Source: Pseudomonas sp. BGr12 (GTDB lineage: Bacteria > Pseudomonadota > Gammaproteobacteria > Pseudomonadales > Pseudomonadaceae). From it: a DNA stretch of 58,456 nucleotides. The translations under genes were made by a program, and so were the position numbers. Every line of letters starts with the position of its first letter. Position 1 is the stretch's first letter. The stretch spans positions 1-58,456 of the forward strand of contig NZ_JALRNF010000040.1 in NCBI RefSeq assembly GCF_030272895.1, given 5' to 3'. Below are positions 1 to 58,456 of this stretch, one piece after another. Below the pieces are notes generated by a model. That model ran no database searches. It saw only the letters and a list, made by a program, of their open reading frames with translations, and was not told the DNA's origin.

Positions 1-42
1 GATGCCTACCATCACCATCAGCGAAGATTGAGATGAGCCCTG

Positions 43-93
43 CGCGGGGCAAGCCCGCTCCTACTGGCCCTGTCGGAGCGGGCTTGCCCCGCG
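43..93. repeat. REP-type inverted repeat pair
   Basis: Two copies of the element with core GCGGGGCAAGCCCGCTCC lie head to head (43-64 and 75-93) around a spacer of about 10 bases. The core recurs at 4984, 37100, 42849 and 52253 in this window. The arrangement can fold as a long hairpin, as Pseudomonas REP doublets do. It sits just beyond the terminator of the cold-shock gene, a usual place for such elements. Confidence 0.85.
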
Positions 94-102
94 ATGGGCA
101 TA

Positions 103-137
103 AAAAAAGCCCCGCCTGTTAAGGGCGGGGCTTTTTT
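103..137 (-). terminator. Rho-independent terminator of the cold-shock gene (bidirectional)
   Basis: GCCCCGCC (109-116) pairs with GGCGGGGC (124-131) around a 7-base loop. The stem is flanked by six or seven A residues on the left and six T residues on the right, so it can terminate transcription in either direction. It follows the stop codon of the minus-strand cold-shock gene by 19 bases. Confidence 0.92.
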
Positions 138-155
138 CAAGCTGTAAAGCGGAAG

Positions 156-365
156 TTAGATAACTTCTACTTCTTCAGCCTGCATGCCTTTCTGACCGCG
201 GGTAGCGATGAAAGAAACCTGCTGGCCTTCTTTCAGGCTCTTGAAGCCGTCAGCCTTGATGGCTTTGAAGTGTACGAACAGGTCGTCACCGGATTGTGGG
301 GTGATGAAGCCGAAGCCTTTCTCATCGTTGAACCACTTGACGGTACCGGTTTGGCGATTGGACAT
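156..365 (-). CDS. Cold-shock domain protein (CspA family)
   Basis: This is a 69-residue single cold-shock domain, the normal size for CspA/CapB proteins, which bind single-stranded nucleic acid and act as cytoplasmic RNA chaperones. RNP1 is visible as KGFGFI (residues 16-21) and RNP2 as LFVHF (29-33). The start MSNRQTG is chosen because it matches family length and is preceded by AAGGAGA; a longer in-frame start 63 bases upstream would add an unrelated N-terminus. The gene is monocistronic, ending at a strong hairpin terminator. Whether it is cold-induced or constitutive cannot be read from the sequence. Confidence 0.95.
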
Positions 366-713
366 GGTCTGTCTCCTTGGACAAAGATAACTACGGCTCA
401 GGAACGCCCTGGCCGAGACTGAGTGCAAAGAGGCAGAAAATTCATGGAGATGGGTTGATCGAAATCTTGCATCAAGTAGAGATTCTCAGTGACACGTGCA
501 GCACAGTGGCGCCACCATAACCGTTTTTCCAGAACGTGCCAATAATCTTGTTGAGCTTTCGCGCAAATCAAGACTGACGGTGCAGTCGCCGGCCCCGCAA
601 GCCCCGTCGGGCGCGGATTTGACACCTGCAGGCGGATGGAACTTTGAACCGGGCGTCGGGCCCGGTAAGATGCGCCACAGATTTTTTCACCTCGTTACTT
701 CAGGACACCCGCC
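366..713. promoter_or_regulatory. Divergent intergenic region between the cold-shock gene and dcd
   Basis: This 348-base stretch has no convincing gene. It must hold the cold-shock leader and promoter on the minus strand and the dcd promoter on the plus strand. The best dcd candidate is TTGAAC (644-649) with TAAGAT (666-671), a 16-base spacer, about 42 bases before the start codon. This is a modest match seen by eye only. Confidence 0.35.
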
Positions 714-1280
714 ATGAGCATCAAATCGGACAAGTGGATTCGCCGCATGGCGCAGGAACACGGCATGATCGAGCCGTTCGTCGAGCGCCAGGTGCGCGGC
801 GAGAGCGACAACCGGCTGATCTCCTTCGGTGTCTCCAGCTATGGTTACGACGTGCGCTGCGCCGATGAGTTCAAGGTGTTCACCAACATCAATTCGGCGA
901 CCGTCGATCCGAAAAACTTCGATGCCGGCAGCTTCGTCGACGTCAAGAGCGACGTCTGCATCATCCCGCCGAACTCCTTCGCCCTGGCCCGTACCGTCGA
1001 GTACTTCCGCATCCCACGCAACGTGCTGACCATCTGCCTGGGCAAGAGCACCTATGCCCGTTGCGGTATAATCGTCAACGTCACGCCGCTGGAACCGGAG
1101 TGGGAAGGCCACGTGACCCTGGAATTCTCCAACACCACCACCTTGCCGGCGAAAATCTACGCCAACGAGGGCGTGGCGCAGATGCTGTTCCTCGAATCCG
1201 ATGAAGAGTGCGAAGTGTCGTACAAGGATCGTGGCGGCAAGTACCAGGGCCAGCGCGGCGTCACCCTGCCGCGCACCTGA
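714..1280 (+). CDS. dcd: dCTP deaminase
   Basis: Dcd deaminates dCTP to dUTP, feeding dUMP to thymidylate synthesis in the cytoplasm. The 188 residues match the usual bacterial length of about 190. The trimer-interface active site is visible: GKSTYAR (110-116) supplies the conserved Ser111 and Arg115, and TLEFSN (135-140) carries the catalytic Glu137. The C-terminal segment [12 protein letters not shown] is the nucleotide-closing tail of the family. The start follows a CAGGAC ribosome-binding site. It appears to be transcribed alone or with the small gene at 1379. Confidence 0.97.
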
Positions 1281-1378
1281 ACCGACGGCGCGCGGGAATT
1301 CCCCGTGCCCCGCGCACTCTAATGCGATGAACCGTTCGCCAGGCACCAGGCCTGGCGAGCGTCGCCAAGGAGTCGCTC

Positions 1379-1612
1379 ATGAAACTCGACCCGAGCATCA
1401 GCGCCAAGCTGGCCGTGCTGCAGCCCAACCAGGTTGGGGTGCTGGCCTGGACGCTGCTGGCTCACCCGCATCCACACACCGCCCATGCCAGCGGTATTCC
1501 CACTCAGCCTGACCCGGATGAGCCGCAACCGCCAGAACCGGGTGAAAAACCGCCCATGGAGCCAGGTGAGCCGACCTTGCCGGACGAAGCACCCCCTGCG
1601 CCCATAGCCTGA
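1379..1612 (+). CDS. Small proline-rich hypothetical protein
   Basis: This is a 77-residue protein with a good AAGGAG ribosome-binding site (1366-1371). The N-terminal half is ordinary; from about residue 40 it becomes a run of Pro/Glu/Asp with repeated EPG and PP units, probably disordered and acidic. No domain is recognised. It lies 98 bases after dcd on the same strand and converges with the ABC ATPase gene, with only three bases between the two stop codons. The ribosome-binding site and fit between neighbours support a real gene; the function is unknown. Confidence 0.65.
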   Translation: MKLDPSISAKLAVLQPNQVGVLAWTLLAHPHPHTAHASGIPTQPDPDEPQPPEPGEKPPMEPGEPTLPDEAPPAPIA

Positions 1613-1615
1613 GAC

Positions 1616-2380
1616 TTACTTCAGGTTGCCACTGAGAAACTGGCGCAGGCGCTCGCTTTTCGGACTTCCGAGGACCTCGGCGGCTGGCCCTTGCTCTTCG
1701 ACCAGCCCCTGGTGCAGGAACATCACCTGGCTCGCTACCTTGCGGGCAAAGGCCATCTCGTGGGTCACCATGATCATGGTCCGGCCTTCTTCCGCCAGCC
1801 CCTGAATCACTTTCAGCACTTCGCCGACCAGTTCCGGGTCGAGCGCCGAGGTGGGCTCGTCGAACAGCATCACCTCCGGTTCCATGGCCAGGGCTCGGGC
1901 AATGGCCACGCGTTGCTGCTGGCCCCCGGAGAGGAAGGCCGGGTACTGGTCGGCGACCCGCGCCGCCAGGCCGACCTTGTCCAGGTACTTGCGGGCCCGG
2001 GCTTCGGCTTCCTGTTTGCTCACCCCCAGCACCCGCCGCGGCGCCAGGCTGATGTTCTCCAGCACGCTGAGGTGGCTCCACAGGTTGAAATGCTGGAAGA
2101 CCATGGCCAGGCGCGTGCGCAGGCGCTGTAGCTCATCGGGGTCGGTCACCCGCAGGCCAAGGTGGTCATGGCTCATGTGCACCGGGTTGCCATCAAGGGT
2201 CATGCGGCCCTCGTTGGGTTGTTCGAGAAAGTTGATGCAGCGCAGGAAGGTGCTCTTGCCCGAGCCGCTGGCGCCGATCAGGCAGATCACGTCACCGGTC
2301 CTGGCCTTGAGCGACACGCCCTTGAGCACATGGTGCTCGCCGTATCGCTTGTGCAGGTCTTCAATGGTCAGTTTGTACAT
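1616..2380 (-). CDS. aotP: Basic amino-acid ABC transporter ATPase (AotP/HisP type)
   Basis: The 254-residue cytoplasmic ATPase energises polar amino-acid uptake. Walker A is GASGSGKST (36-44), the ABC signature LSGGQ spans 150-154, and Walker B with the catalytic Glu is MLFDEP (171-176). The insertion between Walker A and the Q-loop (DGNPVHMSHDH...) is typical of HisP and AotP. It is the last gene of a five-gene minus-strand operon in the order known for P. aeruginosa aotJQMOP, 9 bases after the desuccinylase-like gene. Unlike that locus, no argR follows. Arginine/ornithine specificity is inferred from order and family. Confidence 0.88.
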   Translation of the reverse strand: MYKLTIEDLHKRYGEHHVLKGVSLKARTGDVICLIGASGSGKSTFLRCINFLEQPNEGRMTLDGNPVHMSHDHLGLRVTDPDELQRLRTRLAMVFQHFNLWSHLSVLENISLAPRRVLGVSKQEAEARARKYLDKVGLAARVADQYPAFLSGGQQQRVAIARALAMEPEVMLFDEPTSALDPELVGEVLKVIQGLAEEGRTMIMVTHEMAFARKVASQVMFLHQGLVEEQGPAAEVLGSPKSERLRQFLSGNLK

Positions 2381-2389
2381 GGCAGGCCC

Positions 2390-3505
2390 TCAAGGCGATA
2401 ACAGGTAACCGCTGCGAAAGGCCTGGCGGCCGGCCACATGGGCGATGGCCATGCCGGCGGTGGCCATGCGCCGCAGCGAGCGGGCGTACATGAGGCCGGG
2501 GTAGACGTTGCGCACCGGTGTCACCCGGTCATTGAGCGGGTCGATGACCTCGGCGATCAACTCGCCGCTTTCCAGGTACTGGCCGGGCCTGGCGTGAAAC
2601 ACCAGCAAACCGCCCAGCGGCGTGGTCACCGGCTCCACGCCGGCCAGGGGCGTAGCCGGGTAGAGCAGTTCCGGCAGGGCGGGGGCCGTGCCGTCGATGG
2701 CGCCGTAGTGGGTCAGGTAGGCCAGCAGCGCGGCGCAGTCCTGCTCCGCCAGCGGGTGACTGACGTCGCCCTGGCCGCGCAATTCGACGGTGACCGAGAA
2801 GCTGCCCTGGGGGATCGGGAACGCTTTGCCGAAGCGCTGTTGCAACTGCCACCAGACCAGGGTGAAACACTCGTCGAAGGACTGCCCGCCGGAATCGGTG
2901 GCCAGCAGGCTGGCCTGGGTTCCGAGGTAGCGTGACAGGGGCTCGACCTGCGGCCAGGCCTCGGGGGTGGTGTACAAATGGGCCACGGCTTCGAAGTCGC
3001 AGTGCAGGTCCAGCACCATCTCGGCGTCGCAAGCCAGCCGTTGCAGGGTCAGGCGCTGCGACTGCAGCGGCGTGGATGCCGGGTGGGCGTCCAGGGCGCG
3101 GCGCAGGCATTCACGGATCAGGGCCACGTTGTGCGCCGGGTCCTGGGTCAGGTGCCCCTCGATCTGGTCGCCGATCTTGTCGCTCAGGTCGACGAAGTTG
3201 CGGTTGAAGTTTTCACCGCTTTGCATTTCGTAGCGGCCCAGGGGCACATCCATCAGCACCTGTTCCAGGCCGACCGGGTTGGCGACCGGCACCAGCACCA
3301 CCTCGCGCAGCAACAGGCCCTGGGTTTCGAGCTCGGCCAGGCGTTGCTTGAGGTGCCAGGCCACCAGCATGCCGGGCAATTCATCGGCGTGCAGCGAGGC
3401 CTGGATATAGATCTTGCCGGTGCCACGGGGGCCGAAGTGGAAGCTGTGGATCTGGCGGGCGATGCCGGGCACCGGAGCCAGAATATCGTGGGTCGAGTGG
3501 TGCAT
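2390..3505 (-). CDS. aotO: Succinylglutamate desuccinylase/aspartoacylase-family protein (AotO type)
   Basis: This 371-residue protein belongs to the M14-like zinc amidohydrolases. HADE (39-42) has the HxxE zinc-binding pattern, GENFNRNF follows near 120, and LDLHCDFEA supplies a plausible third zinc His near 172. The family removes acyl groups from N-acyl amino acids. Its place between the permease and ATPase genes, 7 bases from one and 9 from the other, matches AotO, whose exact reaction I do not know to be established. There is no signal peptide, so it is probably cytoplasmic. It may process an imported acylated amino acid, but that is inference. Confidence 0.82.
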   Translation of the reverse strand: MHHSTHDILAPVPGIARQIHSFHFGPRGTGKIYIQASLHADELPGMLVAWHLKQRLAELETQGLLLREVVLVPVANPVGLEQVLMDVPLGRYEMQSGENFNRNFVDLSDKIGDQIEGHLTQDPAHNVALIRECLRRALDAHPASTPLQSQRLTLQRLACDAEMVLDLHCDFEAVAHLYTTPEAWPQVEPLSRYLGTQASLLATDSGGQSFDECFTLVWWQLQQRFGKAFPIPQGSFSVTVELRGQGDVSHPLAEQDCAALLAYLTHYGAIDGTAPALPELLYPATPLAGVEPVTTPLGGLLVFHARPGQYLESGELIAEVIDPLNDRVTPVRNVYPGLMYARSLRRMATAGMAIAHVAGRQAFRSGYLLSP

Positions 3506-3512
3506 ATCAGTC

Positions 3513-4223
3513 CTAGTGAGTCGGTCCTAGAAAAGCCAGCCAGCGCCGCTCGGCGAGGCGGAACAGGCCAACCAGTGTGAAGGTCACGCACAGGTAGATC
3601 AGTGCGGCGATACCGAATGACTGGAAGGTCAGAAACGTGGCCGAGTTGGCGTCGCGCGCGACCTTGAGCACATCCGGAACGGTGGCGGTGAAGGCGACTG
3701 TGGTGGAGTGCAGCATCAGGATCACCTCGTTGCTGTAGTAGGGCAACGAGCGGCGCAGCGCCGACGGCATGATGATGTAAGCATAAAGTCTCCAGCCGCG
3801 CAGGCCGTAGGCCTTGGCCGCTTCCACTTCGCCATGGTTCATGCTGCGGATCGCCCCGGCGAAGATCTCCGTGGTGTAGGCGCAGGTGTTCAGGGCGAAG
3901 GCCAGGATGGTGCAGTTCATCGCGTCGCGAAAGAAGCTGTCGAGCAGCGGCTGTTCACGTACGGCGGCCAGGCTGTAGATACCGGTGTAGCAGATCAGCA
4001 GCTGGATATACAGCGGCGTGCCGCGGAACAGGTAGGTGTAGAACTGCACCGGCCAGCGGATCCAGAAACGCGGCGAGACGCGGGCGATGGACAAGGGGAT
4101 CGAGGCCACGAAACCGATGGCCAGCGAGGCGGTGAGCAGCCACATCGTCATGGCCAGGCCGGTGATGTGGGTGCCATCGGTATAGAGGAAGGCTCGCCAG
4201 TATTCCTGCAGCAGTTCGATCAT
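3513..4223 (-). CDS. aotM: Amino-acid ABC transporter permease (AotM/HisM type)
   Basis: The 236-residue inner-membrane permease has several hydrophobic segments. The EAA loop is visible as GEVEAAKAYGLRGWRLYAYIIMPSA, cut here into its two halves GEVEAAKAYGLRGW and RLYAYIIMPSA; it docks on the ATPase. The start codon overlaps the stop of the preceding permease by four bases (ATGA), indicating translational coupling. The two permeases should form a heterodimeric channel. Assignment to the M rather than the Q subunit rests on gene order. Confidence 0.88.
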   Translation of the reverse strand: MIELLQEYWRAFLYTDGTHITGLAMTMWLLTASLAIGFVASIPLSIARVSPRFWIRWPVQFYTYLFRGTPLYIQLLICYTGIYSLAAVREQPLLDSFFRDAMNCTILAFALNTCAYTTEIFAGAIRSMNHGEVEAAKAYGLRGWRLYAYIIMPSALRRSLPYYSNEVILMLHSTTVAFTATVPDVLKVARDANSATFLTFQSFGIAALIYLCVTFTLVGLFRLAERRWLAFLGPTH

Positions 4224-4948
4224 CGGATGGCCTCCCGGGTGCCGACGTTATAGCGCCGTTCCAGCCAGCGCAGGCAGATGTTCGAGGCGCTGGTGATCAG
4301 CAGGTAGATGAAGGCCGCGACCATCAGGAAGTAGAACAACTGATAGCTGCTCTTGCCGGCGTCCTGGGCCGCCTTGACCAGGTCGGCCAGGCCGATGATC
4401 GACACCAGGGCGGTGGCCTTGAGCATCACCATCCAGTTATTGCCGATACCGGGCAAGGCGAAGCGCATCATCTGCGGGAAGACCACGAAGCGAAAACGTT
4501 GCAGGCGCTTGAGGCCATAGGCGGTGGCGGCTTCGACCTGGCCGCGGGGCACGGCGAGGATGGCGCCGCGGAAGGTCTCGGTGAAATAGGCCCCATAGAT
4601 GAAGCCCAGGGTAATGACACCGGCCGCGAACGGGTCGATCTCGATGTATTCCCATTCCATGTAGTCGGTGAGGTTGGTCAGCCAGGTTTGCAGGCTGTAG
4701 AAAATCAGCAGCATCAGCACCAGGTCCGGTACACCGCGGATCAGGGTGGTGTAGAGCTGCGCCGGGACGCGCAGCAGGCGGATCGGCGAAAGCTTGGCGC
4801 TGGCGCCGAGCAGGCCCAGCCCGACGCTGACCAGCAGCGACATGGCCGAGAGTTTGATGGTCATCCAGGTGCCCTGCAGCAGCAAGGGGCCGAAGCCCTT
4901 CAAGCTGAATGCCGAGAGCCCCAGGTATTGCAGCAGGTCTTCGAACAT
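4220..4948 (-). CDS. aotQ: Amino-acid ABC transporter permease (AotQ/HisQ type)
   Basis: This is a 242-residue polytopic inner-membrane protein of the HisMQ family. The coupling loop begins GQVEAATAYGLKRLQRFR and is followed by VVFPQMMRFALPG. It is the second gene of the operon, 129 bases downstream of the binding-protein gene; that gap contains a REP-type repeat (4984-5072), which may stabilise the upstream message and give more binding protein than permease. It overlaps the next permease by four bases. Confidence 0.88.
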   Translation of the reverse strand: MFEDLLQYLGLSAFSLKGFGPLLLQGTWMTIKLSAMSLLVSVGLGLLGASAKLSPIRLLRVPAQLYTTLIRGVPDLVLMLLIFYSLQTWLTNLTDYMEWEYIEIDPFAAGVITLGFIYGAYFTETFRGAILAVPRGQVEAATAYGLKRLQRFRFVVFPQMMRFALPGIGNNWMVMLKATALVSIIGLADLVKAAQDAGKSSYQLFYFLMVAAFIYLLITSASNICLRWLERRYNVGTREAIR

Positions 4949-4983
4949 GAACTCAACCTATGCCAGGTGTATGCGGTCTTTGT

Positions 4984-5072
4984 GTAGGAGCGGGCTTGCC
5001 CCGCGATGAGGCCGTTCGAAACGCAGCATCTTCATCGCGGGGCAAGTCGAGGCGTCGAACCGCCGCTCCTAC
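4984..5072. repeat. REP-type inverted repeat, one arm altered
   Basis: GTAGGAGCGGGCTTGCCCCG begins at 4984, and an inverted partner begins at about 5031. The partner starts with the usual TCATCGCGGGGCAAG but then continues TCGAGGCGTCGAACC before CGCTCCTAC, so it is a variant or interrupted arm. The element sits between the stop of the binding-protein gene and the first permease gene. Confidence 0.75.
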
Positions 5073-5077
5073 AACAA

Positions 5078-5860
5078 TCATTTACCGCTGTAGAGGTTCA
5101 GTTCACCGAAGTGCTTTTTCTGGATCGTGGCATAGGTACCGTCATCGTGTAACGCTTTGATACCTTTATCGAGCAGCGCCTTGAGCTCGGTGTTACCTTT
5201 TTTGATACCTACCGCGGTCTTGGACGGCAACAACTCGCTGTCGACCGGTTGGCTGACTTCGTAATCGGCGCCCTGTGGCGACTTCAGGAAGCCCAGTTCG
5301 GCCTGGAGCATGTCCTGGATCGAGGCATCAAGGCGGCCGGACACCAGGTCGGCATAGACCTGATCCTGGTTCTGGTAGGCCTGGGTCTTGACCCCGGCCT
5401 TGTCCAGCACGGCCTTGGCGTAGGCCTCCTGGATGGTGCCTTGCTCGTAGCCGACGGTCTTGCCCTTGAGCGAGGCGATGTCGGTGCTCAGCCCCGAGCC
5501 TTTCTTGAACACGAACGAGGTCGGGCCGGAGAACAGTTCGCTGGAGAAGTCGATGACCTTCTCGCGCGCCGGGGTCACCGTCATGGACGAAATCACCCCA
5601 TCGAACTTGTTGGCCTTGAGCCCCGGGATCATGCCGTCGAAATCGCTTTCGACCCACTTGCACTTGACCTTGAGCTCGGCGCAGATGGCGTTGCCCAGGT
5701 CGATATCGAAGCCCACCAGGCTGCCATCGGCAGCTTTGGATTCAAAAGGTGCATACGACGGATCGACGCCGAAGCGCAGCTCCTTGTACTCCTTGGCCAG
5801 GGCATTGCCCGCAGCCAGACACAACGCGAGTGCGGAAACCGTCAGCCATGCTTTTTTCAT
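5078..5860 (-). CDS. aotJ: Periplasmic basic amino-acid-binding protein (AotJ/ArgT type)
   Basis: The 260-residue precursor begins MKKAWLTVSALALCLAAGNALA, a Sec signal peptide. The mature part is a type II solute-binding protein; FGVDPSYAPFESKAADGSLVGFD is the family N-lobe pattern and PAREKVIDFSS the hinge-region motif. The start at 5860 is chosen over one 21 bases upstream because AAGGAC lies correctly before it and the signal peptide begins there. It is the first gene of the transport operon and captures substrate for AotQMP. Arginine/ornithine preference is inferred. Confidence 0.88.
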   Translation of the reverse strand: MKKAWLTVSALALCLAAGNALAKEYKELRFGVDPSYAPFESKAADGSLVGFDIDLGNAICAELKVKCKWVESDFDGMIPGLKANKFDGVISSMTVTPAREKVIDFSSELFSGPTSFVFKKGSGLSTDIASLKGKTVGYEQGTIQEAYAKAVLDKAGVKTQAYQNQDQVYADLVSGRLDASIQDMLQAELGFLKSPQGADYEVSQPVDSELLPSKTAVGIKKGNTELKALLDKGIKALHDDGTYATIQKKHFGELNLYSGK

Positions 5861-5992
5861 TGTGTGTCCTTGGATTCGCAAAGTGTTGGGGTGGCAATAG
5901 GCCGTTACCGCCCACTGCCAGACATCACCAAGAAAGCAAGTTTCACACCATGTAGCGGATGGGCCGCAAAGCGGCCCGGATTACCGACCCTC

Positions 5993-8020
5993 TCAGTAGC
6001 GCGCATCCACCGGTTTGCCACCGTTGGGCCAGTCCTTGGCCTTGTCGGCAAAGTCCGGCCGTGGCTGTTGCGAGAACCAGGCGGCGACATCCACCGCCTC
6101 CTGGTCACTCAGGCCGCCCTGGCCCAGGGGAAAGCCCTCGTGAAAGCCGATCGGCATGTTGCGTTTGACGAATGCGGCCGCCGTGTAGGTGCGTGCCATG
6201 CCGGCGCCGAGGTTGAACGACTGCTCGCCCCACAACGGCGGGAACACAGGGGTGCCATCGGCACGGGCGAGGCCCTCGCCGTTGTCACCGTGGCACACCG
6301 CGCACTGTTTGACGTAAACCTGCTGGCCATTGGCAAGGTCGGGTTTGATCGACGGGTCGATCTTGCCGACCCCGCGGCCGGCCACCTTGTCGCCGGGCAG
6401 GGTGTTGTTCTTCATCCAGTCGAAGTAGGCGACCATGGCTTGCATGTCGGCCGATTGCGGCGGGATCGGCTTGCCGTTCATGGAGCGACGGAAACAGCCG
6501 TTGATGCGTTCCTCCAGGGTGATGACCTTGCCGGCCCGTGGCGCGTAGCCGGGGAAAAATGCCGACACGCCGACGAAGGGCGAGCCATCGGCCACCGTGC
6601 CGGCGTTCAGGTGGCAACTGGTGCAGTTGAGGCTGTTGCCGACGTTATCCGGCAGCAGCGCCTTGGTCTGCAGGTGCAGGCGCATGCCGCGGATCACCTG
6701 CTCGGCGTTGGGCGCGGCGAGCAGGTCGGCCAGGCGCGGGGTCTGGAAGGTCGTCGAGTCGGTGGTCTGCGGATTGAGCTGGCCGCGCAGCGCTTTCACC
6801 TGATCGGGTGTGACCGCCGGGCTGTCGTTGCCCCAGCGCCCGCGCACGAAGCTGAGGATTTCGGCGATTTCCTGATCCGACAGGCGAGCGAACCCGGGCA
6901 TGGTGTACACCCGCGAGTGGGTGGCGGTCTGTGCGCTGGCCCAACCGGTGAGGGTGATATGCAGCAGGGAGGTCGGGTCTTTCGAGGCAATGCTCGGGTT
7001 GCCGGCCAAGGGCGGGAACATGCCCTCCACGCCGCCGCCGTCGGTGCGGTGGCAGTCACTGCAAAATTGCGTGTAGCCCAGGCCGCCGCGACTGCTGAAC
7101 AGGTCGTCCGGGGGCGCGGCAGGGGCCAGTGCCACGGCCGGCATGGGCAGGTCGTCCTCGCCGGGAGGCAGGGACTTGAGGTAAGCGGCGATAGCCGTGA
7201 GGTCGGCATCGCTGAAGTGCTGGGTGCTGTGGTGAATCACCTCGGCCATGTTGCCCGAGACGGTGGCGAAGCGGTTCTGCCCGGTCTTGAGCAACTGCAC
7301 GGTGTCCGGCACCGTCCACAGGTTGCGCAGGCTCAGGGCCCGCCAGTGCTCGACGGTTTCACCGGCGAGGAAGTGCTTGCCGCTGCTGCCGGCATCGCTC
7401 ATGGCCTTTTCCTGGAAGGCCAGGCCCCGTGGCGTATGGCAGGCACCACAATGACCCAGGCCTTGCACCAGATAGGCACCGCGGTTGATCAGCGGGTCGC
7501 GGTCGGGGTCGGCTTCGAAGGGCTGGCTGTCGACGAACGCCCAGTTCCACAAGGCCAGGCCCCAGCGCATGTTGAACGGCCAGACCATGTCGGCGGCCTG
7601 GTTGGAGCGGCTGATGGGCGTTACGCCTTGCATCAGATAGGCGTAGAGCGCACGCATGTCGGCTTCGCTCATCTTGGCGTAGGACGGGTAGGGCATGGCC
7701 GGGTAGAGGTAGGTGCCGTCCGCGCTCACGCCCTCACGCATGGCCCTGTCGAATTGCTCGAAGCTGTAACGACCGATGCCGGTGTTCGGGTCCGGGGTGA
7801 TGTTGGTTGAGTAGAGGGTGCCCATGGGCGTCTGCAGTTGCAGTCCCCCTGCCATCGGCGGACCCTGGGGCGCGGTGTGGCAGGCGACGCAGTCACCCAG
7901 CTGGGCAACGTATTTGCCACGCGCGAGCAGGTCATCCTCGACGGCTTCACTGGCCTGCAGGGCAGGGATCGACAACAACGCCGCGGCGCACAAGGCCAGA
8001 CGTGAGAGGGCACTGTCCAT
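5993..8020 (-). CDS. Pentaheme c-type cytochrome, apparent fusion of an alcohol-dehydrogenase triheme subunit and a TsdA-like diheme module
   Basis: The 675-residue exported protein has a signal peptide (about residues 1-23) and five CXXCH heme sites starting at Cys44, Cys191, Cys320, Cys466 and Cys573. Residues 1 to about 410 look like the triheme cytochrome subunit of membrane alcohol or gluconate dehydrogenases, with pairs such as CVACHT and CGACHT. Residues 440 to 660 instead resemble the thiosulfate-dehydrogenase TsdA family: FVGVSAFFPGYAPRAG, then ERINGCFRRSMNG with Cys509 at the place of the heme-ligand Cys, then CAVCHGDNGEG and PPLWG. The start follows AAAGGAAT. No dehydrogenase subunit gene is adjacent, so the electron donor is unknown. 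A hairpin lacking a U-tract lies at 5961-5977 after the stop. Confidence 0.85.
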   Translation of the reverse strand: MDSALSRLALCAAALLSIPALQASEAVEDDLLARGKYVAQLGDCVACHTAPQGPPMAGGLQLQTPMGTLYSTNITPDPNTGIGRYSFEQFDRAMREGVSADGTYLYPAMPYPSYAKMSEADMRALYAYLMQGVTPISRSNQAADMVWPFNMRWGLALWNWAFVDSQPFEADPDRDPLINRGAYLVQGLGHCGACHTPRGLAFQEKAMSDAGSSGKHFLAGETVEHWRALSLRNLWTVPDTVQLLKTGQNRFATVSGNMAEVIHHSTQHFSDADLTAIAAYLKSLPPGEDDLPMPAVALAPAAPPDDLFSSRGGLGYTQFCSDCHRTDGGGVEGMFPPLAGNPSIASKDPTSLLHITLTGWASAQTATHSRVYTMPGFARLSDQEIAEILSFVRGRWGNDSPAVTPDQVKALRGQLNPQTTDSTTFQTPRLADLLAAPNAEQVIRGMRLHLQTKALLPDNVGNSLNCTSCHLNAGTVADGSPFVGVSAFFPGYAPRAGKVITLEERINGCFRRSMNGKPIPPQSADMQAMVAYFDWMKNNTLPGDKVAGRGVGKIDPSIKPDLANGQQVYVKQCAVCHGDNGEGLARADGTPVFPPLWGEQSFNLGAGMARTYTAAAFVKRNMPIGFHEGFPLGQGGLSDQEAVDVAAWFSQQPRPDFADKAKDWPNGGKPVDARY

Positions 8021-8167
8021 TGCATTATTCCTTTAATCACCTGGCCCCGGGTGGTCCCGACGGCCAAGGCGTGCAATTGCTTTTATGGTTCATCAGGCAG
8101 TACGGGCGAGGTCGCCCTACGGTTTCGTTGTAGAACAATTGCGGGCGGGGGCTGTTGATATGGATCA

Positions 8168-8194
8168 GCGCAGCCGGCATTGCACCGGCTGCGC
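8168..8194 (-). terminator. Hairpin downstream of quiP, possible terminator
   Basis: GCGCAGCCGG (8168-8177) pairs perfectly with CCGGCTGCGC (8185-8194) around a 7-base loop. It begins 13 bases after the quiP stop codon. The following bases are not T-rich on the minus strand, so it may only protect the 3' end. Confidence 0.45.
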
Positions 8195-8206
8195 GCAGGC
8201 GGGGAA

Positions 8207-10648
8207 TTACTTGCCCGGCACCAGGGTCAGGCGCTGGTTGCCGTAGGCCCGGTCGAAGTTCTGCGGTTGCAGCGGCAGGCTCATGTAGCGGCCCTTGAAC
8301 CAGGCCTCCAGGCCATCGGCAAAGTGCTTGCTGGCCGGGTTGCCGGACTGGCCGCTGCTGCTTTGCAGTTGCAGCGGTTCGGCCTGGCCGAAGTCCACCA
8401 CCATGCGCAGTGACGGTGCCAGTTCGGCGTTGAAGTCCTTGCCCCAGGCAAAGGGTGCGAGGTTCAGGGTGCTGTGATCGCCCCCTGCAGCTTGCGGGCT
8501 GCGGCTGACGGCATCACCCAGGCCATGGAAGGTCGGCGCCGGCCAGCGGTACTGATGCAGCTTGCCCCACTGCCAGGCACGGCGGTCGCTGCCCAGTTGC
8601 GCTTCGCCGGCGCTGACCGCGGCGGCCAGGCTGCGGGCGAGGATCGCCGGTTTGTCTTCTTTCTGCGCGGTGCGCTGGTCGTCCCAGAACGGGCTGTCTT
8701 CGCGACCCAGCAGGTGGTCGGCCTGGGCCGAATAGGACAGGCGCGCATTGCCGACCAGGGCTTGCCAGGCAGGGGAGGATTCCGGGCCCAGTTCGTCGAG
8801 GAAGGTCTGTCTGGCGCTTTCCTGCAGGAACAGCTCATACAGGGCGGCGTCGGCCGAGGTGGTCGTCAGCCGGCCATCGAAGGCCATCAGCCGGGTGTAG
8901 GCTTCCCGCGCACGGGTGCGCTGTTCGGCGGGCAGGGCCTCGATGGCCTGCTTGAGCGGCTGGGCCATGCCGGGCGCTTCGAACATCTGCTTGAGCTTGT
9001 CGGCGAACAGCGTGGTCTGGTCGTTTTGCAGGGTGATCAGGCTGCGGCTGTCATGTTTGCCGTTGCCGGCCAGTTGCCCCAGGCGCTCGGCGCGCTCGGG
9101 GTAGTACCAGCTGTTGGACAGCTGCATGCCGTAGCCCTTGGGGACGCTGCGCTGGTTGGCATTGGCCAGCCAGCCCTGGAGCGGATCCTGGTCGTAGGGG
9201 TGCAGCATCGGATCGGCGTAGCCGTCCCAGTCGTAGCGTCCGTCCCAGCCCGGCGAGGGCAGCAGGCCCTGGCCTTCGCGACGGTTGGGGAAGCGGCCAC
9301 TGACCTGCCAGCCAATGTTGCTGGCATCGGCGAAGACGAAGTTGAGCGCCGCCGCGCCGATCTCCCGGGTGTTGTCGAAGGCGCGCTCGACTGTCTGCGC
9401 CCGCGACAGGTTGAAGAAGGCATCCATGCTCATGTCACCCTTGAGCTGCGGCACCTGCAGGGCAAGGCCCAGGCTGGCATTGCGGGTGCTGCCCAGCAGG
9501 GTGCCGTGGCGGGTGTCGTAGAGGGTTTCGCGTTGCGGGCGCTGGCCCTTGATAAAGAAGGTCTCGTTGCGCGCCAGGGCCGGCAGCCATTTGCCGTCGG
9601 CCTGGTACATCAGGCGGCTGCCTTCGTTCTTGAGCCGTTCCAGGTACAGGTCCTGGTTGTCGGCCATGACCGCACTGGCGCTCCAGGCCAGCTTGCCGTT
9701 GTAGCCGGACAGTACCAGCGGCAAGCCGGCAAGGGTCACGCCGGCGGCCTGGTATTTGGGCGCGCGAATCTGCACCGGGCTCATGGCCCAGGCAGCGAGG
9801 GTGTCGCTGGCCAGCAGGCTCTTGCCGCTGCGGCTGCGTTGCGGGGCAATCGCCAGGTTGCTGGAGCCAGCCACACCCAGCAGGTTGAGTGAAGCCAGTT
9901 GTTCGCTGGCGGCGGCCAGTGGCGCCAGCCCGGCCAGCTGGCTGCCCAGGTTCAAGCCCTTGAGCTTGTCGGCTTCGTCCAGCGGCAGGGGCTCGTCCGG
10001 GTAGCTGGGCAGCAGCCAGGCCAGCTTGTCGCTGCCGACTTTCTGCGCCAGGGTCAGGGCGGCCAGTTCTTCCTGCAGGTTGACCGACTGGCTGAAGTTG
10101 TACAGGCAGAAGATCAGCGCCGAGTCTTCCGGCTTCCAGTATTCCGGGCGATAGCCGCTCTGCGCCAGCGGTGCCGGCAGGCGGTCGCGGTAACGGAACA
10201 GGTAGGCATTGACGCCACGGGCGTAGACCTCGAAGAAGCGCTTGAGGCGCGGCGAGGCATCGGCGTAGAGCTGGTTGGCGGTCTTTTTCAGGTTGGCCGC
10301 ACGCATCAGGCGGTCGACTTCCAGCACATCGTCACCGGCCAGTTCCGCCAGGCGACCCTGGGCCAGCAAGCGCATGCCGACCATTTGCCCGATGCGATCG
10401 CCGGCATGCACATAGCCCAGGGCGAAGAGCGCGTCATGGAAGTTGCTGCTTTCGATCAGCGGCATGCCTTGGGGGTTACGCCGTACCGTCACGTTCTGGG
10501 CCAGGCCCTTGAGCGGTTGCACGCCGGTACTGGGTGGCACGCTGTCGCGCTGGCCGCCCATCTGGCAGCCGCCCAGGGCAAGCAAGCCGAACATCGCTGC
10601 GGCTACGCCGAACCGGGGGAGGAAAGGGGGGAAGGCTGGCGCGGCCAT
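8207..10648 (-). CDS. quiP: Acyl-homoserine lactone acylase, penicillin-amidase family (QuiP)
   Basis: This 813-residue Ntn hydrolase cuts the amide bond of long-chain acyl-homoserine lactones, releasing homoserine lactone. The N-terminus has a lipoprotein-like signal ending LLALGGC (Cys28). The self-processing site is seen in [12 protein letters not shown], where Ser263 before Asn should become the N-terminal nucleophile of the beta chain; the alpha chain precedes it. The text around GYVHAGDRI and [16 protein letters not shown] matches my memory of P. aeruginosa QuiP, which is about 847 residues. AGGAG precedes the ATG. It is probably monocistronic. Confidence 0.88.
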
Positions 10649-10723
10649 GGTCGGGCTCCTGCAGGGCGTGGCGTCTGATAAAAGGCGCTACGTTAGTGAG
10701 CTCGACCATGCCATGCAAGCGGG

Positions 10724-10752
10724 GGCGAGGCCTTTATTTGCAAAGCCTCGCC
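10724..10752. terminator. Hairpin after the SEC-C operon, weak terminator candidate
   Basis: GGCGAGGC (10724-10731) pairs with GCCTCGCC (10745-10752). It lies 15 bases after the stop of the last gene of the minus-strand operon starting at 12429 and before quiP. No clear T-run follows on either strand. Confidence 0.4.
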
Positions 10753-10767
10753 ATTACCTTGGCGGTA

Positions 10768-10971
10768 TCAGGCGCCGTGGCACTTCTTGAACTTCTTGTT
10801 GCTGCCGCACGGGCACGGATCGTTGCGGCCGACGTCCTTCAGGGCGTTGCGCACCGGCTCCTGGTGGCCGTGGTTGCAGTGTGGACCGTGCACATGGCCG
10901 TGGTCATGATGGTGGTGATGGTCATGATCGTGGTTGCAGTCGGGGCCATGGACATGGGGTTGCTGGGTCAT
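10768..10971 (-). CDS. His-rich SEC-C motif protein
   Basis: The protein is 67 residues long. Its first 36 residues are dominated by His, Asp and Gly with two HGPxCNH units ([18 protein letters not shown]), a likely metal-binding tail. The C-terminus, [18 protein letters not shown], is a complete SEC-C zinc-binding motif like that at the end of SecA, where it contacts SecB and ribosomes. A GGAG site precedes the start. It is the last gene of a four-gene operon, 6 bases after the lipoprotein gene. A role in metal handling or ribosome/SecB contact is inference. Confidence 0.85.
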
Positions 10972-10977
10972 TGCGGG

Positions 10978-11448
10978 TTACTCCGGTAAAAGATCGCCGG
11001 GAATTATCTCACCACTGCGCGATAAGTGCAGTTCGCGGGGGAAGATTAATCCACTGTTGAGCTCGCCATCGAGGCGATAGCGCAGCGGTTGGTCGGTTTG
11101 GCGCAGCAGCTTGGACAGGGGCTTGACCTGTTGCCACAGGTTGGTACGCACCGGAATCTTGAAGGTACGCCGGGCGTGACCGCCGACACTGCGCCACAGG
11201 CTCGACTCGCCTTCGGCCAGCAGCAGGTCGTTCAAATGCACCGAATAGCTCAGGTTGCGGATGAACAGGCGACTGTCATTGGGGTTGTCGACGCGCACGT
11301 GCAGAACGAACTCCTGTTGCAGCAGGCGTGCCTTGACCATTTCGACCTTGACCAGCTGCACTTCGGGGTCGCGGTAGTCGCTGCCAAACCAGCTGGCACA
11401 GCCCGTCAGTTGCAGTAGCAGGAGGCTGAACAGCAACAGGCGGGCCAT
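10978..11448 (-). CDS. LEA type 2 (WHy-domain) family lipoprotein
   Basis: The 156-residue protein starts with a lipoprotein signal whose lipobox is LTGC (Cys17). The mature domain, with VKARLLQQEFVLHVRVDNPND and FKIPVRTNLW, fits the LEA type 2 or water-stress/hypersensitive-response fold of envelope lipoproteins. The start at 11448 gives a clean signal peptide and lies 5 bases after the stop of ychJ; an earlier in-frame ATG at 11481 inside ychJ would add 11 non-signal residues. No enzyme motif is seen. A structural or desiccation-related role is family-based speculation. Confidence 0.78.
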   Translation of the reverse strand: MARLLLFSLLLLQLTGCASWFGSDYRDPEVQLVKVEMVKARLLQQEFVLHVRVDNPNDSRLFIRNLSYSVHLNDLLLAEGESSLWRSVGGHARRTFKIPVRTNLWQQVKPLSKLLRQTDQPLRYRLDGELNSGLIFPRELHLSRSGEIIPGDLLPE

Positions 11449-11453
11449 GGGGC

Positions 11454-11930
11454 TCAGCTTCCCAGGTAACTGGCGCAGCACTTCTTGAACTTCTGCCCGC
11501 TGGCACAGGGGCAGGCGTCGTTGCGACCAGCTTTGAGGCCCACGGTCGGGTCGATGAAGTACCAGCGTCCGCCGTTCTGCACAAAGGCCGAACGCTCACG
11601 GTGACTGTGCTCGCCGTCATTGTCGTGCCAGCAGGCGGTGAAGGTGACAAAGGCATGTTCGGGTTGGCCGCCGAACACCTCGGCGCTTTCCACTTCCAGG
11701 CCCAGCCAGGTGCTTTGTGCGCTCCAGGCCTTGATGGCGTCGCGATCCAGGCCTGCCTGCTGCACCGGCAAGGTGGTCTGCACCAGGTAGTCGACCAGGC
11801 CCAGCACATAGGCACTGTAGCGCGAACGCATCAGCGCCTGGGCATCGGGGGCCGGATGCCCGGCATGGAAGTGTCCGCAACAGGCATCGAGCAGATTACC
11901 GCTGCCGCAGGGACAAACCGAGACACTCAT
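11454..11930 (-). CDS. YchJ family protein with two SEC-C motifs
   Basis: The 158-residue protein has an N-terminal SEC-C-like motif ([14 protein letters not shown]), a central NTF2-like domain ([11 protein letters not shown]... to WYFIDP) and a C-terminal SEC-C motif ([16 protein letters not shown]). This is the layout of the UPF0225/YchJ family, whose function is unknown. The start MSVSVCPCG at 11930 is 4 bases from the stop of the upstream gene; a longer frame to 12023 lies inside that gene. It shares an operon with another SEC-C protein. Confidence 0.9.
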
Positions 11931-11934
11931 TGCT

Positions 11935-12429
11935 TCACCACCAGTACTTGCCAAAATTTTGCGGGTTGGCCCAGAACTTGGCGTTGAGCCAGTCCGGGAC
12001 CTGTTTGTATTCACGTAGATCATAGGTGAACAGGCTCAGAACCTGCTCATCACGCTGAAATTTTTCGTTGGCCTGTAGGGCCAGGGCGAAAAAGTCGGTG
12101 TCGTGCCAGCCGCAGGCGGCCAGGTCGGCCAGCACCGCCACGCGGCTGGCGTTGAGGTTACGGATACCGCCCAGCAACTGCAGGCCATCGCGTTTGGGCA
12201 AGTGCTCCAGGCAGTCGACCAGCAGGGCCAGGTCGAAGCGTTGCGCCGCCAGGGCAGCAGGCAGCGGTCCGGGTTCGGCCTGGGCAATTTCCACCTGCGG
12301 GTGTGCCTGGGCAAACGCCTCCAGGGCAGGGAATCGCGTGCCCACCAGCAGCAGGCGTTGTGGTGCATGACGCTCGAGCAGGGCGGCCAGGGCCTGCTGC
12401 GGCGTGTATTGGGAAAATCCGTCAATCAT
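11935..12429 (-). CDS. DUF6231-like protein, Rossmann-type fold
   Basis: The 164-residue protein looks like a small methyltransferase-fold domain: LLLVGT for the first strand and loop, [15 protein letters not shown] where class I methyltransferases have motif IV, and a C-terminal [19 protein letters not shown] recognise it as the family annotated DUF6231 in Pseudomonas, but no substrate is known. It is the first gene of the operon, with AGGA 7 bases before the start. An S-adenosylmethionine glycine-rich loop is not clearly present. Confidence 0.72.
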
Positions 12430-12589
12430 CGGGAATCCTCGCTCAGATGCGTCAAGACTAACGGTCCCGGGCCGTCAGGCATAGTGGCTGACAGCCGCAT
12501 CATGGCTTATTGCTGGCGGAGATGGTTTGCGCGGTCTTTACTCCCAGAGATCGGTTCCGCACCGAATCCCCCCTAGGAGAAGCAACAAA

Positions 12590-13282
12590 ATGAGCATAGT
12601 ACGCACAGCATTACCCCTGGTTCTGCTAACCAGCGTGTTGACTGGTTGTGCAGGTTTGCAAAAAACCGATTGGCCGAAGTGTGCTGCCGTCGGGGGTGTA
12701 GGCGGCGCCGCCCTGGGCGCGATAGAAAGCTCGACCTGGGCCGGTTGGGGCGCGCTGCTCGGCGCGGGCATGGCGGCGGGTTACTGCTGGGCCCACGGCG
12801 ACGGTGACGAGGATGGCGATGGTGTGCCGGACAGCCGTGACAAGTGCCCTGGCACGCCACGCGGTGTGCAGGTCGATGCCAATGGCTGCCCGCCTGAACC
12901 TGCTCCGGTTGTCGAAGAAGCGGTCGTGGTCAAGGAAGAAGTCATCGTCATTCGCGATGTGCACTTCGAGTTCGACTCGGCCAAGCTCACCGCCGCCGAC
13001 AAGGAACGCCTCAATACCATTGCCACCCGCCTGAAACAGGAAGCGCCTAGCGCCAGGCTGAGCGTCACCGGGCATACCGACAGCGTCGGCCGTGATGCCT
13101 ACAACCAGAAGCTCTCGGAAAAACGCGCCCATTCGGTCACCGAGTACCTGATCAGCAGCGGCGTACCACGCGCCAGTTTCGTCTCGGTACAAGGCGCCGG
13201 TGAAAGCCAGCCAGAAGCCGACAACGCGACGGCCGAAGGACGGGCACAGAACCGTCGTACGGAAATTCGCATCCAGCGCTGA
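12590..13282 (+). CDS. OmpA-family lipoprotein with thrombospondin-type-3-like repeat (first of a tandem pair)
   Basis: The 230-residue lipoprotein (lipobox LTGC, Cys20) has a glycine-zipper hydrophobic stretch (about 33-66), an Asp/Gly-rich calcium-type segment (70-90, GDGDEDGDGVPD followed by DKCPGTP) and a C-terminal OmpA peptidoglycan-binding domain (120-230). In that domain Asp164 and Arg179 are 15 residues apart, as in the residues that hold diaminopimelate. It should sit in the outer membrane and bind the cell wall. The start has AGGAGA upstream; longer frames to 12527 lack a signal. The gene is followed by a paralogue. Confidence 0.9.
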   Translation: MSIVRTALPLVLLTSVLTGCAGLQKTDWPKCAAVGGVGGAALGAIESSTWAGWGALLGAGMAAGYCWAHGDGDEDGDGVPDSRDKCPGTPRGVQVDANGCPPEPAPVVEEAVVVKEEVIVIRDVHFEFDSAKLTAADKERLNTIATRLKQEAPSARLSVTGHTDSVGRDAYNQKLSEKRAHSVTEYLISSGVPRASFVSVQGAGESQPEADNATAEGRAQNRRTEIRIQR

Positions 13283-13290
13283 TGCAAGCG

Positions 13291-13325
13291 GCCTGCGGCT
13301 TGAGAAGTGCCGCAGGCCCGTCTTT
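13291..13325 (+). terminator. Hairpin after the first OmpA-like gene, weak terminator
   Basis: GCCTGCGGC (13291-13299) pairs with GCCGCAGGC (13309-13317), followed by the modest T-rich run TCTTTA. It may give partial termination between the two OmpA-like genes. Confidence 0.5.
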
Positions 13326-13326
13326 A

Positions 13327-13362
13327 CTCCTGTGTGACCGGTATAGGCCGGTGACACAGGAG
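13327..13362 (+). promoter_or_regulatory. Hairpin covering the ribosome-binding site of the second OmpA-like gene
   Basis: CTCCTGTGTGACCGG (13327-13341) pairs with CCGGTGACACAGGAG (13348-13362) with one mismatch in 15 and a 6-base loop. The right arm contains the AGGAG ribosome-binding site, 7 bases before the ATG at 13370. No T-run follows, so translation control is more likely than termination. Confidence 0.6.
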
Positions 13363-13369
13363 CAATTTC

Positions 13370-14083
13370 ATGAGTGTTCTCTCCAAAGCGGCTCTCCCCC
13401 TGCTGGTGGCTGCAAGCCTGCTTTCCGGTTGTGCCACCCACAGTGATGGCAGCGCACCACTCAATCAAAGGACCTGGCCTATCTGCAGTGTGATTGGCGG
13501 TTTGGTCGGTGGCGGCCTGGGGGCTATCGAAAGCTCGGCCTGGGCGGCCGGTGCCGGTGCTGCCGGTGCGATTGCCGGCGGCCTGATCTGCTATGCCCAG
13601 GATGGCGACGAAGATGAGGACGGCGTGTTCGACCGTCGAGACAACTGCCCGGATACCCCGGCCAATACACCGGTCAGCCACACCGGCTGCCCGTTGCCGC
13701 AATACCCGGAAAAAACCGTGGAAGCTGCCGCCGGCCCGGAAGTCATCACCCTCGATGACAAGGGCGCGGTGATGTTCGCCTTCGACTCGGCCGAGCTGAC
13801 CGAGGGAGCCCGCAGCCAGTTGCAGGGGTTGATGGGCAAGCTCAATGACGCCAGCGTGCACAGCGTCAAGGTGATCGGCCATACCGACAGTCAAGGTGCC
13901 GATGCCTATAACCAGGAACTCTCCGAACGGCGTGCCGCCAGTGTTGCCGAGTACCTGATCAGCCAGGGCCTGGCAGCCTCGAAAGTCACCAGCCAGGGCC
14001 GCGGCGAAAGCCAGCCGGTGGCCGATAACGACACGGAAGAAGGCCGTGCGCAGAACCGCCGGGTGGAATTGCACCTGAACTGA
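13370..14083 (+). CDS. OmpA-family lipoprotein with thrombospondin-type-3-like repeat (second of the pair)
   Basis: The 237-residue paralogue of the preceding gene has lipobox LSGC (Cys21), the same glycine-zipper region (about 42-72), an acidic segment DGDEDEDGVFDRRDNCPDTP (78-97) and an OmpA domain with Asp173 and Arg188 in the wall-binding positions. The two proteins are collinear throughout but clearly diverged, so this is an old tandem duplication. Its ribosome-binding site lies in a hairpin, which suggests separate control. It probably links outer membrane and peptidoglycan. Confidence 0.9.
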   Translation: MSVLSKAALPLLVAASLLSGCATHSDGSAPLNQRTWPICSVIGGLVGGGLGAIESSAWAAGAGAAGAIAGGLICYAQDGDEDEDGVFDRRDNCPDTPANTPVSHTGCPLPQYPEKTVEAAAGPEVITLDDKGAVMFAFDSAELTEGARSQLQGLMGKLNDASVHSVKVIGHTDSQGADAYNQELSERRAASVAEYLISQGLAASKVTSQGRGESQPVADNDTEEGRAQNRRVELHLN

Positions 14084-14123
14084 TCGAGTGCTCTGGCGCA
14101 AGCACAGCGCGGCCGTTACTGTT

Positions 14124-14155
14124 GCAGGCGATGCCCAGACGTTGGCATCGCCTGC
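14124..14155. repeat. Perfect 12-bp hairpin upstream of the DUF1145 gene
   Basis: GCAGGCGATGCC (14124-14135) and GGCATCGCCTGC (14144-14155) form a perfect 12-bp stem with an 8-base loop. No T-run follows on either strand, so it is not a standard terminator. It ends 25 bases before the next start codon and may be in its leader. Confidence 0.55.
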
Positions 14156-14180
14156 CAAAAAACAACAACAGGGGGCGCGT

Positions 14181-14456
14181 ATGAAGGTTCTGCTGGCGCT
14201 GGGCAAGGTCCTGACGGTGGTGTTCTGGTGGGTGGTCCTGGTCAATCTGCTGATGCCCCAGGTACTGCCGTTCAACCTGCTGATCAACGCGGCGGGTGCC
14301 GCGCTGCTCGGCCTGCACCTGCTGGAGGTGCTGGGCTTCAATGGTCGCCTGCGCGGGCGTAGCCATCGCTGGTTCGACCGCCTGCAGATCCTGCTGGTCG
14401 GAATCTTTCATGTGCTGTCGATTCCGGCGCCCCGTCAGGAGAGTACACATGCGTAA
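14181..14456 (+). CDS. DUF1145 family small membrane protein
   Basis: The 91-residue protein has a hydrophobic N-terminal helix pair (VLTVVFWWVVLVNLLMP and LLINAAGAALLGLHLLEVL) and a basic loop, as in DUF1145 proteins (YhhL type). Their function is unknown. The start follows GGGGGC rather than a strong ribosome-binding site; a longer frame to 14088 would add a non-hydrophobic leader. The stop codon overlaps the next gene by 8 bases, so the two are probably co-translated. Confidence 0.8.
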   Translation: MKVLLALGKVLTVVFWWVVLVNLLMPQVLPFNLLINAAGAALLGLHLLEVLGFNGRLRGRSHRWFDRLQILLVGIFHVLSIPAPRQESTHA

Positions 14457-15207
14457 TTTGATTTTGCTGGCGGCGCTGTTCAGCCCGCTGGCCCTGGCCG
14501 ATGCCATCAGTGTGGCGGCCAATTCGGTGCTGCGCCTGCCCAACAAGTCCAGTGTCGTGCACCTGCAACGCCTGGACGTGGCGGATTCGGCCACCTTGTT
14601 GCTGCCAGGCAGCCTGGTCGAACTAAAAGTCGATGAACTGCACATGGGGCGCGAGGCGCGAATCGCCATCGTGCCGGCGGACGCCCCATTGAAGATCGAA
14701 GTCGGGCGGGCCCGACTGGACGAAGCCAGCCAGATCAGCGCCCGTGGCGCCCCAGGCACTCATGAGCGTGCGGCCAGGGCGGGGCGCAACCTCGATCTGC
14801 AACTGCATGCCTTGCAGGCGCAGGTTTTGGCCATCGATGCGCGCGGCGGTGCCGGTGCGCCGGGGTACGTCGGGCTGGATGGGGCCAACGGCAAGGCCGC
14901 AGGATGCACCTGGGGCCAGGCCAGCAGTGGCGCCGATGGCGACAATGGCGGGAATGGACAGAATGGTGCGCCCGGGGGCCGGGTACTGCTGGCCGTGCCG
15001 TCGGACTTTGCGGCCGAGCGGATCAAGGTGCAGCTCGATGGTGGTGCGCCGGGGATTGCCGGCGCTGCGGGTAAACCGGGCGCGGGCGGGGCGAGCAAGG
15101 GGTGCTTGGTCTATCGCACGGCTCCCGGTACCGCCGGCAAGCCCGGTGTCGCAGGCCAGCCCGGCCTGGCCGGGGCTGAGGGCGAGCTGATTCTGAAACG
15201 CTTGTAA
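14449..15207 (+). CDS. Exported Gly-rich collagen-like protein
   Basis: The 252-residue protein has a signal peptide (1-17, ending LALA). Residues 20-130 look like a beta-strand-rich domain with regular LxVDxL patterns. From about 133 the sequence is rich in Gly-X-Y triplets, in three blocks (133-152, 161-177, 198-245) broken by a conserved-looking segment. Two Cys (153, 219) lie between the Gly-rich blocks. CAGGAG precedes the ATG, which overlaps the upstream gene. The function is unknown; an extracellular or surface role is plausible. Confidence 0.75.
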   Translation: MRNLILLAALFSPLALADAISVAANSVLRLPNKSSVVHLQRLDVADSATLLLPGSLVELKVDELHMGREARIAIVPADAPLKIEVGRARLDEASQISARGAPGTHERAARAGRNLDLQLHALQAQVLAIDARGGAGAPGYVGLDGANGKAAGCTWGQASSGADGDNGGNGQNGAPGGRVLLAVPSDFAAERIKVQLDGGAPGIAGAAGKPGAGGASKGCLVYRTAPGTAGKPGVAGQPGLAGAEGELILKRL

Positions 15208-15212
15208 TCCCT

Positions 15213-15276
15213 GTAGCCGCTGCCGCCAGGCTGCGATCGACTACAGCTGTGGGAGCGGCCTGGCGGCAGTGGCTAC
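15213..15276. repeat. Inverted repeat of a second REP type
   Basis: GTAGCCGCTGCCGCCAGGC (15213-15231) is matched in inverse by GCCTGGCGGCAGTGGCTAC (15258-15276) with one mismatch. It lies between two convergent genes. Its sequence differs from the GCGGGGCAAGCCCGC family elsewhere in the window. Confidence 0.8.
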
Positions 15277-15284
15277 GGGATGTA

Positions 15285-15749
15285 TCAGATCAACCAGCGG
15301 GTGCTCGCCACCAGCACCACGGCGATCCCCAGCAGCAGGTTGATCCCTACCAGGCGGCGAATCCGCCCCAGCACACCGGCACCGGCCGGCCAGTCTTCAG
15401 CCTGTACCGCCTTGCGCAGTTCCGGTAGCAGCAATGCCTGGATACGAAAAAACAGCGCGAACATGACGATGCCGCCGCCAATCATCGCCTGGACATAGCG
15501 TGGCGCCGTCTCGAAACCGGCAAAACGCAGGTGGATCATGCCGATGCCGCTGATCGCCAATATCAGGATCGCCACCCAGACCCACACGAAAAAGCGCTGA
15601 AACACTTCCACCCACAGGCGCAGGCGGGCAGGGCCGTCCAGGGCTGCAACCGCCGCCGGCCGCAGGATCAGCCAGGCGAAGAACATCCCGCCGACCCACA
15701 CCAGGGCGGCCAGGACATGCAGGCTATAAGGAAGGGCAAAGGCGGCCAT
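15285..15749 (-). CDS. CopD-domain integral membrane protein
   Basis: The 154-residue protein has four predicted membrane helices and the pattern YSLHVLAALVWVGGMFF near the N-terminus that marks the CopD/PcoD copper-resistance family, in a short stand-alone form. Members are linked to copper movement across the inner membrane, but many short ones have no proven role. The start at 15749 has GGAG eight bases upstream; an ATG 12 bases earlier is the alternative. The gene is divergent from dinG across 97 bases. Confidence 0.8.
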   Translation of the reverse strand: MAAFALPYSLHVLAALVWVGGMFFAWLILRPAAVAALDGPARLRLWVEVFQRFFVWVWVAILILAISGIGMIHLRFAGFETAPRYVQAMIGGGIVMFALFFRIQALLLPELRKAVQAEDWPAGAGVLGRIRRLVGINLLLGIAVVLVASTRWLI

Positions 15750-15846
15750 CGGGATCTCCATGCGGCGCAAAGGGCAATAGCGGGGTATGATAGCGACCCG
15801 ATCGAAACACTGAAAATTTATCCAGCCCTCCGGGCGCCCCGACACC

Positions 15847-17991
15847 ATGATCAGCAACGAACTCAAAACCACGATTCAGGGCGCCTATTCGCGTTTTCTC
15901 GAAGCCAAGAATCTCAAGCCACGCTACGGCCAGCGCCTGATGATCGCCGAAGTGGCCAAGGTGCTGGGCGACATCGCCTGCGACGACGAAGGTCGACGTG
16001 CCGGTGAGCCCGCCGTGGTGGCGGTCGAGGCCGGCACCGGTACCGGCAAGACGGTGGCCTACAGCCTGGCCTCGATCCCTGCCGCCAAGGCCGCCGGCAA
16101 GCGCCTGGTGATCGCCACCGCGACAGTGGCCCTGCAGGAGCAGATCGTCTTCAAGGACCTGCCCGACCTGATGCGCAACAGCGGCCTGAACTTCAGCTTC
16201 GCCCTGGCCAAGGGGCGTGGCCGTTACCTGTGCCTGTCCAAGCTCGACCTGTTGTTGCAGGAGGGTCATGCGCAATCGGCCACGGCCCAGCTGTTCGAAG
16301 AAGAAGGCTTCAAGATCGAGGTCGACGAGGCCAGCCAGAAGCTGTTCACCAGCATGATCGAGAAACTGGCCGGCAACCGCTGGGACGGCGACCGTGACAG
16401 CTGGCCGCAAGCCCTGGAAGACCAGGACTGGGCGCGCCTGACCACCGACCACAGCCAGTGCACCGGACGCCATTGCCCCAACTTCGGCCAGTGCACCTTC
16501 TATAAGGCCCGTGAAGGCATGGGCAAGGTCGATGTGATCGTCACCAACCACGACATGGTCCTGGCCGATCTGGCCCTGGGCGGTGGCGCGGTGCTGCCCG
16601 ATCCGCGCGACACCATCTATGTGTTCGACGAAGGCCACCACCTGCCGGACAAGGCCATCGGCCATTTCGCCCATTACACCCGGCTGCGCTCCACCGCCGA
16701 CTGGCTGGAGCAAACGGCCAAGAACCTGACCAAGCTGCTGGCCCAGCACCCCTTGCCGGGCGACCTGGGCAAGTTGATCGAACAGGTGCCGGAACTGGCC
16801 CGGGAGATCAAGGCCCAGCAGCAGTTCATGTTCACCGCCTGCGAACAGGTGGCCGATTTCCGCCCCGGCGAAGACATGGAAGGCCGCGAGCGGCCACGCC
16901 ATCGCTTCGAGGGTGGTGTGGTGCCCGAGCACATGCGTGAAATGGGCATCGAACTGAAAAAAGGCTTCTCGCGCCTGACCGACCTGTTCACCCGCCTGAC
17001 CGAACTGCTCAAGGAGGGCATGGACGCCGAGGTCAATATCGGCATTGCCAGCCACCAGGCCGAAGAGTGGTACCCGCTGTTCGGCAGCCTGCTGATGCGT
17101 GCCCAGGGCAACTGGGAGCTGTGGACCGCCTTCACCGCCGAAGACCCGGAAGACAGCCCGCCCATGGCGCGTTGGCTGACCCTGGCCGAAAGCGGTGCGC
17201 TGTTCGATATCGAGGTCAACGCCAGCCCGATCCTTGCCGCCGAAATGTTGCGCCGCAACCTGTGGAACGTCGCCCATGGCGCGCTGGTGACATCGGCGAC
17301 CCTGACTGCGTTGGGCAAGTTCGATCGCTTTCGCATGCGTGCCGGCTTGCCCAAGGATGCCATCACCGCCGTGGTGCCGAGTCCCTTCCACCACACCGAT
17401 GCCGGTGTGTTGCGGGTGCCGGACCTGCGTGCCGACCCGCGGGACGCCGTTGCCCATACGGCGGCGATCATTCGCGACCTACCGGAGCTGGTCGAAGGCT
17501 CGCGTGGCTCGCTGGTGCTGTTCTCCTCGCGCAAGCAGATGCAGGACGTTTTCGACGGCCTGGACCGCGACTGGCGCAAGCAGGTGTTCATCCAGGGCAA
17601 CCTGTCCAAGCAGGAGACCCTGAACAAGCACAAGGCGCGGGTCGATGGCGGTGATTCCAGCGTGCTGTTCGGCCTGGCCAGTTTTGCCGAGGGCGTGGAT
17701 CTGCCAGGTGCCTACTGCGAGCATGTGGTCATCGCCAAGATCCCCTTCGCCGTGCCGGACGATCCGGTCGAGGCGGCCCTGGCCGAGTGGATCGAGGCGC
17801 GCGGCGGCAATCCGTTCATGGAGATCGCCGTGCCGGACGCCTCCTTGCGCCTGATCCAGGCCTGCGGCCGGCTGCTGCGTACCGAGCAGGACCGCGGCAC
17901 CATCACCCTGCTGGATCGACGCGTGGTCACCCAGCGCTACGGCAAGGCTATCCTCAACGCGTTGCCGCCGTTTCGACGGGAAATTTCCTGA
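15847..17991 (+). CDS. dinG: ATP-dependent DNA helicase DinG
   Basis: DinG is an XPD-like superfamily 2 helicase that unwinds 5'-tailed DNA, R-loops and forks during repair. The 714 residues match the family. Walker A is AGTGTGKT (62-69), and the DEGH box is at 261-264. The four cysteines of the iron-sulfur cluster are visible: Cys129 (RYLCLSK), Cys205, Cys210 and Cys216 (CTGRHCPNFGQC). Helicase motif VI appears as QACGRLLR near residue 675. The gene appears monocistronic. No LexA box was recognised in its short upstream region. Confidence 0.95.
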   Translation: MISNELKTTIQGAYSRFLEAKNLKPRYGQRLMIAEVAKVLGDIACDDEGRRAGEPAVVAVEAGTGTGKTVAYSLASIPAAKAAGKRLVIATATVALQEQIVFKDLPDLMRNSGLNFSFALAKGRGRYLCLSKLDLLLQEGHAQSATAQLFEEEGFKIEVDEASQKLFTSMIEKLAGNRWDGDRDSWPQALEDQDWARLTTDHSQCTGRHCPNFGQCTFYKAREGMGKVDVIVTNHDMVLADLALGGGAVLPDPRDTIYVFDEGHHLPDKAIGHFAHYTRLRSTADWLEQTAKNLTKLLAQHPLPGDLGKLIEQVPELAREIKAQQQFMFTACEQVADFRPGEDMEGRERPRHRFEGGVVPEHMREMGIELKKGFSRLTDLFTRLTELLKEGMDAEVNIGIASHQAEEWYPLFGSLLMRAQGNWELWTAFTAEDPEDSPPMARWLTLAESGALFDIEVNASPILAAEMLRRNLWNVAHGALVTSATLTALGKFDRFRMRAGLPKDAITAVVPSPFHHTDAGVLRVPDLRADPRDAVAHTAAIIRDLPELVEGSRGSLVLFSSRKQMQDVFDGLDRDWRKQVFIQGNLSKQETLNKHKARVDGGDSSVLFGLASFAEGVDLPGAYCEHVVIAKIPFAVPDDPVEAALAEWIEARGGNPFMEIAVPDASLRLIQACGRLLRTEQDRGTITLLDRRVVTQRYGKAILNALPPFRREIS

Positions 17992-18072
17992 GCTCCGGGG
18001 ATCATTGTCCCGGGGCGTTGTCTATGACTCAGTTCAAGGCCCGCACGGGCCCTCAAGGAGAGCTCCAGCCCT

Positions 18073-20316
18073 ATGATTCGCCGTACCTTGCCTGCCGTCT
18101 TCGCACTGATGTTCAGCACGCCGCTGCTGGCCGGGCAACAGACGCTGTTCAGCTTCGTGCGCCCGGCTGCCGTGGTCAATGTGCAGACCACTGACGCCAG
18201 CTTGCCGCAGTACAACGCAGAACAGACGGCGGAGGGCGAGGTATTGCGCCGCGTGGTGTTCAACCCGGCGCAACGGCCGAGCCTGCGCTTGAGCCCGCAA
18301 GCCGGTACCTGGGACTGGTCCACGGCCACGGCCATGACCTTGCGCCTGCAAAGTGGCATGGACTGGCCGCTGACCGTGGATGTCACGGTGCTCGGCAGCG
18401 ATGGCAAGACCCTCACCAGTCGCATCGACCTGCCGGCGGGCCCGGCCCAGACCGTGGTGGTGCCGCTCAAGGCCAGTTCGCCGCTGAGCCAGGGCATGCG
18501 TGCCGGCCCGCCGATGCCCTGGACCCACGAAGGCCAGCGCTGGTTGCTGACCAGCAGTGCCGGTGATCTGGACCTCAAGCAGGTGGTGTCGGTGACCTTG
18601 TCGATGAACCAGCCCGATGTCGCCCAGAGCCTGATGATCGAGCGTTTCGGCATCCAGGACGACGATGCGCTGCAAAAGGCCGTCTACAGAGGCTTGATCG
18701 ATGCCTATGGGCAGTCCACCCGCGGCCGTTGGCCAGAGAAGATCGCCAGCGATGACCAGCTCAAGGCCGCCCTGTCCCGCGAACAGCAGCAGCTCAAGGG
18801 CTGGCTGGCCGAACGCAGCCACCTCAAGCGCGACAAGTTCGGCGGCTTGAGCAACGGCCTGCAATTCGAGGCCAAGGGCTTCTTCCGCACCGAAAAGCAT
18901 GACGGGCGCTGGTACCTGGTTACCCCGGAAGGCCATCCGTTCTACTCCCTGGGCGTCAACGCGGTTACCCCCGAGGGCGGGCGGACCTACGTGGCCGGGC
19001 GCGAATCGATGTTCACCGCCTTGCCGCAAGCCGGCGAGCCGCTGGCGCAGTTCTATGGCGAAGGCAACAACAACGACGGCAATGGTTCGGCGAACGGGCG
19101 CAACTTCAACCAGGGACGCTGGTTCGACTTCTATGCCGCCAACCTCGAACGCAGCCACGGCAAGCCCTGCACCTCGACCGCCGCGACCGACACCACGGCG
19201 GCGGTGCCGTGCCCGGCACCGGCGTTCGACCCGCAGCGCTGGCGCGGCCACACCCTGGACCGCCTGCAGGCCTGGGGCTTCAATACCCTGGGTAACTGGA
19301 GCGAGCCGGCCCTGGGCAAGACCGATCGCGTGGCCTACACCTTGCCGTTGTCGATTGTCGGTGACTACACCAGCATCAGCACGGGCATGGATTGGTGGGG
19401 CCGCATGCCCGACCCGTTCGACCCACGTTTTGCCATGGCCACCGAACGTGCCGTGGCCATCGCCACCCGTGATCACCGCGACGACCCCTGGCTGATCGGC
19501 TATTTTGCCGACAACGAGCTGGCCTGGGCCGCGCCGGGCAACGACCCCAAGGCCCGTTACGCCCTGGCCTATGGCACCTTGCGCCTGACCACCGATGTGC
19601 CGGCCAAGCGTGCGTTCCTCAAGCAGTTGCGCGACAAGTACCGCAACCAGGCCGGCCTGTCCAAGGCCTGGGGCATAGACCTGGCCGCCTGGGAACTAAT
19701 GGAAGACCCGGGGTTCGAGCCGCCCCAGCCCAGCCCGGAACACCCGGAGATCGAGGCCGACTTCAAGTACTTCCAGAAGGTCTTCGCCGAGACCTACTTC
19801 AAGACCATTTCCGACGCCTTGAAGTGGCACGCGCCCAATCATCTGCTGCTGGGTGGACGCTATGCCGTCAGCACGCCGGAAGCGGTGCAGGCCTGCGCCG
19901 AGTTCTGTGATGTCCTGAGCTTCAACTTCTACACGCCCAAACCCCAGGACGGCTACGACTTCAGCCAGCTCAATGCCCTGGACAAGCCGGTACTGGTCTC
20001 CGAATTCCAGTTCGGCTCGCGTGATCGCGGCCCGTTCTGGCCAGGGCCGATGGAAGTGGCCAAGGAGGAGGCGCGGGGGCCGGCGTATGCGGCCTTCCTG
20101 AAAGCGGCACTGGCCGAGCCCTCGATCGTCGGTGTGCACTGGTTCCAGTACCTGGACCAACCGGCCAGTGGCCGTCTGCTCGATGGCGAGAACGGTCACT
20201 TCGGCCTTGTAGGCATCACTGACGTACCGTTCCAGGGATTTGTCGACAGCGTGCGCAAGAGCAACCTGCAAGCGCAGGAGCAAGTCGGCATCGTGAAAGC
20301 GACGAAAACCCAATAG
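18073..20316 (+). CDS. Exported clan GH-A glycoside hydrolase, agarase-like
   Basis: The 747-residue protein has a signal peptide (about 1-20), an N-terminal beta-rich, carbohydrate-binding-like region (to about 200) and a TIM-barrel region. Two Glu residues fit the clan GH-A pair: GYFADNEL with Glu482 as acid/base and VLVSEFQFG with Glu644 as nucleophile. These motifs and the length resemble GH50 beta-agarases. No sugar transport or second glycosidase gene is next to it, so the natural substrate is unclear and need not be agarose. It follows dinG by 81 bases and has GGAG before the start. Confidence 0.75.
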   Translation: MIRRTLPAVFALMFSTPLLAGQQTLFSFVRPAAVVNVQTTDASLPQYNAEQTAEGEVLRRVVFNPAQRPSLRLSPQAGTWDWSTATAMTLRLQSGMDWPLTVDVTVLGSDGKTLTSRIDLPAGPAQTVVVPLKASSPLSQGMRAGPPMPWTHEGQRWLLTSSAGDLDLKQVVSVTLSMNQPDVAQSLMIERFGIQDDDALQKAVYRGLIDAYGQSTRGRWPEKIASDDQLKAALSREQQQLKGWLAERSHLKRDKFGGLSNGLQFEAKGFFRTEKHDGRWYLVTPEGHPFYSLGVNAVTPEGGRTYVAGRESMFTALPQAGEPLAQFYGEGNNNDGNGSANGRNFNQGRWFDFYAANLERSHGKPCTSTAATDTTAAVPCPAPAFDPQRWRGHTLDRLQAWGFNTLGNWSEPALGKTDRVAYTLPLSIVGDYTSISTGMDWWGRMPDPFDPRFAMATERAVAIATRDHRDDPWLIGYFADNELAWAAPGNDPKARYALAYGTLRLTTDVPAKRAFLKQLRDKYRNQAGLSKAWGIDLAAWELMEDPGFEPPQPSPEHPEIEADFKYFQKVFAETYFKTISDALKWHAPNHLLLGGRYAVSTPEAVQACAEFCDVLSFNFYTPKPQDGYDFSQLNALDKPVLVSEFQFGSRDRGPFWPGPMEVAKEEARGPAYAAFLKAALAEPSIVGVHWFQYLDQPASGRLLDGENGHFGLVGITDVPFQGFVDSVRKSNLQAQEQVGIVKATKTQ

Positions 20317-20455
20317 CCCCGGGCCTGGCAGCCTGGTGCGCAACGACGCACCGGGTTGGCCCCCAAACTGGCTGACCACTGTCTGTTCCCAAATCCCCCA
20401 GAGGCTGAAACAATGCACGCCATTTTTCCGATTGGCGTGTGCCGGGAGCGGCTGG

Positions 20456-21601
20456 GTGCAGATTCAGGGTCATTACGAACTTCAGTTCGAAGCAGTGCGC
20501 GAAGCCTTTGCGGCATTGTTCGACGATCCCCAGGAACGTGGTGCGGCGTTGTGCATCCAGGTCGGTGGGGAGACGGTCGTTGACCTGTGGTCCGGTACCG
20601 CCGACAAGGACGGCGCCGAAGCCTGGCACAGCGACACCATCGCCAACCTGTTTTCCTGCACCAAGGCCTTCACGGCGGTCACGGCCCTGCAACTGGTAGG
20701 CGAGGGCAAGCTGTCGCTGGACGCTCCCGTCGCCCGCTACTGGCCGGAGTTCGCCCAGGCCGACAAACAATCGATCACCTTGCGCCAGCTGCTCTGCCAC
20801 CAGGCCGGCTTGCCCGCCATTCGTCAGCTGATGAGTGCCGAAGCCTTCTATGACTGGCAGACCATGGTCGACACCCTGGCCGCCGAAGCCCCCTGGTGGA
20901 AGCCCGGTACCGGCCACGGTTACGCGGCAATCACCTTTGGCTGGCTGATTGGAGAATTGATCCGCCGCGCCGATGGGCGTACGCCGGGTGAGTCGATCGT
21001 TGCCCGCACCGCACGCCCGTTGGGCCTGGATTTTCATATCGGCCTGGCCGACGACCAGTTCCACCGGGTCGCGCATATCGCCAGGGGCAAGGGCAACATG
21101 GGCGATGCAGCGGCGCAGCGTCTGCTCCAGGTCACCCTGCGCGAGCCGGAAGCGCTGTCCACCCGCGCCTTCACCAACCCGCCGGGCATGCTGACCAGCA
21201 CCAACAAGCCCGAGTGGCGCCGGATGCAGCAACCCGCGGCCAATGGCCACGGCAATGCACGCAGTCTGGCCGGGTTCTATGCCGGCCTGCTCGACGGCAG
21301 CCTGCTGGAATCCGAGTTGCTCGACGAGTTGACCCGCGAGCACAGCCTGGGCGACGACAAGACACTCTTGACGCCGACCCGTTTCGGCCTGGGCTGCATG
21401 CTCGATCAGCCGACCGTGGCCAACGCCACCTTCGGCCTGGGCAGCAAAGCCTTTGGTCACCCCGGGGCCGGTGGGTCGGTCGGCTTTGCCGACCCCGAAC
21501 ATGATGTGGCCTTCGGTTTTGTCACCAATACCCTGGGCCCCTATGTATTGATGGATCCTCGCGCGCAGAAACTGGTTCGGGTGCTGGCTGGCTGCCTTTG
21601 A
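20456..21601 (+). CDS. Serine esterase/beta-lactamase-fold hydrolase (family VIII type)
   Basis: The 381-residue enzyme has the beta-lactamase/transpeptidase fold. The nucleophile motif SCTK (SxxK) follows IANLF near residue 65, and GHGYAAITFGW provides the Tyr motif. GHPGAGGSVGFAD near the end occupies the place of the KTG box, as in family VIII esterases such as EstB. I choose the GTG start at 20456 because GGGAG lies 7 bases before it and QIQGHYELQFEAVREAF is the usual N-terminus; an ATG 120 bases upstream is in frame but has no ribosome-binding site. There is no signal peptide. The substrate is unknown. Confidence 0.82.
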   Translation: MQIQGHYELQFEAVREAFAALFDDPQERGAALCIQVGGETVVDLWSGTADKDGAEAWHSDTIANLFSCTKAFTAVTALQLVGEGKLSLDAPVARYWPEFAQADKQSITLRQLLCHQAGLPAIRQLMSAEAFYDWQTMVDTLAAEAPWWKPGTGHGYAAITFGWLIGELIRRADGRTPGESIVARTARPLGLDFHIGLADDQFHRVAHIARGKGNMGDAAAQRLLQVTLREPEALSTRAFTNPPGMLTSTNKPEWRRMQQPAANGHGNARSLAGFYAGLLDGSLLESELLDELTREHSLGDDKTLLTPTRFGLGCMLDQPTVANATFGLGSKAFGHPGAGGSVGFADPEHDVAFGFVTNTLGPYVLMDPRAQKLVRVLAGCL

Positions 21602-21697
21602 TCGGCTAAACCCGAGCGGCCTGAACCCTTTGGGTATTCTGAATTCCAATGGCCCGTGCAATTGGGCCGAATTTTTTCCTTCCATGGTGTATCACTG

Positions 21698-22663
21698 ATG
21701 TCTTCGCATAAATCCTTAGCTCTTGCCCTGTGCCTGGCCATGACCGGCTGCGCACAGCATTCTCAGAAAGGCGCTGCCGGTAGCAGTATGGATTGGTGGC
21801 CCTTCGGTTCGGACAAGGTCGCCAACAAGGAAGTGAAGGCAGAGGTTGCCGAAAAAGTGGCCAAGACCGAGGCCAAGCCGGCCAGCGGCAGCTCCTGGTG
21901 GTGGCCGTTCGGTGGCAGCGACAAGGCCAAGGCCGCGGCGGTGCCGAAGATCGATCACAAGGCGACCCAGGCCTGGCTGGACAGCTATGAGCCGCGCCTG
22001 CGTGAAGCGATCAAGGACAGCAAGTTCGAACTGGAGCGTGGTGAAGACGTGCTGATCGTCACCGTGCCGGTAGACAGCGCGTACAACCCGGACCGCCCGT
22101 CCATGCTCCTGCCGGTAACCCTCGGGCCGATCACCCGGGTGGCCAAGGCCATCGAAACCGACAAGCAGACGGCCGTGCTGGTCCTGGGCCATGCCGATAC
22201 CAGTGGCGCCGCTGCAGCCAACCAGAAACTGAGCCAGGAGCGCGCCCAGTCGGTGGCCGCGATCTTCCGTCTCAGCGGCCTGGAGCGCGACCGCCTGATG
22301 CTGCGCGGTATGGGCTCGGAAATGCCGCGTGCCGCCAACGACAGCCTGCAGGGCCGTGCCCTGAACCGTCGGGTGGAGATGATCCTGACGCCGCAGAACA
22401 CCATGGTTGCGCTGCTGGCCAAATACAAGCAACCTACCCCGAGCCCGGCCTCGCTGGTGGCGGTGCAGGATGCCAAGGCGCCGCTCAAGGAAGCGGTGAA
22501 ACCGGCGGCCAAGGCGCCGGCGAAAAAGACCAGCACCGCCAAGAAAGCCGCCCCGGCCAAGACCGTGGCCGCGAAGAAAGCCCCTGCCGCCAAACCTGCA
22601 GCCAAGCCTGCGTCGACGGCGAAGAAAGCGGCCACCAGCACCAGCCCTGCGAAGACCAACTGA
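21698..22663 (+). CDS. OmpA-family lipoprotein with Lys/Ala/Pro-rich histone-H1-like tail
   Basis: The 321-residue protein has a lipoprotein signal (MTGC, Cys18) and two WWPFG repeats (WWPFGS and WWWPFGG) in a Lys/Ala-rich linker. An OmpA-like wall-binding domain follows (about 140-240, LGHADTSGAAAANQKLSQERAQ). The last 68 residues (254-321) consist almost only of Lys, Ala, Pro, Thr and Ser in AAK/PAK units like histone H1 or AlgP tails. The ribosome-binding site is weak. It lies 18 bases before pdxH and may be co-transcribed with it. Confidence 0.85.
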   Translation: MSSHKSLALALCLAMTGCAQHSQKGAAGSSMDWWPFGSDKVANKEVKAEVAEKVAKTEAKPASGSSWWWPFGGSDKAKAAAVPKIDHKATQAWLDSYEPRLREAIKDSKFELERGEDVLIVTVPVDSAYNPDRPSMLLPVTLGPITRVAKAIETDKQTAVLVLGHADTSGAAAANQKLSQERAQSVAAIFRLSGLERDRLMLRGMGSEMPRAANDSLQGRALNRRVEMILTPQNTMVALLAKYKQPTPSPASLVAVQDAKAPLKEAVKPAAKAPAKKTSTAKKAAPAKTVAAKKAPAAKPAAKPASTAKKAATSTSPAKTN

Positions 22664-22681
22664 TCGTCAAGGAACGCAGCA

Positions 22682-23329
22682 ATGAGCAAAACCCTGGCCG
22701 ATATGCGCCGCGACTACACCCGTGATGGCCTGGCCGAAGACCAGGCCCCGGTGGAGCCTTTCGCGTTGTTTCGCCACTGGTTCGATGACGCGGTGAAAAC
22801 CGAGCAGCCGCCGGTGGAAGCCAATTCCATGACCTTGGCCACGGTAGATGCCGATGGTCGCCCGCACTGCCGGATTCTTCTGCTCAAGGGGCTGGATGAC
22901 GAAGGTTTCACCTTTTTCACCAACTACGACAGCGCCAAGGGCCAGCAGCTTCAGGTCAACCCCTGGGCGGCCATGACCTTCTTCTGGCCGGCGCTTGAGC
23001 GCCAGGTGCGGATCGAGGGCAAGGTGGTCAAGGTGACGGCCGAGGAGTCGGACGCCTATTACCAGGTACGGCCATTGGGCAGCCGCCTGGGCGCCTGGGC
23101 GTCGCCGCAAAGCCAGGTGATTGCCGACCGCGCCGAGCTCGAAGGCCTGGTCAAGGCCACCGAGCAGCGCTTCAGCGACAACCAGCCGCATTGTCCCGAA
23201 CACTGGGGCGGCTACCGGCTGGTGCCGGAGCGTATCGAGTTCTGGCAAGGACGGGCCAGTCGCCTGCATGACCGCCTCAACTACCGCCTGCAGCAAGGCG
23301 CCTGGCTGCGCGAGCGGCTGGCGCCTTAA
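22682..23329 (+). CDS. pdxH: Pyridoxamine/pyridoxine 5'-phosphate oxidase
   Basis: PdxH oxidises pyridoxamine or pyridoxine 5'-phosphate to pyridoxal 5'-phosphate with FMN and oxygen, the last step of vitamin B6 salvage and synthesis. The 215 residues match the family. Visible motifs are [21 protein letters not shown] in two parts, RILLLKG and [13 protein letters not shown], which bind FMN, and the C-terminal signature [18 protein letters not shown] precedes the ATG. The stop codon overlaps that of the convergent small gene by three bases. Confidence 0.96.
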
Positions 23330-23562
23330 TCGGCCGCAAACGCGGCGGCCTGGCGTTCCAGCCAGGCCGCCAGTTCCGAGCGCTTGATCTTTTGTGCCTG
23401 GGCAGTGGCCAGGCATTCAAGCATGTAGGCTTTCTTGTGCTCATCAGTACCGGCAAATGACAATGCCAGGTCGCGGTCCATCCAGCGCCGGATGCGGACG
23501 TACAGCCACCAGTGGAAGTACAGGCCGGCCAGAGTCGTGACGACGACGATGAAGTAATCCAT
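23326..23562 (-). CDS. Small single-pass membrane protein, unknown function
   Basis: The 78-residue protein has one N-terminal hydrophobic segment ([19 protein letters not shown]), then a basic and helical C-terminal half ending [16 protein letters not shown]. The start at 23562 has AAGGA upstream; extension to 23643 would add a segment without hydrophobic or domain character. It is convergent with pdxH, the two stop codons overlapping within TTAA. No domain is recognised. Confidence 0.72.
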
Positions 23563-23704
23563 GACTATCCTTGCGCTAGAAGTTTCGACAGGCTGCCTCG
23601 ACAGGCTGTACAGAAGCTGAATGGAAGCAATATTACTCCGCATGAGTCGTGACAGTCGTCAATGTGCGGAGTCTAATGAACACCTGTCTTACGGAGATTA
23701 TCCA

Positions 23705-24169
23705 ATGCGTAAATCTGCTTTGCTGGCGGCCAGCTTCGCCACCCTGTCGCTGCTGCTCGGCGGTTGTGCCTCGAGCCTGACCGGCGACAGCTATTCGCGC
23801 GATGAAGCGCGCCGCGTCCAGACCGTACGCATGGGCGTCATCGAGGCCCTGCGCCCGGTGAAAATCGAAGGCACCAAGACCCCGATCGGTGGTGGCGCCG
23901 GCGCCGTTGTCGGCGGTGTGGCGGGCAGTGCCATCGGCGGCGGGCGCGGTAGCATCGTGGCAGCGGTCATCGGTGCCGTGGCCGGTGGCCTGGCAGGTTC
24001 TGCCGCAGAAGAAGGCCTGACCCGTACCCAGGGCGTTGAAATCACCGTGCGTGAAGACGACGGCAGCATGCGTGCCTATGTGCAGGCGGTACAGGAAAAC
24101 GAGATTTTCCGGGTGGGCGATCGCGTCCGCATCCTGACGGTCGATGGCACCAGCCGAGTTACTCGTTGA
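23705..24169 (+). CDS. Glycine-zipper outer-membrane lipoprotein (SlyB/PcP type)
   Basis: The 154-residue lipoprotein (LLGGC, Cys21) has a glycine-zipper 2TM-like segment (about 60-103, GGGAGAVVGGVAGSAIGGG and GAVAGGLAGSA) and a C-terminal soluble part with EITVREDDGS and RVRILTVDG, as in SlyB and related osmotic-stress lipoproteins. These stabilise the outer membrane. CGGAGA precedes the start. A strong hairpin terminator follows the gene. Confidence 0.88.
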   Translation: MRKSALLAASFATLSLLLGGCASSLTGDSYSRDEARRVQTVRMGVIEALRPVKIEGTKTPIGGGAGAVVGGVAGSAIGGGRGSIVAAVIGAVAGGLAGSAAEEGLTRTQGVEITVREDDGSMRAYVQAVQENEIFRVGDRVRILTVDGTSRVTR

Positions 24170-24186
24170 CTCCAGGCTGAAAAAAA

Positions 24187-24219
24187 GCCCCGACCTGGCA
24201 ATGCCGGTCGGGGCTTTTT
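24187..24219. terminator. Bidirectional Rho-independent terminator
   Basis: GCCCCGACC (24187-24195) pairs with GGTCGGGGC (24206-24214), with a run of A before and TTTTT after. It separates the convergent lipoprotein gene and nhaA and should serve both. Confidence 0.92.
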
Positions 24220-24235
24220 CATGCCTGGCGTATTG

Positions 24236-25450
24236 TCAGGCGCCCGGTGCCTTGCGACTGGCCAGGGCGGTGACGCTGTAGCCGATGATGGCAGCGAGGA
24301 TGGAACCGGTGAGAATACCCATGCGGTCCATGCCGGCGTATTCGCTGCTGCCTGGCACGAAGGCCAGGGAGCCGACGAAAAGGCTCATGGTGAAGCCGAT
24401 ACCGCAGAGGATCGCCACGCCCAGTACCTGGCCCCAGTTGGCGCCGGCGGGCAGGGCGGCCAGGCCCAGCTTGACCGAGATCCAGGTGAGGCCGAACACA
24501 CCCACGGTCTTGCCCAGCAACAGGCCAATGGCGATGCCCATCGGTACGTAGTGGGTGAAGCTCTCCAGGGTCACCCCGGCCAGCGAAACCCCGGCGTTGG
24601 CAAAGGCGAACAACGGCAGGATGCCGTAGGCCACCCACGGATGCAGGGCATGCTCCAGGGTCAGCAGCGGTGACGGCTCGGCATTGCGGGTTCGCAGCGG
24701 AATGCACAGGGCCAGGGTAACGCCGGCAAGGGTGGCGTGGACGCCGCTCTTGAGCACGCAGACCCAGAGAATCAGGCCAACCACCATGTACGGGCCCAGC
24801 TTGACCACGCCCAGCCGGTTCATCCCGACCAGGGCCAGCAGGCAGGCGCCGGCCAGCATCAACGACAGGCTCGACAGTTCACCGGAGTAGAACAGGGCAA
24901 TGACGATGATCGCCCCCAGGTCGTCGATGATGGCCAGGGTCATCAGGAACAGCTTGAGCGACACTGGCACGCGCTTGCCCAGCAACGCCAGCACGCCCAA
25001 GGCGAAGGCGATGTCGGTGGCGGTGGGGATGGCCCAGCCGGCAACAGCCGCCGGATTGTCCTTGTTCAGGAACCAGTAGATCAGGGCCGGGACGACCATG
25101 CCGCCAATCGCCGCCGCACCGGGCAGGACGATTTGCGAGGGTTTGGACAGGTGGCCGTCGACCACCTCGCGCTTGACTTCGAGGCCGATCAACAGGAAGA
25201 ACAGGGCCATCAGGCCGTCGTTGATCCACAGCAGCAAGGGCTTGGCAATCTTCAGGGCACCGATCTGGGCAACCACCGGTACATCCAGCAAGCCGTTGTA
25301 CAGGTAGGACAAGGGCGAGTTGTTGATGATCAGGGCCAGGGCGGCTGCAGCAATCAGTAATAGACCGCTGGCAGCTTCCAACTGAAAGAAACGTGTGAAA
25401 GTGCTACGCAGCAAAGGTGCTCTCCATCCTGAGGTTTCCGATAGGGGCAC
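24236..25450 (-). CDS. nhaA: Na+/H+ antiporter NhaA
   Basis: NhaA exports Na+ or Li+ in exchange for protons across the inner membrane. The 404-residue protein has about 12 hydrophobic helices. The ion-binding and helix-dipole Asp residues are present: Asp146 in [10 protein letters not shown] (Asp133 of E. coli) and Asp176/Asp177 in LAIIDDLGA (Asp163/Asp164). The listed start is GTG with AAGG upstream. A TTG codon 36 bases in, preceded by GGAG, is an alternative that would remove 12 residues. The upstream region is unusually AT-rich. Confidence 0.95.
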
Positions 25451-25635
25451 ACCCTACCTTGAGGGGATATGCATTAAAACAAAAATTATATTCTTTTTTG
25501 TTATAAGCTGTTACCAATAGGCCAAGAGCAGCCTAGCAGTTGTATCTGGATATTTTATGCAGCTGTATCTGTTGGAGTTGTAGGGGTTTTCTTAACATGA
25601 TCCCCTGCATATCGATCCTTTTCCGGAACCGGACC
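25451..25635. promoter_or_regulatory. AT-rich divergent promoter region between nhaA and the cysteine-synthase-like gene
   Basis: Bases 25470-25520 are much richer in A and T than the rest of the window. On the minus strand TATAAT (complement of 25485-25490) is a good -10 for nhaA, with no clear -35. On the plus strand TG-T-TATAAG (25499-25507) resembles an extended -10 that could serve the gene at 25636. The calls are by eye. Confidence 0.45.
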
Positions 25636-26730
25636 ATGAACGATCACCGCCTCTGGGCTCGTGAAGCCATTCGCATCATCGAAGCCGACTTTCAGCGTAG
25701 CGCCGATACCCACCTGATCCCGTTGCCCTTGCCGGGGTACCCCGGGGTCGAGTTGTATTTCAAGGATGAGTCCAGCCATCCCACCGGCAGCCTCAAGCAC
25801 CGCCTGGCTCGCTCGTTGTTCCTTTATGCCTTGTGCAATGGCTGGTTGCGCCCCGGCGCGCCGGTCATCGAAGCCTCCAGCGGTTCGACGGCGATTTCCG
25901 AGGCCTACTTCGCGCGCCTGCTGGGGTTGCCTTTCATTGCCGTGGTACCCGCCAGCACCTCCCAGGAAAAGATCGCCCAGATCGCCTTCTACGGTGGCCA
26001 GAGCCACCTGGTGCAGGATCCGACGCAGATCTACGCCGAATCCGAGCGCCTGGCCCGGGAAAGCGGTGGGCATTTCATGGACCAGTTCACCTACGCCGAG
26101 CGGGCCACCGACTGGCGAGCCAACAACAACATCGCCGAGTCGATCTTTACCCAGCTGCGTTGCGAGCGGCATCCGGAGCCGAGCTGGTTGATCTCCAGCC
26201 CCGGTACTGGCGGTACCACCGCGACGCTGGGGCGCTATGTGCGCTATCGCCAGCACACGACCCGGGTGCTTTGCGCCGATGCCGAGCGTTCGGTGTTTTT
26301 CGATAGCTACAAGAGTGGTGATCGTTCTCTGCTGCTCGACTGTGGATCGCGGATCGAAGGTATCGGCCGGCCGCGGGTGGAGGCGTCATTCCTGCCCCAG
26401 GTCATCGACGCCATGATCAAGGTGCCCGATGCGCTGTCGTTGGCGGCCATGCATTACCTGGCCGAACGGCTGGGACGTCGGGTCGGAGGCTCCAGTGGCA
26501 CCAACCTGATCGGCGCCCTGGCCGCGGCGCAGCAGATGAAGGCCCGGGGCGAGACTGGGTCGATCGTTGCGATTCTTTGCGATGGCGGCGAGCGTTATGC
26601 GACCACCTATTACGATCAGGACTGGTTGGCAGGGCAGGGGTATCAGTTGCAAGGCTTGATCGAGGCGGTGACGGGCTGTGTGGAGCGTGGCGAGGCGTTG
26701 CCCGAGAGCGTCCTGCGCGCCGGGGTTTGA
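25636..26730 (+). CDS. PLP-dependent cysteine-synthase-family enzyme (Cds1-like)
   Basis: The 364-residue enzyme is a fold type II PLP protein. Lys54 in HPTGSLKHR is the expected Schiff-base lysine, EASSGSTAIS is the phosphate-side substrate loop, and SPGTGGTTATLG is the glycine-rich PLP phosphate site. The sequence is closer to the cysteine desulfhydrase Cds1 group than to CysK or CysM, with a long C-terminal part (CDGGERYATTYYD). The likely reaction is cysteine breakdown to sulfide, pyruvate and ammonia, by family only. The start MNDHRLWAR is preferred because an upstream extension to 25540 is not protein-like. Confidence 0.8.
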   Translation: MNDHRLWAREAIRIIEADFQRSADTHLIPLPLPGYPGVELYFKDESSHPTGSLKHRLARSLFLYALCNGWLRPGAPVIEASSGSTAISEAYFARLLGLPFIAVVPASTSQEKIAQIAFYGGQSHLVQDPTQIYAESERLARESGGHFMDQFTYAERATDWRANNNIAESIFTQLRCERHPEPSWLISSPGTGGTTATLGRYVRYRQHTTRVLCADAERSVFFDSYKSGDRSLLLDCGSRIEGIGRPRVEASFLPQVIDAMIKVPDALSLAAMHYLAERLGRRVGGSSGTNLIGALAAAQQMKARGETGSIVAILCDGGERYATTYYDQDWLAGQGYQLQGLIEAVTGCVERGEALPESVLRAGV

Positions 26731-26745
26731 TAGCGGGGTGCGCTT

Positions 26746-26817
26746 ATCGCAGGCTTCGCCAGCTCCCACAGGGTCCGGGGTAGATGGACCATTGTGGGAG
26801 CTGGCGTAGCCTGCGAT
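26746..26817. repeat. Inverted repeat of a third REP type
   Basis: A 25-base arm beginning ATCGCAGGCTTCGCCAGC (26746-26770) has an inverse copy at 26793-26817 with one differing base. It lies between the convergent cysteine-synthase-like and FAD-protein genes, starting 15 bases after one stop and ending 5 bases before the other. Confidence 0.85.
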
Positions 26818-26822
26818 GCTCT

Positions 26823-28448
26823 TTAGCGGCTGGAAACTCCCTGCAAGCCCAGCATGCTGCGCGCCACGGCCTCGGCAATACGAATCCCGTCGACACCCGC
26901 CGACAGAATCCCGCCCGCATAACCGGCCCCTTCACCCGCCGGGAACAGCCCCTTGAGGTTCAGGCTCTGCATATCCGCACCACGGGTGATGCGCAGCGGC
27001 GAAGAAGTACGCGTCTCGATCCCGGTCAACACAGCGTCGTGCAGGTTGTAGCCCTTGATCTGCCGATCGAAGGCCGGCAGCGCTTCACGAATGGCCTCGA
27101 TGGCAAAATCCGGCAGGCTCGGGGCCAGGTCGCCGAGGTTGACCCCGGGCTTGTACGACGGCTCGACACTGCCCAGGGCGGTGGACGGGCGGCCGGCAAC
27201 GAAGTCACCCACCAGCTGCGCCGGCGCCTGATAGTTGCTGCCGCCCAGGACATAGGCATGGGCTTCGAGTTTTTCCTGCAACTCGATACCCGCCAGCGGA
27301 CCGCCGGGGTAATCCTGTTCCGGGGTAATGCCGACGACAATACCGGAGTTGGCGTTGCGCTCGTTGCGCGAGTATTGGCTCATGCCGTTGGTGACCACTC
27401 GGCCCGGCTCGCTGGTGGCCGCGACCACGGTGCCGCCCGGGCACATGCAGAAGCTGTAGACCGAACGACCGTTCTTGGCGTGGTGCACCAGTTTATAGTC
27501 GGCCGCGCCCAGTTTCGGGTGGCCGGCGTACTTGCCCAGGCGCGCCTGGTCGATCAGCGACTGCGGGTGTTCGATGCGGAAACCGATGGAAAACGGCTTG
27601 GCTTCCATGAACACGCCACGGGCGTGCAGCATGCGGAAGGTGTCGCGGGCACTGTGGCCCAGGGCCAGGATCACATGGCGCGACTGCAGTTGTTCGCCGC
27701 TTTCCAGCACCACGCCGTGCAGTTGGCCGTCGTCCATCAGCAGGTCGGTGACTTTCTGTTCGAAGCGCACCTCGCCGCCCAGGGCGTGGATCTCATGGCG
27801 CATGTTCTCGACCATGCCGGTCAGGCGGAAGGTGCCGATGTGCGGTTTGCTGACGTAGAGGATCTCTTCGGGCGCACCGGCCTTGACGAACTCGTGCAGC
27901 ACCTTGCGGCCATGATGGTGCGGGTCCTTGATCTGGCTGTAGAGCTTGCCGTCGGAGAAGGTACCGGCACCGCCTTCGCCGAACTGCACGTTCGACTCGG
28001 GGTTCAGCACGCTCTTGCGCCACAGGCCCCAGGTGTCTTTGGTGCGCTGGCGCACTTCCTTGCCGCGCTCGAGAATGATCGGCTTGAAGCCCATCTGCGC
28101 CAGCAGCAGGCCGGCGAAGATCCCGCACGGGCCGAAACCGACCACGATCGGTCGCTCCTGCAAGTCGGCAGGGGCCTGGCCGACCACCTTGTAGCTGACG
28201 TCCGGCGCGACATTGACGTTGTGGTCGTCGGCGAACTTGTGCAGCAACTCGGCTTCATTGCTGGCAGTCAGGTCGATGGTGTAGATGAACAGCATTTCGC
28301 TGTTCTTCTTGCGGGCGTCGTAGCTGCGCTTGAACAGGGTGAAGTCCAGCAACTGCTCGTCGCTGATCCCCAGGCGTTGCACGATGGCCTCGCGCAGGGC
28401 TTCATCAGGATGATCCAGCGGCAGCTTCAGTTCGGTGATTCGTAACAT
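26823..28448 (-). CDS. FAD-dependent oxidoreductase-like protein (COG2509 type)
   Basis: The 541-residue protein starts with a small alpha/beta domain (1-90) and then an FAD-binding Rossmann fold, VVGFGPCGIFAG near 100. GEGGAGTFSDGKLYS follows, and PAGEGAGYAGGILSAGVDG near the end is the second FAD contact. This layout is that of the widespread but uncharacterised COG2509 dehydrogenase-like family. I choose MLRITELKLPLDH as the start; an ATG 24 bases upstream is also in frame. No ribosome-binding site clearly decides. The substrate is unknown. Confidence 0.85.
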   Translation of the reverse strand: MLRITELKLPLDHPDEALREAIVQRLGISDEQLLDFTLFKRSYDARKKNSEMLFIYTIDLTASNEAELLHKFADDHNVNVAPDVSYKVVGQAPADLQERPIVVGFGPCGIFAGLLLAQMGFKPIILERGKEVRQRTKDTWGLWRKSVLNPESNVQFGEGGAGTFSDGKLYSQIKDPHHHGRKVLHEFVKAGAPEEILYVSKPHIGTFRLTGMVENMRHEIHALGGEVRFEQKVTDLLMDDGQLHGVVLESGEQLQSRHVILALGHSARDTFRMLHARGVFMEAKPFSIGFRIEHPQSLIDQARLGKYAGHPKLGAADYKLVHHAKNGRSVYSFCMCPGGTVVAATSEPGRVVTNGMSQYSRNERNANSGIVVGITPEQDYPGGPLAGIELQEKLEAHAYVLGGSNYQAPAQLVGDFVAGRPSTALGSVEPSYKPGVNLGDLAPSLPDFAIEAIREALPAFDRQIKGYNLHDAVLTGIETRTSSPLRITRGADMQSLNLKGLFPAGEGAGYAGGILSAGVDGIRIAEAVARSMLGLQGVSSR

Positions 28449-28554
28449 GGCAGGGTCCAGTATCCCGGCCATGGGCGGCCGGCGGCTTTACACAAACCGC
28501 CAAGTATAAGCTGTTCGCCGGCCTTGCAGGCAGGATTAACGCAGGCGCCGATGA

Positions 28555-29226
28555 TCAGTCGTTGCGCGAGCCGCCATAGTAGGCGCAGCCACGCATGATC
28601 TGGCCATTGACCCGCAGCTCGGCACTCAGGTGCTGCACGCCGCCGGTGGCGACGTCGACACAGCGTTGCGGCGCCACCCACAGCTCCACGCGCTGGCCGT
28701 TGGCCTCGGTGTTGATGCTGAACCGCCCGTCAGGCAGTTGCTCTTCCAGGTAGGGCACCGCCAGCGAAGGTTGGCCGGGGCGCTCCAGGACCATACCCTT
28801 GCCGCTGGCCTTGAGGCTCCAGTCCGGTTCATGGCCAAAGGCGCGCAGGGTCAGACGCTTGAAGTTGGGGTCGCTGCAGGCACTGCTGGAATGCTCGACC
28901 CGGTACAGCCGCTGCACGTTGAGCTGGCCGTCGTTGCCAGCCTTCTGGCTGGCGGAAAGATTGCCGCTGACATCGGCGAACAAGGTGCCAGGTTCGGCGG
29001 CCAGGGCGGCGGCTTCCTGCAGCAGGCCGGTGCTGCCGGCGTCGAAGACGGCAAAGTGGCGATTCTCGCCGCAGGGCTTGAACAACAACTGGCCGCCCTT
29101 GGCACTCAATTCACCTTGCATGCGTGTCGTGCCGGCCACGGCGGTTTGCGGCTTTTCCGCCAGCGCCTGGCAACCGGCGAACAGCGGCAACAGGGCGACA
29201 AGCAATAACGAAGGGGCGGCACGCAT
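28555..29226 (-). CDS. COG3650-like envelope lipoprotein
   Basis: The 223-residue lipoprotein has signal lipobox FAGC (Cys19). The mature part has two segments: one with FKPCGENRHFAVFD, and a C-terminal domain with AFGHEPDWSLKAS and MRGCAYYGG, which marks the COG3650 lipoprotein family. The function is unknown. GGAG precedes the start at 29226; a 13-residue longer frame lacks a signal at its N-terminus. The gene stands alone between the FAD protein and the SDR gene. Confidence 0.8.
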   Translation of the reverse strand: MRAAPSLLLVALLPLFAGCQALAEKPQTAVAGTTRMQGELSAKGGQLLFKPCGENRHFAVFDAGSTGLLQEAAALAAEPGTLFADVSGNLSASQKAGNDGQLNVQRLYRVEHSSSACSDPNFKRLTLRAFGHEPDWSLKASGKGMVLERPGQPSLAVPYLEEQLPDGRFSINTEANGQRVELWVAPQRCVDVATGGVQHLSAELRVNGQIMRGCAYYGGSRND

Positions 29227-29296
29227 CGAGCAAACTCCAGGGTCTCTACCAAAAGGTGCCGCCACGTTACGCAGGCTGAACGCCGATCACAAGGCC

Positions 29297-29896
29297 TTAG
29301 CCGACATGATAGGTCTGGCCGGTCTGCAGGCCCTCGACGCTCTTGGCGTAGGCCAGGGCCACGTCAGCGGCCGGTACCGGCTTGAATCCACGGAAATACG
29401 GCGCATAGGCCGGCATGGCCTCGACCAGCACGTTGGGGCTGATCGAGTTGACCCGCAAGCCCCGCGGCAGTTCGATGGCCGCCGCCTTGACGAAGGCATC
29501 GAGGGCACCATTGACCAGGCTGGCCGACGCCCCGGTACGGATCGGGTCATGGCTGGTGATGCCGGTGGTGAAGGTGAAGGAGCCGCCGTCGTTGATGAAC
29601 TCGCGACCGATCAGCAGCAGGTTGACCTGGCCCATGAGCTTGTCGTTCAGGCCGAGGGCGAAGTGTTCCTCGCTCATGTCCGCCAGCGGGGCGAAGGTGA
29701 CGTTGCCCGCGGCGCAGACCAGGGCATCGAAGCGGCCGGTCTGCTCGAACAGGCGGCGAATGGATGCGCTGTCACTGATATCCACCTGGTAGTCGCCGCT
29801 GCTGCGCCCGATACGCAGCACCTCGTGGCGCTGTTCCAGTTCCTTGGCGACTGCCGAACCGATGGTGCCGTTGGCGCCGATCAACAGGATTTTCAT
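29297..29896 (-). CDS. Short-chain dehydrogenase/reductase
   Basis: The 199-residue protein is a compact SDR. The NAD(P) loop GANGTIG spans 7-13 and NAG-like CAAGN lies near 90. The usual YxxxK is replaced by a form around ASLVNGALDAFVKAAA, so the catalytic Tyr is not evident, which is typical of the short SDR subfamily. It is divergent from a LysR gene across 107 bases, so it is probably that regulator's target. The substrate is unknown. Confidence 0.82.
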   Translation of the reverse strand: MKILLIGANGTIGSAVAKELEQRHEVLRIGRSSGDYQVDISDSASIRRLFEQTGRFDALVCAAGNVTFAPLADMSEEHFALGLNDKLMGQVNLLLIGREFINDGGSFTFTTGITSHDPIRTGASASLVNGALDAFVKAAAIELPRGLRVNSISPNVLVEAMPAYAPYFRGFKPVPAADVALAYAKSVEGLQTGQTYHVG

Positions 29897-29982
29897 TGAG
29901 CCGTTCCTCGCAAGTCAGGGGGAGAAGGCTCAAGTCTAGGGTGGATTTTCCCGGGGATAAGCGTAGTAATAAGCAACCTTTG

Positions 29983-29998
29983 GTTTTCATATGGAAAC
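29983..29998. promoter_or_regulatory. Imperfect palindrome in the SDR/LysR divergent region
   Basis: GTTTTCATATGGAAAC is a 16-base palindrome with one mismatched pair. It contains T-N11-A (29984 and 29996), the form of LysR-type binding sites. It overlaps the ribosome-binding site of the LysR gene. Confidence 0.35.
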
Positions 29999-30003
29999 AA
30001 TCC

Positions 30004-30912
30004 GTGAGCGACCTCGACGACCTTGCCGCCTTTGCCGTGTTGATGGATGCCGGCAGTTTCACCTTGGCCGCCCAGCAACTGGGCTGGAGCAAAGGGCAGT
30101 TGTCCAAGCGCATCAGTGCCCTGGAATCCAGCCATGGTGTGAAACTGCTGCACCGCACCACACGCCGGCTGAGCCTGACCGCAGCCGGCGCGATGTTGTT
30201 GCCCCAGGCCCAGGCACTGGTGCGGCAGATGGAGGGCGCGCGCCAGACCCTGGCCATGCTCAAGGACGAACTGGCCGGACCGGTGCGGATCACCGTACCG
30301 GTGTCATTGGGTGAGACGTTCTTTGAGGGCCTGCTGCTGGAGTTCGCCGCCACCTATCCGCAGTTGCAGGTCGAGTTGGAGTTGAACAACGGTTATCGCG
30401 ACCTGCTGGGCGATGGCTTCGACCTGGCCATCCGTACCGAAGTCCGGGACGACGCGCGCCTGGTTGCCCGGCCTTTGCTGGCCATGCAGGAGCTGACCTG
30501 TGCCAGCCCGGCGTATCTGCAGCAGCAGGGTGAACCGCACACACCGGCGCAGTTGAGTGGGCATCGCTGTCTGCTCAACAGCCATTACAGCGGGCGGGAA
30601 GAGTGGTTGTATCACCAGCAGCACGAATTGCTGCGGGTGCAGGTCAGCGGCAGTTTCGCCAGTAACCATTACAGCTTGCTGAAAAAGGCGGCGCTGCTGG
30701 GGGCGGGTATTGCCAGGTTGCCGTCGTACATGGTGCATGCCGAGTTGGCCGAAGGGCGCTTGCAGTGGCTGCTGCGCGACTATCAGACGCGCAGCGTGCC
30801 GTTGTTCCTGGTTCACCCCTATCAGGGCGGGATGCCCAGGCGGGTCCAGGTGCTAGCCGACTACCTCATGCACTGGTTCAAGCGCAGCAGCCAGGCGTTG
30901 CAGACCCTCTAG
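30004..30912 (+). CDS. LysR-type transcriptional regulator
   Basis: The 302-residue regulator has an N-terminal winged helix (LDDLAAFAVLMDAGSFTLAAQQLGWS in two parts, LDDLAAFAVLMDAGSF and TLAAQQLGWSKGQLSKRI) and a periplasmic-binding-like effector domain (about 90-300). I choose the GTG start at 30004, with GGAAA six bases upstream, because the helix-turn-helix begins immediately after it. The divergent SDR gene is the probable target. The effector is unknown. Confidence 0.87.
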   Translation: MSDLDDLAAFAVLMDAGSFTLAAQQLGWSKGQLSKRISALESSHGVKLLHRTTRRLSLTAAGAMLLPQAQALVRQMEGARQTLAMLKDELAGPVRITVPVSLGETFFEGLLLEFAATYPQLQVELELNNGYRDLLGDGFDLAIRTEVRDDARLVARPLLAMQELTCASPAYLQQQGEPHTPAQLSGHRCLLNSHYSGREEWLYHQQHELLRVQVSGSFASNHYSLLKKAALLGAGIARLPSYMVHAELAEGRLQWLLRDYQTRSVPLFLVHPYQGGMPRRVQVLADYLMHWFKRSSQALQTL

Positions 30913-30915
30913 GTT

Positions 30916-31170
30916 TTACATCTTGTCCTTTTTCTCGTCCTTCATCATGTTGTCGCCATTGTCCATTTTCTTGTCGTGGCCCTTGTCCATTTTCTTGTCG
31001 TGGCCCATGTCCATTTTCATGTCGTCGGCCATTTTCTGGTCCATCTTCATGTCCTTCTCCATGCTGGCTTGCTTGTCCATCTTCATGTCTTCGGCATGGG
31101 CAACGGGAAGGATGGCCAGGGTCGAGCCAAAGGACAGGATGAGGGCGGCCGCGCTGAGGGTTTTGTTCAT
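30916..31170 (-). CDS. Exported MxKDx-type pentapeptide repeat protein
   Basis: The 84-residue protein has a signal peptide (1-26, ending AHA). The mature part is composed almost entirely of Met, Lys and Asp in repeats such as MKMDK and KKMDKGHD, as in the penta-MxKDx family. The repeat is rich in Met and His, which could bind copper or another metal, but no function is proven. AGGAG precedes the start. It converges with the LysR gene with 3 bases between the stop codons. Confidence 0.82.
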   Translation of the reverse strand: MNKTLSAAALILSFGSTLAILPVAHAEDMKMDKQASMEKDMKMDQKMADDMKMDMGHDKKMDKGHDKKMDNGDNMMKDEKKDKM

Positions 31171-31269
31171 GGTGGAGCTCCTGGTTAGTAGAGGGGGCGA
31201 GCGCTTGAGGTTGCTGGCTCGCCTGCTGCACTAGAGTCCACTGCCCGGGAGGCGTTACAGCGGGCAAGA

Positions 31270-31291
31270 AAAAAGGCCCGAAGGCCTTTTT
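31270..31291 (-). terminator. Terminator of the bra operon
   Basis: AAAAAGGCC (31270-31278) and GGCCTTTTT (31283-31291) form a stem with a CGAA loop (TTCG on the minus strand). It follows the braG stop codon by 25 bases on the minus strand with a T-run. Confidence 0.88.
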
Positions 31292-31316
31292 CCATTTGTT
31301 GCCATGAAGCGGTGGA

Positions 31317-32018
<702 letters not shown>

Positions 32019-32782
32019 TTACGCTTCCCCCAGGTAGGCTTTGATCACTTCAGGGTTGTCACGGATCTGTTCCGGCGAGCCGTCGGCCAGGGGCGTGCCC
32101 TGGTTGATCACCACGATGTGGTCGGAAATGCTCATGACCAGCTTCATATCGTGCTCGATCAGCAACACGGTGACGTTGTGCTCTTCGCGCAACAGGCTGA
32201 TCAGTGCCTTGAGGTCCTCGGTTTCCTTCGGGTTCAGGCCGGCCGCCGGTTCGTCGAGCATGATGATCCGCGGACGGGTCATCATGCAGCGGGCGATTTC
32301 CAGGCGACGTTGCTGGCCGTAGGCAAGCGTGCCGGCGGGGCGGTTGGCGAACTCGACCAGGTTGACCTTCTCCAGCCAGTAGCGTGCGTACTCTTTCGCT
32401 TCGTGCTCACTGCGGCGGAAGGACGGGGTCTTGAGCAGGCCGGCGAGGAAGTTGGTGTTCAGGTGCCGGTGCTGGGCGATCAGCAGGTTCTCCAGCGCGG
32501 TCATTTCCTTGAACAGGCGCACGTTCTGGAAGGTCCGCACCACGCCCTTGCGGGCGATCTCATGGCCGGCCAGGCCCTGGATCGGCTGCCCATCGAGCAG
32601 GATGGTGCCGCCACTGGGCTTGTAGAAGCCGGTCAGGCAGTTGAACACCGTGGTCTTGCCGGCGCCGTTGGGGCCGATCAATGCCACGACCTGTTTTTCC
32701 TTGACGGTCAGGGCCACGCCGTTGACCGCCAACAAGCCGCCGAAGCGCATGCTCAGGCCGCTGACTTGCAGAATTTCGCGGC

Positions 32783-32786
<4 letters not shown>
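32019..32786 (-). CDS. braF: Branched-chain amino-acid ABC transporter ATPase BraF (LivG type)
   Basis: The 255-residue ATPase has Walker [10 protein letters not shown] (39-47), the LivG-type insertion with FYKPSGGTI, the signature [13 protein letters not shown] and Walker [14 protein letters not shown]. It overlaps the end of braE by four bases, indicating coupling. It functions with BraG on the cytoplasmic face of the BraD/BraE channel. Confidence 0.95.
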
Positions 32787-34035
<1,249 letters not shown>

Positions 34036-34039
<4 letters not shown>

Positions 34040-34959
34040 ACTTTTTCAACCTCCGGACGGCCGAGAATGCCGGTCGGACGGAACAACAGCACCAGAACCA
34101 AAAGACCGAAGGCCACCACGTCCTTGTACTGGTCGCCGAAGATATCGGCGCCAAAGGCTTCAGCCACCCCGAGCACCAGGCCACCGAGCATGGCGCCCGG
34201 AATACTGCCGATGCCGCCCAGCACCGCGGCGGTGAAGGCCTTCAGGCCCACCAGGAAGCCGGCGTTGGGGTTGATCACGCCGTACTGCATGCTCAGCAGT
34301 ACCGCCGCCACGGCCGCCAGGGCGGCACCGATGACGAAGGTCAGGGCGATGATGTTGTTGGTGTTGATACCCAGCAGGTTGGCCATCTTGATGTCTTCGG
34401 CACAGGCGCGGCAGGCACGGCCCAGGCGAGAACGGGAGATGAACAGGGTCAGGCCGGTCATGGCCACCAGGGTGACGACGAAGACCAGGATCTGCATGTA
34501 CGAGAGCAGCACTTCCTCTGCGCCGCCTGGGCCAAAGGAGATGCTCCCCGGGATCAGGTTGGGAATGGACTTGTCCTTGGAGTCCTGGGACAGCAATACA
34601 GTGTTTTGCAGGAAAATCGACATACCGATGGCAGAAATCAGCGGGATCAGCCGGTTGCTGTTACGCAATGGGCGGTAGGCGACCCGTTCGATACTGTAGC
34701 CATAGGCACTGGTTACGAAGATCGTCGCGACGAAGGCGACGGTCATCAATACCGGCAGTGAATCGATGCCCATCATGGCCAGCCCGGCAAGGGCGATGAA
34801 GGCCACGTAGGAACCGATCATGTACACCTCGCCATGGGCGAAGTTGATCATTCCAATGATGCCGTAAACCATTGTGTAGCCAATGGCTATCAAGGCATAG
34901 GTGCTGCCAATGGTCAGGCCATTAACCAGCTGTTGGAAGAAGTGATAGATCTCAGGCAT
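34036..34959 (-). CDS. braD: Branched-chain amino-acid ABC transporter permease BraD (LivH type)
   Basis: The 307-residue permease starts [19 protein letters not shown], with [24 protein letters not shown], given here in two parts as [13 protein letters not shown] and [11 protein letters not shown], a strong LivH signature. [20 protein letters not shown] is the coupling loop. It is separated from braC by 227 bases that contain a terminator-like hairpin, so it is probably made in smaller amount than BraC. Confidence 0.95.
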
Positions 34960-35138
34960 TACAGCGCTCCTAAAAACCTGATACGCATTTCACTGGTGGG
35001 GTTGCCCCCGGCCCGGTCTGGTGGTGTTTAGCCACGTTTCCCGCGCAACTGCCAGCGAACCGCTGGTGACGGTTTTAAGATTTTCAGGTGAACCTGCTTC
35101 CGGATCGCGGAAACCAGGCCCATGAACCTCGTAAAACA

Positions 35139-35164
35139 AAGCCCACTGCTCGCACAGTGGGCTT
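35139..35164 (-). terminator. Attenuator-like hairpin between braC and braD
   Basis: AAGCCCACTG (35139-35148) pairs with CAGTGGGCTT (35155-35164) around a 6-base loop. On the minus strand it is followed by TGTTTTACG. It lies 22 bases after the braC stop codon and should terminate most but not all transcripts. Confidence 0.75.
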
Positions 35165-35186
35165 GTAGTCATGTAGTCAGACGGTA

Positions 35187-36314
35187 TTACTGAGGGGAAA
35201 CTTCGGTTTTAGGTTTGCCGAAATGCCATTCGTAGACCACGAATTTGAAGTCTTTCAGGTCGCCCTTGTCGTCGTACGACAGGTCGCCGGTCGGGGTCTT
35301 GAAGGTGCCTTTGTGGATGGCATCAGCCACCTTGTCGGTGTCTTCGGACTTGGCGGCCTTGATGCCTTCGGCGATCAGCTCGACAGCGGAGTAGGCCGGG
35401 AACACGAACGGACCGCTCGGATCTTTGCCGTCAGCCTTGATGGCATCGACGATTGCCTTGTTCGCAGGATCGGTATCGAAGGACTTCGGCAGGGTCACCA
35501 GCAGGCCTTCGGAGGCGTTCTGGGCGATCTGCGAGATGGAGTCGTTGCCGACACCTTCAGGGCCCATGAACTTGGCTTTCAGGCCTTTTTCCTGGGCCTG
35601 GCGCAGGATCAGGCCCAGCTCTGGGTGGTAGCCGCCGTAATAGACGAAGTCGACGTTGTTCTGCTTGAGCTTCTGGATGATGGACGAGAAGTCCTTGTCG
35701 CCGGCGTTCAGGCCTTCGAATACGGCAACCTTGGTGCCTTTGCCTTCGAGGGTCTGCTTGACCGCGGTGGCGATGCCTTCACCGTATTGCTGCTTGTCGT
35801 GCAGTACGGCAACCACTTTCGGCTTGACGTGGTCGGCGATGTAGTTGCCGGCCGCCGGGCCCTGGGCGCTGTCCAGGCCGATGGTGCGGAACACCAGCTT
35901 GTAACCGCGAGCGGTGATTTCCGGGCTGGTGGCAGCCGGGGTGATCATGATCACGCCTTCGTCTTCGTAGATGTCCGAAGCGGGCTGGGTGGAGCTGGAG
36001 CAGAGGTGGCCGATCACGAACTTGACGCCATCGTTGACCACTTTGTTGGCTACGGCCACGGCCTGTTTAGGGTCGCACGCGTCGTCGTACTCTTTGGCTT
36101 CAAGCATCTTGCCATCGACGCCGCCCTTGGCGTTGATGTCCTTGATGGCTTGTTTGGCACCAACGAACTGCATGTCGCCGTACTGAGTGACCGGACCGGT
36201 TTTCGGGCCGGCGATGCCGATCTTGATGGTATCGGCTGCAAACGAATGGCTGGCAACCCCGGCCAGAACCATTGCGGCAAACAGCTTGGAAATCTGCTTA
36301 GTAGCCTTACTCAT
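35187..36314 (-). CDS. braC: Leucine/isoleucine/valine/alanine-binding periplasmic protein BraC
   Basis: The 375-residue precursor has a signal peptide cleaved about residue 26 (ASHSFA). The mature protein is a type I LIVBP; KIGIAGPKTGPVTQYGDMQ, shown as KIGIAGPKTG and PVTQYGDMQ, and FVIGHLCSSSTQPASDIYE around the ligand site (CSSST) match the family. It captures branched-chain amino acids for BraDEFG. GTGGAGC precedes the ATG. A separate terminator after it gives higher expression than the membrane genes. Confidence 0.95.
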   Translation of the reverse strand: MSKATKQISKLFAAMVLAGVASHSFAADTIKIGIAGPKTGPVTQYGDMQFVGAKQAIKDINAKGGVDGKMLEAKEYDDACDPKQAVAVANKVVNDGVKFVIGHLCSSSTQPASDIYEDEGVIMITPAATSPEITARGYKLVFRTIGLDSAQGPAAGNYIADHVKPKVVAVLHDKQQYGEGIATAVKQTLEGKGTKVAVFEGLNAGDKDFSSIIQKLKQNNVDFVYYGGYHPELGLILRQAQEKGLKAKFMGPEGVGNDSISQIAQNASEGLLVTLPKSFDTDPANKAIVDAIKADGKDPSGPFVFPAYSAVELIAEGIKAAKSEDTDKVADAIHKGTFKTPTGDLSYDDKGDLKDFKFVVYEWHFGKPKTEVSPQ

Positions 36315-36677
36315 AGTGCTCCACTCATTCTGTTGTAATTTTTATAGTCCTGGCGGCCAGAGCTTGAGGACCGGATCTGGTTCCATGGGAGGCCACGCCT
36401 CGCCATCGGTCCCGGATTGCTCCGAAAATGCCCTGGCAACTGTACCGGTACAGTGTAGAGCGCTGCTTTATCGCTTGAAAAGCAGCCCAGCCTGGGCAAA
36501 TTCGGCGCGTGTCGCTTAATTGACAGAAACTTACAGGAAAGCGGCCTGGTCTTGCCCGGTTGCACGCGGCAATCCTTGGCTTTCAAGTCCTTTTCGATCA
36601 ATTACTTATTTGAAACCGGGTTTTTCTGCAAAAATACCGACCTCTTACAGTAGTCGAATTATTTCTGGCAGGAACCC
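36315..36677. promoter_or_regulatory. Divergent intergenic region with a 16-bp perfect palindrome
   Basis: This 363-base region between braC and the DUF2288 gene holds no gene. ACTGTACCGGTACAGT (36439-36454) is a perfect palindrome, about 125 bases before the braC start. On the minus strand TATAAA (complement of 36341-36346) could be a braC -10. TTGACA on the plus strand (36520-36525) has no matching -10. Confidence 0.5.
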
Positions 36678-36983
36678 ATGACTGATCAAGCAAGCACCCT
36701 CTATGCCAAATTGCTCGGCGAGACGGCAACAATCGAGTGGAAAGCCCTGGAGCGTTTCTGGGCCAAGGGTGACCTGATTTGGGTCGACTCGACCCTGGAT
36801 CTGATCGAAGTTGCACAGGCAATGGCCGAGAATCGCAGTGAAATCGTGGCTGCATGGCGTAATGCTGGCACTGTCAGCCCGACCACCGCAGAGCAGGCAC
36901 TAGACCTCCAGAGCCGCGATCCAGAGATCTGGGCGGTGGTGGTTTCGCCGTTCATCGTGATCCAGGAAAAGAAAAAAGCCTGA
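36678..36983 (+). CDS. DUF2288 family protein
   Basis: The 101-residue protein is a small cytoplasmic alpha-helical protein; LYAKLLGETATIEWKALERF, WVDSTLDLIEVAQAMAENR and PFIVIQEKK match the DUF2288 family of gamma-proteobacteria. Its function is unknown. CAGGAA precedes the ATG. It is monocistronic and divergent from braC. Confidence 0.85.
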   Translation: MTDQASTLYAKLLGETATIEWKALERFWAKGDLIWVDSTLDLIEVAQAMAENRSEIVAAWRNAGTVSPTTAEQALDLQSRDPEIWAVVVSPFIVIQEKKKA

Positions 36984-37099
36984 GCGCGCCCTGAATTGGT
37001 GCGTAAAAACGCACAGGCAGGCGCTTCTGGTGCGCGAGAGTGTTCAGGCAGGGTGGCTGTTGGTAACAGTCGGTGGCAGAGGTAACAGTTCTGAACGTC

Positions 37100-37158
37100 A
37101 TCGCGGGGCAAGCCCGCTCCCACAGATGCCCCCTGTGGGAGCGGGCTTGCCCCGCGAT
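37100..37158. repeat. REP-type inverted repeat
   Basis: A 25-base arm with core GCGGGGCAAGCCCGCTCC (37100-37124) has a perfect inverse copy at 37134-37158. It starts its hairpin 6 bases from the stop codon of the tubulin-like gene. The remaining 37015-37099 holds nothing recognisable; a small GTGCGT/ACGCAC hairpin is at 36999-37014. Confidence 0.9.
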
Positions 37159-37164
37159 TATCAC

Positions 37165-39348
37165 TCAGTAGTCCACTTTCCCGGTGTGACTGTTCAGCGA
37201 GATCACCCGCGTCTTGCCGATACGGTGACGGTAGATTTCCCGCAGGTATTTCACCGCTTTCTTCACGCATTCCCGCGACAGGCGAATGTCGTTGATCGAC
37301 ACGAACTTGCTCTTGTCGTTGATCAACTCGCGGTACTTCTTCTCGTACATCGGTTTGATCGCGTACCAGTTGGTGTCGAGGATTTTCGCCGGGTTCTCGA
37401 ATTCGTTGAGCAGGTCGTCGATGCGATCCTCATCGAACACATCGCTGGTGATGAACTCCAGCACGGCGTTGTCCAGGGTGTCGTCGAAACGGTACGGGTT
37501 GCGGGCGAAGCAGCGCTTGATGAAGGCCACGATCAGGGTCAGGAAGTCATCCGACAGGCACGGGCTCTTGGCGATCAGGGTGGTCAGCGACAAGTTGGCC
37601 GAGGCGCCGATCACCAGGGCGTAGCGCTTGAGCGTGGTGTTGGGGAACAGGCTGTTGAGGTGAGTCTTGAGCCGGTTCAGGTCCATGTAGGACAACTTGT
37701 AGTCCTTGGGCAGGGAGACGATCGACACCACCGACGAGCAATTCTTGAAGAAATGCAGGTCGTGCAAGGCCGCAGCGTCGTAGCCGGACGCCTTGTACTG
37801 CTCCAGGGCCGCCCGATAACGCTTGGACTCGATCGGCAACAGGCTGATGCCCTCGATCGCCTGGGTCACCTTGTTGAAGTGCGGCAGGTCGATGGAGCGG
37901 AAGAACAGGTCATCGATGTCCAGGCGTGGCTGATCCTTCTCGAACACCTTGAACTTGTCCGAACCCGGGATCGGCTGTTCCGGTACCACCGACTCGGCAT
38001 AGGCAATGGCCACGGGACCAGCCAGGCTCATGAACAGGTCGTTGGCATCCAGGCGGATGGTTTCGCCGATGTCGATGCCGGCGCGACGGAAGTAGTTCTG
38101 GTCGTAGTCGGTGGTGACCGCCTGGGCGGTGAGAATGTTGAAGATCTGCTGGGAGATGTACTGGTTGGCGTGCTTCTCCATGGCATTGACATCGATGTTC
38201 TGGATGTTGCCGTCATCGTTCTCTTCGGCGTAGCGCATGATGTCGTTGGAGATCAGCATCATCGCGTTCCAGGGCCGGATGCGGCCCATGACGCTGGCCT
38301 CGCTGCTGTCTTCGTTGTCGAAGTTATAGGAAAAATCCCATTCTTCGGACAGGTACTTGCACAGCAGACGACCGGCGTTGATGTGCAGCGCCTCCGACAT
38401 TTCACTGCGGTGATCGGAAATGTTCGGCAGTACGCAGATACCGCTGGTGAAGATCGGCTCGAAGACGAACGAGTGCCCGCTCTTGCCGTCGTTCTCGTCG
38501 GCCGGCTTGGTGTCGAAGGTCTTGTTCATGTAGGAGTACTGCTGGGCCAGGCCGAACTCCGAAGCCATGCCCGAACCGGTACCACCGCCGGCACTGAAGA
38601 TGTAGAAGTACAACCGTGACTGGTTGGCCTTGATCCCGCAGGAGTCGATCAGGTAGGAGTGGATCAGCTTCCAGTCGGTGCTGGAGAAGCGATGGGTCTC
38701 CTTGTTGAGGATGATCTTGGCCAGGTACTGGCCCAGGATCGGCGCGTTGCCCGCACCGCCGGCATGGACTTCCGACAGGTCCATGATCTTCATCTTGCTG
38801 TAGTCGCGAATGAACCCGCTTTTTTCGCCCTTGCGCGAGAAGCGGATGCGCCCGGCAATGTCCTTGTCCAGGTCACCCAGCATGACCAGCGGTTCGACCA
38901 GGAACACCGGCTTGCTGCCTTTGTTCTGCACCAGGCGCAGGTTATTGCGGATCCAGCGTGCCGGGCTGTAGGACGGCTCGTTGGCGACCCGGTCGTCATT
39001 GTTGAATTCGTTGAGGTAGAAGGTGCGGGCGTTGTATACAAGTTCCGCAACATCCAGGGCAATATTCGAACCGCAGCGACCCAGGCCTATCAGGCAAACG
39101 GAGGGAAACTGCTGGTCCAGGCGCAACTGGCTTTCCTCCTCGACGTGGACACTGGGTGGAAACACCAGGTCGCGCAGGCCGTCGAGGTTGTCGAGGATGC
39201 GCTGGATATCACCCTCGGTGAAGTACAGGTACTGCTGCGGGTTGAGTGCCCGCGGGCTGTAGAATTCCCTCGCCCCTGAGAGGCTCGACGCGGGAGTGGA
39301 TGACGTCAGCTCGGAAACTGCGTTGGCAGAAGTAGTCTTGGAGGTCAT
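37165..39348 (-). CDS. FtsZ/tubulin-superfamily GTPase-like protein of unusual size
   Basis: The 727-residue protein carries the nucleotide-binding loops of FtsZ in the right order: T1-like VCLIGLGRCGSN (84-95), T3-like HAGGAGNAPILGQ (195-207), the tubulin signature FSAGGGTGSG (251-260), T6-like LISNDIMRY (365-373) and T7-like RLDANDLFMS (432-441), where Asp434 and Asp437 match the spacing of the FtsZ Asp pair that triggers GTP hydrolysis in the neighbour subunit. About 80 residues precede this core, and 270 residues of unknown fold follow (460-727), so it is nearly twice FtsZ length. No signal or membrane segment is evident. It is a single gene, far from division genes. It may correspond to the Tubulin_2 family; polymerisation is inference. 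Confidence 0.85.
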   Translation of the reverse strand: MTSKTTSANAVSELTSSTPASSLSGAREFYSPRALNPQQYLYFTEGDIQRILDNLDGLRDLVFPPSVHVEEESQLRLDQQFPSVCLIGLGRCGSNIALDVAELVYNARTFYLNEFNNDDRVANEPSYSPARWIRNNLRLVQNKGSKPVFLVEPLVMLGDLDKDIAGRIRFSRKGEKSGFIRDYSKMKIMDLSEVHAGGAGNAPILGQYLAKIILNKETHRFSSTDWKLIHSYLIDSCGIKANQSRLYFYIFSAGGGTGSGMASEFGLAQQYSYMNKTFDTKPADENDGKSGHSFVFEPIFTSGICVLPNISDHRSEMSEALHINAGRLLCKYLSEEWDFSYNFDNEDSSEASVMGRIRPWNAMMLISNDIMRYAEENDDGNIQNIDVNAMEKHANQYISQQIFNILTAQAVTTDYDQNYFRRAGIDIGETIRLDANDLFMSLAGPVAIAYAESVVPEQPIPGSDKFKVFEKDQPRLDIDDLFFRSIDLPHFNKVTQAIEGISLLPIESKRYRAALEQYKASGYDAAALHDLHFFKNCSSVVSIVSLPKDYKLSYMDLNRLKTHLNSLFPNTTLKRYALVIGASANLSLTTLIAKSPCLSDDFLTLIVAFIKRCFARNPYRFDDTLDNAVLEFITSDVFDEDRIDDLLNEFENPAKILDTNWYAIKPMYEKKYRELINDKSKFVSINDIRLSRECVKKAVKYLREIYRHRIGKTRVISLNSHTGKVDY

Positions 39349-39549
39349 TTTGCGCCATTTGCCTGGGGGTGGATGGCTGTTCTAGTGGATATCATAGGGC
39401 CATCACTGGATAAGTTTCGCGACTGTATCAGTGCGCATCTGGCGTGAGCGATAGGGGGCTACCCTAGTGCCGATCAGGAGTTTTCCTTGTCACGCCTGCC
39501 AACTGAATCGTCCAATCAATCAACTTCTTTAATCTGCCTGGAGCTGTTC

Positions 39550-40437
39550 ATGAGCACTGCACGTCCTTCGCTGGGGTTTGCCGGAATCGGTTTGATGGGG
39601 TTGCCGATGTGTCGGCGGTTGCTGGCGGCGGGGTACCCGCTGACCGTCTGGAACCGTTCGCCGGACAAATGTTCGGAACTGGTCAAGGCCGGTGCCCACC
39701 AGGTGGCGACGCCGGCCGAGCTCTGTCAGTCCGCTGATGTGGTGATGCTGTGCCTGGCCGACACCGCCGTGGTGCGTGAGGTGGTGTTCGGTGCCGACGG
39801 TGTGGCCAAGGGCGCCAGGGCCGGGCAGTTGCTGGTGGACTTCTCCAGCCTGGAGCCGACCGCCACCCGGGAAATGGCGGCGGAACTGGCGGCGCTCAGC
39901 GGCATGGCCTGGCTCGATGCGCCGGTGTCAGGCGGCACGCCGGGTGCCGAATCCGGCAGCCTGGCGATCATGGTCGGTGGCGATGCGGCCGACCTTGAGC
40001 GGGTGCGACCGGTGTTGTCGACCCTGGGCCAGCGGGTAACCCACATGGGGCCGGTGGGCGCAGGGCAGGTGACCAAGGCCTGCAACCAGATGATCGTTGC
40101 CTGCAATGCCCTGGTGATTGCCGAAGTGGTGGCGCTGGCCGAACAGTCCGGCGTCGATGCCAGCCTGATCGCCGAAGCCCTGGCCGGTGGTTTTGCCGAT
40201 TCGAAACCCTTGCAGATCCTTGCACCGCAAATGGCCGAGAGCCGCTTCGAACCGGTCAAGTGGCATGTGCGGACCTTGCTCAAGGACCTGGACACGGCGG
40301 TGAAGTTTTCCCGCGAGCAGGGATCGGCGACGCCCCTCAGCGGCCTGGCCGCACAGCTGATGCGCCTGCACGGTAGTCAGGGCTATCTGCAAAAAGATCC
40401 GGCAACCTTGATTGATCTGTACCGGCGTAAGGAGTGA
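39550..40437 (+). CDS. 3-hydroxyisobutyrate-dehydrogenase-family NAD(P)-dependent oxidoreductase
   Basis: The 295-residue enzyme has the N-terminal Rossmann motif GFAGIGLMGLPM (9-20), the substrate signature DAPVSGGTPGAESGSLAI (123-140) and the catalytic Lys176 in GAGQVTKACNQM. This is the beta-hydroxyacid dehydrogenase family (3-hydroxyisobutyrate, tartronate semialdehyde or succinic semialdehyde substrates). The start at 39550 has GGAG six bases before; a longer frame to 39487 adds non-homologous residues. Its last 101 bases overlap the convergent signalling gene. Substrate not determined. Confidence 0.88.
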   Translation: MSTARPSLGFAGIGLMGLPMCRRLLAAGYPLTVWNRSPDKCSELVKAGAHQVATPAELCQSADVVMLCLADTAVVREVVFGADGVAKGARAGQLLVDFSSLEPTATREMAAELAALSGMAWLDAPVSGGTPGAESGSLAIMVGGDAADLERVRPVLSTLGQRVTHMGPVGAGQVTKACNQMIVACNALVIAEVVALAEQSGVDASLIAEALAGGFADSKPLQILAPQMAESRFEPVKWHVRTLLKDLDTAVKFSREQGSATPLSGLAAQLMRLHGSQGYLQKDPATLIDLYRRKE

Positions 40438-42610
40438 AGTCGGTCACCAGCGGCTCGCGCTGCTCCAGATCCTTGAGCAACGGGCGCAGCTCTCCCAGGG
40501 GCAGGGGGCGGCTGAGCAGGTAGCCCTGGACAAAATCGCAGCCTTGCTGGGCAAGGAACTGGTACTGGTCCATGGTTTCCACCCCTTCGGTGATCACCTG
40601 CAGGTGCAGGGTATGGGCCATGATGATGATTGCCTGGACGATTTCCATGTCCTGGGGGCTGCGGGGCACATCCTGGATGAACGAGCGATCGATCTTCAGG
40701 GTGTCCAGGGGCAGGCGCTTGAGGTAGGCCAGCGACGAGTAGCCGGTGCCGAAGTCATCGATCGACAGCGAGACGCCCTGGGCACGAATGTCCTTGAGCA
40801 GGGCGATGGTGCTGTGGATATTGCCCATCAGGGCGTTTTCGGTGACCTCCAGTTCGAGTTGCTGGGGGCTCAGGCCCGCCTGGTGCAAGGCGTCCTCAAC
40901 TTCCCTGGCCAGTTCCTCGCGGCCCAGGGTCAGCGCCGAACAATTGACCGTGACCCTGAGCCCACCATGGCCATGGCGGCTGAGCAGGGCGAGATCCTGG
41001 CAGGCGTGGCGCAGCACCCAGAGGTCGAGGTCGGTGATCAGGCCATTGGCTTCGGCGATGCCGATGAAGCGCTCCGGACTGAGCAGGCCGTGTTGCGGGT
41101 GGTCCCAGCGCACCAATGCCTCGAGCTTGGCCACCTGGCCGGTATGCAGGTCGAAGATCGGCTGGTAGTGAATCCGTAGGCCGCGCTCTTCGAGCAGAGC
41201 GATGCGCAGCTCTTCTTCAAGCTGCAGTTCGAGGGTGGCGCGGGTATTCAAGGTGTTGTTGAAGAAGTTCAGGCTGTTGCGCCCGCAGCCCTTGGATTGA
41301 TACAGCGCCAGGTCGGCGTTCTTGAGCAGCTCTTCACAGCTGCGCCCGTCATCGGGAAAGATACTGATGCCAATGCTGGTGGTCATGACCATGCGCCGGC
41401 CGGCCAGGTCGATCGGCTCTTTCATCTTCTGCATGATGCGCTGGGCCAGGTGCCGGGCTTCTTCGCGGTTGTGCAGGGCGGTCAGGATGCAGAACTCGTC
41501 GCCGCCGAAGCGCGCCACCACGTCCTGGCTGCGGGTCGCGGCCTTGATATAGCCGGCGATGACCTTGAGCAGTTCGTCGCCGGCATCATGGCCGAGGCTA
41601 TCGTTGATGCGTTTGAAATGATCGATATCGAGGAACATGACCGCCAGCATGCCTTCGTTGGTCGATTGCTCCACCAGGCGTTCGGCAAACACCTGGTTGA
41701 AGCCGCGGCGATTGATCAGGTTGGTCAGGGCATCGTAGTGCGCGGCCTGCTGCAGGGACACTCGGGCCTGGTCCAGTTGGCTGAGCAGTACATTGACCCG
41801 GCGCAGGTCGTGTTCCTTGCTTTGCAGTTTCTGGTCGGAGAGGGCGGCACTGATGCTGCTGGCGCTGATCAGCAAGGTGATGAAGGCGATGGTCAGGCTC
41901 AGTTGCAGGCTGTTGTCGGTGGTGGGCAGGGTGACGCTTGCGCCGGAAGGGATGACCAGGGTCATGGCCCACATGCCGGTGAAATGGGTGGCGAAGATGC
42001 CGCCGGCCAGCAACAGGCTGGCGCCGTACTTGAGCAACTGGTGGAGGGTGCCGCTGCCATAGCGAAAATAGCGTGCCAGCAGCAGGGCCATGAGACTGGT
42101 GCTGATGGCGACGGCGATGGACGCCAGGAACCTGTCCGGTCGATAGAACTGCTGGGCGTTCGATTGAATGGCCGTCATACCGATGTAATGCATGGCGACG
42201 ATGCCAAGGCCGATGCAGGTGGCGGCCTGGAGGAAGTGGCGTGCTTGCAGCTCGCGGTTGCCAAGGGTGTTCATCGCCAGCCAGCCGGCGAGCAGCATGA
42301 TGATCAGCGACACCCCGGTCAGGGTGAATTCGTAGTGCACCTCGATCGGCGCCTGGAACGCCAGCATGCAAATGAAGTGCAGGGCCCAGACACCCCCGGC
42401 CAGGCAACAGGCGCCCAGCAGGCGCCATTGGCGCTGGGCAGCCGGGTGGTCAACATGGTTCAGGCGTTCGGCCATGCTCAGGGTGGCGAAACTGCCGGCA
42501 CCGGCCACCAGCAGGGCAAGCACCACCAGGTAGGGGTTGTATTTGCACTCAAGAATGATCTGGCCGGTGGACGGCAAGTCGGCGAGCATTTCCAGGCCCA
42601 GCCACTCCAT
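40337..42610 (-). CDS. MHYT-GGDEF-EAL cyclic-di-GMP protein
   Basis: The 757-residue membrane protein starts with an MHYT sensor of seven helices; motif His residues are at 78 (LHFICM), 141 (MHYIGM) and 209 (THFTGM). MHYT is thought to bind a metal and sense gases. The diguanylate cyclase domain has an intact GGDEF (369-373) and an I-site RSQD (360-363). The phosphodiesterase domain has EAL (497-499) plus DDFGTGYSSL and ITEGVE. Both active sites look intact, so it could make or break cyclic di-GMP. The final 33 codons overlap the convergent gene. AAGAGG precedes the start. Confidence 0.92.
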   Translation of the reverse strand: MEWLGLEMLADLPSTGQIILECKYNPYLVVLALLVAGAGSFATLSMAERLNHVDHPAAQRQWRLLGACCLAGGVWALHFICMLAFQAPIEVHYEFTLTGVSLIIMLLAGWLAMNTLGNRELQARHFLQAATCIGLGIVAMHYIGMTAIQSNAQQFYRPDRFLASIAVAISTSLMALLLARYFRYGSGTLHQLLKYGASLLLAGGIFATHFTGMWAMTLVIPSGASVTLPTTDNSLQLSLTIAFITLLISASSISAALSDQKLQSKEHDLRRVNVLLSQLDQARVSLQQAAHYDALTNLINRRGFNQVFAERLVEQSTNEGMLAVMFLDIDHFKRINDSLGHDAGDELLKVIAGYIKAATRSQDVVARFGGDEFCILTALHNREEARHLAQRIMQKMKEPIDLAGRRMVMTTSIGISIFPDDGRSCEELLKNADLALYQSKGCGRNSLNFFNNTLNTRATLELQLEEELRIALLEERGLRIHYQPIFDLHTGQVAKLEALVRWDHPQHGLLSPERFIGIAEANGLITDLDLWVLRHACQDLALLSRHGHGGLRVTVNCSALTLGREELAREVEDALHQAGLSPQQLELEVTENALMGNIHSTIALLKDIRAQGVSLSIDDFGTGYSSLAYLKRLPLDTLKIDRSFIQDVPRSPQDMEIVQAIIIMAHTLHLQVITEGVETMDQYQFLAQQGCDFVQGYLLSRPLPLGELRPLLKDLEQREPLVTDFTPYAGTDQSRLPDLFADSPDYRAGASAVRPGR

Positions 42611-42848
42611 AGCATGCCTCTTATTCGAGTGTTCACTCGTCCCCCCAGAAGCCTGTCTGGAGACTGTTCAGGAGCAGTATAGGACAGGGGACTAACCCAT
42701 CCTGATTAATGGCACTTTGACTTCTACGATTTGGTCATTGAGCCAATAGCGAAGGGTTCTAAAACTGTGAATGGTTACAATTTCCCGGTATCACAGGTGG
42801 GATGAAGTTTGGGGGGAGAGGGTAGGGAGGGGTACGGGGGGAGGACGA
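42611..42848. other. Intergenic stretch with no recognised feature
   Basis: This 238-base region upstream of the MHYT gene and downstream of the rapA repeat holds no convincing gene or hairpin. It must contain the promoter of the MHYT gene on the minus strand, which I cannot place. Confidence 0.4.
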
Positions 42849-42907
42849 ATCGCGGGGCAAGCCCGCTCCTACAGAGTGCATCTGTGGGAGCGGGCTTGCC
42901 CCGCGAT
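42849..42907. repeat. REP-type inverted repeat
   Basis: Arms at 42849-42873 and 42883-42907 carry the core GCGGGGCAAGCCCGCTCC in opposite directions with one difference (CTCCTACA against TGTGGGAG). The element ends 10 bases from the stop codon of rapA. Confidence 0.9.
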
Positions 42908-42917
42908 GATTGCAGCC

Positions 42918-45764
42918 TTAACCGGCGACCAGTACCCGGATCGCTTCCAGGCGCAAGGCGGCTTTTTCCAGCATCGCCAGGCCTTGTTCGCGCTGCTTGC
43001 GCAGGGCTTCGATCTCGCTGTCGCGAACGGTCGGGTTGACCGCTTGCAAGGCGGTCAGGCGCGCCAGTTCTTCGTCGGTCTCGGCGGCCAGGCGGCTTTG
43101 GGCCTGGGCTACCCGTTCGGCATGACGGGGCATGACCTTGGCTTCACCACTGTTGATCCGTGGCGTCAGCACGTCGCGCTGGGCCTGGATGAACTTGTTG
43201 GCGCTGGCCTTGGGCACGCTTTCGAGCTGGTCGTTGAGGGTCTCGAAGGACACCCGTGCGGCCAGGTCGTTGCCATTGACGTCGAGCAGGCAGCGCAGCG
43301 CAGCCGGTGGCAGGTAGCGACCCAGTTGCAGGGAGCGCGGGGCCACGACTTCGCTGACATACAGCAACTCGAGCAGCACGGTACCCGGCTTGAGCGCCTT
43401 GTTCTTGATCAGCGCCACCGCGGTGTTGCCCATGGAGCCGGACAACACCAGGTCCATGCCGCCCTGGACCATCGGGTGCTCCCAGGTGATGAACTGCATG
43501 TCTTCACGAGACAGCGCCTGGGTGCGGTCGTAGGTGATGGTGACGCCTTCGTCGTCGCCCAGCGGGAAGCTGGCGTCGAGCATTTTTTCGCTCGGCTTGA
43601 GGATCAGGGCGTTTTCCGAATGGTCTTCGCTGTCGATGCCGAAGGCGTCGAACAGGGTTTCCATGTAGATCGGCAGGGTGAACTGGTCATCCTGTTCGAG
43701 GATCGCCTCGACCAGTTCCTGGCCTTCACCGGCGCCGCCGGAGTTGAGTTCGAGCAGGCGGTCGCGGCCGCTGTGCAGCTCGGCTTCCAGGCGCTCGCGC
43801 TCGGCGCGGGCCTCGTCGACCAGGGTCTGCCACTCGCCGTCGTCACCGCTTTCGAGCAGCGGCAGCAGGCGCGGGCCGAACTGGTGCTGCAGGGCGTTGC
43901 CGGTCGGGCAGGTGGCCAGGAAGGCGTTCAGGGCCTGGTCGTACCACTGGAACAGGCGCTCTTGCGGGCTGTTCTGCAGGTACGGCACATGCAACTCGAT
44001 GGTGTGCTTCTGGCCAATCCGGTCCAGACGGCCGATCCGCTGCTCGAGCAGGTCGGGGTGGGCCGGCAGGTCGAACAGCACCAGGTGATGGGAGAACTGG
44101 AAGTTGCGGCCTTCGCTGCCGATCTCCGAGCAGATCAGCACCTGGGCGCCGAATTCTTCGTCGGCGAAGTAGGCGGCGGCACGGTCGCGCTCGAGGATGC
44201 TCATGCCTTCATGGAACACCGTGGCCGGGATACCGGAGCGCACCCGCAGGGCGTCTTCCAGGTCCATGGCGGTTTCGGCATGGGCGCAGATCACCAGGAC
44301 CTTGACCCGCTTGAGCATCTTCAGGGTGTCGATCAGCCAGTCGACCCGCGGGTCGAAGCGCCACCAGCGTTCTTCTTCCGCGGTATCGCCCTGGGACTGG
44401 AAGGCCACCTCGGGGTACAGCTCGGCATGCTCGCCCAGCGGCAGCTCCATGTACTGATCGGGGTTGGCCAGCGGATAAGGGTGCAGCTTGCGTTCCGGGA
44501 AACCCTGCACGGCGGCACGGGTGTTGCGAAACAGCACGCGGCCAGTACCGTGACGGTCGAGCAGCTCGCGAATCAGGCGCGCACTGGCCTGGGTGTCGCC
44601 ATCGCTGATGGCCGCCAGCAGGGCTTCGCCTTCAGCGCCGAGGAAGCCTTCGATGGTGGCGTGGGCCTTGGCCGACAGGCGACCTTCGTCAAGCAGCTCC
44701 TGTACCGCTTCGGCCACCGGGCGATAGTTTTCGCTCTCGGCGCGGAACGCGGCCAGGTCGTGGAAACGGTTCGGATCGAGCAGGCGCAGGCGGGCGAAGT
44801 GGCTGTCCTGGCCCAATTGCTCCGGGGTGGCGGTCAGCAGCAGCACGCCGGGGATGACCTGGGCCAGTTGCTCGACCAGGGCGTACTCGGGGCTGACCTG
44901 GTCTTCATGCCAGACCAGGTGGTGCGCCTCGTCGACTACCAACAGGTCCCAGCCGGCGGCGAACAGCGCGTCCTGGGCCTTTTCGTCTTCGGTCAGCCAT
45001 TCCAGGGCGACCAGGGCCAGTTGGGCATCCTCGAAGGGGTTGCTGGCATCGCTCTCGATGAAACGTTCGGCATCGAACAGGGCGACCTGCAGGTTGAAGC
45101 GCCGGCGCATTTCCACCAGCCACTGGTGCTGCAGGTTTTCCGGGACCAGGATCAGCACGCGGCTGGCGCGACCGGAGAGCAGCTGGCGGTGGATCACCAG
45201 GCCCGCCTCGATGGTCTTGCCCAGGCCTACCTCGTCGGCCAGCAGTACCCGTGGCGCGATACGGTCGGCGACTTCACGGGCAATGTGCAACTGGTGGGCG
45301 ATTGGTTGGGCGCGGGTGCCGCCCAGGCCCCAGAGCGAGGACTGCAGCTGGCGGCTGGTGTGTTCCAGGGTGTTGTAGCGCAGCGAGAACCACGGCAGCG
45401 GGTCGATCTGGCCGGCGAACAGACGGTCGCTGGCCAGGCGGAACTGGATGAAGTTCGACAGCTGGGTTTCCGGCAGGGTGCAGGCCTGGTTCTGGCCGTC
45501 GAGGCCGTGATAGACCAGCAGGCCGTCGACATCGTCGACCTCGCGCACGGTCAGCTTCCAGCCCTCGAAATGGGTGATCTGGTCGCCAGGGGAGAAGCGC
45601 ACCCGGGTGAGCGGCGCATTGCGCAGGGAGTACTGGCGGGTGTCGCCAGTGGCCGGGTAGAGCACGGTCAACAAGCGGCCATCCTGTGCCAGAATGGTCC
45701 CCAGACCCAGCTCGGCTTCGCTGTCGCTGATCCAGCGTTGCCCCGGTTGATACTGCTGCGCCAT
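42918..45764 (-). CDS. rapA: RNA polymerase-associated ATPase RapA (HepA)
   Basis: RapA is a Swi2/Snf2-type ATPase that binds RNA polymerase and recycles it after transcription. The 948 residues (E. coli 968) start with the Tudor-like domain (1-100, [18 protein letters not shown]). Walker A lies in [14 protein letters not shown] (about 175-188) and DEAH in [10 protein letters not shown]. The helicase C-terminal part has [12 protein letters not shown], a typical Snf2 motif VI. The gene stands alone and ends at a REP doublet. Confidence 0.95.
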
Positions 45765-45946
45765 ACTGCCTGACTCCCGCCATGAAAAAGCCGACTATCT
45801 TAACGGATAGGACTGTACAGACCAAAGAGTCTAGCAATTTCAGCGAATAAAACCCTTGTGTCCGGCCATGTCCCCGACTTTTCGGTGTGCCTGGCTCAAG
45901 GCCGCAACCTCATGGCCGAAACACTGGCGACAGGAGATCAACCCCC

Positions 45947-46276
45947 ATGCTGCCGCCCCTCATCCCGCTCAGTGCCGCCCCCGTGACCTCGCAACTGGAC
46001 CCGGTCAAGCCGACTCCGGACATCAAGCCGGTGGTGCCTGCGCAACCGGCCTCCAGTGAGGGAACCATCGACTTCAAGCAGCGTGACCCGGAAAAGTCGG
46101 CGCTGCTGTTGCGTGAAGAGCAGCGCCGCCAGCAACGCCGGCGTCAGCCAGGCAGGGAAGAGGAGCGATACCAGGCGCTGCCGGGGGATGAAGTCAACGC
46201 CGACAACACCGTGCCGGTCGCGCCACTGATGGATCCACCGTCGCGCCAGGGCCTGCTGGTGGACATCGAAGTCTGA
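45947..46276 (+). CDS. Small charged proline-rich hypothetical protein
   Basis: The 109-residue protein has a Pro/Ala/Val-rich N-terminus, then a basic segment (LLREEQRRQQRRRQPGREEERY) and an acidic to neutral tail ending RQGLLVDIEV. The ATG follows CAGGAGATCAACCCCC, a good ribosome-binding site. The composition suggests a disordered protein. No domain is recognised. It is the first of three small plus-strand genes before the efflux operon. Confidence 0.65.
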   Translation: MLPPLIPLSAAPVTSQLDPVKPTPDIKPVVPAQPASSEGTIDFKQRDPEKSALLLREEQRRQQRRRQPGREEERYQALPGDEVNADNTVPVAPLMDPPSRQGLLVDIEV

Positions 46277-46354
46277 AGAAAGGCCGCTGTACTGGTCAGT
46301 ATCGACAACAGGCTTCATTATGAGCGCATCGCAGTCCGCTTCCTGAGCCAGACC

Positions 46355-46516
46355 ATGAGCCAAGATGACAACCTGATCGACTTCGGTGCCGAACGTGCCC
46401 GTCGTGTTCACGATCTCAACGAAAAGCGCCTGAACGAAGTGCGCCAGGCATTCGAGAAGGCCATGCCCCTGGGCAAGGCCAAGAAGAAGTCCAAGGGCAA
46501 ACCCAAGAAACGCTGA
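46355..46516 (+). CDS. 53-residue protein with Lys-rich C-terminus
   Basis: The frame runs from ATG at 46355 to TGA at 46516. It encodes MSQDDNLIDFGAERARRVHD, then a helix LNEKRLNEVRQAFEKAM, and ends in KAKKKSKGKPKKR. The amphipathic helix and basic tail suggest nucleic acid or ribosome binding, by analogy only. The ribosome-binding site is weak. Codon use with C or G in third position is normal for the window, supporting a real gene. An ANR-type box lies just after its stop codon. Confidence 0.6.
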   Translation: MSQDDNLIDFGAERARRVHDLNEKRLNEVRQAFEKAMPLGKAKKKSKGKPKKR

Positions 46517-46521
46517 AAAAC

Positions 46522-46535
46522 TTGATGCAGGTCAA
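46522..46535. promoter_or_regulatory. ANR/FNR-type box, distal
   Basis: TTGATGCAGGTCAA matches the ANR/FNR consensus TTGAY-N4-RTCAA. It lies 5 bases after the preceding stop codon and 51 bases upstream of a second box. Confidence 0.6.
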
Positions 46536-46572
46536 GCCTGCACCCGCCTCGCGCGCCCGTCCCCGGGCGCCA

Positions 46573-46586
46573 TTGACCTCGGTCAA
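46573..46586. promoter_or_regulatory. ANR/FNR-type box, proximal, with a fitting -10
   Basis: TTGACCTCGGTCAA matches TTGAY-N4-RTCAA as a perfect palindrome outside its four-base centre. TACCTT (46609-46614) lies about 32 bases from its centre, the spacing expected when a box at -41.5 activates a promoter. The ccoM start codon is 66 bases downstream. Confidence 0.65.
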
Positions 46587-46651
46587 TTTATTCCCGCCAG
46601 CCATTCGCTACCTTGAACCCATCAGACAGGTGCAGGCGAATGGAGGCCGAC

Positions 46652-46768
46652 ATGTTCTTCGATAATGTGGTTATCGCTGGAGTAATTACGGTCGGCCTGA
46701 TGCTGTGTTTCTTTGTCGGTTTCGGAATTTTCATCTGGAAGGATTCGGTCAAGCGCAAACAGCGCTGA
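46652..46768 (+). CDS. ccoM: cbb3-type cytochrome oxidase small subunit CcoM-like peptide
   Basis: The 38-residue peptide begins MFFDNVVIAGVITVGLML and continues CFFVGFGIFIWKDSVKRKQR: a single membrane helix with a basic cytoplasmic tail. It strongly resembles, from memory, CcoM of Pseudomonas stutzeri cbb3 oxidase, a single-helix subunit of the high-affinity respiratory oxidase. GGAGG lies 6 bases before the ATG. The gene is away from any ccoNOQP locus, which is also the case for known ccoM. An anaerobic-regulator box precedes it and a hairpin terminator follows. Confidence 0.82.
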   Translation: MFFDNVVIAGVITVGLMLCFFVGFGIFIWKDSVKRKQR

Positions 46769-46800
46769 TCCTTCCGATCAACGAGCACGCAAGGCATTTG

Positions 46801-46826
46801 GGGCGACTTCGGTCGCCCATTTTTTT
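46801..46826 (+). terminator. Rho-independent terminator of ccoM
   Basis: GGGCGAC (46801-46807) pairs with GTCGCCC (46812-46818) with a TTCG tetraloop closed by C-G, followed by ATTTTTTTG. It lies 32 bases after the ccoM stop codon. Confidence 0.93.
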
Positions 46827-46866
46827 GCCCGCAAGAAACCTTTCAGCACGACTGGATTTTAGATAG

Positions 46867-46878
46867 TTAGCTAGCTAA
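46867..46878. promoter_or_regulatory. 12-bp palindrome upstream of the FUSC efflux operon
   Basis: TTAGCTAGCTAA is a perfect palindrome, with partial symmetry extending on both sides (ATAG before, TAAT after). It lies 67 bases before the efflux operon start. Its form resembles MarR-family operators. No regulator gene of that family is adjacent. Confidence 0.55.
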
Positions 46879-46945
46879 TAATGCTGTCCTGATTCTTTCC
46901 CGCCATCCTGACTATCTTTACAACATAGTCTCCAAGGTTCGTCCC

Positions 46946-48934
46946 GTGCCCATCACTCTGCAGGCCCTGCTGGCGCCGAACAAACTCGCCGTGCAATTTG
47001 CCATCAAGACCTTGCTCGGTGGTGGCCTGGCTTTGTGGCTGGCACTGCGTTGGGGGCTGGAGCAACCGGCCTGGGCGCTGATGACGGCCTTCATCGTCGC
47101 CCAGCCGCTGTCGGGGATGGTGCTGCAGAAGGGCCTGGCGCGCCTGTTCGGCACCCTGGTCGGGACCTTCATGTCGGTGCTGTTCATCGGCCTGTTCGCC
47201 CAGACCCCCTGGTTGTTCCTGCTGGCCCTGGCGCTGTGGCTGGCCCTGTGTACCGCGTGCTCGACCCTGCTGCGCAGCGCCTGGGCCTATTCCTTCGTGC
47301 TGGCAGGCTACACCGTGGCGATCATCGCCTTGCCGGCGGTCGATCATCCGTTGCAGGTGTTCGACCAGGCGGTGGCGCGATGCACCGAAATCTGCCTGGG
47401 AATTGTCTGTGCCACCGCAACCAGTGCCTTGCTCTGGCCCTTGCGGGTCGAGCAGCAACTGGGCGGGCAGGCTCGCCAGGCCTGGATGAACGGCTTGCAG
47501 GCGGCCAGCGCGACCCTGACCGGTGAAGCCCAGGCGCGCAAGGGCTTGCTGGAAATCCTCGGGCGCATCGTCGCGGTGGATGCCCAGCGCGAACATGCCT
47601 GGTTCGAAGGCCCGCTGGGGCGCCAACGGGCCCGGGCCATCCGCGGACTGAGCCAGAAACTGCTGATTCTTCTGCGCATCGCCCGCTCGGTGCGGCGCCA
47701 GTGGCAGCAACTGGACGAAACCCAGGCCCGGCACCTGCAGCCGTGGCTGGACGAGGTGCGCGATGCCCTGGCCGCGCCCGACCAGGCGGGGCTGCAGGCG
47801 CTGCGCCATCGTGTCTGGGAGGCCGCGCACGACGACAGTATCAGCTCGGCTGAACACTACGGCCTGGCTCGCCTGACCCTGCTGCTGGACAATGCCGTGG
47901 CCTGCACCCTGGCGCTGCACGCCGTGGAGGAGGGCATTGCACCGCTGGACGTGCCCGACAGCCTCGCCGTGCACCGTGATGTGCCGTTGGCGCTGTTGTT
48001 CGGCTCGCGCAGTGCCCTGGCATTCCTGGCCATGGCCGGTTTCTGGCTGGCCACGGCCTGGACCGCGGCACCCGGTGGGCTGGTGCTGACCTGTGTGGTC
48101 TGCAGCCTGTTCGCCAGCCGCGAGAACGGTGCGCAGATCGGCATGAGCTTCTTGCGCGGCATCCTCCTGGCGATTCCCGTGGCCTTTGTCGTCGGGCAGA
48201 TCCTGCTGCCGCAATGGAGCAGCTTTGCCATGCTGTGCATGGGCATGGGCGTACCCTTGTTCTTCGGGGCCCTGGGCATGGCCAACCCGAAAATCGGCGC
48301 CACGGCCACGTCCTACTGCCTGCACTTCATCGTCCTGGTGGCGCCGCTCAATACCATGCAGTTCGGCGTCGCGACCTTTCTCAACAGTGCCCAGGCCATG
48401 ATGATCGGCGTCGGGGTGGCCGTGCTGGCATTCAAACTGCTGGTGCTGCGCAACCCGGCCTGGCATGGCCGGCGACTGCGGGCGGCAACCCAGGGCGACC
48501 TGGTGCGCCTGACCCGTCGCGACCTGCGGGGCGCGGAAACCTGGTTCGGCGGGCGCATGGCCGATCGCTTGCTGCAACTGGCCCGGCACTACACCGCGTT
48601 GCCGGAGCAGGAGCGCGCTCGCTGGGACGATGGTGTGCATGGCCTGGATATCGGTGACGAACTGTTGCACCTGCGCTTGTGCCTGGCGGCGGCCCGGGCA
48701 CCGCTGGTGACGGCCGAGCGCGAGTATTTGCAGCAGTTGGAGACGGTGTTGGCACGCGGCCCGGCGCCGGGCAGGGGGCAGCGCCTGGACAGTGCCAGTG
48801 AAGTGTTTATCGAAGCTTTGCAAAAGCAGCCCCCCAGCGATGCGCTGCGCCTGGCGGTAGGGGCGGTTTTGCAGTTGCAACGCAGTTGGGGCAAGTGGTG
48901 CCAACGGCTGGAGGATATCCATGGGGTTGCGTGA
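46946..48934 (+). CDS. FUSC-family aromatic acid efflux membrane protein (AaeB type)
   Basis: The 662-residue inner-membrane protein has two blocks of hydrophobic helices (about 10-170 and 350-500), separated and followed by cytoplasmic segments, the layout of the FUSC family (AaeB, MdtO). WALMTAFIVAQPLSGMVLQKG is given in two halves here as WALMTAFIVAQPL and SGMVLQKG and is a family signature. The start is GTG with AAGG upstream. It overlaps the DUF1656 gene by 14 bases, and a HlyD-type gene follows, forming an efflux trio. The substrate is probably an aromatic acid or similar toxic organic compound. Confidence 0.87.
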   Translation: MPITLQALLAPNKLAVQFAIKTLLGGGLALWLALRWGLEQPAWALMTAFIVAQPLSGMVLQKGLARLFGTLVGTFMSVLFIGLFAQTPWLFLLALALWLALCTACSTLLRSAWAYSFVLAGYTVAIIALPAVDHPLQVFDQAVARCTEICLGIVCATATSALLWPLRVEQQLGGQARQAWMNGLQAASATLTGEAQARKGLLEILGRIVAVDAQREHAWFEGPLGRQRARAIRGLSQKLLILLRIARSVRRQWQQLDETQARHLQPWLDEVRDALAAPDQAGLQALRHRVWEAAHDDSISSAEHYGLARLTLLLDNAVACTLALHAVEEGIAPLDVPDSLAVHRDVPLALLFGSRSALAFLAMAGFWLATAWTAAPGGLVLTCVVCSLFASRENGAQIGMSFLRGILLAIPVAFVVGQILLPQWSSFAMLCMGMGVPLFFGALGMANPKIGATATSYCLHFIVLVAPLNTMQFGVATFLNSAQAMMIGVGVAVLAFKLLVLRNPAWHGRRLRAATQGDLVRLTRRDLRGAETWFGGRMADRLLQLARHYTALPEQERARWDDGVHGLDIGDELLHLRLCLAAARAPLVTAEREYLQQLETVLARGPAPGRGQRLDSASEVFIEALQKQPPSDALRLAVGAVLQLQRSWGKWCQRLEDIHGVA

Positions 48935-49127
48935 ATGGGCGCTGGGCGGCGTGCTGCTCAGTCCGTTTCTGATCTATGTACTGCTGGCCCTGGTGTTGAC
49001 CGGTGCGCTGCGCCTGTTGTTGCGCCTGACCCCGCTTGGCAGCTGGATCTGGCATGAAGCCTTGTTCGATTGTGCGCTGTTCGTTTGTGTATTGACCCTG
49101 GTAACCCTCGGGCTGGGGCCTTTGTAA
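48921..49127 (+). CDS. DUF1656 small membrane protein (AaeX type)
   Basis: The 68-residue protein has two hydrophobic helices (FLIYVLLALVLTGALRLLL and FDCALFVCVLTLVTLGLG). It is the DUF1656 partner usually found with FUSC and HlyD-type genes. It starts within the end of the FUSC gene and ends 11 bases before the HlyD gene. Its exact role in the pump is unknown. Confidence 0.88.
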   Translation: MGLREWALGGVLLSPFLIYVLLALVLTGALRLLLRLTPLGSWIWHEALFDCALFVCVLTLVTLGLGPL

Positions 49128-49138
49128 GGAGTATGACA

Positions 49139-50008
49139 ATGCGTGCACTGCTACGTATCGCGGTGACTCTGGGCCTGGTGGCGGTGGCGGTTTTTGCCGG
49201 CTGGAAACTCTGGCAGTACTACATGCTCACCCCCTGGACCCGCGATGCGAAAATCCGCGCCGATGTGGTGATCATCGCCCCGGACGTATCGGGCTGGGTG
49301 CGCGAGCTCAAGGTGCGCGACAATCAGCCGGTCAAGGCGGGCGAGCTACTCATGTCGATCGATCGCGATCGCTTCGAAGCGGCCCTGGACGCGGCCAATG
49401 CGGTAGCCGAAACCCGCCAGCACCAACTGAGCCTGCGCGAACACGAAGCGTCCCGGCGTGCCGCCCTCGGTCCCCAGGCGATCAGCGCCGAGTTGCGCGA
49501 GAATGCCCAGATCAATGCCGCCGTGGCCCGCGGTGAACTGCACCAGGCCCAGGCCCAGGTCAAGGCGGCAGCCATCAACCTGGCACGCAGCCAGGTCAAG
49601 GCGCCACGCAGCGGCCATGTCACCAACCTGCGCCTGGCCGAGGGCAATTACGTCAATACCGGGCAGCCGGTGATGGCCCTGGTCGATGATTCGACCTTCT
49701 ACGTCCAGGCCTACTTCGAAGAGACCAAGTTGCCGCGCATCCGCGTCGGCGATCCGGTCAAGGTCTGGCTGATGAGCGCTGGCGAGCCCATGCAGGGGCA
49801 TGTCGAGAGTATCAGCCGCGGCATCACCGACCGCAACGCCACCCCCGACAGCCAGCTACTGGCCGAGGTCGAGCCGACCTTCAACTGGGTACGCCTGGCC
49901 CAACGCATTCCGGTGCGGATCAAACTGGACGAGATTCCCCAGGGCGTGACCCTGAGCGCCGGCATGACCGCCAGTGTGCAGGTGCATGAAGACCCGGCCC
50001 GGCGCTGA
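49139..50008 (+). CDS. HlyD-family efflux periplasmic adaptor (AaeA/EmrA type)
   Basis: The 289-residue protein has one N-terminal membrane anchor (about 5-28), a lipoyl/barrel-sandwich motif (PDVSGWVRELKVRDNQPVKAG, given in parts PDVSGWVREL and VRDNQPVKAG), a short coiled-coil hairpin (about 80-150) and a beta-barrel. It links the FUSC pump to an outer-membrane channel. The start at 49139 is chosen because AAGGAG is 7 bases upstream; the ATG six bases earlier is too close. It is adjacent to the convergent SDR gene with no gap. Confidence 0.9.
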   Translation: MRALLRIAVTLGLVAVAVFAGWKLWQYYMLTPWTRDAKIRADVVIIAPDVSGWVRELKVRDNQPVKAGELLMSIDRDRFEAALDAANAVAETRQHQLSLREHEASRRAALGPQAISAELRENAQINAAVARGELHQAQAQVKAAAINLARSQVKAPRSGHVTNLRLAEGNYVNTGQPVMALVDDSTFYVQAYFEETKLPRIRVGDPVKVWLMSAGEPMQGHVESISRGITDRNATPDSQLLAEVEPTFNWVRLAQRIPVRIKLDEIPQGVTLSAGMTASVQVHEDPARR

Positions 50009-50767
50009 TCAGAGGAACATACCGCCAGATACTTCCAGGCGCTGGCCGTTGATCCAGCCGCCACCGTCGCCCAGCAGCAGGGCCACGGCGGCGCCGATGT
50101 CGTCCGGCAGCCCGACCCGGCCCAGTGCGGTGTTGCTGGCGATGAAGTCATTGACCTCGGCGTTGTCGCGCACCACGCCACCGCCAAAATCGGTCTCGAT
50201 GGCGCCGGGGGCCAGGATGTTCACGCGAATCCCGCGGGCGCCCAGTTCCTTGGCCTGATAGCGGGTCAGCACTTCCATGGCACCTTTCATGGCCGCATAG
50301 GCGGCGTAGCCGGGCAGGGCGAAGCGGGTCAGGCCGGTGGAGATATTGACGATCCGCCCCTGATCGGCAATCAGCGGCAGCAGGCGCTGGGTCAGGAAAA
50401 ATGGGCCCTTGAGCTGGATGTTGCACAACTGGTCGAACTGCGCCTCGCTGGTCTCGCTGAACGGCACATGGATACCGATGCCGGCGTTGTTCACCAGAAA
50501 GTCCAGCTGTTGGCGGCCGAACGTCGAGGCCAGGGTCTGGCGCAGGCGCTCGGCAAATTCGGCAAAGCTTTCGCTGTTACTCACGTCCAGTTGCAACATG
50601 GCGGCACGCACGCCAAGTTGTTCCAGTTCGGTCACCAGCGCCTGGGCTTCCTGCGCCTTGCTGTGGTAGGTGCCGATGATGTCGATGCCCTGGCGGGCCA
50701 GGTGCAGTGCGGTGTTCTTGCCCAGGCCACGGCTGGCGCCGGTGATCAATGCGATAGTGCGACTCAT
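50009..50767 (-). CDS. Short-chain dehydrogenase/reductase
   Basis: The 252-residue classical SDR has the NAD(P) motif TGASRGLG (9-16), NNAG near 92, the active-site Ser in NISTG, and YAAYAAMKG, where Tyr-x-x-x-Lys is shown as YAAMK. The C-terminal GGWINGQRLEVSGG is a typical ending. The frame is open for 345 codons upstream but that part is antisense to the LysR gene; the start MSRTIALITG is the family N-terminus. It is divergent from a LysR gene, its probable regulator. The substrate is unknown. Confidence 0.9.
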   Translation of the reverse strand: MSRTIALITGASRGLGKNTALHLARQGIDIIGTYHSKAQEAQALVTELEQLGVRAAMLQLDVSNSESFAEFAERLRQTLASTFGRQQLDFLVNNAGIGIHVPFSETSEAQFDQLCNIQLKGPFFLTQRLLPLIADQGRIVNISTGLTRFALPGYAAYAAMKGAMEVLTRYQAKELGARGIRVNILAPGAIETDFGGGVVRDNAEVNDFIASNTALGRVGLPDDIGAAVALLLGDGGGWINGQRLEVSGGMFL

Positions 50768-50830
50768 GGTCTGTACCTCGGGAGCGGTGGGGGAAGTCGA
50801 GGAAAGTCTATTGGTCGGCTGGGTGCTGAT

Positions 50831-50844
50831 AAATCCGCGGATTT
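50831..50844. promoter_or_regulatory. 14-bp perfect palindrome between SDR and LysR genes
   Basis: AAATCCGCGGATTT is perfectly palindromic. It lies 43 bases before the LysR start codon and 63 bases before the SDR start codon, well placed to control both divergent genes. Confidence 0.55.
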
Positions 50845-50887
50845 CGGAAATACTGGTCGGTATCGGCGAACAATCGAGCCTGCCTTC

Positions 50888-51793
50888 ATGAACAAGCTGG
50901 AGTTGTTGCGTACCTTTGTACGGGTCAGCGAGTTGTCCAGTTTCACCCTGGCCGGCGAAAGCCTGGGCCTGCCGCGCTCGACTGTGTCCGAACAGATCCG
51001 CGCGCTGGAGCAGCTGCTCGGTACGCGCCTGCTCAATCGCACCACGCGGCGGGTACAGGCGACCCAGGACGGCCTGCACCTGTACGAGCGTAGCAAAGAC
51101 CTGTTGGCGCGCATGGACGAGATCGAAGGCCTGTTCCTCAACGAATCGGCGGCCCTGAGCGGGCGCTTGCGCATCGATCTGCCGACCTTGATGGCGCGGC
51201 GCATCATCCTGCCGAACCTGCCGCAGTTCATTGCCCGCCATCCGGGCGTGGAGCTGGAGATCAGCTGCACCGACCGCCAGGTCGACCTGTTGCGCGAGGG
51301 CTTTGACTGCGTGCTGCGCATCGGCGAACTGAGTGACCTGGACCTGGTCGCCCGGCCCCTGGGCCACCTTGCGCAGATCAATTGCGCCAGCCCGGGCTAC
51401 TTGCAGCGTCATGGCATCCCCACTGGCCTTGCCGACCTTCACCAGCATCAGTTGATCCACTATGTGAGGAACCTGGGCAGTCGCAGTCCGGGCTTCGAGT
51501 ACCTGCAAGCGGGCGAGTTGCAGGTCCAGCCCATGGCCGGATCGATCACCGTCAACAGCACCGAAGCCTATGAAAGTGCCTGCCTTGCCGGGCTCGGCCT
51601 GATCCAGGCGCCCGGCGCCGGCCTCAAGGCCTATCTGGACAGCGGCGAACTGGTGCCGGTGTTGACCGATTTCGTGGCTCCGCCCCTGCCGGTGTCGTTG
51701 ATCTATGCCCGGCAACAGCATGTGCCACACCGTGTGCGGGCGTTCATGGACTGGCTGCAGGCGCTGCTTGGGCCGCACCTGGCCAATCCGTGA
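50888..51793 (+). CDS. LysR-type transcriptional regulator
   Basis: The 301-residue regulator has a helix-turn-helix (residues about 17-37, SSFTLAGESLGLPRSTVSEQ) and a substrate-binding domain with DCVLRIGELSDLDLVARPLG, the CrgA-like subgroup pattern, shown here as DCVLRIG and LDLVARPLG. The ATG at 50888 begins the usual MNKLELLRTFVRV. It is divergent from the SDR gene and probably controls it and itself. The inducer is unknown. Confidence 0.9.
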   Translation: MNKLELLRTFVRVSELSSFTLAGESLGLPRSTVSEQIRALEQLLGTRLLNRTTRRVQATQDGLHLYERSKDLLARMDEIEGLFLNESAALSGRLRIDLPTLMARRIILPNLPQFIARHPGVELEISCTDRQVDLLREGFDCVLRIGELSDLDLVARPLGHLAQINCASPGYLQRHGIPTGLADLHQHQLIHYVRNLGSRSPGFEYLQAGELQVQPMAGSITVNSTEAYESACLAGLGLIQAPGAGLKAYLDSGELVPVLTDFVAPPLPVSLIYARQQHVPHRVRAFMDWLQALLGPHLANP

Positions 51794-51911
51794 AAAATCC
51801 ATACCCGCGGCCTGTGCATTTCCTTTAACCTTGGCCCTTCAAGCCACTCCGCCAGAGAGTCGCCACCCTTGCCCCGCGTGCCAGATCCCTTCCGCCCAAG
51901 TGAGGTTTGAC

Positions 51912-52235
51912 ATGCACATCACATCCCAGGACATCTGCGCCGCCGCCGACCAGCTCAAGGGCTTCGTTGGATTCCACCGCAAACTTGGCAAGCATATCGT
52001 GCGCTTCAGCGAAGACTCCTTCGGCATGGACGTTGCCGATGACAGCATCACCCCCAGCAGCGAATTCGTCTGGAAGGCCAGTGACGGCGAGGTCATGACC
52101 CTGAGCCGGGCCCTGATCGAGATCCTCCTGGCACAGAACGTCGATGAGCGCCTCAATGTCAGCGAGCCGCTGCGGGTCTACCTGCGCCGCCGCGACCTGC
52201 CGGAAATCGCCGCGCAACGCCGCTTGCGGGCATAG
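51912..52235 (+). CDS. Hypothetical 107-residue protein
   Basis: The protein begins MHITSQDICAAADQLKGFVG and contains FHRKLGKHIVRFSEDSFGMD and a C-terminal basic segment RVYLRRRDLPEIAAQRRLRA. No domain is recognised; it is small, soluble and probably cytoplasmic. GAGG precedes the ATG at a fair distance. It is convergent with the CHASE4 gene, with a REP doublet between them. Confidence 0.7.
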   Translation: MHITSQDICAAADQLKGFVGFHRKLGKHIVRFSEDSFGMDVADDSITPSSEFVWKASDGEVMTLSRALIEILLAQNVDERLNVSEPLRVYLRRRDLPEIAAQRRLRA

Positions 52236-52252
52236 TCAGGCGCAACTGTCTT

Positions 52253-52324
52253 TGTGGGAGCGGGCTTGCCCCGCGACTTCGATCGGACAGTCAGATCGCA
52301 TCGCGGGGCAAGCCCGCTCCTACA
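52253..52324. repeat. REP-type inverted repeat overlapping a coding region
   Basis: Arms at 52253-52276 and 52301-52324 carry the core GCGGGGCAAGCCCGCTCC in opposite directions. The right arm lies inside the end of the convergent CHASE4 gene and encodes its last residues. Confidence 0.9.
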
Positions 52325-54879
52325 TGCAGCAGTTGCTCGAAGGCCTGCTTGTCGACCGGTTTGCTCAGGTAGAAGCCCTGCACCTCATGGCAATGCTCCT
52401 TGCCCAGGGCTTTGAGCTGCTGCTCGGTCTCCACCCCTTCGGCGGTGACGGTCAGGCCCATGGCCTTGCCCAGGTTGATGATCGCCTGGACCACGGCCTT
52501 GTCGTTGCTGTCGCTGTTCAGGCCGGCGATGAAACGCTTGTCGATCTTGATGCTGTCGAACGGGTAGGTGCGCAGGTAGCCCAGGGATGAATAGCCCGTG
52601 CCGAAGTCATCCATGTTCAGGCGCACGCCCAGTTCCTTGAGGGCGGTCATGGTGGCCAGGGCGCCTTCGATATCGTTGAGCATGACGTTCTCGGTAATTT
52701 CCAGCTCCAGGCGCTGCGCCGGGAAGCCGGTATCGACGAGAATCTTGTAGACGTCACTGACCACGTCGCTGCGTGAAAACTGCGCCGGCGACAGGTTGAC
52801 CGAGACCAGCAGGCTGTCGGGCCAGCTGCGCGCGGTCTCGCAGGCTTCGCGCAATACCCAGCGGCCCAGGGGCACGATCAGGTCGGTCTGTTCGGCCAGC
52901 GGAATGAACGTGTCCGGGCCCAGCAGGCCTTCCACGGGATGCTGCCAGCGCACCAGTGCTTCGACCGAGACGATGTCCAGGGTTTCGAGGCGATAGCGGG
53001 GCTGATAGTGAAGGACGAACTCGTTGTTCTTCAGCGCCTTGCGCAAGTCGTTTTCCAGCTGGCGGCGGTGCTGGATCTGCTCGTTCATTTCCGGCGAGAA
53101 GTAGCGCCAGGTGTTCTTGCCGTCGGCCTTGGCCTGGTACAGGGCGATATCGGCACAGCGGATCAGTTCCCCGGCATCGAAGCCCTGCAGGCGGGTCTGG
53201 GCAACGCCCAGGCTGGCGCCGATGTGCAGGATCTGCTCCTCGTAGTGGATCGGCTGGTGCAGGTTGTCGATCAGGCGGGCGCAGAAGCGGTCGATCTCAT
53301 TGCGGCTGTCCATGCCGTTGAGGACCAGGACGAATTCGTCACCGCCCAGGCGTGCCACCAGGTCCTTGTCGCGGGTGGATTCACGCAGGCGCGCGGCCAC
53401 TTCCAGCAGGACCGCATCGCCAGCGGCGTGGCCCAGGGAGTCGTTGATCGGCTTGAAGCTGTCCAGGTCCAGCAGCAACAGGGTCAGGGGCGTGGCATCC
53501 GGGCCGCTGAGCAGCGCCTGTTCGAGAAAGCGCGACAGCTTGTTGCGATTGGCCAGGCCCGTCAGTGCATCGTGCATGGACAGGTGCTGGATGCGGGCAT
53601 GGGCGGCCACTTCATCGGTGATGTCGCTGGCCGTGCCACGAAAACCGGCCAGTTTGCCGCCCAGGATGATCGCGCGCGCCGAGACCCGGCAGAAACGCAA
53701 CTGCTGGTTCTGGTCGCGGTAGGCGCAGCGCAGGTTGGCCATCTGTTGCGGATCCTGGTCGGCCTGGTTGTCCAGCCAATGCGTCAGGGGCGTGGTTTCG
53801 CAACTGAGCAACTGGTTGATCGGTTGGCCAAGCCAGTCTTCGGTCGCGTAGCCGGTCACGGTAACGAAGCGCTGGGACAGGTAGCTCAGGCGGTGGAGAC
53901 GGTCGGTTTCCCAGATCCAGTCAGATGCGGATTCGGCCACGGCGCGAAAGCGTTGCTCGCTGGCTTCCAGGGCCAGGTTGCTGGCCTGCAGGCGTTGCAG
54001 GCTGCTGTCGATTTCCCGCGTGGTGCGCAGGGCATAGCGGAAGAAGTAGACCATCAACAGGCCGAGCACCAGCATGGCGCCCAGCAGCGGCGGCAGTACG
54101 GCCCAGAGCAATTGATCGCCCGGACGCGGCGTAAGCCATTCCAGACGATAGCCGGTGTCGCCCAGGGGCAGGCTCGAATCGGCTGCCGGCAGCTCACCGG
54201 TCTTTTCGATGCGCATGCCCTGCAAGCCAGCCCCGGCGCCTAGTTTGGCGAGCTTTTCCGGGGTCAGTTGGTCGACGAAGATCATCACCGAGGTTGTCTG
54301 TGGATCGATACCCAGTTGTTCGTCGTCGGGGCGGATCGCCGCGGCCACCAGCACCGCCGGCCAGCCGTTGAACAGCATGTGGCGGGTGATCTGCTGGCGC
54401 TCGGCGGCAACCTCGCGGGCCTGGGCAATGATCGGCGGCAGCGGGTCTTCTATATAGGTACTGGCCGGCGCGGTACTGAGCAGACCCTTGAACAGGGTGT
54501 ACTTGGTGCTTTGGTCATCCACCACGAACACGCCCTCGAAACCGCTGGCGGTGTACAACGAGCTGCCGATGTTTTCCTCTTCGTACGCCCAGTTCAGGTC
54601 CGCAGGGCCGTTGAGGTGCTCGTAGGCCGCGTCCCACACGGCATAACTTGAGAGAAATTGCCGGGACGCTTCAAGCCGCTGCTCCAGGGCTTTGTGCGCG
54701 TAGAAACTGCTCTGGTCTCGCGCATTGGTGTTGAGGGTGGCGGCAATGTTGAACAAGGCCCCGAGGGCAATCAGGCACGCCAGGGCGAACAACGCCGCGA
54801 TACTGGCGATGAGCTTTCGTGTCTGCAGGCGGGGGTGCGGGCGGGTAGGCGAAGCCTCGACAATCCTGTCCATACGCAT
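52291..54879 (-). CDS. CHASE4-PAS-GGDEF-EAL cyclic-di-GMP protein with REP-encoded C-terminus
   Basis: The 862-residue membrane protein has two hydrophobic helices (about 25-45 and 260-280) framing a periplasmic CHASE4 sensor, then a PAS domain (about 310-420). GGDEF (LGGDEFVLV) has an I-site RDKD before it, and EAL (VEALVRW) with DDFGTGYSSL and TAEGVE follows. Both catalytic domains look intact. The start at 54879 is preceded by AAGGAC; a start 33 bases upstream is in frame but lacks a good site. The final residues VGAGLPRD are encoded by a REP arm. Confidence 0.9.
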   Translation of the reverse strand: MRMDRIVEASPTRPHPRLQTRKLIASIAALFALACLIALGALFNIAATLNTNARDQSSFYAHKALEQRLEASRQFLSSYAVWDAAYEHLNGPADLNWAYEEENIGSSLYTASGFEGVFVVDDQSTKYTLFKGLLSTAPASTYIEDPLPPIIAQAREVAAERQQITRHMLFNGWPAVLVAAAIRPDDEQLGIDPQTTSVMIFVDQLTPEKLAKLGAGAGLQGMRIEKTGELPAADSSLPLGDTGYRLEWLTPRPGDQLLWAVLPPLLGAMLVLGLLMVYFFRYALRTTREIDSSLQRLQASNLALEASEQRFRAVAESASDWIWETDRLHRLSYLSQRFVTVTGYATEDWLGQPINQLLSCETTPLTHWLDNQADQDPQQMANLRCAYRDQNQQLRFCRVSARAIILGGKLAGFRGTASDITDEVAAHARIQHLSMHDALTGLANRNKLSRFLEQALLSGPDATPLTLLLLDLDSFKPINDSLGHAAGDAVLLEVAARLRESTRDKDLVARLGGDEFVLVLNGMDSRNEIDRFCARLIDNLHQPIHYEEQILHIGASLGVAQTRLQGFDAGELIRCADIALYQAKADGKNTWRYFSPEMNEQIQHRRQLENDLRKALKNNEFVLHYQPRYRLETLDIVSVEALVRWQHPVEGLLGPDTFIPLAEQTDLIVPLGRWVLREACETARSWPDSLLVSVNLSPAQFSRSDVVSDVYKILVDTGFPAQRLELEITENVMLNDIEGALATMTALKELGVRLNMDDFGTGYSSLGYLRTYPFDSIKIDKRFIAGLNSDSNDKAVVQAIINLGKAMGLTVTAEGVETEQQLKALGKEHCHEVQGFYLSKPVDKQAFEQLLHVGAGLPRDAI

Positions 54880-54929
54880 ACTGTCCTTGGTGAGCTGCGC
54901 CTCGACGGTCACGCCGAGGGGGCGAACGT

Positions 54930-56006
54930 TCAGTCAGGATAGGCCAGCTTCAGCGAGGTGAGGTCCGAATGGGCGAAATTGACCTGATTGCGCCCACTGT
55001 TCTTGGCGGTGTACAGGGCCTTGTCGGCTTCGTTGAGCCAGGCCTCCGGGTCCGGCAAGGCCGGGTGGCAGCTGGCCAGGCCGATGCTCAGGCTGATGCG
55101 CAGGTCCGGCAACTGCGGATTGCGATAGCTGCCGACCCGCTCACGCAGCCGCTCCATGGCCTGTTTGGCCTGCTCCAGGCTGGTGTCGGGCAGGATCAGG
55201 CAGAACTCGTCGCCACCGTAGCGCCCCGCCAGATCGTCGCTGCGCAGGCTGCGCTTGAGTTCGTTGCTCAACTGGGTCAGGACACAATCGCCGACCACGT
55301 GGCCATAGGTGTCGTTGATGGCCTTGAAGTGATCGATGTCGATAAGTGCGATCACTGCCTGGCAATGCGCCTGCCGGCACGCCTGGAAACTGAGTTGCAA
55401 CAGGTCTTTCCAGGCGCCGTGGTTGAACAGGCCGGTCAGGCTGTCGGTACGGCTCAGGGCGCTCAGCCGATGCTTGTGCTCGGCAAGCTTCATGGCCAGG
55501 CGGTAACAGACCCAGCCGAGGGCCATGGGGTAGAGCGTGAGCATCGGCAGGCAGGCATAGACCTGCAGGGCGGTCGCCTGCAACTGCAGGCCGGCACCGA
55601 ACACGGCGATGGAAAGCCCGGCACCCAAGGCCTGGGCCAGCATCCCCTTGAAGAACAGGCGCTGGCCGCCGGCGGCGAGGTTGTTCATCGTCATCATTGC
55701 CAGGATGGTCACGCTGGGCAGGGGGTTGAACTGCATGGTGGCGGTCCAGAAACCGCCCATCAGAGAATCGGCCAGCATGTTGCGGTGTTCGGCGTGATAG
55801 GGCGTGCCAGCGCGGCGGGCAAGCTGATAGGCCAGGTGCGGCCAAAGCAGGCCATTGAACAGCAGCAGGCCCCAGGTCCATTGCGGCAGGGCCAGGGTGG
55901 AAATACCGGCTGCGACACTGAACATGCCGATCCCCAGGCCAATGATGCGCGGCAGGTATATTCTCCTGACGAACGAAAGTCCTTTGCCGCTTCTATTATC
56001 CATCAT
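54930..56006 (-). CDS. MASE2-GGDEF diguanylate cyclase (AdrA/DgcC-like)
   Basis: The 358-residue membrane protein begins with a MASE2 sensor domain, RRIYLPRIIGLGIGMFSV being the family start, with about six helices to residue 180. The cyclase domain has RYGGDEF preceded by the I-site RSDD, and SIGLASCHP. This is the layout of AdrA/DgcC, which activates cellulose synthesis in enterobacteria; no cellulose gene is in this window. It is the gene just upstream of the CHASE4 gene on the same strand, 50 bases away, so they may be co-transcribed. Confidence 0.88.
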   Translation of the reverse strand: MMDNRSGKGLSFVRRIYLPRIIGLGIGMFSVAAGISTLALPQWTWGLLLFNGLLWPHLAYQLARRAGTPYHAEHRNMLADSLMGGFWTATMQFNPLPSVTILAMMTMNNLAAGGQRLFFKGMLAQALGAGLSIAVFGAGLQLQATALQVYACLPMLTLYPMALGWVCYRLAMKLAEHKHRLSALSRTDSLTGLFNHGAWKDLLQLSFQACRQAHCQAVIALIDIDHFKAINDTYGHVVGDCVLTQLSNELKRSLRSDDLAGRYGGDEFCLILPDTSLEQAKQAMERLRERVGSYRNPQLPDLRISLSIGLASCHPALPDPEAWLNEADKALYTAKNSGRNQVNFAHSDLTSLKLAYPD

Positions 56007-56132
56007 GGCTGTTGGTCTGTTCCGGAGCGCCGTTTATCGCATTAAACCATTGAATATTGTTGATCAATCGAGCGCTATTGAAAAATGGCCTTACAAGCCA
56101 TTTCACAGTTGATGCAACCACCTTGGGATACT

Positions 56133-57233
56133 ATGAAACTCGCCCTTGTCCTTGGAGTGCTCATCCTCATGGCCCCCTTGTCTCCCCAGGCCGGTACACC
56201 CGCGCAACGCCAGGACGGGCGATACCTCAACCAGCGCCCGATGCCCCAGGACAGCGTGCTGAAAAAACTGCGCATCGGCTTGAAGTTCCTGGTGCTTGGC
56301 AAGCCGCCTGGCACCCGGCCCGATGTGGAAATTGCCGTGCAGCCCCTGAATCGGCAGCAACTGCTCGAGGCCCCCGACCACAGTTTGTGGCGCCTGGGCC
56401 ACTCCACGGTATTGCTCAAGCTGCGCGAGCGCTTCTTCATTACCGACCCGGTGTTCGCCGAACGCGCCTCGCCGGTGCAGTGGGCCGGGCCCCAGCGCTT
56501 TCACCAGCCGCCGCTCAAGCTCGACGAACTGCCACCGCTGACGGCAGTGATCCTGTCTCACGACCACTACGACCACCTGGACGAACAGGCTATCCGGCAA
56601 CTGGCCGATCGTGCCGAACATTTCCTCGCTCCGATGGGCGTCGGCGACCTGCTGATCAACTGGGGCGTTCCGGCCGCCAAAGTGCGGCAACTGGACTGGT
56701 GGCAGGAGACCCGGGTCGAGGGCATTCGATTCGTCGCAACGCCGGCACAGCATTTTTCCGGGCGCGGCCTGTTCGACAGCAACAGCACCCTGTGGGCGTC
56801 CTGGGTGATCCTGGATGAAAACCTGCGACTGTTCTTCAGTGGTGATACCGGCTATTTCGACGGTTTCAAGGAGATCGGCGAACAGTACGGGCCGTTCGAC
56901 GTCACCTTGATCGAAACCGGTGCCTACAACGTTGAATGGCCGAACGTGCACATGCAGCCCGAGCAGAGCCTGCAGGCCCACAAGGACTTGCGCGGGCGCT
57001 GGCTGTTGCCGGTGCACAACGGCACCTTCGATCTTTCGGTCCACAGCTGGCACGAACCATTCGACCGCATCCTGGCCCTGGCCAATGCTGCCCAGGTACC
57101 GCTCAGTACGCCGCAAATGGGTGAGCGGGTCAGTCTTGACCAGCCACACAGCGGCCCGGCCTGGTGGTTGCCAAAACCACTTCGCCAGCAGCAGAACGGC
57201 GGCGAACGAGTCATGGCAATGAGAGAGTGGTAA
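56133..57233 (+). CDS. Metallo-beta-lactamase-fold hydrolase (NAPE-PLD/UlaG-like), exported
   Basis: The 366-residue protein has a hydrophobic N-terminus (1-20), probably a signal peptide. The zinc site HDHYDHLD (HxHxDH) lies near residue 150, with further ligands in PAQHFSGRGL and FSGDTGYF. The pattern LGHSTVLLKL and DSNSTLWASWV fits the NAPE-hydrolysing phospholipase D group of this superfamily. The true substrate in bacteria is unknown. The start at 56133 is chosen for the signal peptide; an ATG 21 bases earlier is possible. Confidence 0.83.
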   Translation: MKLALVLGVLILMAPLSPQAGTPAQRQDGRYLNQRPMPQDSVLKKLRIGLKFLVLGKPPGTRPDVEIAVQPLNRQQLLEAPDHSLWRLGHSTVLLKLRERFFITDPVFAERASPVQWAGPQRFHQPPLKLDELPPLTAVILSHDHYDHLDEQAIRQLADRAEHFLAPMGVGDLLINWGVPAAKVRQLDWWQETRVEGIRFVATPAQHFSGRGLFDSNSTLWASWVILDENLRLFFSGDTGYFDGFKEIGEQYGPFDVTLIETGAYNVEWPNVHMQPEQSLQAHKDLRGRWLLPVHNGTFDLSVHSWHEPFDRILALANAAQVPLSTPQMGERVSLDQPHSGPAWWLPKPLRQQQNGGERVMAMREW

Positions 57234-57242
57234 GCGCCGGTG

Positions 57243-58133
57243 TCAGGTTTGCTTGCGTGTCGCTGCCTTGTTTCTGGGAGACGCAGGTAGCGGGGCAGGG
57301 GGCTTGCCACTGTCACTGCGTACCTGGGCATGGCTAATCAAGGCAAAGATGAAGCTGCCGCCAATGATGTTGCCGATCAGGGTGGGGGCGGCGAAGTCCA
57401 GCCAGAACACTTGCCAGCTGGCCTCGCCAGCCCAGACCAGATAGGACACCTCCACCGAACCGACAACGATGTGGGTGAAGTCGCCCAGTGCCATGAGGTA
57501 GGTGATCATCAGGATGATCCAGATCTTGGCGTGCTCCATGGAGGGGATCATCCAGACCATGGTGGCGATCATCCAGCCCGAGACGATGCCCTTGGCGAAC
57601 ATCTGGCCCAGGTCGTTCTCCATCACCTTGCGACCGACATCGAGAAAGGCCACGTCGGTTGTGCTGTCGAAAATCGGCAGGTGCAACATGATGTAGGACA
57701 CCAATAGTGTGCCTGCCAGATTACCTAGCAATACCACAGACCATAACCGCAGCAGGCGACCTAGGTTGTTCAGCGTTGGCTCGGTCATGACCGGCAGCAC
57801 GGCGGTCAGGGTGTTTTCGGTGAACAGTTGCTGGCGGGCCAGGATCACCGCCAGGAAACCAGCCGGGTAGCCCAGGCTTGCGATCACCTGGCTGCTGTCC
57901 CCTTCGGGCAGGCGTGCATAGAACAGCCCCATGGCCATCATCGACAGGCCCATGCTCAACCCGGCCGCCAGGGCTGACCACCACAGTGCAGCGATGGTGC
58001 GCTCCAGTTCCTGATCACCCTGGTAGCGGATGATTTCGTGCAATACCGCCGCGCGCGGTGGCTGGTTCTGCGTGACCTCCTGCTCTTCATCCGCCGACAG
58101 GCCCGGGGTCTTGGTGCTTTCGGTTTCGCTCAT
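57243..58133 (-). CDS. Formate/nitrite transporter-family protein (YfdC-like)
   Basis: The protein is 296 residues from the chosen start. A charged, acidic N-terminus (about 1-45) precedes six hydrophobic helices of the FocA/NirC fold, with RQQLFTENTLTAVLPV, the Omega-loop-like segment of the YfdC branch. This branch is less studied than FocA and its substrate is not established. The start MSETES at 58133 is preferred; an ATG at 58172 is in frame, and neither has a strong ribosome-binding site. It is convergent with the MBL gene, 9 bases apart. Confidence 0.83.
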   Translation of the reverse strand: MSETESTKTPGLSADEEQEVTQNQPPRAAVLHEIIRYQGDQELERTIAALWWSALAAGLSMGLSMMAMGLFYARLPEGDSSQVIASLGYPAGFLAVILARQQLFTENTLTAVLPVMTEPTLNNLGRLLRLWSVVLLGNLAGTLLVSYIMLHLPIFDSTTDVAFLDVGRKVMENDLGQMFAKGIVSGWMIATMVWMIPSMEHAKIWIILMITYLMALGDFTHIVVGSVEVSYLVWAGEASWQVFWLDFAAPTLIGNIIGGSFIFALISHAQVRSDSGKPPAPLPASPRNKAATRKQT

Positions 58134-58218
58134 GGCAGTGGCTCGCGTGGGGTGCCTTTTATTCAGAGCCATGGGGCAGGCGATTAGTTGCTGGGTGAAA
58201 CAAAGTTGAAATTAGCGC

Positions 58219-58246
58219 TTGACGCCCCGTTTTATCTCTCTATAAT
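58219..58246 (+). promoter_or_regulatory. rRNA-operon-like promoter P1
   Basis: TTGACG (58219-58224) and TATAAT (58241-58246) are separated by 16 bases. The bases after it (TCGCCCC) are the GC-rich discriminator of stringently controlled rRNA promoters. Confidence 0.85.
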
Positions 58247-58362
58247 TCGCCCCACTTCCGGCGCAGTCGAAACGGAAAACTCCTTGATAATCAATGAGTT
58301 GAATGTTTCAGGTAGTACCGGAAGGGCTTCGATCGCAAGGTCGGCAGCGGTGAAAAAGGTGG

Positions 58363-58390
58363 TTGACAGCGACGTTAAACGCTGTAGAAT
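58363..58390 (+). promoter_or_regulatory. rRNA-operon-like promoter P2
   Basis: TTGACA (58363-58368) and TAGAAT (58385-58390) have a 16-base spacer and a GC-rich discriminator (TCGCCTCCCGC). The sequence after it (GACGAGAGATCG) matches my memory of Pseudomonas rRNA leaders. No gene in the window follows, so the 16S gene should begin beyond the right edge. Confidence 0.87.
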
Positions 58391-58456
58391 TCGCCTCCCG
58401 CTGACGAGAGATCGCAGCGAGTCAAGCAGTTGAATTTGAACGAAAAACTTCAAAAT

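Follow-up and report, generated by a model that had tools for sequence, protein, structure and literature searches.

What does a bacterium with an ordinary FtsZ do with a second, longer protein that carries the nucleotide loops of the FtsZ/tubulin superfamily? In this superfamily, GTP is held in a pocket formed by loops T1 to T6, and hydrolysis is set off by the acidic T7 residues of the adjoining subunit, which makes the resulting filaments dynamic. The question is raised by one gene in the window analyzed here, a stretch of 58,456 nucleotides from a contig of Pseudomonas sp. BGr12. An initial annotation had placed a chromosomal gene for an FtsZ/tubulin-like protein of 727 residues at 37165 to 39348 and had called the protein probably undescribed. 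Our ORF check of the window returned exactly these boundaries and this length, with an ATG start on the minus strand (the annotation had named no strand), and the chromosomal setting is right. The family, however, has a name: the gene fits FtsZl2 of Makarova and Koonin. On balance, and with slightly better than even confidence, we favor the view that FtsZl2 is a stand-alone GTP-dependent filament-forming protein that works in addition to FtsZ and outside division. We add to the published description wider sampling, conservation close to that of FtsZ, a fixed Pseudomonas locus, and GGDEF-EAL neighbors in two lineages.

Family identity, nucleotide loops, and fold

The type member of FtsZl2 is PFL_1302 of P. 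fluorescens Pf-5 (Makarova & Koonin, Biol Direct 2010, PMC2875224), which rules out an undescribed family. That survey collects families by a search for GGGTG(S/T)G and describes this one as having loops T1, T4, T6, and T7 and helix H7, a C-terminal region of ∼300 residues without known relatives, and no coiled-coil domain; it is placed in Proteobacteria only, typically alongside an ordinary FtsZ, and no gene associations are given for it. By HHpred, its authors matched the type member to PF00091 (E 0.0033) and recognized T1, T4, T6, T7, and H7; they describe T6-H7 of FtsZl1 as not confidently identifiable and state in a reply to a reviewer that FtsZl2 is “confidently predicted to form filaments.” The window protein has the GGGTG(S/T)G form of T4 and 289 residues after its T7-like motif, for which no Pfam family reaches its cut-off. 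Its T1, T6, and T7 strings are present and invariant in 133 sequences, with T6-T7 lacking support from FtsZ profiles. A 90% identical copy occupies the same locus in P. protegens FD6. Judged by the published description of PFL_1302, the window gene fits an FtsZl2 ortholog, and no feature that we tested contradicts this.

Searches of an open-access library yielded, judged by titles and abstracts, no experimental or functional study of FtsZl2 since 2010; within that library, PMC2875224 alone uses the name FtsZl2 or the tag PFL_1302. A further lead, PFLU_1301, is nlpD in the source excerpt that names it and is unrelated to FtsZl2. Both the family and the prediction of filaments were already published in 2010.

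The initial annotation had also listed five loop motifs in FtsZ order and an intact T7-like Asp pair. All five motifs are found, in the order claimed, and the features of the gene are as follows.

37165..39348, minus strand: FtsZl2 gene, 727 aa (ORF, weak Tubulin and Tubulin_2 matches, 133-sequence alignment, published family)
39064..39087, minus strand: T1-like loop GLGRCGSN, residues 88 to 95; G88, G90, C92, G93, S94, and N95 invariant in 133 sequences
38731..38760, minus strand: T3-like loop GGAGNAPILG, residues 197 to 206; invariant except A199 in the 33-row alignment; aligns weakly to FtsZ GAGANP
38569..38589, minus strand: T4 loop GGGTGSG, residues 254 to 260; invariant in 133 sequences; local Pfam Tubulin match at 247 to 264
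38230..38250, minus strand: T6-like SNDIMRY, residues 367 to 373; invariant in 133 sequences; presumed equivalent of FtsZ T6
38035..38052, minus strand: T7-like LDANDL, residues 433 to 438, with Asp434 and Asp437; invariant in 133 sequences; presumed equivalent of FtsZ T7
37168..38034, minus strand: C-terminal region, residues 439 to 727, without a recognized family in Pfam; highly conserved in 133 sequences

The 133 sequences comprise that of the window, 80 from named related loci, and 52 from further genomes. Broken copies (L116, L117, and L198) were excluded from the alignments, as were from this one the redundant rows L114 (the main copy of genome G370) and L119 and L120 (two copies near both ends of one contig of G359). 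The 132 homologs share 55 to 97% identity with the window's FtsZl2, the most distant (55 to 56%) being those of genus g32. Invariant positions number 271 of 727 and include every position of GGGTGSG, SNDIMRY, and LDANDL; the T7-like pair D434/D437, which the initial annotation had called intact, never varies. The same motif invariance holds in a diverse alignment of 33 rows whose identity falls as low as 55%. By these alignments, conservation of the motifs is more than chance. A candidate start of helix H7, picked by eye, is N395 in “ANQYISQQ.”

Profile searches point in the same direction at low scores. Pfam Tubulin matched residues 247 to 264 (E 0.0024, 18.6 bits against a cut-off of 33), and Tubulin_2 (PF13809) matched residues 198 to 371 (E 0.0056, 16.4 bits against a cut-off of 27), rising to 20.0 bits with the excised core (residues 79 to 434). 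The earlier assignment to a Tubulin_2-type family is therefore not clearly borne out. Sub-cut-off matches to both families recur in all 33 diverse members (best E 2.1e-4 for Tubulin and 1.7e-3 for Tubulin_2), yet such E-values are no proof of fold, because the unrelated family DUF6562 matches 9 of the same 33 and reaches E 7.5e-4; Noc2 matches 4 of them (best E 0.0044). The window protein had no match up to E 10 in PADLOC, NCBIfam, PHROGs, or PDB sequences, and a profile of the FtsZl2 family recovered no superfamily member from the PDB, its sole match being ribosomal L23 (E 0.79 to 1.5).

Aligned by hhalign to 18 FtsZ sequences, the 33-row alignment places GAGNAP on GAGANP (T3) and GGGTGSG on GGGTGTG (T4) in a common register, though weakly (P 0.0023 or 0.018 and probability 12.7% or 2.6%, depending on direction). 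Without realignment, and with rows of at least half gaps dropped, only 17 to 19 columns around T4 were aligned (P 0.015 to 0.017). The T6-T7 part gave P 0.3 with its best match in another register, so FtsZ-like T6-T7 is not demonstrated. The C-terminal region likewise matched best in another register (P 0.4), and residues 435 to 727 drew two sub-threshold Pfam matches. An FtsZ-type C-terminal domain proposed by eye at residues ∼480 to 600 found no support: residues 440 to 620 against FtsZ 205 to 320 gave P 0.4, and Pfam has no family for residues 425 to 640.

AlphaFold2 models from one alignment (46 rows, pLDDT 31.6) and from another covering residues 79 to 460 (68 rows, pLDDT 32.5) were of too low confidence to show a nucleotide pocket; their inputs were 46 and 68 of 81 rows, all of 87 to 98% identity, with more diverse rows left out. 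Because both models are unusable, the fold rests on motifs and profiles, our own and those published, from which we infer a tubulin/FtsZ fold for the window protein.

Such a fold could also serve a protein that never polymerizes. As a GTP-regulated switch or scaffold, FtsZl2 would keep the FtsZ/tubulin pocket in a monomer, dimer, or small complex, with the C-terminal 290 residues as effector. That region, with many invariant stretches and no recognized family, fits a fixed partner interface; moreover, two residues before the T7 Asp, where FtsZ has Asn, the window's FtsZl2 has R432, and the absence of FtsZ profile support for the T6-T7 equivalence suits this explanation as well. It leaves the complete invariance of the T7-like Asp pair without the role that the pair has in FtsZ, where it serves the neighboring subunit. 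It would also set FtsZl2 apart from all characterized members of the superfamily, which form filaments according to the survey (PMC2875224). We consider a switch or scaffold possible but less likely than a filament. That both motif sets, and much of the C-terminal region, are so strictly conserved fits a self-assembling protein.

The Pseudomonas locus and its GGDEF-EAL neighbors

The initial annotation had described a single gene far from division genes, and none of the neighbors that we scanned is a division gene. Three of them are as follows.

36678..36983, plus strand: DUF2288 gene, the other edge of the conserved locus (Pfam)
39487..40437, plus strand: 3-hydroxyisobutyrate-dehydrogenase-like gene, divergent, between FtsZl2 and the MHYT gene (Pfam); not in all species
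40337..42610, minus strand: MHYT-GGDEF-EAL gene (NbdA-like), upstream beyond the dehydrogenase gene (Pfam MHYT, GGDEF, and EAL)

The 80 named loci, titled Pseudomonas in 79 cases and Paucimonas in that of one MAG, are the closest 80 of at least 570 and so a biased set. DUF2288 and livK are found downstream at 75 of them; at the remaining five, <1.5 kb of sequence is available on that side. For the MHYT-GGDEF-EAL protein, 75 of the 80 have a match no more than 3.5 kb upstream, on the strand of FtsZl2; between it and the FtsZl2 match are <400 bp in 20 of those 75 and at least 400 bp in 55. The dehydrogenase-like gene is directly upstream on the opposite strand in 57 of the 80. From domain order and synteny, we take the window's MHYT-GGDEF-EAL gene to be the ortholog of nbdA. 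PMC9355167 refers to PA3311 (nbdA) of P. aeruginosa as a phosphodiesterase, and the work that it cites there describes it in its title as coupled to MHYT. Elsewhere in the window, an 84-aa ORF (30916 to 31170, minus strand) has Met/Asp/Lys-rich repeats after a signal-peptide-like start and, by eye, could bind metal.

For the counts that follow, 58 loci were sorted into ten context groups, mostly single genera; the g38 and g469 groups span three genera each, within one family each, and g14b is a second copy in a g14 genome. Genus g14 is taken to be that of the named Pseudomonas loci. Counts for the 58 include the broken copy L198; those of GGDEF+EAL neighbors, strands, and gaps use mechanical ORF calls of at least 90 aa. 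The next gene is >50 bp away in 107 of 114 cases, and only one same-strand neighbor lies within 50 bp, so FtsZl2 is probably transcribed alone; a promoter and terminator scan of 36900 to 39600 found neither. A general partner gene, sought in 25 and then in 58 loci, was not found: no neighbor is common to all groups, and, FtsZl2 itself aside, six neighbor clusters each occur in two of the ten groups and none in more.

Counted by domain, GGDEF+EAL genes fill 14 of 114 immediate neighbor slots compared with 3 of 693 more distant nearby genes. All 14 are on the strand of FtsZl2, compared with 60 of 114 neighbors overall. In genus g44, 8 of 12 loci have, next to FtsZl2 and on its strand, a gene for an ammonium transporter fused to PAS-GGDEF-EAL (downstream in five, upstream in three); the fusion was identified by Pfam in L151 and by similarity at the other g44 loci. 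Across these eight (L151, L153 to L155, and L159 to L162), from different g44 species, the flanking genes stay the same while the fusion gene lies to one side of FtsZl2 or the other. In g14, the MHYT gene is downstream of FtsZl2 in L121 and L123. At L121 (5989 to 13325), an mdoH/opgH-like gene (by eye), FtsZl2, and the MHYT-GGDEF-EAL gene follow one another on the same strand; in E. coli, OpgH inhibits FtsZ.

These neighbors, the sole clue to a role of FtsZl2 in the genomes compared, supply the first concrete hypothesis for it, namely, that its filament is the partner of a membrane GGDEF-EAL protein, with assembly set by local c-di-GMP or by the MHYT or ammonium-transporter sensor domain. In favor of this are the enrichment and strand agreement just given, the recurrence in two lineages with different sensor domains and both gene orders in each, and the upstream MHYT gene at 75 of the 80 named loci. 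Adjacency is nevertheless confined to 2 of 10 context groups (2 of 20 group slots), for which the binomial P of 0.003 is uncorrected for a gene family chosen after seeing the data; given this and the eight groups without an adjacent GGDEF+EAL gene, we count it as a lead. No GGDEF+EAL gene occurs in the sequence covered for the g38 group (8 loci), g137 (10), the g469 group (10), g32 (2), g624 (1), or the second G370 copy; likewise, 5 of the 12 g14 and 4 of the 12 g44 loci have none, and one lies 4.6 kb away in g19 and 2.2 kb away in g181. Gaps of 59 to 261 bp are not tight operon spacing, and the distance is at least 400 bp in 55 of 75 named loci. Furthermore, NbdA is known from P. aeruginosa (PMC9355167), yet all 24 other genomes of genus g1, apparently the P. 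aeruginosa group, are without FtsZl2. We therefore regard a c-di-GMP effector filament as improbable. Less probable again is the full version, in which many Pseudomonas and relatives build a second tubulin-type filament, unconnected with division, and GGDEF-EAL proteins anchored in the membrane and linked to MHYT or an ammonium transporter control its assembly; if true, this would make the FtsZl2 filament a cytoskeletal effector of the second messenger c-di-GMP.

Distribution and conservation relative to FtsZ

The range of FtsZl2 was sampled by genome search inside the window's phylum, with the window genome counted where it is part of a set. Matches occur in 136 of 398 genomes of its family (3 of 19 genera; two of the 136 are fragments), 20 of 341 of its order (6 of 131 genera, its own included), 2 of 369 of its class, and 9 of 398 of the phylum, its own included and all within the class or nearer. 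Genus g14 has matches in 99 of 149 genomes (one partial, one split), family f20 in 9 of 111, f16 in 11 of 100, and f242 in 11 of 12 (one copy broken). Partial copies occur in G187, G303, G1423, G1677, and G1685, those of the last two possibly reflecting a contig end or sequencing error. E. coli genomes gave no near match to 36300 to 40500. About a third of g14 genomes lack the gene, and its absence from many related species shows that it is not essential to the group.

Genus g1, under which the window genome is filed, has FtsZl2 in 1 of 25 genomes, its own. The rapA DNA of the window (42918 to 45764) is 91% identical to that of g14 genome G328 and only 83% identical to that of G017, listed as the same species; the genus given for the assembly seems to be mistaken. 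Another g14 genome, G370, has a second, diverged FtsZl2 copy (L113, 2825 to 5011; ∼75% to the window's) off the usual locus, with MsrP/MsrQ-like genes and a large TssM/IcmF-like gene beside it by eye.

A tree of 63 rows joins those of f242 to g44, a genus of another order, and nests G758 within g14; these two cross-order placements suggest horizontal transfer. Rows L112, L113, L165, and L203 are on long branches and unsure in placement, and the grouping of L112 with g32 may be false.

The FtsZ of the window genome is encoded on another contig and is the sole PF00091 match in that genome by profile search; each of ten FtsZl2-bearing genomes examined has exactly one. For nine of these, all other than the window genome, identities to the window genome's FtsZl2 and FtsZ, respectively, are 67 and 83% in G048, 80 and 90% in G082, 69 and 63% in G1531, 74 and 74% in G690, 69 and 62% in G1541, 56 and 65% in G410, 73 and 67% in G758, 72 and 70% in G539, and 70 and 61% in G422. 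With ranges of 56 to 80% for FtsZl2 and 61 to 90% for FtsZ, these nine comparisons put the conservation of FtsZl2 at about that of FtsZ. Horizontal transfer may contribute in G1531, G1541, G758, and G422, where FtsZl2 is clearly the closer of the two.

Patchiness across genera and the two cross-order placements could also suit a mobile or defense gene or a relic of a plasmid-partition TubZ; we give this almost no credence, given the lack of matches in PADLOC, PHROGs, plasmids, phages, and viral contigs, the same locus in named Pseudomonas, and a third-position GC of 0.856, near or just above that of five neighbors (0.773 to 0.852).

Proposed working and comparison with known systems

Returning to the stand-alone filament that we favor, FtsZl2 would be a cytoplasmic, GTP-binding protein whose subunits assemble head to tail like those of FtsZ and tubulin. 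GTP would be bound by loops T1, T3, T4, and T6 of one subunit, with the GTPase site completed by the T7 Asp pair of the adjoining one, which would couple hydrolysis to polymer turnover. In Pseudomonas and genus g44, this work may perhaps be tied to the neighboring membrane-anchored c-di-GMP enzymes. Cytoplasmic location, GTP binding and hydrolysis, filaments, and the c-di-GMP link are all predicted from sequence here. Coexistence with FtsZ, scanned neighbors that include no division gene, and absence from many species all speak against a role in division. The initial annotation had judged filament formation plausible; we agree, and PMC2875224 makes the same prediction. What it observed is confirmed, and its interpretation is partly supported. 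Should FtsZl2 polymerize, tractable bacteria would have a chromosomal cytoskeleton of the tubulin type that does not serve division; the candidate is of interest for being about as conserved as FtsZ in nine comparisons and present in many Pseudomonas species.

TubZ and PhuZ, members of the same superfamily, are plasmid or phage genes, whereas the plasmid, phage, and viral sequences searched held no homolog of the window gene. FtsZl1/Tubulin_2 (PF13809) resembles the window protein through the match at residues 198 to 371, which is below the cut-off. Neighbors of FtsZl1 are typically vWA, OmpA, or kinase genes in PMC2875224, in contrast to the four scanned here (DUF2288, dehydrogenase, MHYT-GGDEF-EAL, and RapA). 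FtsZ (PF00091) shares the T4 signature, weakly the T3 register, and a DxxD at the T7-like site; it differs in profile (the window protein scores 18.6 bits against a cut-off of 33), in length (396 aa versus 727 aa), in its C-terminal domain, undetected by Pfam in the window protein, and in being a separate gene in the same genome. The closest likeness is to the FtsZl2 family itself, with which the window gene shares T1/T4/T6/T7-type loops, an orphan C terminus of ∼300 residues, coexistence with FtsZ, little gene context, and Pseudomonas as the type genus.
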